A DNA stretch of 64,000 nucleotides, taken from contig NZ_CP042582.1 of NCBI RefSeq assembly GCF_008728835.1, positions 5,377,001 to 5,441,000 of the forward strand, read 5' to 3'. This document shows positions 1-64,000 of this stretch, one piece after another. This stretch comes from Hypericibacter adhaerens (GTDB lineage: Bacteria; Pseudomonadota; Alphaproteobacteria; Dongiales; Dongiaceae). The position numbers and the translations under genes are program-made. Within the stretch, counting starts at the first letter, position 1. Every line of letters begins with the position of its first letter. Below the pieces are notes generated by a model. The model saw only the letters and a list, made by a program, of their open reading frames with translations, did no database searches and was not told where the DNA came from.

Positions 1-905
1 GTCGACGGGATCTCGCTGTCGATCGGCGCGGGCGAGGCGGTGGGACTCGTGGGCGAATCCGGATGCGGCAAGAGCGTCACCGCCATGTCGGTGATGCGCC
101 TCCTCCCGACGCCGCCGGCCGTGATCGAGGCCGGCCATGTCCGCTTCGAGGGACAGGATCTGCTGGCGCTGCCGGAAGCGCGGATGCGGGCGCTGCGCGG
201 CGACCGGATCGGCATGATCTTCCAGGAGCCGATGACGAGCCTCAACCCGACCTTCACCGTCGGCTACCAGATCGCCGAGGTGCTGACGCAGCATCGCGGC
301 CTGGACCGGGCCGCGGCGCTGGCCGAGGCGGCGCGGCTCCTGACCCAGGTCGGGGTCGGCGCCGCCGAGCGGCGCCTGGCGCAATATCCCCACCAGCTCT
401 CGGGGGGCCTGCGCCAGCGCGTGATGATCGCGATGGCGATCGCCTGCGGGCCCAAGCTCCTCATCGCCGACGAGCCGACGACCGCGCTCGACGTCACCAT
501 CCAGGCGCAGATCCTCGATCTGCTGCGCCACCTGCGGGAAAAATCGAGCATGGCGCTGCTGCTGATCACGCACGACCTGGGCGTGGTCTCGGAGCTCTGC
601 GACCGCGTCATCGTCATGTATGCGGGCCGGATCGTGGAGGAGGCGCCCGCGCGCGCCCTTTTCGCGCACGCGCGCCATCCCTATACGGCCGGTCTCCTCG
701 CCTCGCGCCCGAAGCTGGGCGAGACCGCGGCGCGGCTGCCGACCATTCCCGGCAGCGTGCCGCCGCCGCACAAGCGCGGGCTCGGCTGCAGCTTCGCCGA
801 TCGCTGTGCCCGCGCGCAAAGCCGCTGCCGGGCCGAGACCCCGGCCCTCGCGGCGATGGCAAGCCGGCATCGCGCCGCCTGCTTCAATCCCGTGCCCGGC
901 TCCCC

Positions 906-909
<4 letters not shown>
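1..909 (+). CDS. Peptide ABC transporter ATP-binding protein (DppD/OppD type), 5' truncated
   Basis: The reading frame is open from base 1, so the true start lies before the window. It is the first of two cytoplasmic ATPases of a dipeptide/oligopeptide importer and powers uptake together with the next gene. Visible motifs are Walker A (GESGCGKS, near base 52), the Q-loop (FQEPMTS), the signature LSGGLRQR, Walker B ([12 protein letters not shown]) and the switch His (ITHDLG). The C-terminus carries the Cys-containing oligopeptide/dipeptide extension ([15 protein letters not shown]), which separates this family from other ABC ATPases. Its stop codon overlaps the start of the second ATPase (ATGA), so the two are probably translationally coupled. 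The substrate (di-, oligopeptide, nickel or a glutathione-like compound) cannot be told from the ATPase alone; the permeases and binding protein should lie upstream of the window. Confidence 0.93.
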
Positions 910-1896
<987 letters not shown>

Positions 1897-1913
<17 letters not shown>

Positions 1914-2652
1914 CCTCGCCCTCTGGCTCCTGTTGCTGGGCGCCGTCGCGCCCGGCGAAGCGCGGGCGGGCGAGCCCGTCGATCTCGAACTGGTGCTGGC
2001 CGGCGACGCGTCGGGCTCGATCGATTCCGGCGAGCTCCGGCTGCAGCGCCAGGGCTATGCCGACGCGATCGCCGATCCGCGCGTGATCGCGGCCATCGGC
2101 CAGGGCGAGATCGGCGCCATCGCCGTCGCCTATATCGAGTGGGCCGGCAGCTTCTCGACCGACCTGGTGGTGGATTGGCGCGTCATCCGCGACGCGGCCT
2201 CGGCGCAGGCCTTCGCCCAGGCCCTGCTGACGGCGCCGCGGCGCGCGCAAGGCTTCAACTCGATCGGCGCCGGCCTGGTGCTGGCGACGAAGATCATCGC
2301 GAGCAACGGCTATGACGGCACGCGCCGCGTCATCGACGTCTCGGGCGACGGGCCCGATATCGGCGTGCCGAAATCGGACCAGGCCCGCGACGAAGCCGTG
2401 GCCGCGGGCCTCACCATCAACGCGCTCGCCATCCATTCGAACGACGACAGCGCCTTCACCAACGGCATTCCGCTCGCGACGCACTATGCGGATCACGTGA
2501 TCGGCGGGCCCGGCGCCTTCGTCACGGTGGCGGACGGCCTCGCCAGCTTCCGCGAGACCCTGCTCGCCAAGCTGGTACGGGAGATCTCGGGCCTCGGGCC
2601 CCCGGGCTCGCGCCTCGCCAACCGGCCGCGATCCGCGGCACCGCCCGGCTGA
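1897..2652 (+). CDS. DUF1194 protein, secreted von Willebrand factor A-like domain
   Basis: A 251-residue protein with a hydrophobic N-terminal signal (residues about 5-20, followed by AEA-like cleavage residues near RAGEP), so it is probably exported. The mature part begins with [12 protein letters not shown], a DxSxS metal-ion-dependent adhesion motif of vWA folds, and continues with the DVSGDGPD and NALAIHS segments characteristic of DUF1194. The family has no established function. The ATG at 1897 overlaps the end of the peptide-transporter ATPase gene by 17 bases, so it is probably the last gene of that operon, although a role in peptide uptake is unproven. An upstream in-frame extension to 1714 is rejected because it would run through the ATPase gene. 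Confidence 0.85.
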
Positions 2653-3065
2653 GAGCGCCGCGCTGCCCTGTCGGGCAGCAGTCTGCCTGCCAAGGATGCA
2701 ATCCTGCTCCGATGCCCGCGGCCTCGCGGGCCTGCGCCACCGTTTTCTGTCAAGTTCGCGCCACGGCCGGTCAAGTCCCGGGTTGCCGCCGGCGCCAATC
2801 ATGGGCATCGTCGGTGGGAATGGCGTCCCGGCAAGGCGGGCGGACCCGGCCGGGAGCGATTTTCTATATCGCAAATGGCGGGTCGTTTTATCTTCGATTG
2901 TGAAAATGGCGGGCGGAGGTTAGCTTTCCTCCCGGACCCGCCAGTTCTAGAGTCGCAACCGGGCAGCGCAATCCCGGCGCCTTAGAGAATTCGGCTGGAA
3001 TTCCAAGAGACGAGGCAAACAAGGCCGGACCAGCAAGGCGCCGGCTCTCAGGGAGGAACGAAAGC
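2653..3065. other. Intergenic region upstream of the polyamine-type transporter operon
   Basis: About 410 bases without a supported gene. It holds the hairpin at 2662-2679, an AT-richer patch around 2860-2915 that is the likely promoter area of the downstream operon and contains two copies of AAATGGCGGG about 30 bases apart, and a purine-rich ribosome-binding region just before 3066. Short open frames here have neither convincing starts nor recognisable products. Confidence 0.5.
2662..2679 (+). terminator. Hairpin just after the peptide-transporter operon
   Basis: A perfect 7-bp stem (GCTGCCC / GGGCAGC) with a TGTC loop begins ten bases after the DUF1194 stop. There is no U-tract, so it may be a Rho-dependent end or an mRNA 3' stabiliser rather than an intrinsic terminator. 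Confidence 0.4.
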
Positions 3066-4223
3066 ATGACGATGCGGTATTCGCGCCGACAGATGCTGAA
3101 GACGGCCGGCGCCGGGGCCTTGGCCCTGACGGCGGGCTCGGCCCTCGGCCGCCAAGCCTGGGCGGCGCGCGAGAGCGAGCTGAACATCCTGTGCTGGGAG
3201 GGCTACAACTCGGCCCAGGTGCTCGACCCGTTCCGGCAATCCAAGAGCGCCACGGTGAAGGCGGAGTCCCTCACCAACGATCCCACCATGATCAACCGCC
3301 TGCGCGCCGGCGAGACGAACGTGTGGGACCTGATCAACGTGAACAATCCCTGGGCGCGCAAGATCATGTATCCCGAGAAGCTGATCAAGCCGCTCGACCG
3401 CGCGCATTTCGAGCCCTATTTCGCGAAGATGCTGCCGGAGTTCAAGCCGCCCTATCGCTGGGCGATGAGCGACGACGGCAAGGAGCTGCTCGGCATGTGC
3501 CAGCGTTTCGGCCCCTACAGCTTCGTCGTCAACACCGACAAGGTCAGCCGCGCCACGGCCGAGGATCAGGGCTGGGATCTGTGGAACGACGCTTCCAATG
3601 CCGGCAAGTACGGCGTGCTCGAATCCGATGACTGGAACGTCTTCAACATCTGCCTGATCTCGGGCTTCGATCCCTTCCGTCCGCACACGGACGACGAGGT
3701 GACGAAGTTCACCGACACGGCCAAGCGCGTGTTCAAGGGCGCCAAGGTGGTGGGCGACATCGCCACCATGAACCAGGCGCTGATCTCGGGCGAGATCAAC
3801 TTCCACATGACCGGCGGCACCTATTCGGCCTCGCCGGCACGCGCGGACGGCAACGCCAATATCCGCGGCGTCACGCCCAAGAAGGGCCCGATGCCCGGCG
3901 GCAAGGGCGGGGTGAGCTGGATCGAGGTGACCTCGACCGTCAACAACCCGCAGCTCTCGCCGCTGGCGACGCAGTTCCTCGAATATGTGCAGGACCCCAA
4001 GGTGGCGCATACCGTCGCCTTCGCCGAGGGCACCTTCAATCCGGTGGCGCAGATGGCCAATCCGGACTGCTTCAAGCTCTTCACCAAGGAGGAGCTCGAC
4101 GCCATCCAGTGGGATTCGCTGGAGGAGGAGATGGCGGCCTCGATCGAGTACGACATCGTGCCCGATTACGATAAGCTGCTGGACATCATGACGGCAGCGA
4201 AGCGCGAAGCTTCGGGCGGCTGA
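3066..4223 (+). CDS. Polyamine-type ABC transporter substrate-binding protein (PotD/PotF family)
   Basis: A 385-residue periplasmic binding protein. The N-terminus has a twin-arginine export signal (SRRQMLK at residues 6-12, hydrophobic stretch to about residue 28, cleavage after QAWA). The mature part starts ELNILCWEGY, the usual opening of spermidine/putrescine-binding proteins. It heads a run with an ATPase and two permeases on the same strand. The start ATG at 3066 follows a good purine-rich ribosome-binding site. A Tat rather than Sec signal is common in alphaproteobacterial PotD-like proteins. The ligand could be putrescine, spermidine or another cationic metabolite; a PuuB-like oxidoreductase 3.6 kb away fits polyamine use but does not prove it. 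Confidence 0.9.
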   Translation: MTMRYSRRQMLKTAGAGALALTAGSALGRQAWAARESELNILCWEGYNSAQVLDPFRQSKSATVKAESLTNDPTMINRLRAGETNVWDLINVNNPWARKIMYPEKLIKPLDRAHFEPYFAKMLPEFKPPYRWAMSDDGKELLGMCQRFGPYSFVVNTDKVSRATAEDQGWDLWNDASNAGKYGVLESDDWNVFNICLISGFDPFRPHTDDEVTKFTDTAKRVFKGAKVVGDIATMNQALISGEINFHMTGGTYSASPARADGNANIRGVTPKKGPMPGGKGGVSWIEVTSTVNNPQLSPLATQFLEYVQDPKVAHTVAFAEGTFNPVAQMANPDCFKLFTKEELDAIQWDSLEEEMAASIEYDIVPDYDKLLDIMTAAKREASGG

Positions 4224-4241
4224 ACGGTCTTTGCGGGAGAA

Positions 4242-4270
4242 GGGACGCCGGCGGCAGAAGCCGGCGTCCC
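4242..4270 (+). other. Strong intercistronic hairpin between binding-protein and ATPase genes
   Basis: A perfect 11-bp inverted repeat (GGGACGCCGGC / GCCGGCGTCCC) with a 7-base loop lies in the 113-base gap between the binding-protein stop and the ATPase GTG. It is not followed by T residues. Such hairpins after binding-protein genes usually protect the upstream message from 3' decay or attenuate read-through, giving excess binding protein over membrane components; this role is inferred from position. Confidence 0.6.
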
Positions 4271-4336
4271 GGATGCCCGCGGAACGGATCCTTCAGCGCC
4301 AATCGGCATTGCATCGGCATTCGGAAGAGGTAGGGC

Positions 4337-5401
4337 GTGGCAAGGCCGTCGATCCTCGAGCTCCAGGGGGTGACCAAGCAGTTCGGCGGGCTGACGGCCG
4401 TCGATCACATCGATCTCCAGGTCCGCGAAGGGGAGTTCTTCACCATCGTAGGCCCGTCCGGCAGCGGCAAGACCACGCTGCTGCGCATGCTGGCGGGCAT
4501 GGATTCGCCCACCGGCGGCGACATCCTGCTCAAGGGCGAGCGCATCAACGACGTGCCGGCGAACAAGCGGCCCACCTGTATGGTGTTCCAGTCGCTGGCG
4601 CTGTTCCCGCATCGCAGCGTGGGCGAGAACATCGAGTTCCCGCTGAAGATCCGGGGCGAGGCGCCGGCCGCGCGGCGCGAGCGCTGCCTGCAGCTCATGC
4701 GCCAGCTCCGCCTGCCCGAAAGCTACTACGGGAAGAACGTCACCAAATGCTCCGGCGGCGAGCGCCAGCGCGTGGCGCTCGCCCGGGCCCTGGCCTACGA
4801 CCCGCAGATCCTCTTCTTCGACGAGCCGCTCTCGGCAATCGACTACAAGCTGCGCAAGACGCTCGAGAAGGAGCTCAAGGACATCCACCGCGAGACCGGC
4901 AAGACCTTCATCTACATCACCCACAGCCTCGAGGAGGCGATGGTGATGAGCGACCGCATCGGCGTGATGCGCGCCGGCAAGCTGGTCCAGGTCGGCAGCC
5001 CCAACGAGATATACACCGCGCCCAAGGACAAGTTCGTCTCGGAGTTCATGGGCGAGGTCAACCTGTTCGACGTCCGGCTGGGCGAGGGCGGCAAGCTCGT
5101 CTCCGACGCCTTCAAGACCAGCTTCGCCCCCGGCACCCTGCCGCCCGGCTTCCGCCAGGGCTATCTGGTGATCCGGCCCGAATTCATGCGCTTCGTCGGC
5201 GACGGCGAGGAGGCCGAGAACCGTCTCACCGGCAAGCTCTACAACGAATACGAGCTGGGCTCGCGCATCCAGTACCAGGTCCGGGTCGGCGGCCATGTGT
5301 TCCTGCTGGAGCGGCTCCGCCAGCGCCCCTTCCGCGGCAAGCTCGATGACGAGGTCACCGTCGGCTGGAACGCGAAGGACAGCATCCTGGTGGCGGAGTG
5401 A
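4337..5401 (+). CDS. Polyamine-type ABC transporter ATP-binding protein (PotA family)
   Basis: A 354-residue ATPase that energises the importer. Start is GTG 4337, preceded by GAAGAGGTAGG. Motifs are Walker A (GPSGSGKTT), signature CSGGERQR, Walker B (ILFFDEPLSAID) and the switch His in ITHSLEEA. The region after about residue 230 is the TOBE-like regulatory domain found in PotA/MalK-type ATPases. The signature is CSGG instead of the more usual LSGG, a small change seen in some members. Its TGA overlaps the ATG of the first permease by one base, consistent with coupled translation. Confidence 0.92.
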   Translation: MARPSILELQGVTKQFGGLTAVDHIDLQVREGEFFTIVGPSGSGKTTLLRMLAGMDSPTGGDILLKGERINDVPANKRPTCMVFQSLALFPHRSVGENIEFPLKIRGEAPAARRERCLQLMRQLRLPESYYGKNVTKCSGGERQRVALARALAYDPQILFFDEPLSAIDYKLRKTLEKELKDIHRETGKTFIYITHSLEEAMVMSDRIGVMRAGKLVQVGSPNEIYTAPKDKFVSEFMGEVNLFDVRLGEGGKLVSDAFKTSFAPGTLPPGFRQGYLVIRPEFMRFVGDGEEAENRLTGKLYNEYELGSRIQYQVRVGGHVFLLERLRQRPFRGKLDDEVTVGWNAKDSILVAE

Positions 5402-6315
5402 TGGCCGAGCTCGTGGACAGCGCCAGCCATATGGCGCAGCCCCAGGGCCGTCCCGGCGTCAATCTCGGGCGCTGGATCGCCGCCGCGGGCCGGCGCCATT
5501 CGCTGCCGATCCTGCTCCTGCTGCTGCTGGGCTTCGTGGCGCCGCTGCTGACCATCATCGGCTTCAGCTTCATGCCGCCGCGCACCTTCTCGCTGTGGCA
5601 ATGGCCGAGCCTCGAGAACTACCGCGTCATCATCGAGGAGACCTTCTACACCTCCTTCCTCTGGTCGCTGGGCATGGCCGTGGTGACGGTCGCGATCCTG
5701 ATCGCGATCTGCTACCCGGTCGCCTACGGGCTCGCCAAGACCTTCGGGCGCTGGTCCAACCTGGTGACGCTGCTGATGGTCCTGCCGCTCTTCGTCTCGG
5801 AGAATGTGCGGCTCTACGGCTGGGTGCTGTTCTTCATCAAGGGCGGCGTTCTGCTCGGCACCATCAAGTCCCTGTTCGGGATCGAGCTCGACAGCATCCT
5901 GTTCAAGCCGGGCACCATCATCTTCGGCATGGTCTATGTCTATCTGCCCTTCATGCTGTTCCCGATGACGCTCGGCGTCTCCATGGTGCCGCGCGACCTG
6001 GTGGACGCGGCGAAGGACCTGGGCGCCTCGCGGCTGCAGATCTTCCGCGAGGTCGAGCTGCCGCTCGCCATGCCGGGCATCGTCATCGGCAGCCTCCTCA
6101 CCTTCGTGCTCGCCGTGGGCGCCATCGCCGAGGCCAAGGTGCTGGGCGGCCAGTCGGTCATCCCGGTCACGCACGATATCGAGATCGCCTTCACCTACGC
6201 GCAGAACTGGCCCCTGGGCGCCGGCATCTCGGTGATGCTGATCCTGATCGTGGGCGCGCTCGTCCTCGCCGTGCTGCGGCGCTTCGACCTCGACCGCATC
6301 CTGGGGCGCCGCTGA
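5401..6315 (+). CDS. Polyamine-type ABC transporter permease 1 (PotB-like)
   Basis: A 304-residue inner-membrane permease with about six transmembrane segments, the first around residues 35-58 after a polar cytoplasmic N-terminus. The cytoplasmic EAA loop, which docks onto the ATPase, is seen as DAAKDLGASRLQIF around residues 200-215. ATG 5401 is chosen because it forms a TGATG overlap with the ATPase stop; a GTG one codon earlier is possible. It pairs with the next permease to form the membrane channel. Confidence 0.9.
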   Translation: MAELVDSASHMAQPQGRPGVNLGRWIAAAGRRHSLPILLLLLLGFVAPLLTIIGFSFMPPRTFSLWQWPSLENYRVIIEETFYTSFLWSLGMAVVTVAILIAICYPVAYGLAKTFGRWSNLVTLLMVLPLFVSENVRLYGWVLFFIKGGVLLGTIKSLFGIELDSILFKPGTIIFGMVYVYLPFMLFPMTLGVSMVPRDLVDAAKDLGASRLQIFREVELPLAMPGIVIGSLLTFVLAVGAIAEAKVLGGQSVIPVTHDIEIAFTYAQNWPLGAGISVMLILIVGALVLAVLRRFDLDRILGRR

Positions 6316-7136
6316 TGACGATCGAGGGCGGCAAGCGTCGGTCGGACCTGCTCATCGCGGCCTGGACGGTCGCGGTGGTGCTCTTCATCTACATGCCGGC
6401 CTTCTGCGGCCTGCTGGCCTCGCTGACCTCGAGCCGCTATTTCAATTTCCCGATCACCAAATGGGGCCTCGCCTGGTGGGGCAAGACCTTCGCCTCGCTG
6501 GAGGTCAGGTCGCTGCTCTCGACCTCCATCACCATCGCGCTGATCGTGACCGCGATCTCGGTGGTGCTGGCCTTCTTCGCGGCGCTCGCCTTCGCCCGCT
6601 ATGACTGGCGCGGGCGCTCGATCTACCAGAAGATCGTGCTGCTGCCGATCTTCTTCCCGCAATCGGTGCTGGGGCTGGCGCTGCTGCTCTGGTTCAACGC
6701 GCTCGGCATCGAGACCTCCTGGAAGACCGCGGTCTTCGCCCATCTGGTCTGGGTGGTGCCGGTCGCGACCCTCGTCATCTCGATCCAGGTCTACAGCTTC
6801 GATCCGGCGCTGGAGGAAGCCGCCTTCGATCTCGGCGCCAGCCGCTGGCAGGTGCTGAAGGAGGTGACGCTGCCGGTGCTCTGGCCCGGCATCTTCTCCG
6901 GCGCGCTGTTCTCGTTCCTCCTGAGCTGGGGCAACTTCCCGCTCTCGCTCTATACCGACGGCGCCGACACCACCGTGCCCGAATACATGTATGCGAAGAT
7001 GGTCGCGGGCTATACGCCGGGCGTGCCCGTCCTGGGCACCGTCTCGACCGTGGGAGCCGCGATCCTGCTGCTGGGCGGCTACGCCTTCATCCTGCTGGTC
7101 CGCCGCAAGCGCGCGGCCAGCGAAAGCGCCGCCTGA
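6315..7136 (+). CDS. Polyamine-type ABC transporter permease 2 (PotC-like)
   Basis: A 273-residue permease with about six transmembrane segments and the EAA loop EEAAFDLGASRWQVL (about residues 165-180). ATG 6315 shares its first base with the stop of the preceding permease (TGATG). This closes the binding protein-ATPase-permease-permease set. It ends 13 bases before the convergent methyltransferase gene; the short gap holds an imperfect inverted repeat (CTGAGGGC...GCCTCAG) that may terminate both. Confidence 0.9.
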   Translation: MTIEGGKRRSDLLIAAWTVAVVLFIYMPAFCGLLASLTSSRYFNFPITKWGLAWWGKTFASLEVRSLLSTSITIALIVTAISVVLAFFAALAFARYDWRGRSIYQKIVLLPIFFPQSVLGLALLLWFNALGIETSWKTAVFAHLVWVVPVATLVISIQVYSFDPALEEAAFDLGASRWQVLKEVTLPVLWPGIFSGALFSFLLSWGNFPLSLYTDGADTTVPEYMYAKMVAGYTPGVPVLGTVSTVGAAILLLGGYAFILLVRRKRAASESAA

Positions 7137-7149
7137 GGGCCGTTCAGCC

Positions 7150-8082
7150 TCAGAGCCGGCACCAGGTCAGCTCGTGCTTGTTGTGATGCAGGTGGAAGAG
7201 CTGCGAGCCGGGGATCGCGGCGAAGCGGCGTGCCGTCTCGTGATCGGTCTCGCCCTGGAACTTCAGCGTGCAGACGAAGTGGCGCGCCAGGCCCGAGGCC
7301 AGCCAGCGTTCCACCAGCTTCAGGAGCCGCTCGGGATAGCAGATCACGTCGGAACAGAGCCAGTCCACCGGCCCCACCGCCGCCGGCTCGAGCGCGAAGG
7401 CGCTGGCCTTCAGGAACTCGATCCGCGGCAGCTTCGCGATCTCGGGCGCCAGCGGCGCCTTGTCGACCGCGAGCACCGAGGCGCCGAGGCTCTGCAGCAC
7501 CCAGCTCCAGCCGCCGGGGCTGGCCCCCAGATCGAGGCAGCGCTCGCCCGGGCCCGGCCGCCTTCCCAGCCGGGTGAAGGCTTCCCAGAGCTTGAGATAG
7601 GCGCGGTTGGGCGGCGCCAGCTTGTCCTCGACGAAAGCGATCTCGCCGTTGGGAAAAGGACTGCTGCAGCGCGCCGCCGCCAGGATCGTGTTCGCGTCGA
7701 GGAGCGTCCAGGAACCCAGAGGGGCCGTGGGGGCCGCTTGCGGGAACTGCAGCGGCTTGGCGCTCACATGCGGCAGCCGCTCCTGGATCAGCCGCGCGCG
7801 GCCATGGAGCTGGAAATCGTAGAGCGCCCAGTTGCGCTGGAGGGCGCGCAAGGCCTTGGCGCCCTCGGCGATCGACGCGATCGGGATGCGCACCGGCTCC
7901 TGCCAGATATTGGCGGCCCAGGCGGCGGGGCGTGCCGGGCCCTCGGCCAGCACCAGCCGGTCATGGATGGCCGCGACCGTTCCCAGCTCGGCGACGAGAT
8001 CATCGACAAAGCCCTCCGGCGCCAGATAGCCGGTGAGGCCGGTGGCCTCGGCCCGCGAAGGGACAGGCGCCGGATCGCTCAC
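7150..8082 (-). CDS. RlmM-like 2'-O-ribose methyltransferase (FtsJ fold)
   Basis: A 310-residue SAM-dependent methyltransferase resembling RlmM, which methylates the 2'-hydroxyl of C2498 in 23S rRNA. The C-terminal Rossmann domain has the SAM loop CLDLGASPGGW (about residues 185-195), the acidic strand end VLAVDKAPL, an Asp in LCSDVICYPE and a Lys in CTLKFQGE, fitting the catalytic K-D-K type set of FtsJ-like enzymes. The N-terminal half matches the RNA-binding region only loosely. Start is GTG 8082, overlapping the HAD gene stop by four bases (GTGA), so the two are co-expressed. Substrate is inferred from family resemblance. Confidence 0.8.
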   Translation of the reverse strand: MSDPAPVPSRAEATGLTGYLAPEGFVDDLVAELGTVAAIHDRLVLAEGPARPAAWAANIWQEPVRIPIASIAEGAKALRALQRNWALYDFQLHGRARLIQERLPHVSAKPLQFPQAAPTAPLGSWTLLDANTILAAARCSSPFPNGEIAFVEDKLAPPNRAYLKLWEAFTRLGRRPGPGERCLDLGASPGGWSWVLQSLGASVLAVDKAPLAPEIAKLPRIEFLKASAFALEPAAVGPVDWLCSDVICYPERLLKLVERWLASGLARHFVCTLKFQGETDHETARRFAAIPGSQLFHLHHNKHELTWCRL

Positions 8083-8894
8083 GATCCGGCGCGGGCCGCC
8101 AGCAGCGCGGCCGCCAGCTCGGCGAAGCCGGCACCGCCGCGCGACGGCGTCACATAGCGCGGCTTGTCCTTCAGCCGGTCGGTGAAATCGCGCACATTGG
8201 CGACGCCCACCGCATGCGGAAAATAGGCGAACATCGGCTGATCGTTGGGCGAATCGCCGGCATAGACGAAGGCCTCGCGCTCGCGGTCGAGATCGATCGC
8301 GAACACCTCCTGGAAGAGCCGGCGCGACATGCCGAGCTTGTCATAGTCGCCGAACCAGCCATTCACATGGATCGAGCTGATCTTGGCGGTGCAGCCCGCC
8401 GCCTCGAACAGCGCCACGATCCGATCGACCTCGGCGCGCGGCAGCGGCGGCACGTCCTCGCAGAAATCGATGGCGAGATCGCTCTCGCGATAGAGCTGGT
8501 CCGAGGCGAGCGCGGCCCCCGGCACCTGCGCCAGGATCGTCTGGCCCAGGCGCTGCAGCCGCGCCCGCTTCTCGGCGCGCGCCGCCTCGTCGTCGAGAAA
8601 GCGCTTCTCGAGCTTTCGTGCCTTCGCGTCGTAGCGGAAATAGAAGGCGCCGTTCTCGCCCACCACCGCATCGACCGGCCACATGCGGGCGATATGGTCG
8701 CACCAGCCGGCAGGACGGCCCGTGATCGGCACCACCAGGAACCCCGCCGCCTGGAGCCGGCCCAGCGCGTCATAGGCCTCGGGAGTCAGCTTGCCCTCGG
8801 TCGTCAGGGTGTCGTCGATGTCGGTGAGCACGCCGCGGATGCGCCGGCGCGCCTCGGGGCCGAAGCTCGCCAGCGGCTGCATGGTCTGGGTCAA
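8079..8894 (-). CDS. HAD-IIB family phosphatase (sugar-phosphatase-like)
   Basis: About 271 residues. The nucleophile motif is DIDDTLT, motif II is the VPITGRP segment, and the acid pair is in GDSPNDQPMF, as in the Cof / sucrose-phosphatase / mannosylphosphoglycerate-phosphatase branch of the HAD superfamily. I place the start at TTG 8894 because a GAGGGGG ribosome-binding site sits five bases upstream; an ATG lies four codons further in (8882). The frame is open further upstream but would overlap the sulfotransferase gene. It lies 28 bases after that gene and overlaps the methyltransferase gene. The substrate is unknown. Confidence 0.8.
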   Translation of the reverse strand: MTQTMQPLASFGPEARRRIRGVLTDIDDTLTTEGKLTPEAYDALGRLQAAGFLVVPITGRPAGWCDHIARMWPVDAVVGENGAFYFRYDAKARKLEKRFLDDEAARAEKRARLQRLGQTILAQVPGAALASDQLYRESDLAIDFCEDVPPLPRAEVDRIVALFEAAGCTAKISSIHVNGWFGDYDKLGMSRRLFQEVFAIDLDREREAFVYAGDSPNDQPMFAYFPHAVGVANVRDFTDRLKDKPRYVTPSRGGAGFAELAAALLAARAGS

Positions 8895-8922
8895 TGATTC
8901 CCCCTCGATTCCGTTCTTCGTC

Positions 8923-10752
8923 TCATGGCTCGGCGATGCCGGCGGCGGCAAGCGACTGGGCCAAGGGAACCAGCATCGCCTCGTAGCGCCGCCATTTCCC
9001 GACCGAACTCTTGTAGAGGGGCCGGCGCACCTGGTCGAGACTGGCCGTGCGCACCGGGCGCCGCGTCTCATGGAAGGCGAGGCAGGCCGGCTCGAACGCC
9101 AGATCGCAAAACCCGAGCAGCCGGCGCACCGCCGGCTCCAGATCCCCGACCACCGCCTCGTAGCGCCAATCGAGCATCGGCCGGGGCAGCAGGCTCTGCC
9201 AGTGCGCCATCAGCCGGCGATAGAGCCCGTAATAATGGCCGAGATCGCGCAGGTCCGTCGACCAGCGGTGCGACTGGACGAAGTTCTGCCTGAAGCAGGA
9301 GAAGCAGACATCCATCGCCCCGCGCTGTGCATGGACGATCCGCGCGTTCGGAAACAGGGTGGCGATGGTGCCCAGATGGAGGAAATTGCCGGGCGCCTTG
9401 TCCACCACGCGCGAAACACCGGGGGCCTGGCGGTCCAGCATCCGCAGATAATCCTGCGCCTTGCCGCGGAACGAGGCCGGATCGGGCGCGACCGCTCCCT
9501 CTTGATCGGCATCGAGCCCGAGCTCGCGGGCGATGCGGGCGATATCGACCCGCTCGCCCAGCCCTTGGGCTCGGGAATGGCTCGCCAGGATCTGCTCGCA
9601 CAGCGTCGTGCCGGAACGGGGCATGCCGACGATGAAGACCGGCCGCTCGCTCGGATCGCCAAGCGCGGCCGGCCGTTGCGCCAGGCGTTCGAACCAGCCG
9701 GCGTCGAAGCGGCGCATGAGGCGCTCGATCCGCGCTTCCTCCGCCGCCGCATCATAGACGCGACCCACCGCCCGCTCGGATTCGCCCCTCAGGCGGTTGG
9801 CCGTCGCCAGATAGGAGAAGGCGACGGCCGGGTCCGCGGCCCGGTCACGATCGGAGAGATCGAACAGCGCATGGAGCAGCGGATAGCGCTCGGACGGCGG
9901 ACGTTCCGGCGCCATCGCCAGCCGCTCGATATGCCGGCGCTCCGTCGGCGTCGGCGTCTCCAGCCGGGCGAGCCCCGCGAGCGCCACCGCGTGGTTCGGA
10001 TCGATCGCCAGGACACGCCGCCAGCAGGCCGCCTCGCCGGCATTGTCGCCGGCAAAGCGGTCGATCTGCGCCAGCCCGACCAGCGCCTGCCATCGGCTCG
10101 GGTCGCGCGCGAGGATCGCCTCATAAGCGGCGCGGGCCCGCTCCAGGCGGCCGTCATTCAGGAGCGTGCCGGCTTCGAGGAGCTGCCAGGTCGCGTTCTC
10201 CGGCTCGATCGCCAGCAGCCGCTCGAGACAGGCGAGCGCCTCGTCATGAAGTCCCGATCGGATGCAGGCCTGGGCGAGATTGAGGAGGGCCAGGCGATGA
10301 GCCGGGTGGCGCAGCAGCAGGTCCCGCAGCCGCTGGATCGCGCGCGGCGGCTCGATATTGATCTCGACCACCGCGAGATTGAGCGCGATCTCGGGATCCT
10401 CCGGCTTCAGCGCCCGTGCCGCGTCGAGGGCGGCCCAGGCCGCCCGCGGCTCGCCCCGATCCGCCAGCAGCAGGCCCAGATTCATATGCGCCGCCGCCAG
10501 CGTCCGGTCGGCCGCGACGGATCCCTCCAGGCAGCGCCGCGCGGCGTCCTTGTCGCCGGCCCGCAGGAACAGACGGCCCGCCTCGAGCAGAAGAGGACCC
10601 GGCTCGGCGATATCGCGGGCAGCCGCCTCGAGCAGCGACGCGGCTTCCGCGAAACGCCCCGCCCGCATCAGCCCCGCCGCCTGGCGCAGCAGCGCCGGGT
10701 CGGGCTTCGCGGCGGTCGCGGATGGGGGCCGGTCGGGACTGCCGCTCATCAT
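8923..10752 (-). CDS. TPR-repeat protein with C-terminal sulfotransferase domain
   Basis: About 609 residues. The N-terminal half is a row of tetratricopeptide-like helical repeats (residues about 15-270) carrying typical A-x-x-x-L and P-x-x motifs. The C-terminal half has a PAPS-binding loop RPVFIVGMPRSGTTL (residues about 355-370), the 5'-phosphosulfate binding motif of sulfotransferases, and a later conserved RVVDKAPGN segment. It probably transfers sulfate from PAPS to a protein, glycan or small molecule, with the repeats choosing the partner. The ATG at 10752 (a second ATG follows directly) is chosen because it begins 23 bases after the PuuB-like gene; the longer frame would overlap that gene. 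The acceptor cannot be inferred. Confidence 0.85.
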   Translation of the reverse strand: MMSGSPDRPPSATAAKPDPALLRQAAGLMRAGRFAEAASLLEAAARDIAEPGPLLLEAGRLFLRAGDKDAARRCLEGSVAADRTLAAAHMNLGLLLADRGEPRAAWAALDAARALKPEDPEIALNLAVVEINIEPPRAIQRLRDLLLRHPAHRLALLNLAQACIRSGLHDEALACLERLLAIEPENATWQLLEAGTLLNDGRLERARAAYEAILARDPSRWQALVGLAQIDRFAGDNAGEAACWRRVLAIDPNHAVALAGLARLETPTPTERRHIERLAMAPERPPSERYPLLHALFDLSDRDRAADPAVAFSYLATANRLRGESERAVGRVYDAAAEEARIERLMRRFDAGWFERLAQRPAALGDPSERPVFIVGMPRSGTTLCEQILASHSRAQGLGERVDIARIARELGLDADQEGAVAPDPASFRGKAQDYLRMLDRQAPGVSRVVDKAPGNFLHLGTIATLFPNARIVHAQRGAMDVCFSCFRQNFVQSHRWSTDLRDLGHYYGLYRRLMAHWQSLLPRPMLDWRYEAVVGDLEPAVRRLLGFCDLAFEPACLAFHETRRPVRTASLDQVRRPLYKSSVGKWRRYEAMLVPLAQSLAAAGIAEP

Positions 10753-10775
10753 GCAGGCGGGGATCCGGTCGCTGG

Positions 10776-12050
10776 TTAGAAGCGGTCGCGCAAGGCGTAC
10801 CACAGCATACCGAGAATCTGGGCGGGATGGCGCAGGAGCGGACCGCCCGGAAAGGCGCGATGGGGAATCCGCGCCATGATGTCGAAACGCTCGGCGGTGC
10901 CGGCGATGGCCTCGGCGATCACGCGGCCGGCGAGGCCGGTGAGCGCCACGCCCTGGCCGGAATAGCCCTGGGCATAGAAGAGAGCGCCCCCGATCCGGCC
11001 GATATCGGGCAGGCGCGACATCGTGACGGCGAGCCTGCCGCCCCAGCCATAGTCGATGCGCGCGTCGGCGAGCTGCGGATAGACCTTGAGCATGTAAGGC
11101 CGGACGAAGCGCTTGATGTCGCCGGGATCGCGCCGCGTATAGACCTCGCCCCCGCCGAACAGCATCCGGTGATCCGCCGACAGGCGGTAGTAATTGACGA
11201 CGAACTTGCTGTCGCAGACCGCGACATCGTCGCGGATGAGCGCGCGCGCCCGCGCCTCGCCCAGCGGCTCGGTCGCGATGATGTAGTTGGAGATCGGCAG
11301 GATGCGCGGCTCCAGCGCCGGCACCAGCCCTTCGAGATAGGCGTTGCAGGCCACCAGCGTGAAGCGCGCCGTGACCCGGCCTTTCGCCGTCTCGACGCCA
11401 TGGCCCTTGGCGTCGATCTTCGCGACCCGGCTGTTTTCATGGATCGTGGCGCCGGCTTTCTCCGCCGCCGCGGCCAGGCCCAGCGCGTAGTTCAGCGGAT
11501 GGAGATGCATCGCCCCCCGATCGGCGAGGCCGCCGCGATAGATCCCGGTGCCGAGGCGCTGCGCCATGCCCGCACGGTCGACGAGCGTCGACTGGTTATA
11601 GGCGAACAGGGTCTGCAGCAGCTCGAGGTCGGATTCGACCTCGCCCAGCTCCTCCTCCTTGAGGACGGCATAGAGCGAGCCCGGCTTGAGGTCGCAGGCG
11701 ATCGCATGGCGCGCCACGCGATCGCGGATCATCTGCTTGGCTTCCTCGGCCAGCGCCCAGAGCCGGCGCGCCTGGTCGCGCCCGAAGAGCGCCACCAGCT
11801 CTCCCGGCCCTTTTCGATAGCCGGTATTGACCTGTCCGCCGTTGCGCCCCGAAGCGCCCCACCCCACCGTCGCCGCCTCGAGCAGCGCCACCTTGTAGCC
11901 GCGCTCCGCCAGCTCCAGCGCGGCCGAGAGGCCGGTGAAGCCACCGCCGACGATGGCGACATCGACCGAGACCGTTCCTTCCAAGGCGGGCCGGAGCGGA
12001 CGGGGCAGGGCTGTCGCCGCGTAATAGGAGGCGGGTTCCGAAAAGGTCAT
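10776..12050 (-). CDS. FAD-dependent amine oxidoreductase, PuuB-like
   Basis: A 424-residue flavoprotein of the DAO family, the same length as gamma-glutamylputrescine oxidoreductase PuuB (about 426). It shows SYYAATA near the N-terminus, the dinucleotide-binding VAIVGGGFTGLSAALEL (residues about 30-46) and WGASGRNGGQV, the FAD-contacting motif of PuuB/OrdL relatives. It probably oxidises gamma-glutamylputrescine or a related secondary amine. The ATG at 12050 aligns with the family start; an upstream in-frame ATG lacks support. It is the first gene of a minus-strand run with the sulfotransferase, HAD and RlmM-like genes. Confidence 0.82.
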   Translation of the reverse strand: MTFSEPASYYAATALPRPLRPALEGTVSVDVAIVGGGFTGLSAALELAERGYKVALLEAATVGWGASGRNGGQVNTGYRKGPGELVALFGRDQARRLWALAEEAKQMIRDRVARHAIACDLKPGSLYAVLKEEELGEVESDLELLQTLFAYNQSTLVDRAGMAQRLGTGIYRGGLADRGAMHLHPLNYALGLAAAAEKAGATIHENSRVAKIDAKGHGVETAKGRVTARFTLVACNAYLEGLVPALEPRILPISNYIIATEPLGEARARALIRDDVAVCDSKFVVNYYRLSADHRMLFGGGEVYTRRDPGDIKRFVRPYMLKVYPQLADARIDYGWGGRLAVTMSRLPDIGRIGGALFYAQGYSGQGVALTGLAGRVIAEAIAGTAERFDIMARIPHRAFPGGPLLRHPAQILGMLWYALRDRF

Positions 12051-12373
12051 GAAGGCGCGGAAATTCCGAAGATGGACGGGCGGGTCAAGAAACAGGCACC
12101 CGGCCGGCACCGGGCGCGGCATTAGAGCAGCCCGCCCATTTCGCAAGCAAGCGTCATAACATATTGATATTTATAATCTTATCGCGCCCTCTCAGATTCG
12201 AGCGGGTTGCCGGCGACTCCTGAGTCAAAGCGTTAATAAGAGTGAATATCTTATGAATTTGTTTATACTTCATCCGATTCGGCCGATTCGGCCGATTCGG
12301 GGGACTCGGGCCGAAGCCCGGCCCCAGGGCCGGTCCTTGATGACGCATGGGATGGGAGCCGCGCATCATTTCG
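12051..12373. other. Divergent intergenic region with AT-rich core
   Basis: About 320 bases between the PuuB-like gene and the plus-strand molybdopterin-fold gene. Bases 12155-12270 are strikingly AT-rich for this genome and contain ATATTGATATTTATAATC and GAATATCTTATGAATTTG, so the area probably holds the divergent promoters. It also holds the triple 9-bp repeat at 12274-12300. Confidence 0.5.
12274..12300. repeat. Three perfect tandem copies of a 9-bp unit
   Basis: CCGATTCGG occurs three times head to tail with no mismatch. Each unit is itself nearly palindromic. It is too short for a CRISPR array; it could be a slippage tract or a cluster of regulator sites. Confidence 0.85.
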
Positions 12374-13060
12374 ATGAGCGAGGCACTGAGGGGCAGGGCA
12401 CAACGTCGGCCGCTGGGGCGCCGGGGAATCCAGTCCCATCGCCTTTTTGCGGCACCCCCGGCGCCCGGGCCCGCCCGCCGTCTCGCCCCGATCCTGATCC
12501 TGCTCGTCCTGGCGCTCCTGCCGTGGCCGGCCCAGAGCGGCGAGCGCCTGCCGCAGCCTAAGGGCCCGGTTCTGCTGGCTGTTTCCGGCGACATCGACTG
12601 GACCACGGACGGCAGGGAAGCGCTGTTCGACCGGCAGATGCTGGAATCGCTGGGCGTCGTCACCCTGACCGCGGTCTCGCCGCTCGACGAGACGCCGGTC
12701 GAGTTCCAGGGCGTGCTGCTGCGCCGGCTGCTCGCCGCCGTCGGCGCCCATGGCGACGCCGTCGAGGCCATCGCGCTCAACGACTATGTCGCCGAGATCC
12801 CGTTCGCCGAGGTCGAGCGCCACGATGTGGTGATCGCGCTGAGCCGCCAGGGCCGGGCCATCCCGGTGCGCGAGATGGGACCGCTCATGATCCTCTACCC
12901 CATCGGGCTCGAGCCGGGTCTCAATACCGAGGCGATCGCGGCGCGCTCGGTGCGCCAGCTGGCCCGCCTGGTGATCCGCGACAGCCGCTCGCCCCTGGGC
13001 GGGAGCTCGCTCGCCAGCAGCGCCGACCCGTCGAATGACGGAACGGGCGCTCAGCCATGA
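12374..13060 (+). CDS. Secreted molybdopterin-oxidoreductase-fold small protein
   Basis: About 228 residues. A basic stretch followed by one hydrophobic segment (LAPILILLVLALLPW) looks like a signal peptide or anchor. The rest (DIDWTTDGREALFDRQMLESLG, then VEFQGVLLRRLLAAVG and AIALNDYVAEIPFAEVE) matches the SUOX/YedY-type molybdopterin-binding fold at a reduced size, as in many alphaproteobacterial proteins encoded before a sensor kinase. No Cys ligand for molybdenum is evident, so cofactor binding is doubtful and a sensory role is possible. Start ATG 12374 is chosen over 12347, but both are plausible. It lies 38 bases before the kinase gene in the same direction. Confidence 0.62.
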   Translation: MSEALRGRAQRRPLGRRGIQSHRLFAAPPAPGPARRLAPILILLVLALLPWPAQSGERLPQPKGPVLLAVSGDIDWTTDGREALFDRQMLESLGVVTLTAVSPLDETPVEFQGVLLRRLLAAVGAHGDAVEAIALNDYVAEIPFAEVERHDVVIALSRQGRAIPVREMGPLMILYPIGLEPGLNTEAIAARSVRQLARLVIRDSRSPLGGSSLASSADPSNDGTGAQP

Positions 13061-13098
13061 GCGAGGCCGCCCGTCAGGCCGGGCCGGGGCGCTGAGCG

Positions 13099-14505
13099 AT
13101 GAAGCGTTTGCGGGCGCGTCCGGTCCATTGGCTGCTCGGCACGCTGGTCGGCGTCTTTTCCCTGACCGTGGTCGCGGCGCTGGCGCTGATCCTGCGCGAG
13201 CATGCCGCCGTCTCGCGGGGTCCCACCGAGAACCTCACGCTTGCGGTCTCGGAGCTCCAGGTCGAGTTCGCCCGCTTCCAGCAGAAGCTCGCCGCCGCCG
13301 AAGCCGATTCCACGACCGGCAATCTGCGCCAGCTGTCGCTGCAATACGACATCCTGATCAGCCGTGTGGAGCTCCTGGCCCGCGGCGAGAACGCGCGGGC
13401 CTTGAGCGACGACGCGGAGGCGCTGCAGATGATCCAGCAGACCCGCCGCGAGACCATGGCACTCGATCCCGACGTCAGCAACCTGCCCCAGGGCGAAGGG
13501 TCGCTCGCCCCCGTCGCCGCCGAGATGCCGTCGCTCGAGCAGTCGGTCAGCCGGCTCGCCTCGCATGTGGTGCAGCTCGTCGCCGACCGGGCCCAGGCGT
13601 CGCGCGAGCGGCTGGGACAGCTCTATCTGGTGCTGGCGGCGATGCTGACGGGCCTGTTCGCCAGCGCGCTCGTCTTCGTCGGCATGCTGGTCCAGCAGTT
13701 CCGCAAGCTCGACCAGGCCCGCCTCGAGCTGGGCGACCTGTCGGAGCGGCTGATGGAGGCCAAGACCCAGGCCGAAAGCGCCAACCGCGCCAAGAGCGAG
13801 TTCCTCGCCACCATGAGCCACGAGTTGAGGACGCCGCTCAACGCCATCATCGGCTTCGCCGACCTGATGCGCAGCGAGATCAAGGGGCCGATCGGCCATC
13901 CGCGCTATCGCGAATATTCGAACGACATCCACAGCTCCGGCCAGCATCTGCTGAGCCTCATCAACGACATCCTCGACCTGTCGAGAATCGAGGCCAACCG
14001 TTTCGAGCTGCATGAGGACAAGGTCTCGATCGACACGGTGGCCGAGACCTGCCTCGCCCTGATGATGCCGCAAATCGAGCGCAAGAAGCTGAAGCTCAGC
14101 CTCGACGAGGTGAAGAAGCTGGGCGAGATCCGGGCCGACGAGCGTCTGGTGAACCAGATGATTCTGAATCTTCTTTCGAATGCCATCAAGTTCACGCCGG
14201 AACGCGGCACCATCAGCTTCTCCGGGCGGATCGCGGCCGATGGCGGTATCGAGCTGATCATCGCCGATACCGGCATCGGCATGACCGCGACGGAAATGGA
14301 CATGGCGCTGGAGCCCTTCGTGCAGATCGAATCGAGCCTGTCCCGCCGCTTCGGCGGTTCGGGCCTGGGCCTGCCCATCACCAAGCGTTTCATCGAGGCC
14401 CATGGCGGCCGCCTCACCCTCGAGAGCCGGAAGGGCGAAGGAACCTCGGCGACGCTCTGGTTCCCGCCCGAGCGGCGCCTCGAGGCCTCGCGGATGGCGG
14501 GATGA
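13099..14505 (+). CDS. Membrane sensor histidine kinase
   Basis: A 468-residue hybrid-less sensor kinase. Transmembrane helices lie at about residues 11-33 and 175-198, enclosing a helical periplasmic domain of about 140 residues. The H-box is [10 protein letters not shown] with phospho-accepting His241, the N-box is NLLSNAIKF (Asn361), and ATP-lid glycine boxes are DTGIG (390-394) and GGSGLGL (419-425). The kinase core (HisKA plus HATPase_c) closely resembles that of the next gene. No response regulator is encoded nearby, so its partner is elsewhere. The upstream small secreted protein may be its ligand-binding accessory; this is inferred from adjacency. Confidence 0.92.
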
Positions 14506-14783
14506 GCGACCGGCCGTTCCCGGGACCTTCGGCCCCCGGGACGCGCTTGCCACAATCTGCCCATCGGCGGCGATCGATGGGAAATGATTCAGGAATAGCA
14601 AGCCTCTAGTGGTCATTGCGCGGTCCGGACGGAAGCGCGATTCTTTAGGGGCCTTCTAACCCTTTTTTGCAAGCCTGCTGCGGTCGGATTTCCGGAGCTT
14701 GGTCGGGGCGCCCATCGCGGGCGCCCGAGAAGGGGTGGCGTTCCGGCGCCCACCCGAACGAAGGGTAGCACTGGCGCGTTTCC

Positions 14784-16430
14784 ATGCGGTCGACGTCGAT
14801 TCCCCGCTGGCCCATTTTTGCCGTGGTGGCCCTGCTGCTGCTGGGCGCGGCCGCGATTCTGGCCGTGACGCAGATGGCGGCGCGCAGCCAGGACCGCCTG
14901 GCGGTGACCCAGTCGCAGGCGACCTTCTCCGCGGTGCTGATGGCGCGCCAGCATGAGGTCGCGAGCCTGGCGCGCGACTACAGCTTCTGGTCCGACGCAG
15001 TCGAGAATCTGGTGACCCAACCCTCGACGGAATGGGCGGACGCGAATATCGGCGAGTATCTCAGCACCTCGTTCCATATCGCCGCCGCCTTCGTGGTCGA
15101 TGGCGCGAACCAGCCGACCATCGCCTATGTCGAGGGCCAGGCGCAGCCGCCGCAATCGGTCGCCTCCGTCCTGCCCGCGCTGCAACCTTTGTTCGATGCC
15201 GCGCATGCAGCCGTCAGGAGCCAGTGGTCGCAGGATACCGGCCCCGATCCGGCCTTCGGATTCCTGATCTGGGAGAAAGGGCCCGCGATCGCCGCCGTGG
15301 GTGCGATCGCCCGGCAGGACGGAGAGCCCGGACCCGAATGGGATCACCTGCTGGTGCTGGTCCGGCCGCTCGACGCGGGACTCCTCAATGACATCGCATC
15401 CGCCTATGGATTCGACGAGCTCCATTGGCAGACGGATGGGGCCGGCCCGGCGGACACGGCCATCGCGCTTCACGAGCCCGGCGGCGCGCCCATCGGGGCC
15501 GTCGTCTGGGAGCCGGAGCGGCCGGGCCGGGCGCTGATGCGCCAGATGTTGCCGGCCATCGTCGGCGCGTTCCTGGTGATGCTCGCGCTTTCGGGCGGCA
15601 TCATCGTCTTCCTCGAGCGCAACCGGGCGGTGATGCTGCGCCACCGGGCGCTGATCGAAGAGCAGAACCTCGCCCTGCAGCAGCAGAAGGAACGCGCGGA
15701 GCAGCTGAGCCGCGCCAAGTCCGATTTCCTCTCGATCATCAGCCACGAGCTGCGCACGCCGCTGAACGCGATCATCGGCTTCGCCGACCTGATCCGCAGC
15801 GAGGTGCGGGGGCCGGTCGGCGTTCCGGCCTATCGCGACTATGCCACCGACATCCGCAATTCCGGCCAGCAGCTCCTGGCCCTCATCAGCGACATTCTCG
15901 ACCTGTCGCGCATCGAGGCCGGCAAGCTGTCGCTGCATGAGGAGCGCGTCAATCTGCGCAAGATGGCGGAGAGCTGCCTGAACCTGCTGCGGCCCCAGTT
16001 CGACCAGAAGCGGCTGACGGCGACCATCGGCAGCCTCGAGGGGCTGGGCTGCGTGCTGGCCGACGAGCGGCTGGTGCGCCAGATGCTGCTCAACCTGCTC
16101 TCCAACGCCATCAAGTTCACGCCCGAGCGCGGCCGCATCGCCGTCGAAGGCGGGCGTGCGGCCGATGGCGGGATCGAGATCCGCGTCAGCGATACCGGCA
16201 TCGGCATGACCGAGGCCGAGCTGAAGCTGGCGCTCGAGCCTTTCGTCCAGGTCGAGACCAACCTGGCACGCCGGGCCGAAGGCAGCGGGCTCGGCCTCTC
16301 CATCACCAAGCGCTTCATCGAGCTGCATGGCGGCCGCATGACGCTGGAGAGCCGGAAGGATGTCGGCACCAAGGTCACGCTCTGGTTCCCGCCCGAACGC
16401 GAGCGCGAAGCCGACCGGATGGTGGGGTAA
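14784..16430 (+). CDS. Membrane sensor histidine kinase with CHASE4-like sensor domain
   Basis: A 548-residue kinase with transmembrane segments at about 9-31 and 255-277 around a roughly 220-residue periplasmic domain. The LARDYSFWSDAVENL segment (about 62-76) is typical of CHASE4. A coiled linker (about 280-312) leads to HisKA with His321 in [11 protein letters not shown], then N-box NLLSNAIKF and glycine boxes DTGIG and GSGLGL. The catalytic cores of this and the previous kinase share long identical stretches (for example [13 protein letters not shown]), so they arose by duplication with exchange of the sensor part. No response regulator is adjacent. Confidence 0.92.
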   Translation: MRSTSIPRWPIFAVVALLLLGAAAILAVTQMAARSQDRLAVTQSQATFSAVLMARQHEVASLARDYSFWSDAVENLVTQPSTEWADANIGEYLSTSFHIAAAFVVDGANQPTIAYVEGQAQPPQSVASVLPALQPLFDAAHAAVRSQWSQDTGPDPAFGFLIWEKGPAIAAVGAIARQDGEPGPEWDHLLVLVRPLDAGLLNDIASAYGFDELHWQTDGAGPADTAIALHEPGGAPIGAVVWEPERPGRALMRQMLPAIVGAFLVMLALSGGIIVFLERNRAVMLRHRALIEEQNLALQQQKERAEQLSRAKSDFLSIISHELRTPLNAIIGFADLIRSEVRGPVGVPAYRDYATDIRNSGQQLLALISDILDLSRIEAGKLSLHEERVNLRKMAESCLNLLRPQFDQKRLTATIGSLEGLGCVLADERLVRQMLLNLLSNAIKFTPERGRIAVEGGRAADGGIEIRVSDTGIGMTEAELKLALEPFVQVETNLARRAEGSGLGLSITKRFIELHGGRMTLESRKDVGTKVTLWFPPEREREADRMVG

Positions 16431-16460
16431 GCTTTGCTGGATGATCGAGGTGAGACAAGT

Positions 16461-16599
16461 GATCCCCTCCCCCGGAACGGGGGAGGGCCAGGGAGGGGGC
16501 TGCTCGGTCGGTGAAGCCGGAGCGAATCGGCTTTGGCTTGCATCTTCTATCGCGTCTTCCCCCTCCCTGACCCTTCCCCGCAAGCGGGAGAGGGGATTC
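16461..16599. repeat. Dispersed GC-rich palindromic intergenic repeat, intact copy
   Basis: Two palindromic ends frame about 140 bases: CCCCTCCCCC-GGAA-CGGGGGAGGG on the left and CCCTGACCCTTCCCCGC-AAGCGGGAGAGGGG on the right. The same layout recurs at 53710-53811 and, split by an IS element, at 56149-57381. It lies between convergent genes, where such repeats may terminate transcription. Confidence 0.75.
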
Positions 16600-17602
16600 A
16601 ATGAGCGGGCTTCGCGCAGATCTCGCAGGGCTCCACCTCGACCGTCACATGGGACAGGCTCGGCAGGTCCTCGAGCCGGGCCTTGTATTGCGCCGGCGTC
16701 TGCGGGGCGGTGGAGACCACCGAGGCCATGGCCGCGAAATGGCCCGGGCCCAGGCGCCAGAGATGGAGATCGGTGACCCGGTCGGCGTCGCTTTCGAGGC
16801 GCGCGCGGATGCGCTGCTCCAGCTCGCGATCCGGCACCGCGTCGAGCAGCACGGCGCTGCTGCTCCTGGCCAGGCCCAGGGACCAGCGGGCGATGACCAC
16901 CGCGCCCACCACGCCCACGGCCGGGTCCATCCAGGCCCAGTTCCACAGACGCCCCGCCAGGAGGCCGACGATCGCCAGGACGGAGGTGGCGGCGTCGGCG
17001 ATCACATGGAGATAGGCGCCATGGAGATTGTGGTCGCGATGATGGCCGTGTCCGTGGCCGGGCTCGTGCACGTGATCGTGCCCATGGTCATGCGTATGGC
17101 TGTGCGCGGCCTCGGTTGAAGCCGCCGCCGCACCGGACGGTTTCTCATGCAGCAGTCCGGCGCAGACGAGATTGACCAGCAGACCCGCCACCGCCACGCC
17201 CAGCGCCTCGTCGTAAGCGATGGGCCGGGGCGCGAGCAGGCGGGCGGCGCTCTCCCAGAGAATGAAGCCCGCCACGAACATCAGGATGATGGCGTTGGTG
17301 AAGGCCGCGAGATCGCCGATCTTGCCGGTGCCGAAGCTGAAGAAGCTGTTGCGCGCGTGGCGTGCCGCATAGCGATAGGCGAGGCCCGCCATGCCCAAGG
17401 CACCGGCATGGGTCGCCATATGCCAGCCATCGGCCAGGAGCGCCATCGAGCCGAAGACATAGCCCGCCACGATCTCGGCGATCATCATCGCCGCCGTCAG
17501 CCAGACCGCGATCCAGACCCGCTTGGCGCGGCGGTCATGCCGATCGGCGAGATAGAAATGGTTATGCTGCCAGCGATCGAAGGAATGGGCGGCGTGCGGC
17601 AT
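16598..17602 (-). CDS. dmeF: Cation diffusion facilitator, DmeF-like Co/Ni efflux protein
   Basis: A 334-residue inner-membrane metal/proton antiporter with about six transmembrane helices. The metal-site helices show ADGWHMATH in TM2 and HVIADAATS in TM5. The loop between TM4 and TM5 (residues about 165-190) holds more than ten histidines in HD/HG alternation, typical of DmeF proteins for cobalt and nickel. The C-terminal cytoplasmic domain ends with CEICAKPAH. It lies 48 bases after the CsoR/RcnR-type regulator gene and is almost certainly co-transcribed with it from the operator-bearing promoter at about 17961-17982. Confidence 0.9.
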   Translation of the reverse strand: MPHAAHSFDRWQHNHFYLADRHDRRAKRVWIAVWLTAAMMIAEIVAGYVFGSMALLADGWHMATHAGALGMAGLAYRYAARHARNSFFSFGTGKIGDLAAFTNAIILMFVAGFILWESAARLLAPRPIAYDEALGVAVAGLLVNLVCAGLLHEKPSGAAAASTEAAHSHTHDHGHDHVHEPGHGHGHHRDHNLHGAYLHVIADAATSVLAIVGLLAGRLWNWAWMDPAVGVVGAVVIARWSLGLARSSSAVLLDAVPDRELEQRIRARLESDADRVTDLHLWRLGPGHFAAMASVVSTAPQTPAQYKARLEDLPSLSHVTVEVEPCEICAKPAH

Positions 17603-17650
17603 CAGGCTGGCTCCGTCCCGGCAAGACGATCCGGCATCGCGGCCGGATGG

Positions 17651-17953
17651 CTAGAGATAGCGCGCAATCGCCTTGAATTCCTCGAGCGCGCTGCGGGTTC
17701 CGCGCGAGATCGGGCCCGCGGCCCGCTCGATGCAATTGTCGATATGGTCGTGCACCAGCAGGCGCTTGGCGTTGCCGATCGCGCTTTCCACCGCCTGGAG
17801 CTGCTGCGCGATCTCGAGGCAGCCGCGATCGGCCTCGATCATCGCCATGACGGTGGCGAGATGGCCTTGCGCGCGCTTGAGACGCTTCAGCACCTCCGGG
17901 TGGCTGGCATGGGACGAACCGGCACGGGCGCCGGTGACATGATCATCGGGCAT
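17651..17953 (-). CDS. dmeR: CsoR/RcnR-family metal-responsive repressor (DmeR)
   Basis: A 100-residue all-helical regulator. The family fold is clear (VLKRLKRAQGHLATVMAMIE ... CLEIAQQLQAVESAIGNAKRLLVHDHI). The metal-ligand fingerprint fits the nickel/cobalt group: N-terminal histidines (SHASH), Cys in GCLEI, and two His in the LVHDHI segment. It should bind its operator without metal and release when Co or Ni binds. ATG 17953 is preferred over 17989 because the upstream start would lie inside the predicted operator. Confidence 0.88.
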   Translation of the reverse strand: MPDDHVTGARAGSSHASHPEVLKRLKRAQGHLATVMAMIEADRGCLEIAQQLQAVESAIGNAKRLLVHDHIDNCIERAAGPISRGTRSALEEFKAIARYL

Positions 17954-17960
17954 GGTTTGT

Positions 17961-17982
17961 ATCCTATCCTCCCCCATAGGAT
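17961..17982 (-). promoter_or_regulatory. Predicted DmeR operator (inverted repeat with C/G tract)
   Basis: A perfect 7-bp inverted repeat ATCCTAT / ATAGGAT flanks an 8-bp core CCTCCCCC, directly upstream of dmeR. A G/C tract between AT-rich arms is the hallmark of RcnR/FrmR-type operators. Its position, eight bases before the start codon, suits repression by blocking transcription or translation. Confidence 0.75.
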
Positions 17983-18025
17983 AAGTCAAGCCAGCCGGCA
18001 GCGGCAGGTTTCCCGCGCCGGGAGC

Positions 18026-19303
18026 CTAGTCGCGCGTCAGGTAGTCGTAGGCGGAGAGCGTGTGGGTGCGGACGATATGAAGGAACTCCTCGATTGCCAC
18101 CCGCTCGTCGGTCTTGCCCATGGTCTTGGGCGAGGGCCCGTAGACATAGGCGGGCACGTCGCGATAACGCCAGAGACGAGTGTCCGTACCGCCGAGCCCG
18201 ACGATGGGCGCCGGCTCGAATCCCTTCATCGCCTTCACATTGCGCTGAATGATGGCGACCATCTCATGCTCGGGGTCGCACCAGTTGGAAGGGCTGTAAT
18301 TGAGCTCCTCCATCGTGACCTGCGGATAGCGTTCGAGGAGATGGCGGACCTTCTCGATCAGCCCATCCTTGCCGATGCCGACCGGCAGCCGAAAATCGGC
18401 CTCGAAGCGGCATTCGGCCGGAATCATGTTCACTTTGATGCCGCCCTGGATGACGCCGATATTGAGCGTGATCGAGCGCATCACCTCGGTGGCGCCCTCG
18501 CCCAGGGCGCGCTCGATGATGGCGGCCGAGCGATCCAGCACGCCGCCAACATTGCCCGGCGGCGGCACCTTGGTGCGGGCGAGCTGGTAGAGATCGCCGA
18601 TCAGCGCGGCTGCGATCTGGCTGGCGCTCTCGGTCAGATGCGGATAGCCGCCATGAGCACCCTTGGTGCGGACCGTGAAGGCGATCCAGAGCGGCCCCTT
18701 CTCGCCGAACCGAACGGTGAGCGGATCCGAGGGCTCGCCATTGAGGCAGCAATCGCCATGGGTCTCGGGATGATGCTCCAGCAGATAGCGAGCGCCCCAG
18801 GGCCCGAAGGTCTCCTCGTCGGAAACGACGGTGAGCGTCAGCCTGCCCTTGAGCCTCTCGCGCATCCGGCTGAGATAGGCATAGGTGAAGATCGAGGCGG
18901 TGGTGCCGCATTTCATGTCGGCGGCGCCCCGGCCCCAGACATGGCCCTCGGCGATATCGCCGCTCCAGGGCCCGTGGGTCCAATGCGCGGGATCGCCCGA
19001 GGGGAAGACATCGATATGGCCGTTGAGCACGAGATGCTTGCCGGCTTCCTTCCCCTCGAAGCTCGCAACCAGGTTGGGCATCTGCGGATGGGGCGAGATC
19101 ACCCGGTAGGGAAGCTTCTCCACATCGAGGAAGCCACGGACATGAGCGGCGGCCAGAAGCGTGTCGCCCGGCGGATTGGGGCTGGCCGCCTTCACGAAAT
19201 CACTGAGGAAACCCACCAGCCGGTCGCGGTCGCGCTCGATCCAGCCGAGCAGGGTCGCCTTGTCGGCCGCGCGGTCGCGCTCGGTGCTGCTGTCGGGGCT
19301 CAT
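18026..19303 (-). CDS. M20-family metallo-amidohydrolase (ArgE/DapE-like)
   Basis: A 425-residue cytoplasmic zinc hydrolase. Metal and catalytic motifs are LNGHIDVFPSG, WGRGAADMKCG, the Glu pair in SDEETFG and NGEPSDP. It removes acyl or carbamoyl groups from amino acids or small amides. ATG 19303 overlaps the deacetylase stop by four bases (ATGA), and with the HpaB-type gene these form one operon, so its substrate is probably an intermediate of that pathway rather than N-acetylornithine. A bona fide ArgE is encoded at 25877-27046. Confidence 0.86.
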   Translation of the reverse strand: MSPDSSTERDRAADKATLLGWIERDRDRLVGFLSDFVKAASPNPPGDTLLAAAHVRGFLDVEKLPYRVISPHPQMPNLVASFEGKEAGKHLVLNGHIDVFPSGDPAHWTHGPWSGDIAEGHVWGRGAADMKCGTTASIFTYAYLSRMRERLKGRLTLTVVSDEETFGPWGARYLLEHHPETHGDCCLNGEPSDPLTVRFGEKGPLWIAFTVRTKGAHGGYPHLTESASQIAAALIGDLYQLARTKVPPPGNVGGVLDRSAAIIERALGEGATEVMRSITLNIGVIQGGIKVNMIPAECRFEADFRLPVGIGKDGLIEKVRHLLERYPQVTMEELNYSPSNWCDPEHEMVAIIQRNVKAMKGFEPAPIVGLGGTDTRLWRYRDVPAYVYGPSPKTMGKTDERVAIEEFLHIVRTHTLSAYDYLTRD

Positions 19304-20205
19304 GTCGCCTTCCTCGGCAGTTCCGGGATCGGTCCCGGATAGTAGGGCAGCCGGTCGATCCGCGGTTTCCAGCTGCCGTCGGCCACCACCTTGCGCACAT
19401 GGGCCGCGATGTCCTCGAGCTTGGCGAACCAGACGCCGCCCTTGTCCTTCATATAGGCGATGAGGTCGGCCAGCGCCGCGGCGCGCGCGAGGCGGCCCAT
19501 CAGCATCGGGTGCCAGACCGAGATCCAGAGCCCGCCATAGCGCCAGGCGGCGTCGAACTCCTCGCGGAACACGTCCATGCCGTGGGAGGGCGCTTTGATC
19601 GGCATCATGTAGCCGAAGTCGCGCGCCACCATGAAATGCGCCCAATCGTCCATCGCGTAATGCGAGGGCAGCTCGACCACGCGGCCCTCGCCATTGTCGA
19701 GCAGATAGGGGATATCGTCGCCCATGAGCGAGGCGTCGTAGCTCAAGCCGCGCTCGACCAGGAAATCGAGGGTCTTGGCCGAGAACCGGTACGAGGGCGC
19801 ACGGAAGCCGCGGGGCGGCTGGCCGGTCGCCTTCCTGATCGCCTCGATGCTGCGATCGAACCAGTAGAGCTCCTCCTCGGGCTTGAGCTCGTTGGGATGC
19901 TCGTGGAGATAGCCATGATGGCCGATCTCGTGGCCGCCCTTCAGGATCAGCTCGACCGTCGCCGGATAGCGCTCGATGCACCAGGCGGGCAGGAAGAAGG
20001 TCTGCTTGATGCCGAACTCGGCGAAGAGATCGACCAGGCGCGGCACCGCGACCTCGGGGTCGTAGCGCAGCATCGACATGGTCATGACCTTGTTGTTGGC
20101 CTGCTCGTGATGTGCCAGATGCAGGATGCTGTCGGCATCCATGTCGAAGGTGATGGCGACGGCGCAGCGCGCGCCGTCGGGCCAGGGAATCGGATTGCGG
20201 ATCAT
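19300..20205 (-). CDS. PuuE/allantoinase-like polysaccharide-deacetylase-fold hydrolase
   Basis: A 301-residue NodB-fold hydrolase. The active-site Asp lies in AITFDMDAD and the metal-binding histidines in GHEIGHHGYLHEH (HxxxxH type), with the Arg motif FRAPSYRFS. There is no signal peptide, so it is cytoplasmic. Cytoplasmic members of this family (PuuE allantoinase, cyclic imide hydrolases) open cyclic amides rather than deacetylate polysaccharides. ATG 20205 is chosen because the longer frame overlaps the HpaB-type gene. It lies between a monooxygenase and an M20 amidohydrolase, a set suggestive of heterocycle breakdown. Confidence 0.84.
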   Translation of the reverse strand: MIRNPIPWPDGARCAVAITFDMDADSILHLAHHEQANNKVMTMSMLRYDPEVAVPRLVDLFAEFGIKQTFFLPAWCIERYPATVELILKGGHEIGHHGYLHEHPNELKPEEELYWFDRSIEAIRKATGQPPRGFRAPSYRFSAKTLDFLVERGLSYDASLMGDDIPYLLDNGEGRVVELPSHYAMDDWAHFMVARDFGYMMPIKAPSHGMDVFREEFDAAWRYGGLWISVWHPMLMGRLARAAALADLIAYMKDKGGVWFAKLEDIAAHVRKVVADGSWKPRIDRLPYYPGPIPELPRKAT

Positions 20206-20233
20206 GGCCGGCGGTTTCCTGTTCCTGTCTCTT

Positions 20234-21742
20234 TCAGCCGATGCCGGCCCGCGCGCGGATCGCGGCCATGGCCGGCCCCCGATCATAGACCCGGTAGAGC
20301 TCCTCGCGCAGCGCCGGCGCCGGGGTGGCGTTGATGTTCTCGAAAAGGGCGAGCCGCATCGCGCTCGGGCTGCAGGTCATGTCCCAGACCAGGTTGAAGA
20401 GCCGGTTCTTGTTGCGGCCATCGAGCTTGTGGCCCGGCAGATACGCGTCGAGCAGCGGCCCGAAATCGGGCCGGTCCCAGGTCGCCTGGGGGACGCGGCC
20501 GATCAGCCCCTGGCCCGAGAGCTCGCGCAGGATCTGCATGATGCGCGGATAGGCCTCGATGCTGTGCAGCCGCCCCGCCGTCACGAACACATGGTCGGGC
20601 AGCATCACCCCGCTCTCGGTCGGCTTCGCCTGCTCGATCGCGGCCGTCATCATGCCCCGGAGCGTCGCGGCATAATGGATGACCTCGGAGACGAGGGCAC
20701 GGACCGCGGGGATATGGTCGGTCCCGAGCGCGTCGACGATGAGCTGAGCGGCGCCCGCGAAAATCTCGGCGCGGTAGGACAAGCGGGTCGCGATCTTCCA
20801 GAAGGCGAACTGGCCGAGGATATTGTAGATCTCGGCCGTGGCCCTGTTCTTGTAGCTGAAGACATAGTCCCAGGGGATGAAGACGCGGTCGAAGATCAGG
20901 AGACCGTCAGCCTCCTCGCCATGCGCATCGATCGGATGGTCCTCGGCGGATTCCCGGCCGTTCGTCACGCCCTCGCGCAGCAGCAGCGTCATGCCGGGCG
21001 CATTGGCCGGCACCGCCGCCCAGATCATGCATTCCTCGGGCATGCCCGGTTGCGGCGGCGGCATCGAAATGGTGCCAATATTGCCCTGAGCCAGGACCGA
21101 ATTGCCGGCCTTGGCGCCGGAGACCAGGACGCCGTCTTTCCGTTCCTCGACGACCCGGAGCCTTGCCGCCCGCTGGGCCACGGGCTGTTTGCGGTCGGTC
21201 TGGACGTCGATGATGATGTCGGCGCTGGTGAGATTATTCCGCTGCCCGACGCGCAGGAAATGCAGGATCTTGTCCAGCGCCTCGGGCTCTTCCTTCCGCA
21301 CCAGATGGTTCCAGGCGACGAAGGAAATGGCCTTGACTGGGCCATAGTCCGGCGGCCGGCCGAACACGCCGAAGCTGAGGGCCGTGCTGCATTTGATCAT
21401 GGCGTCGTAGCGCCAGAGATCCTCGATCGAGCGCGGCACCAGCCAGGCCGTCGAGATCCGTTCGCCCGTCCCGGGCTCGATGGCGGTGAGAAGGTCCCGC
21501 GTCGCCGGATCGTGCTGGGCATCGAAATAGCGCGCGAGTTGGTCGATGCCGCGCGCGAGCGTCGGCTCCGCCGTCACGTCGGAAACGTCGCGGCCATCGA
21601 CGACGACATGGCGGCCGTCGCGCAGGCTCTCACGGAATTCCGGACCGGTGCGCAGGTTCGCATCGTTCGGGCGACGAGGCAGGCTCTTGCTCACGACATA
21701 GTCGCGGATCCCGGCCGGCATGGGTTCGGCAGCGTGGCGCAT
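20234..21742 (-). CDS. HpaB-family flavin-dependent aromatic/heterocycle monooxygenase
   Basis: About 502 residues of the 4-hydroxyphenylacetate 3-monooxygenase large-subunit family, which uses reduced FAD supplied by a separate reductase. The acyl-CoA-dehydrogenase-like fold is visible in AGNSVLAQGNIG, DHPIDAHGEEADG and FIPWDYVFSYKNR. ATG 21742 has an AGGAG at moderate distance; a TTG at 21769 is less likely. It heads a minus-strand operon with the deacetylase-fold and M20 hydrolases, divergent from a LysR gene. The substrate is unknown; no flavin reductase is next to it, although an unlinked one lies at 29186. Confidence 0.85.
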   Translation of the reverse strand: MRHAAEPMPAGIRDYVVSKSLPRRPNDANLRTGPEFRESLRDGRHVVVDGRDVSDVTAEPTLARGIDQLARYFDAQHDPATRDLLTAIEPGTGERISTAWLVPRSIEDLWRYDAMIKCSTALSFGVFGRPPDYGPVKAISFVAWNHLVRKEEPEALDKILHFLRVGQRNNLTSADIIIDVQTDRKQPVAQRAARLRVVEERKDGVLVSGAKAGNSVLAQGNIGTISMPPPQPGMPEECMIWAAVPANAPGMTLLLREGVTNGRESAEDHPIDAHGEEADGLLIFDRVFIPWDYVFSYKNRATAEIYNILGQFAFWKIATRLSYRAEIFAGAAQLIVDALGTDHIPAVRALVSEVIHYAATLRGMMTAAIEQAKPTESGVMLPDHVFVTAGRLHSIEAYPRIMQILRELSGQGLIGRVPQATWDRPDFGPLLDAYLPGHKLDGRNKNRLFNLVWDMTCSPSAMRLALFENINATPAPALREELYRVYDRGPAMAAIRARAGIG

Positions 21743-21795
21743 GATTTCGCGGACTCCTGGAACGGACAAGCCCCGAGGCTCGCAGGAAGCCGCTA

Positions 21796-21820
21796 GATAG
21801 GAAAATATAATTTATTTATC
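21796..21820. promoter_or_regulatory. Candidate LysR-type binding site in AT-rich divergent promoter
   Basis: An AT-rich stretch between the LysR gene and the HpaB operon carries the inverted repeat AAATA-TAATT-TATTT (21803-21817) inside GATAGG...TTTATC. Its place and AT content fit autoregulation plus operon control by the LysR protein. Confidence 0.5.
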
Positions 21821-21830
21821 ATCTGCATTT

Positions 21831-22769
21831 ATGAACTTGATCGATCTCCCCTTGCGGGTCCTGCGCTACTTCGTGGCGGTGGCCGATGCCGGCAACGTCA
21901 CCCTGGCGGCGCGCGGGCTCCATGTCTCGCAGCCCGCCGTCTCGCTCGCCATTCGCCAGCTCGAGACGGCGCTGGGGCTCGATCTCTTCGTCCGCCAGCA
22001 TGCGCGCGGCATGGCGCTCACGCCCGCCGGCACCGAGGTGCTGCGCGAGGTGCGCGAGCTTCTGGGCCATATCAACGACGTGTCGACCAAGCTCGCGGGC
22101 GTCGGCGGCGACTTGCGCGGCACGCTCTCGATCGGCTGCCTCGCCTATATCCTGGCGCGCTACTTGCCCGCCATCATCAGCGGCTTCACCGCCAGGTTCC
22201 CCGCGATCGAGGTCGCGTTCCACGAAGGCGACCAGAGCCTGCTCCAGCGCGGGATGATGGAGGGCTGGATCGAGCTCGCCCTCACCTACGACCTGCAACT
22301 GCCCCGCCGCTTCGCGATCGAACGCATGCTGGAGCTGCCGGCCTATGTGCTGCTGCCGGCGGATCACCGGCTGGCGAGGCGGCGCGCGATCTCGCTGAAG
22401 GCGCTGGCGGAAGAGCCTTGCGTGCTGCTCGACATGCCGATCAGTCGCGACTATTTCGCCTCGGTCTTCGGCGCGCTGGGACTGACGCCGCAGGTGCGCT
22501 ACCGCACCCAGTCCGTCGAGGCGGTCCGCAGCCTGGTCGCCAACGGGCTGGGCTATACGGTGCTCAACCATCCCTCGCGCACCTTGACCACCTATGATGG
22601 CAAGGAGACGCGCGCGGTGCGGTTGACCGATCCGCTGCCGGTCGCGCCCATCGCCGCGGTCTATCTCTCGGATCACAAGCTGAGGCCGGTGGCGCAAGCT
22701 TTCCTGGATTTCATGCGCGGATTCTTCCGGCGCGAGCAACGCAGGCGCGCGGCCGAGCCGGCCGCGTGA
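21831..22769 (+). CDS. LysR-family transcriptional regulator
   Basis: A 312-residue regulator. The N-terminal winged helix has the standard pattern (LRYFVAVADAGNVTLAARGLHVSQPAVSLAIRQLE in residues 10-44), followed by a periplasmic-binding-fold effector domain. It is transcribed away from the HpaB / deacetylase / M20 operon with only 88 bases between starts, the usual geometry for a LysR activator of an adjacent catabolic operon whose inducer is a pathway compound. Confidence 0.9.
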   Translation: MNLIDLPLRVLRYFVAVADAGNVTLAARGLHVSQPAVSLAIRQLETALGLDLFVRQHARGMALTPAGTEVLREVRELLGHINDVSTKLAGVGGDLRGTLSIGCLAYILARYLPAIISGFTARFPAIEVAFHEGDQSLLQRGMMEGWIELALTYDLQLPRRFAIERMLELPAYVLLPADHRLARRRAISLKALAEEPCVLLDMPISRDYFASVFGALGLTPQVRYRTQSVEAVRSLVANGLGYTVLNHPSRTLTTYDGKETRAVRLTDPLPVAPIAAVYLSDHKLRPVAQAFLDFMRGFFRREQRRRAAEPAA

Positions 22770-22873
22770 CAAAGCTTTCATTGGCGCCGTCCGCCAACAT
22801 CTCGCCATCTTCTGCCGTTATCGGTTTTCGCGCCGGCATGGATTCGCCGGCACTGGAAGGGCATGTGATCGCC

Positions 22874-23053
22874 ATGAGAGCAGCGAAGCGGGACAAGACG
22901 GCCCATAGCGACAGCGAGGCCATGCGGCTGCTGCGGGCCATCGTGCTGGAGCTCGATTTCGACCAGGTCGAAGGCCATGCGCCGGGCGACGCGCTGGCCG
23001 AGCTGCGCGACCAGGCGCGCCGCCTGATCGAGGCGGACAAGCGCCACTCCTGA
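22874..23053 (+). CDS. Small hypothetical protein
   Basis: A possible 59-residue protein of mixed charge with a helical pattern (SEAMRLLRAIVLELDF, then ALAELRDQARRLIEA). The frame is open back to 22766, so the start is unsure. No family is recognised. It may be a real small protein between the LysR and NadR-like genes or a chance frame in GC-rich DNA. Confidence 0.35.
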   Translation: MRAAKRDKTAHSDSEAMRLLRAIVLELDFDQVEGHAPGDALAELRDQARRLIEADKRHS

Positions 23054-23214
23054 CGATCGCACCCACCGCGGCCGACGCGGCCCGGCGGCAAGACGTCGCC
23101 GAACGGATCCCTCGCGCCGGCAGCGAGGCCGGCGGCCGGCCCGCAAGCTGGCGCACCGCCCGGGGCCGAGGCTAGAGTGGCCCTGCTCTCGTTCTCGCCG
23201 ACATCGGAACGCGC

Positions 23215-24201
23215 ATGGCCCGTGGATTCCTGCTGGGCAAGTTTCTGCCGCCGCATCAAGGTCACGTGCTGCTCTGCGATTTCGCCCGCAGCTATGCCGA
23301 TGCGCTGACGATCCTGGTCTGCAGCCTGCCGCGCGATCCCATTCCCGGCGCGCTCCGCTTCGCCTGGATGACGGAGCTCTTTCCCGATGCGCGCGTCGTC
23401 CATCTGACCGACGAGGTGCCGCAGGAGCCGGCCGAGCATCCGGATTTCTGGCCCATCTGGCGCGCCATCGTGAAACGCGCGCATCCGGAGCCGATCGACT
23501 ATGTCTTCGCCTCGGAAAGTTACGGGCATCGCCTCGCTTCCGAGGTCGGCGGCCGTTTCGTGCCGGTGGATCCGCCGCGCTTCGCGGTGCCGGCGGCCGG
23601 CCGCGACGTGCTGAAGGATCCCTTCGCCCACTGGGAACGGATTCCCGCCCCCGTGCGCCCCTATTTCGTCAAGCAGGTCTGCCTGTTCGGGCCGGAAAGT
23701 ACGGGCAAATCGACCCTCGCCCACCGGCTCGCCCATCATTTCGATACGCTTCATGTGCCGGAATATGGCCGCACCCATACCGATCATTTCGGCACCCGCT
23801 GCGCGTCGGAGGATCTGGTCCTGATCGCGCGCGGCCATGTCGCGCTCACCGCCGCCGCGGCGCGCCAGGCCAACCGGTTGCTGCTGCTCGACACCGACCC
23901 GGTCCTGACCGCGGTCTGGTCGGACATGCTGCTGGGCGGACGCGATCCGCGCCTCAACGAGATTGCGCGGCCGGCCGATCTCTATCTCCATTGCGATGTC
24001 GATGTGCCCTGGATCGATGACGGCACGCGCTATTTTCCCGATCCGGAGACCCGCGCGCTCTTCGCCGCCCGCTGCCGGGCCGAGCTGACGGGCCGCAACC
24101 TGCCGCATGTCGCGCTGACGGGCGATTGGGAAGCGCGCTTCCGCCAGGCGGTGGCCGCGATCCGCCAGCATTTTCCGTGGCTTGGGACGCCAGCCGGATA
24201 G
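23215..24201 (+). CDS. nadR: NadR-like bifunctional NMN adenylyltransferase / ribosylnicotinamide kinase
   Basis: A 328-residue cytoplasmic enzyme of NAD salvage. The N-terminal nucleotidyltransferase domain shows GKFLPPHQGH (HxGH at residues 14-17). The C-terminal kinase domain starts with a P-loop GPESTGKST (about 158-166) and contains VPEYGRTH. Together they phosphorylate nicotinamide riboside and adenylate NMN. The DNA-binding N-terminus of enterobacterial NadR is absent, so this form is enzymatic only. It stands alone on the plus strand with a 160-base gap before it. Confidence 0.88.
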   Translation: MARGFLLGKFLPPHQGHVLLCDFARSYADALTILVCSLPRDPIPGALRFAWMTELFPDARVVHLTDEVPQEPAEHPDFWPIWRAIVKRAHPEPIDYVFASESYGHRLASEVGGRFVPVDPPRFAVPAAGRDVLKDPFAHWERIPAPVRPYFVKQVCLFGPESTGKSTLAHRLAHHFDTLHVPEYGRTHTDHFGTRCASEDLVLIARGHVALTAAAARQANRLLLLDTDPVLTAVWSDMLLGGRDPRLNEIARPADLYLHCDVDVPWIDDGTRYFPDPETRALFAARCRAELTGRNLPHVALTGDWEARFRQAVAAIRQHFPWLGTPAG

Positions 24202-24351
24202 CATCCGGCGCCGGCGGCTTCTCGCTTGCCACAAGCCCGCCTTGTTTGGATCGGTAGAGTGGGGGATCGTGAGCCTTGGCGCCGCCTCGGGCGCCGGATC
24301 ACAGGAATGCGGGAGGATTGAACCGGATCATCTGAAGCCAGAGGAGGCGTC

Positions 24352-25872
24352 ATGCGCGTGCTTTTCGTCCATCCCGGCCCCCTGATGTATAGCGAGGTCT
24401 ATCTGCGCCTGGAGCCGCTCGGCATGGAGCGGGTCGCCCAGGCGGTGCGCGCCGCGGGCCACGAGGTCCGCCTGCTCGACCTGCAGACCTTCGGCCTCGC
24501 GGACTTCGCGCGCGAGCTCAAGGAATTCCAGCCGCGCGCCATCGGCTTCTCGCTGAATTATCTGGCGAACGTGCCCGAGGTGATCGATCTCGCCAAGAGC
24601 GTCAAGCAGCAGTGCCGGGACAGCTTCGTCTTCGTCGGCGGGCACAGCGCCTCCTTCATCGCCGACGAGCTCCTCGAGCATGGGGCCGGCGCCATCGACG
24701 CCGTGCTGCGCGGCGAAGGCGAGATCGCGACGCCGCTCCTCGTCAGCGCGATCGAAGATGGCGGCCTCGACAAGGTGCCGGGCGCCGTCACCGCGAAAGG
24801 CCGCGGACCGGCGCCCGTGCTGCTGGAGAGCCTCGACAAGTTTCCGCCCGCCCGCGACCTGCTGGCCCGCCGCCGCCGCTACTTCATCGGCGTGCTCGAT
24901 CCTTGCGCCTCGATCGAGTTCACGCGCGGCTGCCCCTGGGACTGCTCGTTCTGTAGCGCCTGGACCTTCTATGGCCGCAGCTACCGCATGGCGAGCGCCG
25001 AAGCCGCCGCCGAGGAGCTGGCCGCGGTCGCCGAGCCCAATGTCTTCATCGTCGACGACGTCGCCTTCATCCATCCCGAGCATGGCTATGCCATCGGCCG
25101 CGAGATCGAGCGCCGCAACATCCGCAAGCAGTATTATCTCGAGACCCGGGCCGACGTGCTGATCCGCAACCAGGAGGTCTTCGCCTATTGGAAGAAGCTG
25201 GGCCTGCGCTATCTGTTCCTGGGGCTCGAGGCGATCGACGAGGAGGGCCTCAAGGCCCATCGCAAGCGCTCCTCGACCGGCGTCAATTTCGAGGCGCTCG
25301 AGATCGCGCGCAAGCTGGGCATCCATGTCGCCGTCAACCTGATCGCCGATCCCGGCTGGGACGCGGCGCGCTTCGCCGTGGTGCGCGAATGGGCGCTCGC
25401 CATTCCCGAGATCGTGCATTTCACCGTGGCCACGCCCTATCCCGGCACCGAGCTGTGGCTCACCGAATCGCGCAAGCTGACGACGCTGGATTACCGCCTG
25501 TTCGACATCCAGCATGCGGTCCTGCCGACGCAGCTGCCGCTCTTCGAGTTCTACGAGCGGCTGGTCGAGACCCAGCGCGTCATCGCCCGCAAGCATATGG
25601 GCGCCCAGGCGATGCGCGACGCGGCCGGCCTGATCCTGCGGCTCGCGCTCAAGGGCCAGACCAACTTCGCGCGCTCGATCTGGAAATTCGACCGGGTCTA
25701 CAACCCTCAGCGCCAGTTCGCCGACCACCAGCGCCCCGTCGCCTACACGATCCGCCCACCCCGCCCGCCGGGAGCCGCGCCGCGCGATCCGGCGCAGCTT
25801 TATGTCCATCCGCGCCGCGAAGGGGCCAAGCGCCAGGCGCCGATCGCCGATCTGGGGCAGGCGCCGGTCTAG
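24352..25872 (+). CDS. hpnR: B12-binding radical SAM enzyme, likely hopanoid C-3 methylase
   Basis: A 506-residue protein with an N-terminal cobalamin-binding domain (residues 1 to about 150; MRVLFVHPG start, FVGGHSASF) and a radical SAM core whose 4Fe-4S cysteines are Cys194, Cys198 and Cys201 in CPWDCSFC, followed by SAWTFYGRSYR. The opening VHPGPLMYSEVYLRLEPLG and overall length resemble HpnR, which methylates hopanoids at C-3. No other hopanoid gene is nearby, so the assignment rests on protein resemblance. A good ribosome-binding site (AGAGGAGG) precedes ATG 24352. Alternatives are other class B radical SAM methylases. Confidence 0.68.
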   Translation: MRVLFVHPGPLMYSEVYLRLEPLGMERVAQAVRAAGHEVRLLDLQTFGLADFARELKEFQPRAIGFSLNYLANVPEVIDLAKSVKQQCRDSFVFVGGHSASFIADELLEHGAGAIDAVLRGEGEIATPLLVSAIEDGGLDKVPGAVTAKGRGPAPVLLESLDKFPPARDLLARRRRYFIGVLDPCASIEFTRGCPWDCSFCSAWTFYGRSYRMASAEAAAEELAAVAEPNVFIVDDVAFIHPEHGYAIGREIERRNIRKQYYLETRADVLIRNQEVFAYWKKLGLRYLFLGLEAIDEEGLKAHRKRSSTGVNFEALEIARKLGIHVAVNLIADPGWDAARFAVVREWALAIPEIVHFTVATPYPGTELWLTESRKLTTLDYRLFDIQHAVLPTQLPLFEFYERLVETQRVIARKHMGAQAMRDAAGLILRLALKGQTNFARSIWKFDRVYNPQRQFADHQRPVAYTIRPPRPPGAAPRDPAQLYVHPRREGAKRQAPIADLGQAPV

Positions 25873-25876
25873 CCGG

Positions 25877-27046
25877 TCAGGCGGGGCGGGAGATCCAGCC
25901 GGCCAGCTTCTGCATGAAGTCGACGCAGGCTTCGACCTGGGCGATCTCGATGAACTCGTTGGGCTGGTGGGCCTGCTCGATGCTGCCGGGGCCGAACACC
26001 ACCGCGGGAATGCCGGTCTGCTGGAAATGGCCGGCCTCGGTGCCGAAGGCGACGCCGATCGCCTCGTTGGCACCGGTGAGCGCGCGGATGAGCGCCTCGG
26101 CCGGCGACTCCGCCTGCGGCATCAGGGGCGGCAGGTTGCAGAGCACGGTGGTCTCGATCGAGGCCTCGGGCGCCGTCGCCCGCATCGCCGGCAGGAGCTC
26201 GCCCTCGACGAAAGCCTGCACCCGCGCGGTCACGGTCTCGGGCGCCACGGAAGGCACCGGCCGGAACTCCCAGATGAGGGCACAGTGGCGGGCGATGATG
26301 TTGAAGGCGGTGCCGCCGTCGATCTGCCCGGCATTCACGGTCGTATAGGGCGGATCGAAGCTGTCGTCGAAGGGACCGGCCTCGCGGAACTCGTCGGCCA
26401 GGTCCGACAGATGGCCGAGGAACCGCGCCGCCGCGAAGATCGCGTTCACGCCGCGATGGGTGGCGCTGGAATGGCCGTCGCGGCCGGTGAAGACGGTGCG
26501 GAAGACCTGGTCGCCCTTGTGCCGGTTGGCGAGCCGCATCGAGGTGGGCTCGCCGATGATGGCCATCGCGGGCAGGGGCAGGTTGGCCGCGATGTCGCGG
26601 AGCAGGGAGGGCACGCCGAAGCAGCCCACCTCCTCGTCATAGGAGAGCGCCAGATGGATCGGCCGCTTGAGCCCGGCCGCCTGGAACTCCGGCACGAGGG
26701 CGAGGGCCACGGCGAGGAAGCTCTTCATGTCGCTGGTGCCGCGGCCATAGAGCCGGCTGCCGCGCCGGACCAGGGTGAAGGGATCGCTCTCCCAGGGCTG
26801 GCCCGCCACCGGCACCACGTCGGTATGGCCCGACAGCACCACGCCGCCCGCAAGATCGGGGCCGATGGTCGCGAACAGGTTCGCCTTGCGCTTCTCCGCG
26901 TCGTAGGTGAGGCGGCTCCCGATGCCGTGCCCCGCGAGATAGCCGCGCACGAACTCGATCAGGTCGAGATTGGAGTCCGAGGAGACGGTCGGGAATCCGA
27001 CCAGCGTCTCGATCATCTCCATCGGGGCATAGCGGCGTGCGGTCAT
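25877..27046 (-). CDS. argE: Acetylornithine deacetylase
   Basis: A 389-residue M20 zinc amidohydrolase of arginine synthesis that releases acetate from N-acetylornithine. Motifs are LSGHTDVVPVAGQPW, YGRGTSDMKSF, SYDEEVGC and IIGEPTSM, with a C-terminal FGTEAGHFQ and His in EQAHQPNEF, as in alphaproteobacterial ArgE. ATG 27046 fits the family; an internal Met at residue 9 is possible. It converges with the radical SAM gene only four bases away. Confidence 0.87.
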   Translation of the reverse strand: MTARRYAPMEMIETLVGFPTVSSDSNLDLIEFVRGYLAGHGIGSRLTYDAEKRKANLFATIGPDLAGGVVLSGHTDVVPVAGQPWESDPFTLVRRGSRLYGRGTSDMKSFLAVALALVPEFQAAGLKRPIHLALSYDEEVGCFGVPSLLRDIAANLPLPAMAIIGEPTSMRLANRHKGDQVFRTVFTGRDGHSSATHRGVNAIFAAARFLGHLSDLADEFREAGPFDDSFDPPYTTVNAGQIDGGTAFNIIARHCALIWEFRPVPSVAPETVTARVQAFVEGELLPAMRATAPEASIETTVLCNLPPLMPQAESPAEALIRALTGANEAIGVAFGTEAGHFQQTGIPAVVFGPGSIEQAHQPNEFIEIAQVEACVDFMQKLAGWISRPA

Positions 27047-27144
27047 GGCACCTCGGCGTTGAACCCTCGGCGCGAAGGCGACATGGGCTTCCTTCCGCCA
27101 GGGGCGGTCCCTATTCTGTCACGCCGGTCCGAACAGAGGGAATC

Positions 27145-27636
27145 ATGGAAATCTCGCTTGCCGATCTGTGGGACGCCTATCCCGACGAGCTCCTGGTCTG
27201 CGAGGCGCAGTTCCGCGGCTTCGGCCGAAAGGAAAGCTTCGCCGGGCCCTGCATGACCGTGAAGGCGCATGAGGATCACCGTACGCTGATGGAGCTGGCG
27301 GCGACGCCGGGCCAGGGACGGGTGCTGGTGGTCGATGCCGGCGGCTCGCTACGCGTGGCTTCCATGGGCGACCGCATCGCCGCGGCCGCGGCCAAGAACG
27401 GCTGGGTGGGGGCGGTGATTTATGGCGCGATCCGCGACACGGCCGGCATCGACGCGCTCGATTTCGGCGTCAAGGCGTTGGGCACCACCGCCCGGCGCGG
27501 CGAGAAGCCCATCGGCGGGCTGATCGGCCTGCCGCTTTCCTTCGCCGGCCTGACGATCACGCCCGGCGACTGGGTCTATGCCGACCGCGACGCGGTTGCG
27601 GCGTCGGCGCGCGAGCTGAAGCTGCCGAAAAGCTGA
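27145..27636 (+). CDS. RraA-like protein (aldolase/decarboxylase or RNase E regulator fold)
   Basis: A 163-residue protein of the RraA / HMG-aldolase family. The sequence GRVLVVDAGGSLRVASMGDRIAAAAAKNGWVGAVIYGAIRD carries the family core, including the GD and IRD residues that bind Mg and pyruvate in the aldolases. ATG 27145 follows AGAGGG. It is divergent from argE. True RraA binds RNase E, while the aldolase members cleave 4-hydroxy-4-methyl-2-oxoglutarate; size and motifs allow either. Confidence 0.82.
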   Translation: MEISLADLWDAYPDELLVCEAQFRGFGRKESFAGPCMTVKAHEDHRTLMELAATPGQGRVLVVDAGGSLRVASMGDRIAAAAAKNGWVGAVIYGAIRDTAGIDALDFGVKALGTTARRGEKPIGGLIGLPLSFAGLTITPGDWVYADRDAVAASARELKLPKS

Positions 27637-27757
27637 GCACCGAGCGAATTTGTCCAACCGCTGCCATCGGAAGCTCCGTCTTAATCTTAGCCAAATCAAG
27701 GGATTCTATATGCTTAGTGACTGCGAAAGCTTATCCGGAATGGTCTTACAAAGAAAG

Positions 27758-27785
27758 TTGGACGCACCTATATCTCTGATAAGGT
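27758..27785 (+). promoter_or_regulatory. Candidate sigma-70 promoter for the low-GC locus
   Basis: TTGGAC and TAAGGT are separated by 16 bases, about 26 bases before the ATG of the 19-codon ORF. The match to consensus is moderate, but it stands in DNA much poorer in GC than its neighbours. Confidence 0.42.
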
Positions 27786-27810
27786 GTTATGTATGAAGAG
27801 GAGAGTGGCG

Positions 27811-27870
27811 ATGACAGATAAACGGGACGACAAGAAGGATGGCGGCGGTGGAGGCACCGGGCCTTACTAG
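27811..27870 (+). CDS. Possible 19-residue leader peptide
   Basis: A very short ORF encoding MTDKRDDKKD followed by GGGGGTGPY. AGGAG lies a few bases upstream of the ATG. It ends 18 bases before the GTG of the DUF4760-like gene and 43 bases before a strong terminator hairpin. The composition is unusual: charged first half, glycine-rich tail. It could be a leader peptide or a small protein in its own right; an upstream in-frame ATG at 27793 would add six residues. Confidence 0.5.
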   Translation: MTDKRDDKKDGGGGGTGPY

Positions 27871-27888
27871 GCGCTAAAGGAGGCATCC

Positions 27889-28464
27889 GTGCCGCCACTC
27901 ATCTGCGATCCGCAAACCGCGCTTGTAGCAACAAGCGCGGTTTCTTTTTTTCCGGTATGGCTGAGAGATGTCTTAAGTGCGGTTCAGACCCTAGCCATCA
28001 TCGCGATCCCAGTTGTTATCTGGCTGCTTACAAATGCGATCGAGAAACGGCGGGCGACACTGGAACTTGCGCGGACTTTGGACCATCCGGTTCGCGATCA
28101 TATTCAACGCCTCTATCTTTATAGAAAACACGAAGAAGGGGTGCGAGCCAATCTTTCACAGACGCCTCCCAATCCTTATGCCGATGGCACGCACGCGTTT
28201 TTGTTCGATTCAGTTACGGTCTTGAACTACTACGAAGCCATCTGCACCGAGATCCTTGCAGAGAACCTGGATGAAGAGCTTTTGTATAAGTCGATAAAGA
28301 ATCTGGTCGTCGGCGCGATGGATGTAGTTTTGGTTCGCTACAGCGCGAGACTCGGGGCGGATCAATCGAAAAACTATGCAAACCTCGTGCGGCTTGCAAA
28401 AAAGTGGCAAAGCCGTGCCAATAGTTACAATGAGTTGGGTGCAATCAAGATCCCAACCCCCTGA
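27889..28464 (+). CDS. DUF4760-like single-span membrane protein
   Basis: About 191 residues from GTG 27889, which follows an excellent AAAGGAGG ribosome-binding site. One transmembrane helix lies at about residues 28-50 (VLSAVQTLAIIAIPVVIWLL), followed by a charged cytoplasmic domain (VTVLNYYEAICTEILAENLDEELLY) resembling DUF4760. The function of that family is not established. Codon use and GC content are clearly lower than in neighbours, suggesting acquisition. A complete intrinsic terminator lies over codons 9-21. No other in-frame start upstream of the membrane helix is evident, so the gene must be read through the hairpin. Confidence 0.68.
   Translation: MPPLICDPQTALVATSAVSFFPVWLRDVLSAVQTLAIIAIPVVIWLLTNAIEKRRATLELARTLDHPVRDHIQRLYLYRKHEEGVRANLSQTPPNPYADGTHAFLFDSVTVLNYYEAICTEILAENLDEELLYKSIKNLVVGAMDVVLVRYSARLGADQSKNYANLVRLAKKWQSRANSYNELGAIKIPTP
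27914..27951 (+). terminator. Intrinsic terminator overlapping the start of the DUF4760-like gene
   Basis: A perfect 12-bp stem AAACCGCGCTTG / CAAGCGCGGTTT with a TAGCAA loop is followed by C and seven T residues. This is the clearest intrinsic terminator in the window. It begins 25 bases into the coding sequence, so it could attenuate the gene when ribosomes do not initiate at 27889. Confidence 0.88.
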
Positions 28465-28603
28465 ACCGCTCCCCTGGGAAGACCATGACATAGAATTGGT
28501 CCTGCGACGAGCCATCGCAGCGCCATTCTTCCTTCAAACTCGTAATATTATGCATCCTAAATGCCTCTTACAGAGCGGATGGCCCGCTGGAAAGCGAAGC
28601 GGC

Positions 28604-29080
28604 ATGGATTCATCCGACCGCCGAGTGGACCGCGATCTCCTCGTCGCCGACATCGTCGACCGCACCGGGATCGACGAGGCGATGATCGAGCGGCTGGTGC
28701 ACGGCTTCTACGACCGCGCCCGCCGCGACCCGCTGCTGGGGCCCGTATTCGAGAACAAGGTCCATGACTGGGAGGCCCATCTCGCGCGGATGTGCGCGTT
28801 CTGGTCCTCGGTCGCGCTGATGAGCGGGCGCTATCACGGCCAGCCGATGGTGGCGCATCTGCCGCTGCCGGTCGGGACCGCGCATTTCGACCGCTGGCTG
28901 GCGCTGTTCACCGAGACCGCCGAGGCGCTCTGCCCGCCGGCCGCGGCGGACCATTTCATCGAGCGGGCCTATCGCATCGCCGACAGCCTCGAGCTCGGCA
29001 TCGCCTTCCACAAGGGCGAGGTCGGTGCCAGCCGTCCGCGGCGAAAGCCCCCGGCGCGCGGCGAAACGGGACCGGCCTAG
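28604..29080 (+). CDS. Group III truncated haemoglobin
   Basis: About 158 residues. The globin core (IERLVHGFYDRARRDPLLGPVF, WEAHLARMCAFWSSVALMSGRYHGQPMVAH) matches group III truncated haemoglobins, which bind O2 or NO in the cytoplasm. The ATG at 28604 fits the family length; the open frame extends upstream into the low-GC patch but has no ribosome-binding site. High GC resumes with this gene, marking the edge of the acquired patch. Confidence 0.87.
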   Translation: MDSSDRRVDRDLLVADIVDRTGIDEAMIERLVHGFYDRARRDPLLGPVFENKVHDWEAHLARMCAFWSSVALMSGRYHGQPMVAHLPLPVGTAHFDRWLALFTETAEALCPPAAADHFIERAYRIADSLELGIAFHKGEVGASRPRRKPPARGETGPA

Positions 29081-29185
29081 CCCGAGACCCCTGCGGGCAC
29101 CAACGCGCCTGCGTCGGATTGGCGCCATCCGCGTCCCGGCGCCCGGCGCTATAGTTGCTTCCGCAACAATAGCGGGAGCGCCCTC

Positions 29186-29716
29186 ATGAAGAACCTGCCT
29201 CTCGGGAAGGTCTACCAGCTGCTCGAGCCGGGCCCGGTCGTGCTGCTGACCACGGCGCGCAAGGGCCGCGCCAATGTCATGACCATGTCCTGGCATATGA
29301 TGATGGAGTTCGAGCCGCCGCTGGTCGCCTGCGTCGTCAGCGGCAACGACTACAGCTTCGAGGCCCTCGCGGCCACGCGCGAATGTGTGATCGCGATCCC
29401 GGCCGTGAAGCTCGCGCGGAAGGTGGTGCAGGTCGGCAACAGCTCGGGCCGCGACATCGACAAGTTCAAGGCCTTCGGCCTCACGCCCCTGTCGGCGCAG
29501 CAGGTGAAAGCGCCGCTGATCGCCGAATGCTTCGCCAACCTCGAATGCAAGGTCGCCGACAAGCGCCTCGTCAACCGCTACAACCTCTTCATCCTCGAGG
29601 TGCTCCAGGCCTGGATCGACCCGGCGCAGAAGAACCCCAAGACCATCCACCACCAGGGCTATGGTAAATTTGCCGTGGATGGGAGGACGATGACGCTGAA
29701 GTCGAAGATGCGGTGA
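29186..29716 (+). CDS. Flavin reductase / flavoredoxin-like FMN protein
   Basis: A 176-residue split-barrel FMN-binding protein. LLTTARKGRANVMTMSWHMMMEFEPPLVACVVS matches the FMN-binding front of flavin reductase-like proteins. It may supply reduced flavin to monooxygenases such as the HpaB-type enzyme at 20234, but it is 7 kb away and a redox role of its own is equally possible. AGCGGGAGC precedes the ATG. Confidence 0.84.
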   Translation: MKNLPLGKVYQLLEPGPVVLLTTARKGRANVMTMSWHMMMEFEPPLVACVVSGNDYSFEALAATRECVIAIPAVKLARKVVQVGNSSGRDIDKFKAFGLTPLSAQQVKAPLIAECFANLECKVADKRLVNRYNLFILEVLQAWIDPAQKNPKTIHHQGYGKFAVDGRTMTLKSKMR

Positions 29717-29880
29717 TGCGAAGGAAGCAGCGCACAGATGAAACTGCGACCGATCCTCGCGCCAATCGGCCGGCCCGCGAGGTTTTTAAGCGACTGCGTC
29801 GCTATCACGAGAAGCAGGTAAAGGCCGCACGACGCAAACAAACTGCGCCGGATCGCGGTCGGCGAGACCCCTCACCCTAG
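29716..29880 (+). CDS. Possible 54-residue basic protein
   Basis: An ORF whose ATG overlaps the flavin reductase stop (TGATG) and encodes a very basic product (MRRKQRTDETATDP, then FKRLRRYHEKQVKAARRKQ). The overlap favours translational coupling and the local GC is slightly lower, but no family is recognised. It ends 27 bases before the convergent tRNA. Confidence 0.35.
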   Translation: MRRKQRTDETATDPRANRPAREVFKRLRRYHEKQVKAARRKQTAPDRGRRDPSP

Positions 29881-29907
29881 TGTCGAGGTCCCATGAATGA
29901 GGTGAGC

Positions 29908-29984
29908 TGGCGTCCCCGGGGTGACTCGAACACCCGACCCACAGTTTAGGAAACTGTTGCTCTATCCTGCTGAGCTACGGGGAC
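29908..29984 (-). tRNA. tRNA-Arg (anticodon CCU)
   Basis: Read on the minus strand: acceptor GTCCCCG, D-arm GCTC...GAGC, anticodon stem ACAGT/ACTGT around TTCCTAA (anticodon CCT), T-arm with GTTCGAGTC, acceptor partner CGGGGAC, discriminator G and encoded CCA. All arms pair. It decodes AGG, a rare codon in this GC-rich genome. No integrase or attachment repeat was seen next to it. Confidence 0.95.
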
Positions 29985-30064
29985 GCCGTGGGAGCGCAAG
30001 CTAGCGGCAGAGGCCGTCCCTTGCAATCGCGCGAAACCGCCCGCCTGGGGCCGTGGCCGGAAGG

Positions 30065-30766
30065 TTAACTGAGCCCCACCACCGGGATCGCCGCCCCGTG
30101 GATGGCGCGCGCCGCGGGCGAGGCCAGGAACAGGATCACCTCGGCCAGGGCTTCGGGCGCCACCCATTTCTGCGGGTTGGCCTTGGGCATGGCGGCGCGG
30201 TTCTCGGGCGTGTCGATGATGCTGGGGAGCACGCAATTGACGTTGATGCCGCTCTCGCGCAGCTCGGCCGCCATGCTCTCGGTCAGGCGGATGACGGCGG
30301 CCTTCGACGCGATATAGGCGCCCATCTGCGCCTTGCCGCTCAGCGCGGCGAAGGCGCCGATATTGACGATCCTGCCGCTCTTCCGCGCCAGCATGCCCGG
30401 CACGACCGCATGGCAGACCCGCAGGACCGAGCCGGCATTGAGCGCCATCATCTGGTCCCAGAGCTTGGCGTCGGTCTCGTGCACCGGCTCGCCCATGGCG
30501 AAGCCGCCGGCGATGTTGCAGAGCACGTCGATCCGCCCGAAATGCGCGAGCGCCCCGGCCACCGCCGTCTCTACCGCCTTGGCCTCCGTGAGATCGGCCG
30601 GGCAGGCCAGGACCTCAGCCGCACCTTGCTCGCGATAGCCCTCGACGTCGCCGAGCTTGCGCGCCACCAGGCAGAGCCGCGCGCCCTTGGCGGCGAAGGC
30701 CGAAGCCACCGCGCGGCCCAGATTGCCGCTGGCGCCCGTGATCATCACCACATCGCTGCCGGCCAT
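30065..30766 (-). CDS. Short-chain dehydrogenase/reductase
   Basis: A 233-residue NAD(P)-dependent oxidoreductase. The cofactor motif is TGASGNLG (residues about 9-16), followed by NIAGG, the catalytic Ser region with GAFAAL, and YIASK (Tyr/Lys pair). ATG 30766 has the strong site CAGGAGGGA upstream; the longer frame would overlap the aminopeptidase. It lies 43 bases after pip on the same strand. The substrate is unknown. Confidence 0.88.
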   Translation of the reverse strand: MAGSDVVMITGASGNLGRAVASAFAAKGARLCLVARKLGDVEGYREQGAAEVLACPADLTEAKAVETAVAGALAHFGRIDVLCNIAGGFAMGEPVHETDAKLWDQMMALNAGSVLRVCHAVVPGMLARKSGRIVNIGAFAALSGKAQMGAYIASKAAVIRLTESMAAELRESGINVNCVLPSIIDTPENRAAMPKANPQKWVAPEALAEVILFLASPAARAIHGAAIPVVGLS

Positions 30767-30809
30767 GTTTTCCCTCCTGACGCGCGCGGCGACGGTTCGC
30801 GTCGCCGCG

Positions 30810-31760
30810 TTACTTGATGCTGCGGAAGCGGTCCATCGCCGAGACGAGGTTGGCGCGGATGCCCGGCTCCATCGCCGAATGGCCGGCATCGGGCACGATG
30901 ACGTATTCCGCCTCCGGCCAGGCGCGCCGCAGGTCGTCGGCCGTGTCGGGCGGGCAGACGAGATCGTAGCGTCCCTGCACCACCACCGCCGGGATCTGGC
31001 GGATGCGGCCGATATTGTCGAGCAGGAAATTGTCGGGCAGGAAGATGTCGTGCGAAAAATAGTGCGCTTCCATGCGCGCGATACCGAGCGCCACCACGTC
31101 GCTCGCGAAGGCTTCGACCGTCTCGGGGCTCGGCAGCAGCGTGCAGCTGCGCGCCTCGTAGACCGACCATTTCCTCGCCGCCGGCATATAGATCTCCGGA
31201 TTGGGATCGGTCAGCCGCTTGTAATAGGCGCGCAGCAGGTCGTGGCGCTCGGAGGCCGGGATATGCTCGGCGAAATCGCGCCAGGCCTCGGGCATGAAGT
31301 GGCGGATGCCATAGAGGAACCAGTCGATCTCGCTGCGCCGGCAGAGGAAGATGCCGCGCAGGCAGAGGCTCATGACGCGGTCGGCATGGTGCTCGGCATA
31401 GGCGATGGCGAGCGTCGAGCCCCAGGAGCCGCCGAACACATGCCAGCGCTGGATCTTCAGATGCTGGCGCAGCCGCTCGATGTCGGCGACGAGCTGGGGC
31501 GTGTTGTTGTCCTGGATCTCGCCCAGCGGCTTGGAGCGTCCGGCGCCGCGCTGGTCGAAGATCACGACGCGATAATGCGCCGGATCGAAGAAGCGCCGGT
31601 GCGCGGGGCTGGCGCCGGCACCCGGGCCGCCATGCAGGAAGACCACGGGCACGCCCTTGGGGTTGCCCGATTGCTCCCAATAGATCTGGTGCGGACCGCC
31701 CACGGCCAGCATGCCGGTGTCATAAGGGTCGATCTGCGGATAGAATGCGCCGTCAGCCAT
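30810..31760 (-). CDS. pip: Prolyl aminopeptidase
   Basis: A 316-residue alpha/beta hydrolase that removes N-terminal proline from peptides. Motifs are the oxyanion region FLHGGPGAG, the DQRGAGRS segment and the nucleophile elbow GGSWGS. The last catalytic His is in DAGHSAME. ATG 31760 shares its first two base pairs with the ATG of the SNase-like gene on the other strand, so either promoters lie inside the opposite gene or one start is misplaced. Confidence 0.93.
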   Translation of the reverse strand: MADGAFYPQIDPYDTGMLAVGGPHQIYWEQSGNPKGVPVVFLHGGPGAGASPAHRRFFDPAHYRVVIFDQRGAGRSKPLGEIQDNNTPQLVADIERLRQHLKIQRWHVFGGSWGSTLAIAYAEHHADRVMSLCLRGIFLCRRSEIDWFLYGIRHFMPEAWRDFAEHIPASERHDLLRAYYKRLTDPNPEIYMPAARKWSVYEARSCTLLPSPETVEAFASDVVALGIARMEAHYFSHDIFLPDNFLLDNIGRIRQIPAVVVQGRYDLVCPPDTADDLRRAWPEAEYVIVPDAGHSAMEPGIRANLVSAMDRFRSIK

Positions 31761-32649
31761 GCAACCTGTCCCTCGGACATTTCTCAAATGGTTCCGCCGG
31801 GTGAATGACCCGGCGGCGGCGCCCACTATATCAGGGCAGGCCCGCCTGACAGCCCCCTTCGGTGCCGCGCTTGTCGCGCTGATCGGATGGCTCGTGATCA
31901 CGCCGGCCTGGGCCGAGGGCCCGGCGCTGCCGGAAGCCGGCCTGACCGCGCTCGGGCAGAGTCCTGTCGTTTCCGTCATCGATGGCGACACGCTCAAGCT
32001 CGCGGATGGGCGCGAGGTGCGGCTGGTGGGCATCCAGGCCCCAAAATTGCCGCTGGGCCGGCCGAACTTCCCGACCTGGCCGCTGGCCGAGGAGGCGAAG
32101 GCGGCGCTCGAGCGTCTGGCGCAGGGGCGAACCCTCAAGCTCTTCGCCGGCGGCACGGCAACCGACCGCTATGGCCGCACGCTGGCGCAGCTCGAGCGCG
32201 AGGACGGGCTCTGGATCCAGGCGGCCATGATCCGGTCGGGCATGGCGCGCGCCTACAGCTTTCCCGACAACCGGGCGCTGGCAACGGATCTCTTGGGGTA
32301 TGAGCGCGAGGCGCGGGCGGCCGGGCGCGGCATCTGGAGCGATCCCTATTACCGCGTGCGCAAGCCCACGGAACTCGGCGACGCCACCGACAGTTTCCAG
32401 CTGGTCGAGGGCCGCGTGGTGAGCGCCGCCAAGCCGCAATCGCGCCTCTATCTCAACTTCGGCACCGACTGGAAGACCGACTTCACGGTCGCCATCGACG
32501 CCAAGGCGCTCAGGCTGTTCAAGGCCGACGGTCTCGATCCCCTGACCTGGGAAGGGCATCGCCTGCGCGTCCGCGGCTGGATAAAATCCTTCAACGGCCC
32601 CCTGATCGACGTGACGCACCCCGAACAGATCGAGGTCCTCGAGGAATGA
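31759..32649 (+). CDS. Secreted staphylococcal-nuclease-like protein lacking key residues
   Basis: About 296 residues with a hydrophobic export signal (residues about 33-52, cleavage near WAEG). The OB-fold nuclease region runs DGDTLKLADGREVRLVGIQAPK, and a second motif TDRYGRTLA holds the expected Arg. Compared with the nuclease motif VDTPE, this protein has IQAPK: the calcium-ligand Asp is Gln and the catalytic Glu is Lys. It is therefore probably a poor or inactive nuclease that may bind nucleic acid or protein. A GTG at 31801 is an alternative start. Its last codons overlap the M48 gene. Confidence 0.8.
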   Translation: MQPVPRTFLKWFRRVNDPAAAPTISGQARLTAPFGAALVALIGWLVITPAWAEGPALPEAGLTALGQSPVVSVIDGDTLKLADGREVRLVGIQAPKLPLGRPNFPTWPLAEEAKAALERLAQGRTLKLFAGGTATDRYGRTLAQLEREDGLWIQAAMIRSGMARAYSFPDNRALATDLLGYEREARAAGRGIWSDPYYRVRKPTELGDATDSFQLVEGRVVSAAKPQSRLYLNFGTDWKTDFTVAIDAKALRLFKADGLDPLTWEGHRLRVRGWIKSFNGPLIDVTHPEQIEVLEE

Positions 32650-34130
32650 CCCTCTTTCTCGGAAATCCGGCCCTCCGCCGTCTGGCTGCCGCCGCCCTTC
32701 TCCTCGCCGGATCGCTCCTGGCCGGTTGCACCACCAATCCCGCCACCGGCGAATCCAGCTTCACCGGCTTCATGTCGACCTCCGAGGAGAACAAGATCGG
32801 GGCGCAGAGCCACCCGGAGATCCTCAAGGAGTTCGGCGGCGCCTACGGCACGCCCCAGCTCCAGGCCTATATCCAGAATCTCGGCACCAGCCTTGCGGCC
32901 AATTCCGAGCGCAAGGACGTCAAATACACCTTCACGGTGCTGAACTCGCCCATTGTCAACGCCTTCGCGGTGCCGGGCGGCTATATCTACATCACGCGCG
33001 GCCTGCTGGCGCTCGCCAACAACGAGGCCGAGGTGGCGGGCGTGCTGTCGCACGAGATCGGCCATATCACCGCCCGCCATTCGGCGCAGCGCTACAGCCA
33101 GGGCATGCTGGCGCAGATCGGCCTGGTGGGCTTGAGCATCCTCACCGGCGGCACGGGGCTCAGCGATCTTGCCGGCTATGGCGCCCAGGCCTGGCTGCAG
33201 AGCTATTCGCGCGACCAGGAGTTCCAGGCCGACGAGCTCGGCGTGCGCTATATCTCGCGCGCGAGCTACGACCCGCAGGCGATGGCCTCCTTCCTGCAGA
33301 GCCTCGAGGACGACGCCAAGCTCGAGGCGACGATCGAGGGCCATCCCGAGACCGCCGACCAGTTCAACATCATGCAGACCCACCCGCGCACGACCGACCG
33401 CGTCCAGCGCGCGATCGCCGAGGCCAAGGCGACCACCCCCGTCCCCAGCCCCAGGCTGGAGCGCGACGCCTATCTGCAGCAGATCGACGGCATCATCTAT
33501 GGCGACGACCCTTCGCAGGGCGTCACCCGCGGCCGGCATTTCTCGCATCCCGATCTGCGCCTCGCTTTCGATGCGCCGGCGGGCTTCCAGCTCGCCAACG
33601 GCAGCGACGCGGTCCAGGGGCTGGGGCCGAACAACCAGGCCCTGGTCTTCGATGGCGGGCGCGTCAGCGGCGCCGGCGGCATGGCCGACTATATCCAGAA
33701 CAGCTGGGCCAAGAGCATCAGGCTGCAGAGCCTCGAAAGCACGACCATCAACGGCATGGAAGCCGCCACGGCGACCGCGTCGGGCAACACCAGCCAGGGC
33801 CAGGTCTTCGTGCGGCTGGTGGCGATCCGCTACGATGCCGGCACGATCTACCGCTTCATCTATCTCTGCCCGGTGAGCGTCGCCGCGTCGGCCGATGCGG
33901 GCTTCCGCCAGTCGGCTGCGAGCTTCCGCAAGCTCTCCGCTGCCGAGGCGGCGGAGATCAAGCCGCTGCGGGTGCGTCTCGTCACGGTGAAGCCCGGCGA
34001 CACCGTATCCTCCCTCGCCAGGCAGATGGCTTTCGAGGATTATCAGGAGCAGCGGTTCCGGGTGCTGAACGGCCTGACCGCCGGTCAGGGCCTTACCGCG
34101 GGCCAGCACGTGAAGCTGATTGTCGAGTAG
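32646..34130 (+). CDS. M48 family metalloprotease lipoprotein with C-terminal LysM-like tail
   Basis: A 494-residue envelope protease. The lipobox LLAGC (Cys28) marks a lipoprotein. The zinc site is HEIGH at residues 136-140, with the third ligand region in FQADELGVRY, as in BepA/LoiP-type peptidases that handle outer-membrane proteins. The C-terminus (VKPGDTVSSLARQMAF ... LTAGQHVKLIVE) resembles a LysM-like peptidoglycan-binding tail. It overlaps the SNase-like gene by four bases and is followed by the cyclase, whose TTG start lies inside its last codons. Confidence 0.88.
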   Translation: MTLFLGNPALRRLAAAALLLAGSLLAGCTTNPATGESSFTGFMSTSEENKIGAQSHPEILKEFGGAYGTPQLQAYIQNLGTSLAANSERKDVKYTFTVLNSPIVNAFAVPGGYIYITRGLLALANNEAEVAGVLSHEIGHITARHSAQRYSQGMLAQIGLVGLSILTGGTGLSDLAGYGAQAWLQSYSRDQEFQADELGVRYISRASYDPQAMASFLQSLEDDAKLEATIEGHPETADQFNIMQTHPRTTDRVQRAIAEAKATTPVPSPRLERDAYLQQIDGIIYGDDPSQGVTRGRHFSHPDLRLAFDAPAGFQLANGSDAVQGLGPNNQALVFDGGRVSGAGGMADYIQNSWAKSIRLQSLESTTINGMEAATATASGNTSQGQVFVRLVAIRYDAGTIYRFIYLCPVSVAASADAGFRQSAASFRKLSAAEAAEIKPLRVRLVTVKPGDTVSSLARQMAFEDYQEQRFRVLNGLTAGQGLTAGQHVKLIVE

Positions 34131-36024
34131 CACGATCACCACAACCGACGAGCCCGTCGCAGCGTCCGCGCCGCCCCTGCCGGCGGCGGCATCCCTGCCG
34201 GCCGTCGCCGCTCCGAAGGCGCGGCGGGCGCGCTGGCGGCCCTCGATCCTGCTGGTGCTGATGCTGGGCTTCGGCGGCCTCACCGCCGCCGCCGCGGGCA
34301 CGCTTACCTTCATCGGCTACGATCTCGCCAAGCGCAACACCTACGAATTGATCGCCCTCGTCTCCCGATCCTCGGCGAGCGAGCGCCTCACGGCCTTCCA
34401 TGCCGCGTTCGATCCGGCCGAGAATGCGGTCCGCTATCTCGGCGGCGCCATCGGGCGCGACGAGCTGGATCCGCAGAACCCGCGAATCGCGAGCATCATG
34501 GAAGGCATCGTGGCCGCCGCGCCGCAGCTGGGGTTTGTCGCGTTCGTCCAGCCCGATCTGACGCTGGTCGGCGCGGGACGGGTTCTCTCCGGCCTGCAGA
34601 CGAGCCGGCACAACGTGCAGGGCTGGCCGGAGCTGCGCCTGATCCTGCGCGAGGGCGAGAGCGAGAACGGCATCGTCTGGCATGGGGCTATCTACGTGCC
34701 CACGCTCCATGACAGCTTCTTCATCGCTTCCTGGCCGGTGAACCGCGACCAGCACTATCTCGGCATGGTCATCGCCGGCGTGCCGCTGACGGCGCTCTCC
34801 GGCGCCTCGACCCCCGGCCTTGCGCCGGGAACGGTGGATTTCGTCCTGCGCGGAAAAGGCGAGGTGCTGGCCCATCCGTCGCTGCTCGGCGGCACGCGCG
34901 GCCTGTCGGCGGAGCATCCGATCCCCTCCACCGGCGATATCGGCGATCCGGTTCTCGAGGCCTTCGAGAACGGCGGGACCTCGCCCCTTCCCGCGGCCCA
35001 GGCCTTTGCCGATCTCTTCGGCGCCACCGTCTCGGTGGAAAGCGGGCGCTATATCGTTCTCTACCAGTCGGTCACCGGCTATGACAGCGTTCCCTGGCGG
35101 GTCGGCCGCTACTTTCCGGAAGCGCAGGCCACCGTGGTCCTCAATAGGCTGACCTATGCCATCCTCGCCGGCATCATCGTGCTGGCCGTGACCCTGCTCT
35201 TCGCCTTCGGCCTCGCCCGCATCATGTCGCGCGGCATCGGCCGGCTGGCCTCGGCGGCGCATCGCATCGCCCGGCTCGATTTCGAGGGCGCGCAGGCGCT
35301 CCCCGGCAGCATGCTGGCCGAACTGGACCGCGCGGCCAACGCCTTCAACGCCATGCGCGCCGGCCTGCTCTGGTTCAACCTTTATGTGCCGCGCGCGCTG
35401 GTGAGCCGGCTGATGCGCGCCGGCGACACCAAGGGGCTGACACCCGTCGATCGCGAATTGACCGTGATGTTCACGGATATCGTCGGATTCTCGTCGATCG
35501 GCCAGCGCCTCACGCCGCCGCGCCTCGCCGCCTTCCTCAACCGCCATTTCGGCATGCTGGCGGAGGCGATCGAGGCGGAACATGGCACCGTCGACAAATA
35601 TATCGGCGATTCCGTGATGGCGTTCTGGGGCGCGCCGGCCGACGACCCCGATCACGCGCTGCATGCCTGCCGGGCCGCCCTTGCCATCGCGCTCAAGGTC
35701 AAGACCGACAACGACCGGCGCCGGCGCAAGAAGCTCAACCCGGTGCGGTTGCGCATCGGCGTCAATACCGGCATGGCCGTCGCCGGCAATATCGGCGCGC
35801 CGGGTCGCGTCAACTACACGCTGATCGGCGATGCGGTGAACACCGCCCAGCGCATCGAGCAGGCGGGCCACGAGGTCGATGACGGCAGCGACACCATCAT
35901 CCTGGTCAGCGCCGCGACAGCCGCGAAACTACCGCCCGAGATCGAGCGCCATGTCGTGGGCGCGCATGTCCTCAAGGGCATGAGCGGCGAGCATGTGCTG
36001 TTCCGGCTGATCCTGCGGGAGTGA
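34120..36024 (+). CDS. Membrane-bound class III adenylate/guanylate cyclase
   Basis: A 634-residue cyclase. Transmembrane helices at about 41-66 and 345-367 frame a roughly 280-residue periplasmic sensor domain, then a HAMP-like linker and the catalytic domain from about 446. Metal-binding Asp residues lie in VMFTDIVGFSS and KYIGDSVMAFW, and the Arg/Asn transition-state region in YTLIGDAVNTAQRIE. It should make cAMP (or cGMP) from the cytoplasmic side in response to an envelope signal. TTG 34120 overlaps the M48 stop, so the three envelope genes 31759-36024 appear to be one operon. Confidence 0.86.
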   Translation: MSSSTITTTDEPVAASAPPLPAAASLPAVAAPKARRARWRPSILLVLMLGFGGLTAAAAGTLTFIGYDLAKRNTYELIALVSRSSASERLTAFHAAFDPAENAVRYLGGAIGRDELDPQNPRIASIMEGIVAAAPQLGFVAFVQPDLTLVGAGRVLSGLQTSRHNVQGWPELRLILREGESENGIVWHGAIYVPTLHDSFFIASWPVNRDQHYLGMVIAGVPLTALSGASTPGLAPGTVDFVLRGKGEVLAHPSLLGGTRGLSAEHPIPSTGDIGDPVLEAFENGGTSPLPAAQAFADLFGATVSVESGRYIVLYQSVTGYDSVPWRVGRYFPEAQATVVLNRLTYAILAGIIVLAVTLLFAFGLARIMSRGIGRLASAAHRIARLDFEGAQALPGSMLAELDRAANAFNAMRAGLLWFNLYVPRALVSRLMRAGDTKGLTPVDRELTVMFTDIVGFSSIGQRLTPPRLAAFLNRHFGMLAEAIEAEHGTVDKYIGDSVMAFWGAPADDPDHALHACRAALAIALKVKTDNDRRRRKKLNPVRLRIGVNTGMAVAGNIGAPGRVNYTLIGDAVNTAQRIEQAGHEVDDGSDTIILVSAATAAKLPPEIERHVVGAHVLKGMSGEHVLFRLILRE

Positions 36025-36036
36025 CGGTTCCTGCCC

Positions 36037-36066
36037 TCTCCCCCCATCTTCGTGAGGGAGAGGAGG
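36037..36066. repeat. Partial copy of the GC-rich palindromic intergenic repeat
   Basis: CCTCTCCCCC and GAGGGAGAGG arms around CATCTTCGT lie between the convergent cyclase and flavin oxidoreductase genes. It is shorter than the copies at 16461 and 53710 and could serve as a two-way terminator. Confidence 0.5.
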
Positions 36067-36071
36067 AATCA

Positions 36072-38057
36072 TCAAAGCGCCCGCCCGAGCTTGCGTCCCT
36101 CGTAGATCGCGGCGGCAGCGTGACGCGGCGCGAGGCCGTCGCCGATCGCATGGCATTCGAGGCCCGATCCCCCGAGCGCCCGGGCGAGGCCATTCTCGGA
36201 GACATTGGCAGTGGCCAGCACCAGCGTGTCGAAGGGCAGCCATCTCGAGCCGCCGGCGAGGAGATCGAGGATCGTGGCGCCGTCGCCATGCCATTCGCCG
36301 ACCGCGGCGTCGGTGATGAACTCGACGCCCGCGCCGCGCAGCCGCTTGCGCATCGGGTACTCGCTGCCGGTGCGCGAGATCTCCCGCCCCACCATCGAAT
36401 CCGGCGTCAGGAGCGTGACCTGGTGACCCTGTTCCGCCATCGCCCAGGCGGTGCCGGCGCCGCGCCAGTTGCCGCTGTCGTCAAGCAGGAGAATCCGCTC
36501 GCCCAGCCGCGCGGCGCGGCCCATGACGTCCTCGACCGCGAACACGTTGGGCTTCTCGACGCCGGGCAGGCGCTCGACCGTCGGCAGGGCGCGCTGATAG
36601 CCGTTGCGCGCCGGCTGGGAGCCCGTCGCCAGCACCACCGCGTCGGCGCCGAACGCCTTGACCTCCGCCTCGTCGATCGGGCTGTTGAGCCGGATCTCGA
36701 CCTGCAGCTTCTCGAGCTGGCCCTCGTACCAGCCGAGGAGATCCAGGATCTGCGCGCGGCGCGGCTGCATTCCGGCGAGACGGAACTGACCCCCGAGTTT
36801 GTCGGCCGCCTCGACCAGCGTCACGCGATGACCGCGCTCGGCCGCGGCGCGGGCCGCCTCGAGGCCGGCAGGCCCGCCGCCCACCACCAGGACGCGGCGC
36901 GGCTTCGCGGCCGGCGTGAAGCGGTCCCCGCCCCACTGGAACTCGCGCCCCGCCGAGGGATTGATCAGGCAGGAGATCCAATAGTCGCGCGAGCGCCGGC
37001 CCCAGCACATCTGGTTGCAGGAGATGCAAGGACGGATGTCGGCGGCGCGGCCCTCGCGCGCCTTGTTGGCGAGATGCGGATCGGCGATCTGGCCGCGCAC
37101 GATCGAGACCATGTCCGCCTGGCCCGAAGCGATCACGTAATCCGCGTTCTCCGGCGTGCGGATATGGCTCTCGGCCTGGACCTTGACCGTCTTCACCGCC
37201 TGGCGGATCGCCTCGGCGAAGGGCGGGCCCATCTTGTCCTCGTAGAGGAAAGCCGGGATGATCCGCGTATGGTCGAAATAGCTGCCGGTGCCGACGGTGA
37301 CATAGTCATAAAGGCCCCGCGCGTCGTGCCAGGCGGCGATCGCCTGCTGGTCGGCGACCGAGAGCACATCGGGCCGCGAGGGATCGACGCTGATCGCCAT
37401 GCCGATCACGAAATCGGGGCCCGCATATTTCCGGATCCGGTCGAGCACGGCCGCCGAGAAGGCCATCCGCTTCTCGAAGTTGCCGCCGAAGCGGTCCTCG
37501 CGCCGGTTGCTGAAGGGCGACCAGAACTGCTCGATGAGGGCGTTGTAGGCCGCCATCAGCTCGCAACCGTCGAAGCCCGCGTCCCGGGCACGGCGCGCGG
37601 CCTGGCCGAAGCCCTCGACCAGCTCCTCGATCTCGGATTCGCTGACCGCGTGGCTGCCGTCGGAATCATGCATCGAGGGCAGGCCCGAGGGCGACCAGTT
37701 GGCCTCGAAGGAGTTGTCCCAGTCGCCATGGGCGCCGACATGGTAGATCTGCTGGATCATCACCGTGCCGAATGCGTGGCAGGCGTCGGTGATGCGCCGG
37801 AAATGCGGGATCACGGCGTCGTCGCCCTGGCGGAAATTGCCGCGGGTCAGCACGCCGGTGCGGTGCGGCGGCACCGGCTCGACCACGATCATGGCGGCCC
37901 CGCCCCGGGCGCGTTCGCTGTAATAGCCCAGATGCCGGTCCACCGGCAGGCCGCCCTCGCTCATGTTCGCGGTATGGGCGCCGAAATTGAGCCGGTGCTT
38001 GAGGGTCTTGCTGCCGACCTTCACCGGCGTGAAGAGATTCGGAAAGGTTTGGGTCAT
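36072..38057 (-). CDS. NADH:flavin oxidoreductase / trimethylamine dehydrogenase-like demethylase
   Basis: A 661-residue enzyme with an N-terminal FMN TIM barrel (residues 1 to about 360), a 4Fe-4S cluster site (CISCNQMC, then Cys in YWISC) and a C-terminal FAD/NAD(P) domain pair (VLVVGGGPAGLEAARAA near 388). The family includes 2,4-dienoyl-CoA reductase, trimethylamine dehydrogenase and DgcA-type demethylases of dimethylglycine or N-methylproline. The opening FGAHTANMSEGG and the FWSPFSNRREDRFGG segment favour the amine-demethylase branch. Substrate is unproven. ATG 38057. Confidence 0.85.
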   Translation of the reverse strand: MTQTFPNLFTPVKVGSKTLKHRLNFGAHTANMSEGGLPVDRHLGYYSERARGGAAMIVVEPVPPHRTGVLTRGNFRQGDDAVIPHFRRITDACHAFGTVMIQQIYHVGAHGDWDNSFEANWSPSGLPSMHDSDGSHAVSESEIEELVEGFGQAARRARDAGFDGCELMAAYNALIEQFWSPFSNRREDRFGGNFEKRMAFSAAVLDRIRKYAGPDFVIGMAISVDPSRPDVLSVADQQAIAAWHDARGLYDYVTVGTGSYFDHTRIIPAFLYEDKMGPPFAEAIRQAVKTVKVQAESHIRTPENADYVIASGQADMVSIVRGQIADPHLANKAREGRAADIRPCISCNQMCWGRRSRDYWISCLINPSAGREFQWGGDRFTPAAKPRRVLVVGGGPAGLEAARAAAERGHRVTLVEAADKLGGQFRLAGMQPRRAQILDLLGWYEGQLEKLQVEIRLNSPIDEAEVKAFGADAVVLATGSQPARNGYQRALPTVERLPGVEKPNVFAVEDVMGRAARLGERILLLDDSGNWRGAGTAWAMAEQGHQVTLLTPDSMVGREISRTGSEYPMRKRLRGAGVEFITDAAVGEWHGDGATILDLLAGGSRWLPFDTLVLATANVSENGLARALGGSGLECHAIGDGLAPRHAAAAIYEGRKLGRAL

Positions 38058-38118
38058 CGAGGTCTCTCCCAGGTGCTTGCCGCTTCTATGGCGGCCAACA
38101 CGACCACGAATGTTTCGA

Positions 38119-38991
38119 TCAGGCCTCGATCATATCCACCAGCTCGCCGGCAAGATCGAAGCAACCGGCCAGCAGCGGCCCGCCGAAGCCGGCGCCCCCG
38201 TCGACTGTCGCGGTGAATCGGTCGATCTTCAGGCCGCCATGGCCGCGGTCATAGCCCCGCACCACGCGGCGGAAACCGCCATAGGGCTTCTCGAGCCGGA
38301 CGAAGGCCGAGGAGCCCCACCAGAGCGCATCGGCCTGGGCGGAGAGCGGACGCTCGGGATCGATCCCGGCGGAGACGAAGAGCAGCGTTTCGTCGGCGGT
38401 ATAGGCGGCGCGTCGCAGCGCACTCATCAGCGCATAATGGCCCCCGGCCGCCTGCATCGCGCCGCGCATCTGGTTGGCCCAGCGCGTGATGCTGAGCGCG
38501 CCGTCGCGCGCGGCCGCCACGGCCTGCTGCGGGTCGCCGCCATAGGCCTTGAGGGTCGCTTCCACGCCGTTCTGCAGCATCCAGCCCAGGACCTCGCGCG
38601 GGTTGGGCGCGAACTGGAGCTGCAGCAGCTTCTGCCACATCTCTTCCTGGCCGCCGCGCAGGTAGGCGACATCGGAGGCGAACATGCGGGGCGCCGCGAT
38701 CAGGATGCGCCGGAACCGCAGCAGCTCGTCGAGCGTCTCGCGGATCTGCGCGCCGTGGCCCAGATAGTTGCCGAGATAGGCCAGCCGGTCGCCCGGTATG
38801 AAACGCTCGACCAGCGCCTCGTGCACGCGCCGCAGGCGATCGGCCTCGCCATGGATCGAGGCGACCGCCCAAACCCGGCGGCCCGCCTTCAGAACGGCGA
38901 ATTTCTCGCTGGCCTTCAACGCCCTTCTTGCCTCTCCCCGGGCCCCTCGCCGTCGTCGACGATCGCGAACGGTCCGATGCAATTCGGGCAT
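38119..38991 (-). CDS. Pseudo-metallophosphatase (PPP-fold, active-site motifs lost)
   Basis: About 290 residues. The order and spacing of the PPP serine/threonine phosphatase motifs are kept, but the residues are changed: GDIHG is SIHG (45-48), GDYVDRG is GNYLGHG (74-80), GNHE is RGGQE (112-116), HAGID is SAGID (207-211) and GHT is GYD (246-248). Nearly all metal ligands are gone, so catalysis is unlikely; a scaffold or regulatory role is inferred. It is 83 bases downstream of carD on the same strand. The basic N-terminus (to about residue 25) is of uncertain reality and the true start may be internal. Confidence 0.78.
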   Translation of the reverse strand: MPELHRTVRDRRRRRGARGEARRALKASEKFAVLKAGRRVWAVASIHGEADRLRRVHEALVERFIPGDRLAYLGNYLGHGAQIRETLDELLRFRRILIAAPRMFASDVAYLRGGQEEMWQKLLQLQFAPNPREVLGWMLQNGVEATLKAYGGDPQQAVAAARDGALSITRWANQMRGAMQAAGGHYALMSALRRAAYTADETLLFVSAGIDPERPLSAQADALWWGSSAFVRLEKPYGGFRRVVRGYDRGHGGLKIDRFTATVDGGAGFGGPLLAGCFDLAGELVDMIEA

Positions 38992-39074
38992 AAAGATGAC
39001 AACGCCCGCGTTCGCTCCGCCAATGAAATCGGTCGGGCGAACGCGGGCGAGTTTAGGCAGGCTTCAGCGGAGGC

Positions 39075-39929
39075 TCAAGCAGCCTTCAGCAGCTGCTCCA
39101 GGCGCTGGGTCGCGGACTGCTCGTCGATGTCCTCGACCGCGGCGAGCTCGCGCACCAGACGGTCGAGCGCCGCCTGGTAGATCTGGCGCTCGCTGTAAGA
39201 CTGATCGGGCTGATCGGCATTGCGATGCAGATCGCGCACCACCTCGGCGATCGAGACCGGATCGCCGGAGTTGATCTTCGCCTCGTACTCCTGCGCGCGG
39301 CGGCTCCACATGGTCCGCTTCACGCGCGAGCGGCCCTTCAGCGTCTGCAGCGCCGTGTCCATCACCTTGCGGCTCGACAGGCGGCGCAGACCGGAGTTGC
39401 GCGCCTTCGAGACCGGCACGCGCAGGGTCATCCTGTCCTTCTCGAAATGGACCGTGATGACCTGCAGGCTATGGCCGGAGATCTCCTGGCTCTCGATGCC
39501 CAGCACCTTGCCGACGCCATGGGTCGGATAGACCACATGGTCGCCCGCGCGGAAGGTGACATCCTCGAGCGGCTTGTGCGGCTTGGCCGGCACCGGCTTC
39601 ACCAGCACGGGCTTCACCGGCGCCGCCGGCTTCGCGGCCGGGGCGGTCGCCACCGGCTTGGCCGGCGGCTGCACGGTCTTGGCGGCGGCGGCCGGATGGG
39701 CCGGCTTCGCCGGCGCGTGGGCGGGATGCGCCGGATGGGCAGATTTCGCGACCGGCTTTGCCGCCGCCTTCGGCGCTTCCTTGGGCTTGTGAGTTTTCGC
39801 CGGCGCGGGCTTCGCCGCCGGCTTCTTCTTCGCCGTCACAGGCTTGGCCTTGGCCGCGGCGCTCTTTGCTGCCGTCTTGCCCGCCGGCGCCTTCGCCGGC
39901 GCAGCCTTGGGTTTCGTACGTGTGGTCAT
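39075..39929 (-). CDS. carD: CarD-family transcription factor with long basic Ala/Lys/Pro extension
   Basis: A 284-residue RNA-polymerase-binding factor. Residues about 121-284 are the normal CarD protein: the Tudor-like module (FRAGDHVVYPTHGVGKVLGIE) that binds the beta subunit and a helical DNA-contact domain. Residues 1-120 are a low-complexity tail rich in Ala, Lys, Pro and some His, resembling histone H1-like tails. CarD acts at promoters of stable RNA and housekeeping genes. ATG 39929 begins directly with MTTRTKPKAA; the frame is open further up but lies in the intergenic promoter. The tail makes it much longer than usual alphaproteobacterial CarD (about 165-175). Confidence 0.9.
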   Translation of the reverse strand: MTTRTKPKAAPAKAPAGKTAAKSAAAKAKPVTAKKKPAAKPAPAKTHKPKEAPKAAAKPVAKSAHPAHPAHAPAKPAHPAAAAKTVQPPAKPVATAPAAKPAAPVKPVLVKPVPAKPHKPLEDVTFRAGDHVVYPTHGVGKVLGIESQEISGHSLQVITVHFEKDRMTLRVPVSKARNSGLRRLSSRKVMDTALQTLKGRSRVKRTMWSRRAQEYEAKINSGDPVSIAEVVRDLHRNADQPDQSYSERQIYQAALDRLVRELAAVEDIDEQSATQRLEQLLKAA

Positions 39930-40098
39930 CGTCTTTTCCGTTCCTCTCTGCGGCCGCCGGCAGGCGCACGGCGCCCGCCGCAGCATTGCGGCGCTGCGCT
40001 CCGACCACCCAGCCATTGATTCGGGGTCGGGTGCCGCGAACACCCGCCATCTGCCTGGCACTCCCATCGGACCTGGAGGCCGGCCGCCATGTTTCGGA

Positions 40099-40127
40099 AA
40101 TATAACGGAAAATGTCGCTTGATTCAA
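40099..40127 (-). promoter_or_regulatory. Candidate carD promoter
   Basis: On the minus strand, TTGAAT and TATATT are separated by 17 bases, about 170 bases before the carD ATG, in the only AT-rich part of the gap after fdxA. It matches the housekeeping sigma factor pattern moderately well. Confidence 0.5.
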
Positions 40128-40215
40128 CTCACGGGCTGTGGCAGCCGAGAGCACAAATCAGGAACGACCCGGAGAGCCTCTCCGGCATCTGACAAATCCG
40201 AGAGGAATCAAACCC

Positions 40216-40551
40216 TTATCCCTTGTCGGGATTGGGGCTGAAATATTTGTCGAACTTGCCGTCCACGCCTTTGAACTGGTCGGCGTCGGCCGGGGCCTCG
40301 CCCTTCCGGGTGATGTTCGGCCATTGTTCCGCATACTGGCGGTTGAGCTCGATCCACTTTTCCAGGCCCTGCTCCGTATCGGGCAGGATGGCATCGGCGG
40401 GGCATTCCGGCTCGCAGACGCCGCAATCGATGCACTCGTCCGGATGGATCACGAGCATGTTCTCGCCGGCATAGAAGCAGTCCACCGGGCACACCTCGAC
40501 GCAATCCATATACTTGCATCGGATGCAGGCTTCGGTGACGACGTAGGTCAT
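40216..40551 (-). CDS. fdxA: Seven-iron ferredoxin FdxA
   Basis: A 111-residue 3Fe-4S/4Fe-4S ferredoxin. The N-terminus [25 protein letters not shown] and [18 protein letters not shown] supply the cluster cysteines in the FdxA pattern, and the C-terminal tail (to PNPDKG) matches alphaproteobacterial FdxA in length. It transfers electrons in the cytoplasm. It lies 21 bases after the TerB-like gene in the same direction. Confidence 0.95.
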
Positions 40552-40572
40552 CTCAGGCGACTCCAGTTGCGA

Positions 40573-41076
40573 TCAATGGTCGGTGGCGAGGACGCCGCGC
40601 GGGGAGCCCGGGCCTTTGCGGCCCTCGTCCTGCAGACGCGCCAGCACGCGTTTGCGCGCGGCGCCGTTCTCCGCATCGGACAGGTCGAAGAGGCCGGCCA
40701 GGCGCCGCATCAGGTTGTCCTCATAGGGATCGAGACGCCCGTCGGCATAGATCACTTCCCACAGCATCTCAATCAGTTTCACCCGTTCCTCGGGTGTGGT
40801 GCCGTTCTTGACCTGCTGGGTGAAGGCGAAGAAGCGGTTACCCGTCTCCGCCGAAGCGAGCGCCCGGTCGAGCTCGGCACGGGCGGCCTCGGCGGTCAAA
40901 CCGAAGCGCTGTCCCAAGCGTCGCTCGATCACCTGCCGTTCGGCCGGATCGACGCGCTGATCCATGCGCGCCGCTTCGGCCAGCAACATCGTCACGGCGA
41001 AGACGAGATCCTCGTCCTGCGGCGACGGTTGCTTCGGGTCCAGGCCCGCCAGCAATGCCTTGATGCGGCTGATCAC
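40573..41076 (-). CDS. TerB-like helical protein
   Basis: About 167 residues from GTG 41076. The VFAVTMLLAEAARMDQRVDPAERQVIERRLGQRFGL segment and the repeated acidic EF-like stretch YADGRLDPYEDNLMRRLAGLF are typical of the TerB (COG4103) domain, linked to tellurite resistance in name but of unknown role here. The start is uncertain: GTG 41091 or ATG 41187 (overlapping the Hsp15 stop) are alternatives. It sits between the Hsp15 and fdxA genes, an order common in alphaproteobacteria. Confidence 0.8.
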   Translation of the reverse strand: MISRIKALLAGLDPKQPSPQDEDLVFAVTMLLAEAARMDQRVDPAERQVIERRLGQRFGLTAEAARAELDRALASAETGNRFFAFTQQVKNGTTPEERVKLIEMLWEVIYADGRLDPYEDNLMRRLAGLFDLSDAENGAARKRVLARLQDEGRKGPGSPRGVLATDH

Positions 41077-41176
41077 GGGCTTGCCTAGCACGCCCCTCGG
41101 AGCAGGCGCAACCCTGGGCAAGTTGAGGATTTTGCGGTCAATTGCCGCGATCCGGCGTGGAGAATCGAGGCCGGCA

Positions 41177-41650
41177 TCAACCCTCATCCTCCTGCAGGCG
41201 ATCCAGCGCGCGGCGCTCCCGTTTCGTGGGTCGCCCGCTCCCGGGCGCGCGCGTGCCAGGACCCGGTTCCTGGCTGATGCGGGACTGGGGCGGGGTCAGG
41301 TCCTGATAGAGGGTGCGCGCCTCGGGCGCCGGTCCCCGCCGCTCGCCAAGCTTCAAAATCCGGATCACGCGCACCTGGCCCGCCAGCGCAAAGGTCAGCA
41401 CATCGCCCGGCCGCACCGTCTGGCTGGGCTTGGCGACGAGGGTGGGGGCGACGAGGGTGGGGGCGACGAGGGTGGGAACGCCGGCCGCAAGCGCACCGCC
41501 CTCGACCTGACTGGCGGGGGCGAGACGGATCTGGCCGGCAACGCAGAGCTTGCTCGCCAGGCTCCGGCTCTTGCAGAACCGCGCCTGCCAGAGCCATTTG
41601 TCGAGGCGCAGCGACGGGGCCTCGGGAGCGGACGGAACCGGGGCGGTCAT
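41177..41650 (-). CDS. S4-domain RNA-binding protein, Hsp15-like
   Basis: A 157-residue protein with an N-terminal S4 domain (LRLDKWLWQARFCKSRSLASKL at about 14-35; RPGDVLTFALAG later). Hsp15 binds 50S subunits carrying stalled nascent chains after heat stress. The middle carries a threefold PTLVA repeat absent from typical homologues (DNA repeat at 41433-41477). The C-terminus is basic (GRPTKRERRALDRLQ). It starts ten bases after the helicase gene. Confidence 0.87.
   Translation of the reverse strand: MTAPVPSAPEAPSLRLDKWLWQARFCKSRSLASKLCVAGQIRLAPASQVEGGALAAGVPTLVAPTLVAPTLVAKPSQTVRPGDVLTFALAGQVRVIRILKLGERRGPAPEARTLYQDLTPPQSRISQEPGPGTRAPGSGRPTKRERRALDRLQEDEG
41433..41477. repeat. Three tandem 15-bp units inside the Hsp15-like gene
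   Basis: The unit GCGACGAGGGTGGGG occurs three times in a row with one change in the last base of the third copy. Because 15 is a multiple of three, it adds in-frame PTLVA blocks to the protein and may vary in number between strains. Confidence 0.92.
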
Positions 41651-41660
41651 GTTCGGGCGT

Positions 41661-44288
41661 TCAGCGCCCGGCGCGCAAGCGCCGGCGCAGCGAGCTCAGG
41701 GCGGCGAAGGGCGAATGCGGATCGACCGGTCCCGCGCCCTGCTTGCGCCGGCGGCGGGCCGGCTTCTTGGTCGCAGCCGCGGGCTTGGGGCCGGGCAGGG
41801 CAGGCTGGTCCTCGTTGGCGGCCTTCGGCGGGGCGCTCTCCGGTGGTGCCGCGTGCTGCGCCTTGTCGCGCGACCGGTTCGCTCCCGGCGGGCGGCGCTT
41901 CGACTGGAAGTTCATCTCGGACCCCTGCCCCTTCTGCCGGTAGCCCAGCGCGCGCAAGAGGCCGGGCACCGCGGCCTCGTCGCAGGCCACCAGTGCCCGG
42001 AGCGGCTCGGTCACGACGAAGGCCCCCTGGCGCCCCAGCTGATGCGCGGCCCGCGCGAAGCGATCGAGCGCATCCGAGCGCACCGCGAGGCCGGCGATCC
42101 GGCAATAGCCCAGCGCCAGGCAGAAGCCCTCGGCCTGATCCGCGGTCGGCACGAAGCTCAAAGGCCGGCCCGCGGGCAGGGACGGCAAGGGCCGCTCCGC
42201 GCGGATCGCCCAGAGCTGGGTCGCGAGCCGGGCGCTCTTGCCATTGCCGATGCCGCGATACCACAGGCTCTGGCTGCCGAACTCGATGCCGAGCCGTCCC
42301 AGCGCCTGCCGGTCGGCGGGCGTCAGCGCGGCGAGCTCGGTCTCGGCGCCGCGGCGCGCCAGCAGGCCCAGGCTCTCCGAGAGCTGGAAGGCGATGCCGC
42401 GCGCGGGTCCTTTGAGGTCCGCCTCGGTCAGCGCGACCAGGGGGCCGAGCCGGGCGCGGATCAGCCGTTCCGCCCAGGCCACCAGCCGGCGGCGCACCCG
42501 CTCGCGCTGCGGCCCGTCGAGATAGTCGCTGGCGAAGACCTCGATGCGCGGCTTGAGCGCGCGCTCGCCCGCGACGAGGCGGGCCACCGGCCGTTCCTGC
42601 CAGAGGATGCGCGCCTCGTCGGTCAGGCGGAACTCGCTGTCCTCCGCCTGCTCGAAGCGCTTGAGCCGGCCGGGCATCTCGCGCAGCAGCGCACGGCGCG
42701 CGGCGGTATGGAGATGGCGCGCCTCCTCGCCCTTGAGCCCGCCATCGGCATGGAACTCGAAGCCTTCGAGCCGGCCCACCACATGGCCCTCGACCACGAC
42801 CTCGCCGCTGCGGGTCAAGGCGCTCATCAGCTCGCCGCCTTCCTTCATGCGGCGCACCAGCGTCGCATGGCGGTGATCGACGAAGCGGCTGGTGAGCGAC
42901 TGATGCAGGGCGTCCGACAGCCGGTCCTCGACCGCGCGGGTGCGCTCCTGCCAATGGGCGGGATCGGCCAGCCAGTCGCCGCGATGGGCGATATAGGTCC
43001 AGGTGCGGATATGGGCGATGCGCTGCGTCAAAAGGTCGATATCGCCATCGACCCGGTCGATGCGCTGGATCTGCTCGGCGACCCAGTCGGGCGGCAGCTT
43101 CTCGGTGGGGCCGGTGAGATGGCGGAAGATCTGGCCCAGCAGGCGCGTATGCGCGTCCGACAGGATCTTGCGGAAATCCGGGATCTGGCAGATCTCCCAG
43201 AGCAGGCGGATGCGCGGCGCCGATTTCGCCAGCGCCTCGATCTCGGGCTCGCGCGACAGCGCCAGCAGCGACTGATGATCGTCGGCATCGCGCGTGCGCA
43301 TGAGGCAGGGCTCGGGCGGCCGCGCCTCGAGGCTCTTGAGCAGGAAACCCAGGCTGCGGAAATCGAGGTCCGGGTTGCGCCATTGCAGCGTCTTCAGCGG
43401 ATCGAAGCGGTGGTTCTCGACCGCCTCGACGATCTCGGTCTCGATCACGCCCGCCTCGGCCGTGGTGCCGAAGCTGCCGTCGCTCATATGGCGGCCGGCG
43501 CGGCCCGCGATCTGCGCGATCTCGGGCGCGGTCAGGCGCCGGGGCCCGCGCCCGTCGAACTTCACCAGCCGCGCGAAGGCGACATGGTCGAGATCCATGT
43601 TGAGGCCCATGCCGATCGCGTCGGTCGCGACCAGGAAATCGACGGCGCCCGATTGGAAGAGCTCGACCTGGGCGTTGCGCGTGCGCGGGCTCAAGGCCCC
43701 CATCACCACGGCGGTGCCGCCGCGCTGGCGGCGCACCAGCTCGGCCAGCGCATAGACCTCGGCGACCGAGAAGGCGACCACGGCGCTGCGCGGCGGCAGG
43801 CGCGTCAGCTTCTTCGGCCCCGTATAGGAGAGCGTCGAGAAGCGCGGCCGGGAGATGTATTCGGCCTCCGGGACCAGCATGCGGATCAGGGGCCGGATGG
43901 TGTCCGAGCCCAGCAGCATCGTCTCCTCGAGCCCGCGCGCGGAGAGCAGGCGATCCGTGAAGACATGGCCGCGCTCGGGATCGCCCGCGAGCTGGATCTC
44001 GTCGATGGCGATGAAATCGGTCGGCCGGTCGAGCGGCATGGATTCGACCGTGCAGATGAAATAGCTCGCGCGCGGCGGGACGATCTTCTCCTCGCCGGTG
44101 ACGAGGGCCACCGCCTGGTCGCCCTTGATCTTGCGGATGCGGTCGTAGTTCTCGCGCGCCAGGAGGCGCAAGGGGAAGCCGATCATGCCGGTGCGATGGC
44201 CCAGCATGCGCTCGACCGCGAGATAGGTCTTGCCCGTGTTGGTGGGGCCGAGAACCGCCGTGACGCGCGAGGACGCGAAGTCGCTCAT
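41661..44288 (-). CDS. SUV3-type ATP-dependent RNA helicase
   Basis: An 875-residue superfamily 2 helicase. Motifs are GPTNTGKT (Walker A, about 14-21), the DEIQ box in FIAIDEIQLAGD, GALSPRTRNAQVELF, and ATDAIGMGLNMDLDHVAFARLVKFDG with QIAGRAGRH (motif VI). This set is that of the mitochondrial degradosome helicase SUV3 and its alphaproteobacterial relatives. The last about 120 residues are a basic disordered tail (KRRPPGANRSRDK, ARRRRKQGAG) suited to RNA binding. It probably heads the transcription unit with Hsp15, TerB-like and fdxA. Confidence 0.88.
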   Translation of the reverse strand: MSDFASSRVTAVLGPTNTGKTYLAVERMLGHRTGMIGFPLRLLARENYDRIRKIKGDQAVALVTGEEKIVPPRASYFICTVESMPLDRPTDFIAIDEIQLAGDPERGHVFTDRLLSARGLEETMLLGSDTIRPLIRMLVPEAEYISRPRFSTLSYTGPKKLTRLPPRSAVVAFSVAEVYALAELVRRQRGGTAVVMGALSPRTRNAQVELFQSGAVDFLVATDAIGMGLNMDLDHVAFARLVKFDGRGPRRLTAPEIAQIAGRAGRHMSDGSFGTTAEAGVIETEIVEAVENHRFDPLKTLQWRNPDLDFRSLGFLLKSLEARPPEPCLMRTRDADDHQSLLALSREPEIEALAKSAPRIRLLWEICQIPDFRKILSDAHTRLLGQIFRHLTGPTEKLPPDWVAEQIQRIDRVDGDIDLLTQRIAHIRTWTYIAHRGDWLADPAHWQERTRAVEDRLSDALHQSLTSRFVDHRHATLVRRMKEGGELMSALTRSGEVVVEGHVVGRLEGFEFHADGGLKGEEARHLHTAARRALLREMPGRLKRFEQAEDSEFRLTDEARILWQERPVARLVAGERALKPRIEVFASDYLDGPQRERVRRRLVAWAERLIRARLGPLVALTEADLKGPARGIAFQLSESLGLLARRGAETELAALTPADRQALGRLGIEFGSQSLWYRGIGNGKSARLATQLWAIRAERPLPSLPAGRPLSFVPTADQAEGFCLALGYCRIAGLAVRSDALDRFARAAHQLGRQGAFVVTEPLRALVACDEAAVPGLLRALGYRQKGQGSEMNFQSKRRPPGANRSRDKAQHAAPPESAPPKAANEDQPALPGPKPAAATKKPARRRRKQGAGPVDPHSPFAALSSLRRRLRAGR

Positions 44289-44382
44289 GCACCAAGAATC
44301 GGGTCTCGGGGCCCGATTCGCAAGCCGGTCGGGATGACGGATTTACGCCGTCGGGCGCTCTTCCCAGGCCCCGTCGACCGGT

Positions 44383-45324
44383 TCAGCCGGCCGCGGGCGG
44401 CGGCCCGGCGGGCGGTGGGGGTGCGGAGGGCGGCAAAGCCGCGGCCTTGCGTCGCGACCGCATGATGATGGCCCCGGCGGCCACGACGATCGCGGCCGCC
44501 ACGGCCAGGATCTTCTTGCCGAACACCAGGATCCCGCCCAGCAGGGCCAGCAGGAATCCCTTGCCGAACTTCACCCCCAGGATCGAGGCGACCAGCGCGC
44601 CCACGCCGTAGCCGGCCAGCTTGTCGCCCTCGACATAATCGCTGTAGCGATAGCCGGTGTCGTAGTCGTGAATGGCCATCACCGAGGCCAGGCTGTTGCT
44701 GGAGCCGGTGAAGGCCTTTTCCTCGCCGACCCAGATCACATAGTGATAGCCGTTGCGCGCCAGCCGCACGGCGGTCGCGTTGATCCAGTGACTCATGGCG
44801 TTGCTGAGCGACGTCGCCCAATAGGCCGTGTGGGTGGCGGTGTCGAAACGCGGCGGCTCCTTCCAGCCATCGACGATCATATAGCTGAGACCCTGGCGGG
44901 CACGCTCGCTGTTGGCCTTGAGCTCGGCCTCCTGCATCTGCTTCAGGAAGCTGTCGGCATCGACCTCCGACCAGTCGTCATCCTTGACGTAGCCGACCGC
45001 GTCGAAAACGAAATAGACCGCGGTGTGATCGGCATCGTGGAAGACGATCGCCTCGGTGTTGGAGGCATCGAGCCCGTTGGTCAGCGTATCGTAGCGGGCG
45101 GCATCGGCCCCCAGCAGAAGGTAATAGCCGTCGGGCAGATCGATATGGCTGTGCGAGGCGGCGAGCTGATAATGCCCGGCCGCCGAGATCCAGTTGAGTT
45201 TCTCGATTTCGGCCTGGCGCTGCTCGTCCGTCAGGACGTTCGAACCGTCGGCCAGCGCCGATGGCGAGAAAGACAGCAGCAGGGCGAGCATCGCAAAGGC
45301 GATGCGGGCCGCGGCGGCAGACAT
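44383..45324 (-). CDS. DUF2167 membrane protein
   Basis: About 313 residues. A signal peptide (AFAMLALLLSFSPSALA) leads into a periplasmic DUF2167 domain (NWISAAGHYQLAASHSHIDLPDGYYLLLG; WVGEEKAFTG), then two transmembrane helices near the C-terminus (ALVASILGVKFGKGFLLALLGGILVF; ILAVAAAIVVAAGAIIM) and a short Pro-rich tail. ATG 45324 is preferred because GGGGGG lies eight bases upstream; ATG 45342 is an alternative. Function of the family is not known. Confidence 0.82.
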   Translation of the reverse strand: MSAAAARIAFAMLALLLSFSPSALADGSNVLTDEQRQAEIEKLNWISAAGHYQLAASHSHIDLPDGYYLLLGADAARYDTLTNGLDASNTEAIVFHDADHTAVYFVFDAVGYVKDDDWSEVDADSFLKQMQEAELKANSERARQGLSYMIVDGWKEPPRFDTATHTAYWATSLSNAMSHWINATAVRLARNGYHYVIWVGEEKAFTGSSNSLASVMAIHDYDTGYRYSDYVEGDKLAGYGVGALVASILGVKFGKGFLLALLGGILVFGKKILAVAAAIVVAAGAIIMRSRRKAAALPPSAPPPPAGPPPAAG

Positions 45325-45398
45325 GCACATCCCCCCAGACAATGTCGGCGGCTGGCGCAGTCAAACATTACGGAAAATACAGGTTGGAGACAGTCTAA

Positions 45399-47948
45399 TC
45401 AATCGCGCCGGTCCGGCGCTCCGCCCCAGCTGAGGCGGCCCGCCCCGGCGAGCGCCCGGCGGGTTGCCTCGAGATAGCCCCGCCCGTTGCGGGTATCGGG
45501 CTCGAGCATCGTGCCCTCGCCCCATTCGTTCCAGGCATTGATGAAGATGAGCGATTCCGGGCTTGCCCGCCGCCGCTCCTGTTCCAGCAGCCCGGTCAGC
45601 CACCGGCCGTAGGTCTCGGGGGTGGCGCCGTGGAAGATGCCGCCGCCCACGCCGCGCCGGGGGGTGTTGTCCCAGCCCATCATCAAGCCCCGGTGGATCA
45701 GGCCGCGCGCCGCCGTGAAACCCGGCGCCGCCGGGTCGATGGACAGGGAATCCTCGATGACGGCGGCATAGTCATGGATGGTCCCGCGGAAGGCGGGGTT
45801 GAGCTGGGCGACCGGCATGTTCGTCGCGGCGGGCGGGGTCCGGTGCGGCGGAAACTCGATCACCGCATCGAAGCCTTCGACCTTGGTGTCGGCGATGTCC
45901 CAGAACCGCACCACGCAGAGATGGATCTCGCCGATGCCGGCCTGCCGGCAGGCCTTGCGCCAGATCGCGATCGTCTCGGCCAGATCGGGAATCGTCTTGG
46001 AGCGATAGATCACCAGGACCGGGCGCCCCTCGTAGCGGATGTAACGGGGGTCGCGCAGATAGGGGATGATCTCGTCGATGAAGGCCTGCGCGAAGCCGGG
46101 GCCGTAATTCTGCGGGACGAGAATCTCCTGATCGAGACCGTCCCAGCGCCGCGTCCAGTTCTCGTTGGCCCAGCAGATGCAGAACGGGAAATCCGGGCGT
46201 CCGCTCTTGAGCATCTGCTGGATCGGCGTCTCGAGCAGCCGGCGCGGATGGAACCAGTAATAGTGATAGCAGAAGCCGTGGATGCCGTAGGCGGAGGCGA
46301 GCTTCGCCTGCGCCTCCCGCACCTCGGGCAGCCGCAGGTCGTAGAAGCCGAGATCGGCGGGCAGCCGCGGCTGGTGATGGCCCTCGAACATCGGGCGCGC
46401 CCGCGCCACGCTGTTCCATTCGGTGAAGCCGCGCCCCCACCAGAGATCGTTCTCGGGGATCGGATGGAACTGCGGCAGATAGAAGGCGATCGTCTTGACG
46501 AGGTGGCCGCTCTCGGTCGTGAGGATCGTATGGAGCGGCGAGACGGGCAGCGGCGCCGCGGCGATCTCGTCGGCCTCGCGCACGGCAAAGCCGGCATGAG
46601 CCGCCGCCAGCACGAACAGACGCTCGAGCGCGTGCGCCAGCGTGCCGTCGATCTGGTTCTGCTCCGGCTCGAAATCGGCGAGCCCCAGCTTCAGGGACTT
46701 CAAAGGTTCCAGCGCCGCGGGCCGGCACCAGAACATGGAGCCGGCGAAGAAATCGAGACGGACCTCGTCTTCGGCCAGCCCCGCCCGGGCCGCCAGCTTG
46801 CGCACGCGTTCCTCGTTGCTGCCCCAGCGGTTGTCCCGATCGTGGACGCGCAAGCCCGCCGGTCCGATCAGGCCGGTGCCGGGATTGGCGTCGAGCCAGG
46901 CGACCAGATGCCCGACCGTGCCGGAACCGCCCAGCAGGTTGCCCAAAAGATCGTGCCGCCATTCGTTGCCGTCGAGGCGGTGCGGGCTCTTCTTGCCGTG
47001 GATCTTGCAGACATAGTCGTAGCGGTCGAGCCGTCCCGATCCCAGCAGCATCAGGAACGGCCCGACGTCGCGGCCGCGATTCTGCACCGCGACGATCTGG
47101 GCCAGCGGGAAGAGCGGCGCGATCATCGCCTCCGCTTCGGGCCGCCGCGCCTCGGGCACCGAAACGATGAGGTCGAACGGTTCCTGGATCGCCTGCAGCT
47201 GGCGGCCGATCTCGGGCCAGAGGTCGAGATAATAGAGATGCAGCACCACGGCGATCCGCGGCAGGCTGCGGGTCGAGAGGGGAATCGCGAAGGGCGGCCG
47301 GTCCGCGCCCAGGGCGCCCGGGGCCGGGCTGCCGGCGGCGGGGTCCCGCGATGAATGAGACGCCGGCGCCTGCGGCAACCGCCCCTCGGCCTTGCCGACG
47401 AGGATGTAGTGCAGCAGCGGATTCATCCGGCTGGCGCGGACGTCGGGATAAGCGTCGAGATAATGGAAAGTCGAGAACGCGGCGCTGGGATCGCGGCCTT
47501 CCTTGGCGCCGAAGCGAAGATAATGCGCGAGCGGATCGGCGCCGGCCTCGGCGACGTCCGGATAGGCGCGCCGATAATAGGCGCCGTCGAACAGGCCCGA
47601 GGCCTCGATGGCCTGCCGGTCCTGTCGCAGATGCCCCTGGAACAGCCCGCCGCGGCCCAGCCGGCGCCAGACGCGCTTCAGCAGCCGTTCCACGAAGATC
47701 TCGAGGCGCACCAGCCGGGCCTGCTTGAGGCGGCGCAGCTGCTCGCGCAGCATCAGGGATTCGGCGAGCGCCGAGCGCTCCTGGAGTCTCAGATCCTCGA
47801 TCTCCTGCCGCAGGCGCTTGACGGTCTGGGCCAGGTCCTTGCCGGCCTCCGTCGGCCCGACGGCGGGGTCGGGCGAGGCCCCGGGGGCACCGGGATTTTC
47901 CAAGCCACGGGGCGGCGTCGGGGCCGCCGGCAGGGTTCGAGAATCCAT
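45399..47948 (-). CDS. Multi-domain glycan-synthesis protein (RgpF-like plus WbsX-like)
   Basis: About 849 residues. A coiled-coil-like N-terminus (about 35-90) is followed by sequence repeats of the type YRRAYPDVAEAG/YLDAYPDVRAS (about 110-180). A rhamnan-synthesis F-like domain follows (VVLHLYYLDLWPEIGRQL, VQNRGRDVGPFL, KIHGKKSPH), then a WbsX-like GH99-type domain (IAFYLPQFHPIPENDLWWGRGFTEW, CWANENWTRRWDG, NAWNEWGEG) that makes up the C-terminal 350 residues. It probably works in surface polysaccharide assembly. The start ATG 47948 is chosen over a TTG at 47972. It is solitary, with no other polysaccharide genes nearby. Confidence 0.84.
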   Translation of the reverse strand: MDSRTLPAAPTPPRGLENPGAPGASPDPAVGPTEAGKDLAQTVKRLRQEIEDLRLQERSALAESLMLREQLRRLKQARLVRLEIFVERLLKRVWRRLGRGGLFQGHLRQDRQAIEASGLFDGAYYRRAYPDVAEAGADPLAHYLRFGAKEGRDPSAAFSTFHYLDAYPDVRASRMNPLLHYILVGKAEGRLPQAPASHSSRDPAAGSPAPGALGADRPPFAIPLSTRSLPRIAVVLHLYYLDLWPEIGRQLQAIQEPFDLIVSVPEARRPEAEAMIAPLFPLAQIVAVQNRGRDVGPFLMLLGSGRLDRYDYVCKIHGKKSPHRLDGNEWRHDLLGNLLGGSGTVGHLVAWLDANPGTGLIGPAGLRVHDRDNRWGSNEERVRKLAARAGLAEDEVRLDFFAGSMFWCRPAALEPLKSLKLGLADFEPEQNQIDGTLAHALERLFVLAAAHAGFAVREADEIAAAPLPVSPLHTILTTESGHLVKTIAFYLPQFHPIPENDLWWGRGFTEWNSVARARPMFEGHHQPRLPADLGFYDLRLPEVREAQAKLASAYGIHGFCYHYYWFHPRRLLETPIQQMLKSGRPDFPFCICWANENWTRRWDGLDQEILVPQNYGPGFAQAFIDEIIPYLRDPRYIRYEGRPVLVIYRSKTIPDLAETIAIWRKACRQAGIGEIHLCVVRFWDIADTKVEGFDAVIEFPPHRTPPAATNMPVAQLNPAFRGTIHDYAAVIEDSLSIDPAAPGFTAARGLIHRGLMMGWDNTPRRGVGGGIFHGATPETYGRWLTGLLEQERRRASPESLIFINAWNEWGEGTMLEPDTRNGRGYLEATRRALAGAGRLSWGGAPDRRD

Positions 47949-48021
47949 TGTCCTGGACCTGGTCTCGATCAAAGCCGGCTTCGGGCCCCGGCCAGCAGGG
48001 GTGGAAAGGCTCTATCAGCCT

Positions 48022-48050
48022 CTTGATGGCATCTTATGGATAGCACATAT
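48022..48050 (+). promoter_or_regulatory. Candidate heat-shock (RpoH) promoter of htpG
   Basis: CTTG is followed after 18 bases by CACATAT, resembling the alphaproteobacterial RpoH pattern (CTTG, then a CCCATAT-like -10). It lies about 70 bases before htpG, a typical RpoH target. Confidence 0.42.
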
Positions 48051-48121
48051 CTGCCCCCGTCCAAGCCGACGCTTGGCGCGGACCCTGACCACACCCTGAA
48101 GGAACCAGCCCAGGAACGGCC

Positions 48122-50020
48122 ATGCTCAAGGAAGAAAGCCAGACCGCCGCCGAGGGCCGCCACGGCTTCCAGGCCGAGGTCGGCCGCCTGCTCGATATCG
48201 TCGCCCATTCGCTCTATAGCGAGCGCGCCGTCTTCCTGCGCGAGCTGATCTCCAACGCCGCCGACGCCTGCGACAAGCTGCGCTATCTCTCCCTGACCCA
48301 TCCCGACCTGATCGCCGGCGACCCGGAGCTCAAGGTCGTGATCCGCGCCGACGCCCAGGCCGGTACCCTCACCATCGCCGACAACGGGATCGGCATGAAC
48401 CGCGAGGACCTGGTCGAGAATCTGGGCACGATCGCGCGTTCGGGCACCGCCGCCTTCCTGAAGCAGGCGACCGGCGACGCGGCCAAGGACCTGGCGCTGA
48501 TCGGCCAGTTCGGCGTGGGCTTCTATGCCGCCTTCATGGTGGCCGACAAGGTCGAGGTGCTGAGCCGCAAGGCCGGCGAGACGGGAAGCTGGCGCTGGCG
48601 CTCGGACGGCAAGGGCGAGTTCGAGGTGACGGCGGCCGAGCGCGAGAAGCGCGGCAGCGACGTGATCCTCCATCTCAAGCCCGACGCCAGGGAGTTCCTC
48701 GAGCGCGACCGCCTCAAGAAGATCGTCACCAAATATTCCGACCATATCCCGCTGCCGATCTTCCTCGCGGACGACGGCAAGGGGGGCGGCAAGGAGGAGC
48801 GTCTCAACGAGGCCTCGGCGCTCTGGATGAAGCCCAAATCGGAGATCACCGAGCAGGGCTATGCCGAGTTCTACCGCCACAGCGCGCACGCCTTCGACAA
48901 GCCCTGGATGACGCTGCACTTCAAGGTCGAGGGCGTGCTCGAATATGCGGGCCTCCTGTTCGTGCCCTCGGCGCAGCCCTTCGATCTCTTCGATCCTGAC
49001 CGCAAGAACCGCCTCAAGCTCTATGTGAAGCGCGTCTTCATCACCGATTCCTGCGACGAGCTGGTGCCGCCCTATCTGCGCTTCCTGCGCGGCGTGGTCG
49101 ATTCCGCGGACCTGCCGCTCAACATCAGCCGCGAGATGCTGCAGCACAATCCGGTGCTGGCGAAGATGCGCGCCGGCATCACCAAGCGCGTGCTGGGCGA
49201 GCTGGAGAAGCGCGCCAAGGACGAACCGGAGTCCTACGCCGATTTCTGGAACCAGTTCGGCGCGGTGCTCAAGGAAGGGCTCTATGAGCAGAACGACCAG
49301 GGCGACGCGCTCCTGTCGCTGGCGCGGTTCCGCTCGACCGCCTCGGACAGGCTGGTCTCGCTGGCCGATTATCTCGGCCGCATGAAGCCGGGCCAGGAGG
49401 CGATCTACTACATCACCGGCGGGAGCCTCGAGGCCGCGAACCGCAGCCCGCATCTGGAGGGCTTCCGCGCGCGCGACGTCGAGGTGCTGCTGCTCACCGA
49501 CCCGATCGACGAGTTCTGGGTGCCGGCGGTCGGCGCCTACAAGGAGAAGCCGCTGCGCTCGGTCACGCGCGGCAGCGCCGAGCTCGACAAGATCGCAGGC
49601 ACAGACGCGGAGAAAAAGCCCGCGCCGCCGGCGCCCGAGGGCATCGACGGGTTGATCGCGCTCTTCAAGCTCGCGCTCAAGGACGCGGTCAAGGATGTGC
49701 GCGTCTCGCAGCGCCTGACCGAGAGCACCGCCTGCCTGGTGGCGGAGGATGGCGATCTCGACATCAATCTCGAGCGGCTGCTGCGCCAGCATAAGCGGCT
49801 CGAGACCGGCGCCAAGCGGGTGCTGGAGATCAACCCGCGATGCCAGCTCGTGGGCGCGCTGACCAAGCGCCTCAAGGCCAAGGGCAATGCCGAGGAGATC
49901 GGCGAGGCCGCCTGGCTCATCCTCGACCAGGCCCGCATCCTCCAGGGCGAAACCCTCGAGGATCCCACCGCCTTCGCCCGCCGCCAGAGCGCGATGATGA
50001 AGAAGGCGCTGGAGAGTTGA
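48122..50020 (+). CDS. htpG: Hsp90-family chaperone HtpG
   Basis: A 632-residue Hsp90 homologue. ATPase motifs are LRELISNAADACDKL, DNGIGMNREDL, GQFGVGFYAAFMV in the N-terminal domain; the middle domain has LYVKRVFITD and the catalytic-loop Arg region NISREMLQ. Length equals that of other bacterial HtpG. It is a cytosolic ATP-dependent folding chaperone. AGGAAC precedes the ATG. A hairpin begins right at the stop codon. Confidence 0.97.
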   Translation: MLKEESQTAAEGRHGFQAEVGRLLDIVAHSLYSERAVFLRELISNAADACDKLRYLSLTHPDLIAGDPELKVVIRADAQAGTLTIADNGIGMNREDLVENLGTIARSGTAAFLKQATGDAAKDLALIGQFGVGFYAAFMVADKVEVLSRKAGETGSWRWRSDGKGEFEVTAAEREKRGSDVILHLKPDAREFLERDRLKKIVTKYSDHIPLPIFLADDGKGGGKEERLNEASALWMKPKSEITEQGYAEFYRHSAHAFDKPWMTLHFKVEGVLEYAGLLFVPSAQPFDLFDPDRKNRLKLYVKRVFITDSCDELVPPYLRFLRGVVDSADLPLNISREMLQHNPVLAKMRAGITKRVLGELEKRAKDEPESYADFWNQFGAVLKEGLYEQNDQGDALLSLARFRSTASDRLVSLADYLGRMKPGQEAIYYITGGSLEAANRSPHLEGFRARDVEVLLLTDPIDEFWVPAVGAYKEKPLRSVTRGSAELDKIAGTDAEKKPAPPAPEGIDGLIALFKLALKDAVKDVRVSQRLTESTACLVAEDGDLDINLERLLRQHKRLETGAKRVLEINPRCQLVGALTKRLKAKGNAEEIGEAAWLILDQARILQGETLEDPTAFARRQSAMMKKALES

Positions 50021-50051
50021 CGATAGGGGTGCCTTCGGCGCCCCTATCGTC
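50019..50051 (+). terminator. Long hairpin at the htpG stop codon
   Basis: GACGATAGGGG...CCCCTATCGTC form an 11-bp perfect stem extended by TGCC/GGCG pairs around a TTC loop. It starts inside the stop codon. No T-run follows; instead a palindromic repeat starts, so it may block 3' decay or act with Rho. Confidence 0.6.
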
Positions 50052-50130
50052 ATCCCCGCAACAGCGGGGATCCATCCTGACAGAACACGCCGGGCTGATC
50101 GATGGATCCCCGCTGTCGCGGGGATGACGA
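50050..50130. repeat. Inverted pair of GTCATCCCCGC-type palindromes
   Basis: A unit GTCATCCCCGC-AACA-GCGGGGATCCATC (50050-50077) and its inverted copy (about 50100-50128, GATGGATCCCCGC-TGTC-GCGGGGATGAC) flank a 22-base spacer. Each is an internal palindrome and the two together form a larger one. Degenerate pieces recur at 62285-62320 and 62577-62612. This is a REP/BIME-like dispersed element. Confidence 0.82.
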
Positions 50131-50156
50131 CAAGTATACGGAGCGCAGGACAGCGC

Positions 50157-50927
50157 CTACGGCGCAGCGCCTTGCGGCAGCGCCATCTTCATCGCCGAGG
50201 CGCCGAGGATGGGGCCGACCTCGCCCTGCTGGACGATGACGGCGCAGGCTTCGTAATCGTCATCCGCATCGTCGATCACGATGGGGAAGCGCGTCTTCTG
50301 GCCGCTCCATTTCCCGATCGGCCGCCATTCGCGCACGATGTTGAACTCGGTGAGCGTGGTGCCGGCATTCTCGCCCCGCTGCACCGGCGTCTCGTGCTTG
50401 CCGTCATAGAGCGCGACATAGACGGTGGCGATGCCGCCCTCGGGCTTCGGCCCGTCGCCCACCTCGACCCAATCCTTGCCCGCCTCGTCGCGCCAGAAAG
50501 CGATCGGCAGCTTGGTCCGCGCGCGCGCCTCGGTGATCAGGCTCTCGACCTTGCCGCGATCGGAGCCGACCGATTCCGCGACGCCGTCGATGATCATCTG
50601 CGGCGTGTAGACCATGCGGTCGTGCATGACATGGACGTAGGCGCGCTGGCGCTGCGTGGCCGCCGGGCTCGCGAACTTGTCCTTCCAGCCGATATAGTCC
50701 CAGTAGTCGACATGGAGCGCCAAGGGCAGGATGTCCCGGCGCTTGGCCAGCTCGCCCAGATAGCTGTCGGCCGGCGGGCAGGAGCTGCAGCCTTGCGAGG
50801 TGTAGAGCTCGACCACGACGGGATTGTCCGTGGTGATCGGCTGGATCTTCTCGGCCGTGTCGGCGGCGGAGCTCGTCACCAGGATGATCGCCAGAACCGC
50901 ACCGAGGATCGGCCTGCTCAGTGTCAT
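50157..50927 (-). CDS. DUF1223 thioredoxin-like secreted protein
   Basis: A 256-residue protein with a signal peptide (ILGAVLAIILVTSSAA) and a DUF1223 thioredoxin-like domain: VVVELYTSQGCSSCPPAD contains the CxxC pair (CSSC), followed by LALHVDYWDYIGWKD and RQRAYVHVMHDRMVYTPQMIIDG. It may act in thiol redox chemistry in the periplasm, but the family has no proven function. ATG 50927 is chosen because the longer frame has no signal-peptide logic. Confidence 0.86.
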   Translation of the reverse strand: MTLSRPILGAVLAIILVTSSAADTAEKIQPITTDNPVVVELYTSQGCSSCPPADSYLGELAKRRDILPLALHVDYWDYIGWKDKFASPAATQRQRAYVHVMHDRMVYTPQMIIDGVAESVGSDRGKVESLITEARARTKLPIAFWRDEAGKDWVEVGDGPKPEGGIATVYVALYDGKHETPVQRGENAGTTLTEFNIVREWRPIGKWSGQKTRFPIVIDDADDDYEACAVIVQQGEVGPILGASAMKMALPQGAAP

Positions 50928-51025
50928 GGTTTGGGCCCTTCCACCCCCTCTTACTAAGAGCCAAAGCCCTTCACCTGCCAATCAACTTGCGGTGAAAGCG
51001 GGCTTCCGCCGGCTTTAAGTCCGCT

Positions 51026-51796
51026 TTAACCGACCCGCTGCAGCAGATGGAGCTCGCAGACATAGGGGAACTCGACGCTGCCGCTGGCCAGGATCTCCGG
51101 ATGATCGGCCATGAGCCGGTCGACCTGCGCGCGCACCGCCGCCTGCTCGGCCGGCGCCATGGCGGCGATGAAGCTGGTGGAGAGGACGCGGTCATAGACC
51201 CCGGAGCGCGGCATGCGGTGATGGAACTCGTGCCGGCTCTGCCGCACCAGCCGGAAGCGCGGATCCCCGAGCACCTGCCGCCAGGCCCCGGTCGCATAAC
51301 GCCTTGTGCCGCCCGCATGGTGATCGAACAACTGGGTCAGCGCCGCGACCCAGGGCACCCGCTCGTCGCGGAGGTTCCAGATCAACGCCAGATGGCCGCC
51401 CGGCGCCAGCACGCGGTGGATCTCCGCCGCGGCCGGCTCATAGTCGAACCAGTGGAAGGACTGGGCGCAGCAGACGAGATCGACCGCGCCATCGGCGAGC
51501 GGGATCGCCTCGGCCGTTCCGTCGAGCAGCCCGACCGGCAGATCGAGCGCCGCGAGCCGCGCCGCCATCTCGCGCACCGGCTCGACCGCATAGAGGCGCG
51601 GCGCGGGGCCGCCTGTCCGGGCTGCAACATGCGCCGCCAGAACCCGGGTGAACTTTCCGGTTCCGGCACCGAGGTCGAGCACGGCCCTGGCGCCCGCCAG
51701 CGGCAGATCCCCGAGCAAGGCCTCCGGATACTCGGGACGGCCGGTTTCGTATTCCGCCGCCCGGTTGGCAAAACCCTTCGCTGCCGTTGCAATCAT
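51026..51796 (-). CDS. Class I SAM-dependent methyltransferase
   Basis: A 256-residue methyltransferase. SAM motifs are VLDLGAGTGKFTRVLA (about 39-54), the acidic strand end YAVEPV and the CCAQSFHWFDY post-motif of UbiE/COQ5-like small-molecule methyltransferases. The substrate is unknown. It is divergent from the aminotransferase gene at 51873 with a 76-base gap. Confidence 0.86.
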   Translation of the reverse strand: MIATAAKGFANRAAEYETGRPEYPEALLGDLPLAGARAVLDLGAGTGKFTRVLAAHVAARTGGPAPRLYAVEPVREMAARLAALDLPVGLLDGTAEAIPLADGAVDLVCCAQSFHWFDYEPAAAEIHRVLAPGGHLALIWNLRDERVPWVAALTQLFDHHAGGTRRYATGAWRQVLGDPRFRLVRQSRHEFHHRMPRSGVYDRVLSTSFIAAMAPAEQAAVRAQVDRLMADHPEILASGSVEFPYVCELHLLQRVG

Positions 51797-51872
51797 GTTG
51801 CGTGAATTCCTCGCGACCGGTTCGCTTTCGCCCGTGACAAGCGCCGCCCCGGGCGGCTAGATCAAGGCGCCC

Positions 51873-53051
51873 ATGACCTATCACATCAACAGGCTTCTCG
51901 CAGCCGTCGCGGCGCCGCCGATCGCGGAAGCCCATGGCTGGATCAAGGGCCGGGAATTTCCCGCCGACAAGCCCCTGATCGACGTGGCGCAGGCGGTGCC
52001 GGGCTATCCGCCGCCCCGCGAGCTGACCGATCATCTGGCCCGCATCATCGGCGAGCCGGCCTCGGCGCGCTATACCGAGATCGAGGGCATGCCGGCCCTG
52101 CGCCAGGCGCTGGCCGCCGACATGGGCGCCTTCTACGGTGCCAGCATCGCGGCCGCCGACACGCTCATCGCCGCCGGCTGCAACCAGGCCTTCTGCCTCG
52201 CCGTGACGGCGCTGGCGGGGCCCGGCGACGAGATCCTCCTGCCGCTGCCCTATTACTTCAATCACCAGATGTGGCTCGACATGCAGGGCCTCAAGGCCGT
52301 GCATCTGCCGTTCCGGCCCGATCGCGGCGGCGTGCCCGATCCGGCGGATGCCGAGAAGCTCATCGGCCCGAAGGCGCGCGCGATCGTGCTGGTGACGCCC
52401 AACAACCCGACCGGCGCGATCTATCCGCCCGAGACGATCAAGGCCTTCTACGATCTGGCGAAGCGGCGCGGCCTGGCGCTGATCCTCGACGAGACCTATC
52501 GCGATTTCCTGCCGCGGGACGGCGCGCCTCACGACCTCTTCGCCGAGCCCGACTGGCGCGACACGCTGGTGCAGCTCTACAGCTTCTCGAAGGTCTATTG
52601 CCTGACCGGTTATCGCGTCGGCTCGATCATCGCCGGCCCCGCCCTCATCGCCGAGATCGCCAAGGCGATGGACACGGTCGCGATCTGCGCCCCGCGCGTC
52701 GGCCAGCTCGCGGCCCTCTACGGGCTCGAGCATCTGAAGGGCTGGCGTGTCGGCAACACCGCCATGATGCGCGAGCGCCTGCAGGCGCTGGTGCAGGCGC
52801 TCAAGGCCAACGATATCGGCTACGAGCTGATCAGCGCCGGCGCCTACTTCGCCTATCTGCGCCATCCCTTCAAGGGCCGCGCGGCGGGCGAGGTCGCGCG
52901 GGCGCTGGCGGCGGAACAGAACATCCTGGCGCTGCCGGGCAATATGTTCGGCCCGGGCCAAGAGGAATTTTTGCGCTTCGCCTTCGCCAACGTGCCGGCC
53001 GAAACCATGCCCGCGATCGGCCGGCGGCTGGCCCAGAGCCATCGCCCGTGA
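51873..53051 (+). CDS. Class I/II PLP-dependent aminotransferase
   Basis: A 392-residue fold-type I aminotransferase. Key features are GYPPPRELTDHL, RYTEIEGMPALRQAL, VTPNNPTGAIYP (Asn and Pro-containing cofactor contacts), DETYRDF and the Schiff-base Lys in YSFSKVYCLTGYRVGS, with a C-terminal Arg motif. It transfers an amino group between an amino acid and a 2-oxo acid; the specificity is not readable. The small phosphatase gene follows 32 bases downstream. Confidence 0.88.
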   Translation: MTYHINRLLAAVAAPPIAEAHGWIKGREFPADKPLIDVAQAVPGYPPPRELTDHLARIIGEPASARYTEIEGMPALRQALAADMGAFYGASIAAADTLIAAGCNQAFCLAVTALAGPGDEILLPLPYYFNHQMWLDMQGLKAVHLPFRPDRGGVPDPADAEKLIGPKARAIVLVTPNNPTGAIYPPETIKAFYDLAKRRGLALILDETYRDFLPRDGAPHDLFAEPDWRDTLVQLYSFSKVYCLTGYRVGSIIAGPALIAEIAKAMDTVAICAPRVGQLAALYGLEHLKGWRVGNTAMMRERLQALVQALKANDIGYELISAGAYFAYLRHPFKGRAAGEVARALAAEQNILALPGNMFGPGQEEFLRFAFANVPAETMPAIGRRLAQSHRP

Positions 53052-53082
53052 GCCATTGATTCTCGAGACCAGAGACCCCGCG

Positions 53083-53694
53083 ATGAAACGCCTTACCATC
53101 CGTGTCGGCGGCCTGCACACGATCGATGCCGACCTGCCGGTCTTCAAGCCGACGCATCTGATCGGCATCCTCGATCCCACCATGCCGGAGCCGGGCGGCT
53201 ACCGGCATGTCGGGCCCGATATCGACCGGATCCTGCTGCGCTATCTCGACCGCGAGGTGGAACGCGAGCATTCGCCGCGGCCCGAGCATGTCGAGACCAA
53301 GCTCGCCGCGATCGAGCGGGCCATGGCCGCCCTGGACAAGGCCCCGGTGAAGCTCTTCATCCATTGCCATGCCGGGGCCAGCCGCAGCACCGCCACCGCC
53401 TATCTGGCGCTCGCCCGGCAGCTCGGTCCGGCCGAAGCCGAGGCCGCCTTCGCGGAGCTGCTGCGCATCACCAACAAGCCCTGGCCCAACCGGCGCATCG
53501 TCGAGTTCGGCGACGCGCTGCTCGGCGGCGGCGGCCGGCTGCTCAAGCCGCTCGACGCCTATCGCGAGGCCAACCGCAACCGCCTGCCCGCCCTCCTGCG
53601 CCTCCACCGCATCCGCGCCATCCGCGATCCCGGCTATGCCGAGCGCCTCGGCATGAAGAAGAGCTGGACCGTCGAGGAACGGACGAAGAAGTAG
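53083..53694 (+). CDS. Tyrosine/dual-specificity phosphatase-like protein
   Basis: A 203-residue protein with the cysteine phosphatase signature HCHAGASRS (CX5R; Cys in residues about 100-108) and a preceding Asp region THLIGILDPTMPEPGG that could hold the general acid. It is predicted to hydrolyse phosphotyrosine or phosphorylated small molecules. ATG 53083 aligns better than 53056. It lies between two aminotransferase genes and an exporter, but no joint function is evident. Confidence 0.8.
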   Translation: MKRLTIRVGGLHTIDADLPVFKPTHLIGILDPTMPEPGGYRHVGPDIDRILLRYLDREVEREHSPRPEHVETKLAAIERAMAALDKAPVKLFIHCHAGASRSTATAYLALARQLGPAEAEAAFAELLRITNKPWPNRRIVEFGDALLGGGGRLLKPLDAYREANRNRLPALLRLHRIRAIRDPGYAERLGMKKSWTVEERTKK

Positions 53695-53709
53695 CCGTCC
53701 CGCGCCGTT

Positions 53710-53811
53710 ATCCCCTCCCCCGTTCAGGGGCAGGGTCAGGGAGGGGGCCGCGCGATATCGACACCGCGTCGTCCCCCTTCCTAACCTTCCCCCGCAAGAG
53801 GGGAAGGGACA
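53710..53811. repeat. Dispersed GC-rich palindromic intergenic repeat, intact copy
   Basis: Ends CCCCTCCCCC-GTTCAGG-GGCAGGGTCAGGG and CCTTCCTAACCTTCCCCCGC-AAGAGGGGAAGGG match the copies at 16461 and 56149/57314. It sits in the gap before the EamA transporter. Confidence 0.7.
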
Positions 53812-53965
53812 ACATCTCGCCTGACAATCTCCATCCCCACCCACCGTCACCATGACAATCCCTCCACCCGCCCGCATGACCGCCATGCAGCGGCGCCCCG
53901 GTGACGCGGGCGGTTGAACGTTCATAATGCGGCCCGTCGATCTTCGGGCGTGAGCGGGCCGACCC

Positions 53966-54913
53966 TTGCCGATCTCGATCCTCTATATCGTCACCGTGCT
54001 GATCTGGGGCACCTCCTGGTACGCGATGCGCTTCCAGATCGGGGCGGTGCCGGAGCTGCAGTCGATCGCCTACCGCTATCTGCTCTCGGCCGCCCTGCTG
54101 ATCCTCTTTTGCCTCGTCACGCGCCGGCGCCTGCGCTTCGGCTGGCGCGACCATCTCTTCTGCGCGATCCAGGGCGCCACGCTGTTCTGGTTCAACTATC
54201 TCCTGTTCTACATCGCCGCCTCGCGCATCCCGACCGGGCTGCTCGCGATCTGCTTCTCGACCATCGTGGTCATGAACATCGCCAACGGCGCGCTCTTCTT
54301 CGGCACCCGCACCGAGCGCCGCGTCTGGTTCGGGGCGCTCATCGGCATGGCGGGGCTGGGCCTCGTCTTCCTGCCGGCGATCCTCGGCATCGAGTTCTCG
54401 CGCGCCCATCTCGAGGGGCTGATCCTTTCCCTGGTCGCCACCTTTTCCGCCTCGCTCGGCAACATGGTCTCGGTCCGCCACAAGCGGGCCGGCATCCCCG
54501 TGGTGGAGAGCAACGCGCTGGGCATGGGCTATGGCGCGCTCCTGGGGCTGGTCGCGGCCGGCCTTTTCAGCGCCCCCTACCGCTTCGACGGGGGCGCCCC
54601 GTTCCTGCTCTCGCTGGGCTATCTCGTGGTCTTCGCCTCGGTGATCGGCTTCGGCAGCTATCTGACCCTGGTGCAGCGGATCGGCGCCGACCGGGCGGCC
54701 TATGCCAGCGTGCTGTTCCCGGTCCTGGCGATGCTGCTCTCGACCCTGTTCGAGGGCTACCGCTGGACCGCGATCGCCGGGCTGGGCATCCTGCTGGTCC
54801 TCGCCGGCAACCTGCTGGTGCTGCTGAAGCCCGCCAAGGCGGCGACCGCCCCCGCCCCGATACCGGCGGGGACGCCGGCCCCGATGCCCGCGAACCGAAC
54901 CTTAAGACCCTGA
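53966..54913 (+). CDS. EamA-family (DMT) exporter
   Basis: A 315-residue inner-membrane protein with about ten transmembrane helices in two EamA repeats (LIWGTSWYAMRFQIG near residue 12; LLSLGYLVVFASVIGFGSY in the second half). DMT exporters usually move amino acids or metabolites outward. The start is TTG 53966; the N-terminal helix begins at once, which fits the family. A Pro/Ala-rich tail follows the last helix. The gene ends 24 bases before the second aminotransferase, so the two may be co-transcribed. Confidence 0.85.
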   Translation: MPISILYIVTVLIWGTSWYAMRFQIGAVPELQSIAYRYLLSAALLILFCLVTRRRLRFGWRDHLFCAIQGATLFWFNYLLFYIAASRIPTGLLAICFSTIVVMNIANGALFFGTRTERRVWFGALIGMAGLGLVFLPAILGIEFSRAHLEGLILSLVATFSASLGNMVSVRHKRAGIPVVESNALGMGYGALLGLVAAGLFSAPYRFDGGAPFLLSLGYLVVFASVIGFGSYLTLVQRIGADRAAYASVLFPVLAMLLSTLFEGYRWTAIAGLGILLVLAGNLLVLLKPAKAATAPAPIPAGTPAPMPANRTLRP

Positions 54914-54937
54914 CCCCTAGACTGGCGGGCAGGTCCC

Positions 54938-56140
54938 ATGCCCCAGCCTCCGAGAACCCCGATGGCTCACGACGCATACCCCCAGGCCATGCTCCGCCCC
55001 GAGATCGACGCCCTGCCGGATTCCCAGATCGTCGAGGTCTGGAAGATGGGATTCGAGATCCCCGACGTGATCGGCCTCTGGGTCGGCGAAGGCGACATCC
55101 CGACCCCGCAGTTCATCTGCGACGCGGCGGCGGACGCGCTCAAGGCCGGCCACACCTTCTACACCTACAAGCAGGGCATCCCGGCGCTGCGCCAGGCGCT
55201 GGCGCGCTACCACACCCGCATCAACGGCGTGCCGATGGCGCCCGAGCGCATCACCGTCACCAGCGCCGGCATGAACGCGATGATGCTGATCGCCGAGATG
55301 CTGGTGAGCCAGGGCGACAACATCGTCGTGGTTTCGCCGGTATGGCCCAACTTCGCGCGCTCGATCGAGATCATGGGCGGCACCGCCCGCGAGGTGGCGC
55401 TCGAGCCCGGCAATGACGGCTGGCGGCTCGATCTCGACAAGCTCTTCCGCGCCGTCGATGCGCGCACCCGCGCGATCTACCTGGCCACGCCGGGCAACCC
55501 GACCGGCTGGCTGATGGAGCACGAGCAGATGAAGGCCGTGCTCGAATTCGCCCGCAAGCGCGGGATCTTCGTCATCTCGGACGAGGTCTATCACCGCTTC
55601 ACCTACGACCGGCCGGTGGCGCCCTCCTTCCTCGAGGTCGCGGCGCCCGACGATCCGCTCTTCATCGTCCACAGCTTCTCCAAGAGCTGGGCCATGACCG
55701 GCTGGCGCGTGGGCTGGACCGTGATGCCGCAGCGCGTGGTGGGTGCCATCGACCGCCTGATCGAATACAACACCTCGGGCGGCGTGCAGGCGCTGCAGGA
55801 GGCCTGCGTCGTGGCGCTGGAGCAGGGCGAGCCCTTCGTGAAGGAGCTGGTCGAGCGCTGCCACCAGGCGCACGACCTCGTCGTCAAGCGCCTCAACGCG
55901 ATGAAGGGCGTCCATGTCGTGCCGGCGCCCGCGGCCTTCTACGTGATGCTGCAGGTCGAGGGCATGGGCCCGTCGCTGCCCTTCGCCAAGCGCCTCGTCA
56001 AGGAAGCCCGCGTCGGCCTCGCCCCCGGCAGCGCCTTCGGCGCCGGCGGCGAAGGCCACCTGCGCCTCTGCTTCGCCTCGAGCCACGAGCGGCTGGCGAA
56101 GGCGATGGACCGGCTGGAAGGGTTCTTCGGCAAGCGGTGA
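54938..56140 (+). CDS. Class I/II PLP-dependent aminotransferase (second)
   Basis: A 400-residue aminotransferase of the aspartate-aminotransferase fold. Motifs are WVGEGDIPTPQF, ATPGNPTGWLM, SDEVYHRFTYD, the Schiff-base Lys in HSFSKSWAMTGWRVGW and the C-terminal RLCFASS with the substrate-binding Arg. It is related to, but clearly distinct from, the enzyme at 51873. Start ATG 54938 has GGGCAGG upstream; ATG 54962 is possible. The product or substrate is unknown; the EamA exporter just upstream may export it. Confidence 0.88.
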   Translation: MPQPPRTPMAHDAYPQAMLRPEIDALPDSQIVEVWKMGFEIPDVIGLWVGEGDIPTPQFICDAAADALKAGHTFYTYKQGIPALRQALARYHTRINGVPMAPERITVTSAGMNAMMLIAEMLVSQGDNIVVVSPVWPNFARSIEIMGGTAREVALEPGNDGWRLDLDKLFRAVDARTRAIYLATPGNPTGWLMEHEQMKAVLEFARKRGIFVISDEVYHRFTYDRPVAPSFLEVAAPDDPLFIVHSFSKSWAMTGWRVGWTVMPQRVVGAIDRLIEYNTSGGVQALQEACVVALEQGEPFVKELVERCHQAHDLVVKRLNAMKGVHVVPAPAAFYVMLQVEGMGPSLPFAKRLVKEARVGLAPGSAFGAGGEGHLRLCFASSHERLAKAMDRLEGFFGKR

Positions 56141-56148
56141 GGCGCGTT

Positions 56149-56176
56149 CTTATCCCCTCTCCCGCTTGCGGGAGAG
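56149..56176. repeat. Left part of palindromic repeat split by the IS110 element
   Basis: ATCCCCTCTCCC-GCTTGC-GGGAGAG ends exactly at the left IS boundary. Its continuation resumes at 57314 (GGTTAGGG...), restoring the pattern of the intact copies. Confidence 0.82.
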
Positions 56177-56191
56177 CGACTGTGTTGCCAG

Positions 56192-57381
<1,190 letters not shown>

Positions 57382-57393
57382 TAGCAAGCTCGC

Positions 57394-60075
<2,682 letters not shown>

Positions 60076-60729
60076 GGTCTTCTCTCCCTTGGATCGCGCG
60101 CGAGGCAGGGAATTGGCCGCGAGGGGAACCGCCCGCGACTCGGAAGCCCGCGCACTGGCGTGAATCGGTGCGACGGCCTTTTATCACGGTCCGCGGCCCG
60201 CTATCGAGGCCGGGACGACATGGCGGCCTTGCCGGGATCGAATGATCCCAACCGCGATGGCTTCATGACAGAAAGGCAAGCCCGCAAACGGCCGGCTTGT
60301 GATCAGGATCGGGCACCGGAAGCCCCGGGGCAGAAATCACAATTTCGCCATTTTCGCGGCCCAAAGGCGCCACGATGCGCCCCTACCTCTTGAAGCGTCG
60401 GAGACCTTCCCTCTCCGGCACAGGCGCTCCAGCCCGCCTCAGCACTGGCCCCCAATAGGCTGGAATAGGATGACCGTCCAGCTTCCCCCCCGACGGACAT
60501 CCCTCAAGCGCCGCGCTTCCGTCCCATCCCCGGAAGCGCGGCGCCGCTGTTTTGGGCCCCCGCTCCAAACCCGATCCGGCCTGCGACGCCCGGCCCTCGC
60601 AAGCTCCGGGGGACGCAAGCTAGAGTGCGCAGCCCCAGGAACCCCCGCGAACCCGACGGGGTTTGCGGGCGCTCGGCCGCCCGGAGAGTCCCGGGCCCAT
60701 GGGTTTGAGCTTCGCGAGAAAGTCCGGAT
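60076..60729. other. Intergenic region between acnA and ccmA
   Basis: About 650 bases with no supported gene: open frames on both strands here lack starts with ribosome-binding sites and have Arg/Pro-rich, shadow-like translations. It should hold the divergent promoters of acnA and the ccm genes; no clear promoter or riboswitch was recognised. Confidence 0.5.
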
Positions 60730-61428
60730 TTGTCGGCAACAGCGTCCCCCTCGTCCCGAACCGCACCGGTCGACCCGGCCCCGGCAATTCCCGATCCCGC
60801 GAGCCCGGCGCTGGCGGTCGAAGGCCTCGCCTGCCAGCGGGGCGAACGGCTGCTGTTCGAGGGGCTGGGCTTCGCGCTGGCGCCGGGTCAGCTCCTGCTG
60901 CTGACAGGCCCCAATGGCAGCGGCAAATCGAGCCTGCTGCGGGTCCTGGCGGGGCTCAATGCGCCGGCGGCGGGCCGCATCGCCTGGCGCGGACGCCCCA
61001 TCGCCGAGGACCCCGCCGCCCATCGCCAGCGGCTGCGCTTCCTGACCCACCTCGACGGCGTCAAGCCGGCCCTGACCGTGACCGAGAATCTTGCCTTCTG
61101 GGCGGCGCTGACAGGCGCGCCCGCCGCCCGCGCCGGGACGGCGCTCGAGGCCTTCGGCCTGGAGCGGATCGCCGACCTGCCGGCCCGGTTCCTGTCGGCG
61201 GGCCAGCGCCGGCGCCTGGCCTTGTCGCGGCTGACGCTGGCGCCGGCGGCCCTGTGGCTGCTCGACGAGCCCTCGACCAGCCTCGATGCCGAGGGCGTGG
61301 AGCGGCTGCTGGCCGCCATCGCCGCCCATCGCGCCCAAGGCGGCATCGCGGTGGTCGCGACCCATGACCGGCTGGCGCTCCAGCCGAGCGACGAGCTCCG
61401 CCTCGCCGAGCGCGGAGCCGCGTCATGA
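60730..61428 (+). CDS. ccmA: Haem exporter ATP-binding protein CcmA
   Basis: A 232-residue ABC ATPase of cytochrome c maturation. Walker A is GPNGSGKSS, signature LSAGQRRR, Walker B LWLLDEPSTSLD and switch region VATHDR. It drives release of holo-CcmE together with CcmB and CcmC. TTG 60730 gives the usual length; about 27 N-terminal residues precede the conserved LAVEGLACQRG, so an internal start is possible. It overlaps ccmB by four bases. Confidence 0.9.
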   Translation: MSATASPSSRTAPVDPAPAIPDPASPALAVEGLACQRGERLLFEGLGFALAPGQLLLLTGPNGSGKSSLLRVLAGLNAPAAGRIAWRGRPIAEDPAAHRQRLRFLTHLDGVKPALTVTENLAFWAALTGAPAARAGTALEAFGLERIADLPARFLSAGQRRRLALSRLTLAPAALWLLDEPSTSLDAEGVERLLAAIAAHRAQGGIAVVATHDRLALQPSDELRLAERGAAS

Positions 61429-62144
61429 GCGCGGAACGCCTCCTCGCCGAGCCGGTGGCGACACCGGCGCCGGGCGCGCTGCGCAGCTTCCTCGCCATCC
61501 TGGGGCGCGACCTGCGGCTCATCCTGCGCCATGGCTCGGAAGCGGCGACGGCGCTCGCGTTCTTTCTGCTGGCCGTGCTGCTCTTCCCCTTCGGTCTCGG
61601 CCCCGAGCCCGATCTTCTCGCCCGCATCGCGGCCGGAATCCTCTGGGTGGTGGCGCTCCTGGCTTCGCTCATCGCGCTCGACCGCCTCTTCGCGGAGGAT
61701 TTCCAGGATGGCAGCCTGGAGCAGCTGGCCCTGGCCCCTTTGCCGCTGCCGCTGGTGGTGCTGGCCAAGCTCGGCGCCCATTGGCTCGCGACCGGCCTGC
61801 CGATGGTGATCCTGGCGCCGCTGCTGGCCCTCATGCTGCATATGGATCCGGCGGGGCTGCCGGCCCTGGTCGGCTCGCTGCTGCTGGGCACGCCCTGCCT
61901 CAGCTTCATCGGCGCCGTGGGCGCCGCCCTCGTGCTCGGCGCCCGGCGCGGCGCCCTGCTGCTGCCGCTCCTGATTCTGCCGCTCTATATCCCGGTCCTG
62001 ATCTTCGGCACCGCCGCCATCGACGCGGCGTTGTCCGGCCTCTCGCCCGCCCCGCATCTCCAGCTCCTGGGCGCGATCCTGCTGGTGTCGCTCGGCATCG
62101 GACCCTTCGCCGCCGCCGCCGCGGCGAAACAGGCGCTGGGGTGA
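61425..62144 (+). CDS. ccmB: Haem exporter permease CcmB
   Basis: A 239-residue membrane protein with six predicted helices and the CcmB pattern (FLAILGRDLRLILRHGSEA; VLLFPFGLGPEPDLLARIAAGILWV; DRLFAEDFQDGSLEQL). ATG 61425 overlaps the ccmA stop (ATGA). It is the channel-side partner of CcmA in cytochrome c biogenesis. Confidence 0.93.
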   Translation: MSAERLLAEPVATPAPGALRSFLAILGRDLRLILRHGSEAATALAFFLLAVLLFPFGLGPEPDLLARIAAGILWVVALLASLIALDRLFAEDFQDGSLEQLALAPLPLPLVVLAKLGAHWLATGLPMVILAPLLALMLHMDPAGLPALVGSLLLGTPCLSFIGAVGAALVLGARRGALLLPLLILPLYIPVLIFGTAAIDAALSGLSPAPHLQLLGAILLVSLGIGPFAAAAAAKQALG

Positions 62145-62695
62145 GCGTCCGGACTCCGCGGCGCCGGACACAACCTCGTCCGTCACCCCCGCGCCCTGGT
62201 CCGGCCGTAGCCCGGCCCAAGCGTAAACTCCAGCGGGGAGCGTAAACTCCAGGGGCCCATCTCGATCCAGCGACGTCGGCTGATCGTTGGATCCCCGCTT
62301 CCGAGCGTGTGAAGAAATCGGCGATGCCAAAGAACTCTCTCGCCCCCTCCCCTCGCGGGAGGGGGTAGGGGGAGGGGCGATGCCGTGCGAGATCCTGGCA
62401 AATAAGCGGAGCCTGATCTGCTCGGGCTCGCTCGCTTGGCGCCCTGTCTAGGCCTTCTGCCTCCAGAGCGGTGATTGATCGCAGGGATGCCCCCAGCTGC
62501 GTCCGTGGCACCCCTCCCCCAACCCCCTCCCGCAAGGGGAGGGGGCTTGAGTGTTTGCCACGCCCTTGCGTGGTGCTCTCGATTTCTTCACGCGCTCTTC
62601 CGCGGGGATGACGGTTGGAGCGGATGGCAGGTCAGCGGCCTCTTGCGGCCCTTTGGCGCTTGGCAAGACCCGGCCCCGGGGCCATCCTCCGCCCC
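62145..62695. repeat. Repeat-filled gap splitting the ccm operon
   Basis: About 550 bases without a supported gene. It holds a doubled GCGTAAACTCCAG (about 62220-62250), two copies of the CTCCCTC palindrome (62342-62375 and 62512-62550) and an inverted pair of GGATCCCCGC...GTGTGAAGAAATC-like units (about 62287-62318 and 62577-62608) related to the repeat at 50050. These look like accumulated mobile intergenic repeats between ccmB and ccmC. Confidence 0.7.
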
Positions 62696-63415
62696 ATGTC
62701 GCTGCACCGTTTCGCCAATCCCGCCCGCTTCCAGCGCCTGGCGCGCCGGCTGATGCCCTGGCTGGTCGCCGCGGCCCTGCTGCTGTTCCCCTTGGGGCTG
62801 GTCCTGGCCTTCCTGGCGCCGGCCGACTATCAGCAGGGGCTCTCGGTGCGGATCATGTATATCCATGTGCCCGCCGCCTGGATGGCGCTGCAGGTCTATG
62901 CGCTGATCGCGGTCGCGAGCGCGGTGGCGCTGGTCTGGCGCCATCCGCTGGCCGATCTCTTCGCCAAGGCGGCCTCGCCGATCGGCGCCGCCTTCACGCT
63001 GATGGCGCTGGTGACCGGATCGCTCTGGGGCAAGCCGATGTGGGGCACCTGGTGGGCCTGGGATGCCCGCATGACCTCGGTGCTGATCCTCTTTTTCCTT
63101 TATCTCGGCCATATGCTGCTCTTCACCGCCTTCGACGACATGGTGCGCGGGCAGCGCGCCGCGGCGGTGCTGGCGCTGGTGGGCGCCGTCAACCTGCCGA
63201 TCATCAAGTTCTCGGTGAACTGGTGGAACACGCTGCACCAGCCGGCCTCGATCTTCCGCATGGGCGGGCCCACCATCGACAGCTCGATGCTCTGGCCGCT
63301 CTTCACCATGGCGCTGGCCTTCAACGCCTATTTCGGCGTGACGCTGCTGCTCGGCATGAGGGCCGAGCTGGTCGAGGCCCGGCTCCGCGCCCTGCAATAT
63401 GGCCGCGCCGCCTGA
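62696..63415 (+). CDS. ccmC: Haem handling protein CcmC
   Basis: A 239-residue membrane protein with six helices and the tryptophan-rich haem-binding segment WGKPMWGTWWAWDARMTS, flanked by periplasmic His residues (VRIMYIHVPAAWM; NTLHQPASI). It passes haem to CcmE. ATG 62696 starts at the conserved MSLHRFANP; the longer frame enters the repeat region. Confidence 0.95.
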   Translation: MSLHRFANPARFQRLARRLMPWLVAAALLLFPLGLVLAFLAPADYQQGLSVRIMYIHVPAAWMALQVYALIAVASAVALVWRHPLADLFAKAASPIGAAFTLMALVTGSLWGKPMWGTWWAWDARMTSVLILFFLYLGHMLLFTAFDDMVRGQRAAAVLALVGAVNLPIIKFSVNWWNTLHQPASIFRMGGPTIDSSMLWPLFTMALAFNAYFGVTLLLGMRAELVEARLRALQYGRAA

Positions 63416-63630
63416 CGGCCGGACTGCCCGTTCCCGGTTTCATTCGTTAATTCAAATATCTAGCCGCGGCGGGCGAAACCCGGCGCGGCAGGGCGTCGCT
63501 GGCGGGCGGCGCTTCCCCGATGCTATAAGCGCGCCCACGGTCCCGCGCAGAATCCCGGCCTCGGTCCCACGCTTGCCGGCTGCCCGGCCACCGACCATCT
63601 GATCCGAAAGCCATCTGATCCAGGGACGGC

Positions 63631-63897
63631 ATGGCGGGCATGAGCAGCGGACTGGACGGCTTTTTCGATATGGGCGGCTACGGCGCCTTCGTCTGGCCCG
63701 CTTACGCGCTGGTCGCGGCCCTGCTCGTCTGGCTGCTCGTCCATCGCATCGGCCGGCTGAAGCGGCGCGAGGCCGAGCTCGCCCGGCTCGAGCAGCGCCG
63801 CCAGGGCGAGCGCGCCGCGCCGGCCACGTCGACCGCCTCTTCACCGGCCGCCTCTTCCGTGCCCGCCTCCGCGGCTTCCGCGAAAGAGCGGGCATGA
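63631..63897 (+). CDS. ccmD: Haem exporter protein CcmD
   Basis: An 88-residue single-span protein. FFDMGGYGAFVWPAY (residues 11-25) and the helix at about 18-40 are the CcmD hallmark. The tail after residue 60 is Ala/Ser/Glu-rich and longer than in typical CcmD. It helps CcmE dock on the CcmABC complex. ATG 63631 is preferred to 63640. It overlaps ccmE by four bases. Confidence 0.9.
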   Translation: MAGMSSGLDGFFDMGGYGAFVWPAYALVAALLVWLLVHRIGRLKRREAELARLEQRRQGERAAPATSTASSPAASSVPASAASAKERA

Positions 63898-64000
63898 CCC
63901 GCAAGCGCCAGCGTCTGATCGTCCTGTGTCTGGCGTTGCTGCTCGGCGGCGGCGCCACGGCGCTGGTCTTGAGCGCCTTCAGCGACAATCTCGTCTTCTT
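63894..64000 (+). CDS. ccmE: Haem chaperone CcmE, 3' truncated by the window
   Basis: The start ATGA overlaps the ccmD stop. The visible 35 residues (MTRKRQRLIVLCLALLLGGG, then ATALVLSAFSDNLVF) are a basic N-terminus plus the single membrane anchor, as in CcmE. The haem-binding His lies beyond the window. Confidence 0.93.
   Translation, partial: MTRKRQRLIVLCLALLLGGGATALVLSAFSDNLVF

Follow-up and report, generated by a model that had tools for sequence, protein, structure and literature searches.

The window, by which we mean the whole 64,000-nucleotide stretch of Hypericibacter adhaerens DNA that was analyzed, lies in a genome consisting of a single contig of 5.87 Mb. It contains a gene of the DUF4760 family whose early codons carry a hairpin with the form of an intrinsic terminator; a Shine-Dalgarno (SD) sequence and a 19-codon open reading frame (ORF) precede the gene (Table 1). 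A sequence-only reading had picked out these features. The proposed family, the GTG start with its SD sequence just upstream and the 19-codon ORF ahead of the gene were all borne out. The position of the hairpin with its tail (27914–27951), across codons 9–21, also stood; the stem is 13 bp, not the 12 bp first read.

Table 1. Features of the DUF4760 locus in the window, and leader peptides (up to the stop codon) of other DUF4760 loci
Feature	Position	Strand	Description
Low-GC segment	about 27630–28626		~51% GC in a roughly 70% GC genome
Leader ORF MTDKRDDKKDGGGGGTGPY	27811–27870	+	19 codons; preceded by an SD-like GAGGAG; matches in position the tiny SD-led ORFs before other DUF4760 genes
SD sequence AAAGGAGG of the DUF4760 gene	27876–27883	+	Read directly; SD score 7
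DUF4760 gene	27889–28464	+	GTG start; 191 aa; N-terminal hydrophobic helix and helical domain
Putative terminator hairpin AAACCGCGCTTGT-AGCA-ACAAGCGCGGTTT	27914–27943	+	13 bp; tetraloop AGCA; within codons 9–19
T7 tail of the hairpin	27945–27951	+	Read directly; one C between stem and seven T
Leader MKKMYDEFDGF			E. coli P88-type
Leader MKKVFDEFDGF			Citrobacter
Leader MKKTTNIILPTYPAMNEGWDF			Acinetobacter
Leader MGKIYLEGWDF, after second leader MNKAYSESWNC	L036:2350–2470		Kingella potus phage-plasmid
Leader MKQFNEGWEV			Pasteurella
Leader MGHIYSESRDFRLSDGWDGND			Neisseria
Leader MNLRDGWDDI			Alteromonas
Leaders MTTFREGWGG, MRIHDESEGF, MFLLEGTDGYY, MKPQEGSNGLE			Further loci

The 191-residue protein matches PF15956 (DUF4760) over residues 36–173 (E = 9.6e-9; 36 bits against a cut-off of 25) and has the family-conserved LN.YE, DE and R residues. 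It belongs to DUF4760/PHROG 2284, and a function is recorded for neither. An AlphaFold2 model of the protein is all-helical (pLDDT 69.5); models of DUF4760 proteins contain helices only, among them a single long one at the N-terminus. Comparison of the DUF4760 model with solved structures gave no fold match, and a fold search returned one uncharacterised viral protein (E = 1.5e-3). The PADLOC defence library gave weak hits only. Phage carriage and the membrane helix suggest a role in exclusion or defence. Searches of genome and viral contigs, of plasmids and of 16 genomes from the same order found no close relative of the window protein.

The DNA around the DUF4760 site is about 70% GC, and the low-GC segment that holds the gene, placed at roughly 27640–28560 by its base composition, is not part of any prophage within the window. 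The segment is absent from 16 relatives in the order. In a genome of the same genus (G014), the site is flanked by the same neighbours, an RraA-like gene and a bacterial globin, and holds an oppositely oriented gene (L190:1986–2662) instead of DUF4760; by eye, this gene looks like an Rrf2-type regulator. Since G014 has another gene between the same two neighbours, the window segment appears to be a horizontal replacement or insertion, present in single copy. The bacterial globin may have lost a neighbouring regulator, with the DUF4760 segment in its place.

The leader ORF shares the frame of the DUF4760 gene and ends with TAG at 27868–27870, 18 nt before the GTG. Earlier in-frame starts are possible at 27784 and 27793. 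Some SD-led tiny ORF occupies the same position in 28% of control genes, and the 19-codon ORF taken alone is weak evidence. A search with the leader sequence found no close relative elsewhere, and its end, GGGGGTGPY, does not carry the family motif described below, the nearest sequence being EGTDGY in L181. Membership of the window therefore rests on layout. A search of the window by consensus found no promoter.

The hairpin has a predicted folding energy of −20.7 kcal/mol (z = −7.05), and no shuffled sequence was as good. None of 1000 synonymous-codon redraws of the same protein matched it. These results support a hairpin that is real, directional and in excess of what protein coding requires. 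Its sequence is single copy in the genome, and the curated covariance models of Rfam gave no match to the element. Downstream of the GTG, the next in-frame ATG, GTG or TTG is the TTG at 28078, 28 residues into the DUF4760 domain, so a start beyond the hairpin would cost the protein its hydrophobic helix and part of the domain.

Homologues were collected by PF15956 searches of Pseudomonadota genomes and of viral contigs, phage and plasmid records; the family alignment itself is too diverse to serve as a search query. This gave 98 loci with a DUF4760 ORF, of which 59 were left after dropping those more than 80% identical. DUF4760 is present in about 3% of the sampled genomes; of 5426 complete E. 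coli genomes, 296 carry copies resembling the E. coli P88-type gene. In annotated phage and phage-plasmid records the gene typically stands alone behind a large upstream gap, amid capsid, portal, integrase or repressor genes. The order of tiny ORF, hairpin and DUF4760 gene recurs in many of these homologues. The sequence-only reading had known of no described system with this layout for the family; likewise, the literature search found no description of a leader and terminator element, and DUF4760 was only named in the table of one paper.

Hairpins were scored from −170 to +120 when they had a stem of 8 or more pairs, 4 GC pairs and a T-rich tail. T-tailed hairpins were found at 25 of the 59 non-redundant loci, against 1.6 expected from dinucleotide shuffles and against 17 of 267 control genes (Fisher, 6e-11; kinship among the loci inflates p values, and the contrast with control genes from the same loci is the safer statement). 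The strict criterion excluded 34 loci, which include many chromosomal genes of alphaproteobacteria. Of the 34 loci with a strong hairpin of any kind, 18 have five or more T downstream and 3 have five or more A upstream (p = 0.003), an asymmetry that points to an RNA terminator rather than a DNA palindrome. A DNA palindrome or integration site was considered and is disfavoured by this strand asymmetry and by the single copy in the genome. The hairpin lies between the leader and DUF4760 in L019, L021, L028, L037, L040, L045, L050, L064 and L104. At about 13 loci it is inside the early codons or overlaps them (the window, L005, L025, L027, L036, L039, L172, L173, L175, L181, L182, L185 and L187) and there codes for part of the hydrophobic helix; the T tails of L005, L036 and L185 are weak. 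Synonymous redraws reached the hairpin 0–10 times in 1000 at 12 of these 13 loci. The exception is explained by overlap of the L187 hairpin with the assumed start. Covariation can be seen by eye: L172 and L173 swap T-A for C-G with pairing kept. The alphaproteobacterial and Kingella hairpins of L005, L185, L187, L025 and L036 have an outer TGGC..GCCA in common; their five inner stems (CCCTG:CAGGG, TCCAGC:GCTGGG, TGCGAC:GTCGCA, AAGGGC:GCTCTT and TACTG:CAGTA) all differ and are each self-complementary.

Tiny SD-led ORFs end near the DUF4760 start in unrelated hosts, at many loci and mostly ahead of phage or prophage genes. A common C-terminal motif, [E/D]G[W/F/T], is seen in ends such as EGWDF, DEFDGF and EGTDGY. 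The pattern [ED]G[WFYTSI] occurs within the last nine residues of the leader at 20 of 59 loci, compared with 3 of 267 control genes, a count to be read knowing that the motif was chosen from these same loci after they were seen. When L050, L064, L085 and L104, which were fetched with a leader pattern, are left out, the count is 16 of 55. A motif leader and a hairpin occur together at 12 of the 59 loci and in none of the 267 control genes. Among loci found by protein search, the DEF[DE]GF codons of the E. coli-like leaders (L019, L021, L040 and L044) vary at third positions only, and the EGW/DGW codons of L005, L036–L039 and L043 likewise differ only there. All 8 viral tiny ORFs ending NEGWDF, which come from one lineage, precede DUF4760; a scan of genome contigs for NEGWDF gave 7 matches, none of them an SD-led tiny ORF. 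Viral tiny ORFs ending DEF[DE]GF precede DUF4760 in 30 of 85 cases, against 0 of 11 for a permuted pattern. A general phage family of DEFDGF micropeptides was considered and kept out of the evidence because no DUF4760 accompanies the other 55 SD-led tiny ORFs, and some of the tiny ORFs are other genes read in an alternative frame. On three lambdoid contigs (L110, L049 and L090), MYDEFDGF, MYDEFEGF and MHDEFEGF lie over an ORF starting MTNSKDSKYPTR in a different frame, which makes them look like frame coincidences. An E. coli plasmid (NZ_OZ282456.1; L047:2560–2700) carries the leader MKKRYDEFDGF with a terminator, about 80% identical to the DUF4760 element, and the DUF4760 gene is missing.

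Leader and hairpin could both be placed at 26 loci, and their positions were compiled by hand. The distance from leader stop to hairpin foot is 13–73 nt (sd 17.5), with 13–26 nt at 18 of the 26 loci; that of the window, 43 nt, is inside this range and longer than usual. Relative to the DUF4760 start, the foot ranges from −85 to +105 (sd 50). Leader-stop and hairpin positions are correlated (r = 0.94). Because the hairpin tracks the leader stop and not the DUF4760 start, the conserved unit is the leader ORF plus terminator, with the DUF4760 start sliding from before the hairpin to after it. This changes the picture given by the sequence-only reading, which took the hairpin for an attenuator built across the start codon and held that homologues starting beyond the hairpin would speak against it. 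Some homologues do start there, and the hairpin belongs with the tiny ORF.

We consider that these loci probably represent leader-coupled transcription attenuation of a phage-carried membrane protein, with leader translation either raising or lowering expression. The window, we think likely, carries one instance of a cis element that recurs with phage-type DUF4760 genes, and its gene would be a phage-carried (moron-like) membrane effector acquired by horizontal transfer. The hairpin would terminate transcription, and translation would control that termination. Transcripts from upstream of the leader would have to pass first the tiny SD-led ORF and then, soon after its stop, the intrinsic terminator. 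By default most would end at the hairpin, and full-length DUF4760 mRNA would be made only if the hairpin failed to form in time. Such failure would most likely be caused by ribosomes that sit on or near the hairpin, either while translating the leader or when re-initiating at the DUF4760 start. At loci with the hairpin inside the coding sequence, including the window, a ribosome that completes the leader and re-initiates at the nearby start would follow RNA polymerase closely onto the hairpin. An initiating ribosome reaches about +15, short of the window hairpin, which starts at +25; covering it would take ribosomes that are elongating or re-initiating. With the hairpin ahead of the start, interference could come only from a ribosome that lingers at the end of the leader, a situation that would fit the conserved last residues of the leader. 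No upstream segment paired with the 5′ arm of the terminator beyond chance (mean z = −0.07; 27 loci), so a trp-type switch is unsupported; the alternative antiterminator pairing of a classical ribosome-mediated attenuator (trp/bmr type) was thus not found at these loci. A short CCTC:GAGG pairing was seen in the enterobacterial group only.

The terminator-like distance between leader stop and hairpin, whatever the DUF4760 start does, is also what would be seen if the tiny ORF were a separate micro-gene ending in its own terminator. The peptide would then act in trans, with the DUF4760 protein or the host as examples of its target, and leaky read-through would yield much peptide and little membrane protein in a fixed ratio. 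The conserved part of the leader is its C-terminal residues, and the E. coli plasmid noted above keeps leader and terminator with no DUF4760 behind them, both of which are consistent with this idea. However, that plasmid may hold a deletion remnant, and the leader sequence of the window is not conserved. A terminator buried in DUF4760 codons, as at no fewer than 10 loci, would be odd for a separate gene; it cannot merely be the terminator of another gene, which we count in favor of attenuation. We regard an independent micro-gene as rather unlikely. The same buried hairpins argue against the hairpin being a mere insulator from stray read-through, with no regulation by the leader and with DUF4760 expressed from a promoter near or behind the hairpin or by low leak, since they would block the gene's own upstream promoter too. 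The positions of leader ORF and hairpin are, moreover, coupled, and the sequence of the leader end is conserved. Insulators are common among structural or lysogeny genes, where DUF4760 usually stands alone behind its gap, and in Acinetobacter a consensus promoter lies upstream of the leader; even so, we judge the insulator improbable.

For the window itself, the lone low-GC segment, its location outside any prophage, its absence from 16 relatives and the missing leader motif would all fit a relic, that is, a transferred fragment with a non-working leader-like ORF and hairpin, or a gene disrupted at its 5′ end. An intact 191-residue frame with family-invariant residues, a strong SD sequence and a very strong hairpin with seven T make a relic quite unlikely. 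Within the attenuation reading, a bolder form is offered only tentatively. The tiny leader peptide with its conserved [E/D]G[W/F/T] end may act as a ribosome-pausing sensor coupled to the intrinsic terminator in an undescribed, widespread attenuator, with the terminator moved into transmembrane codons in several lineages; a lysogen might then make the membrane protein only upon some disturbance of translation or of a cellular signal, such as one caused by a second phage.

The simplest working model of leader-coupled attenuation would resemble the pil1 attenuator of Streptococcus gallolyticus, where ribosomes that reach the hairpin destabilise it and an antiterminator is not needed (PMC3894217). 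Like pil1, the DUF4760 loci have, at the sequence level, an SD-led short leader ORF and a stem-loop terminator between that ORF and the body of the gene. Unlike them, pil1 varies its leader length by GCAGA repeats, places the hairpin upstream of pilA and not inside it, controls an unrelated gene and lacks a conserved peptide end. Bacillus subtilis bmrBCD (PMC4191407) also has an intrinsic terminator inside coding sequence and translation control (the latter proposed here); its terminator is part of the leader gene bmrB and is opposed by an alternative antiterminator, whereas the DUF4760 terminator lies in or just before the regulated gene and no antiterminator was found. Those E. coli uORFs that show premature 3′ ends, such as mdtU-mdtJI (PMC7815308), share premature termination and a tiny ORF, conserved at its C-terminus, before a gene for a membrane protein; mdtU acts with Rho, whereas the DUF4760 terminators are intrinsic hairpins.

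The DUF4760 gene is common in prophages and phage-plasmids and is unstudied. A conserved leader and terminator ahead of it would mean restrained, conditional expression, and this offers a handle on its timing and purpose. Where the terminator lies in transmembrane codons, the same bases would serve RNA control and protein sequence. The recurrence of tiny frame and hairpin in many prophage-type relatives suggests an undescribed on/off control element for phage-carried genes.

Like the Kingella potus locus L036, L028 (1120–1250) has tandem leaders, MREVVGGF occurring twice before one DUF4760 gene. In L007 (1115–1203), a 29-codon ORF contains EGTGR three times and is followed 28 nt later by a terminator with seven T and then by DUF4760. 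On two T4-like contigs from IMG/VR (L075 and L108), tiny ORFs ending DEFDGF or DEFEGF (MFSLRKFDEEDFEFFDEFDGF, MILDEFDGF and MPCVLDEFEGFDEHPDF) lie before replication and recombination genes; they are like the enterobacterial DUF4760 leaders and may be unrelated to them.
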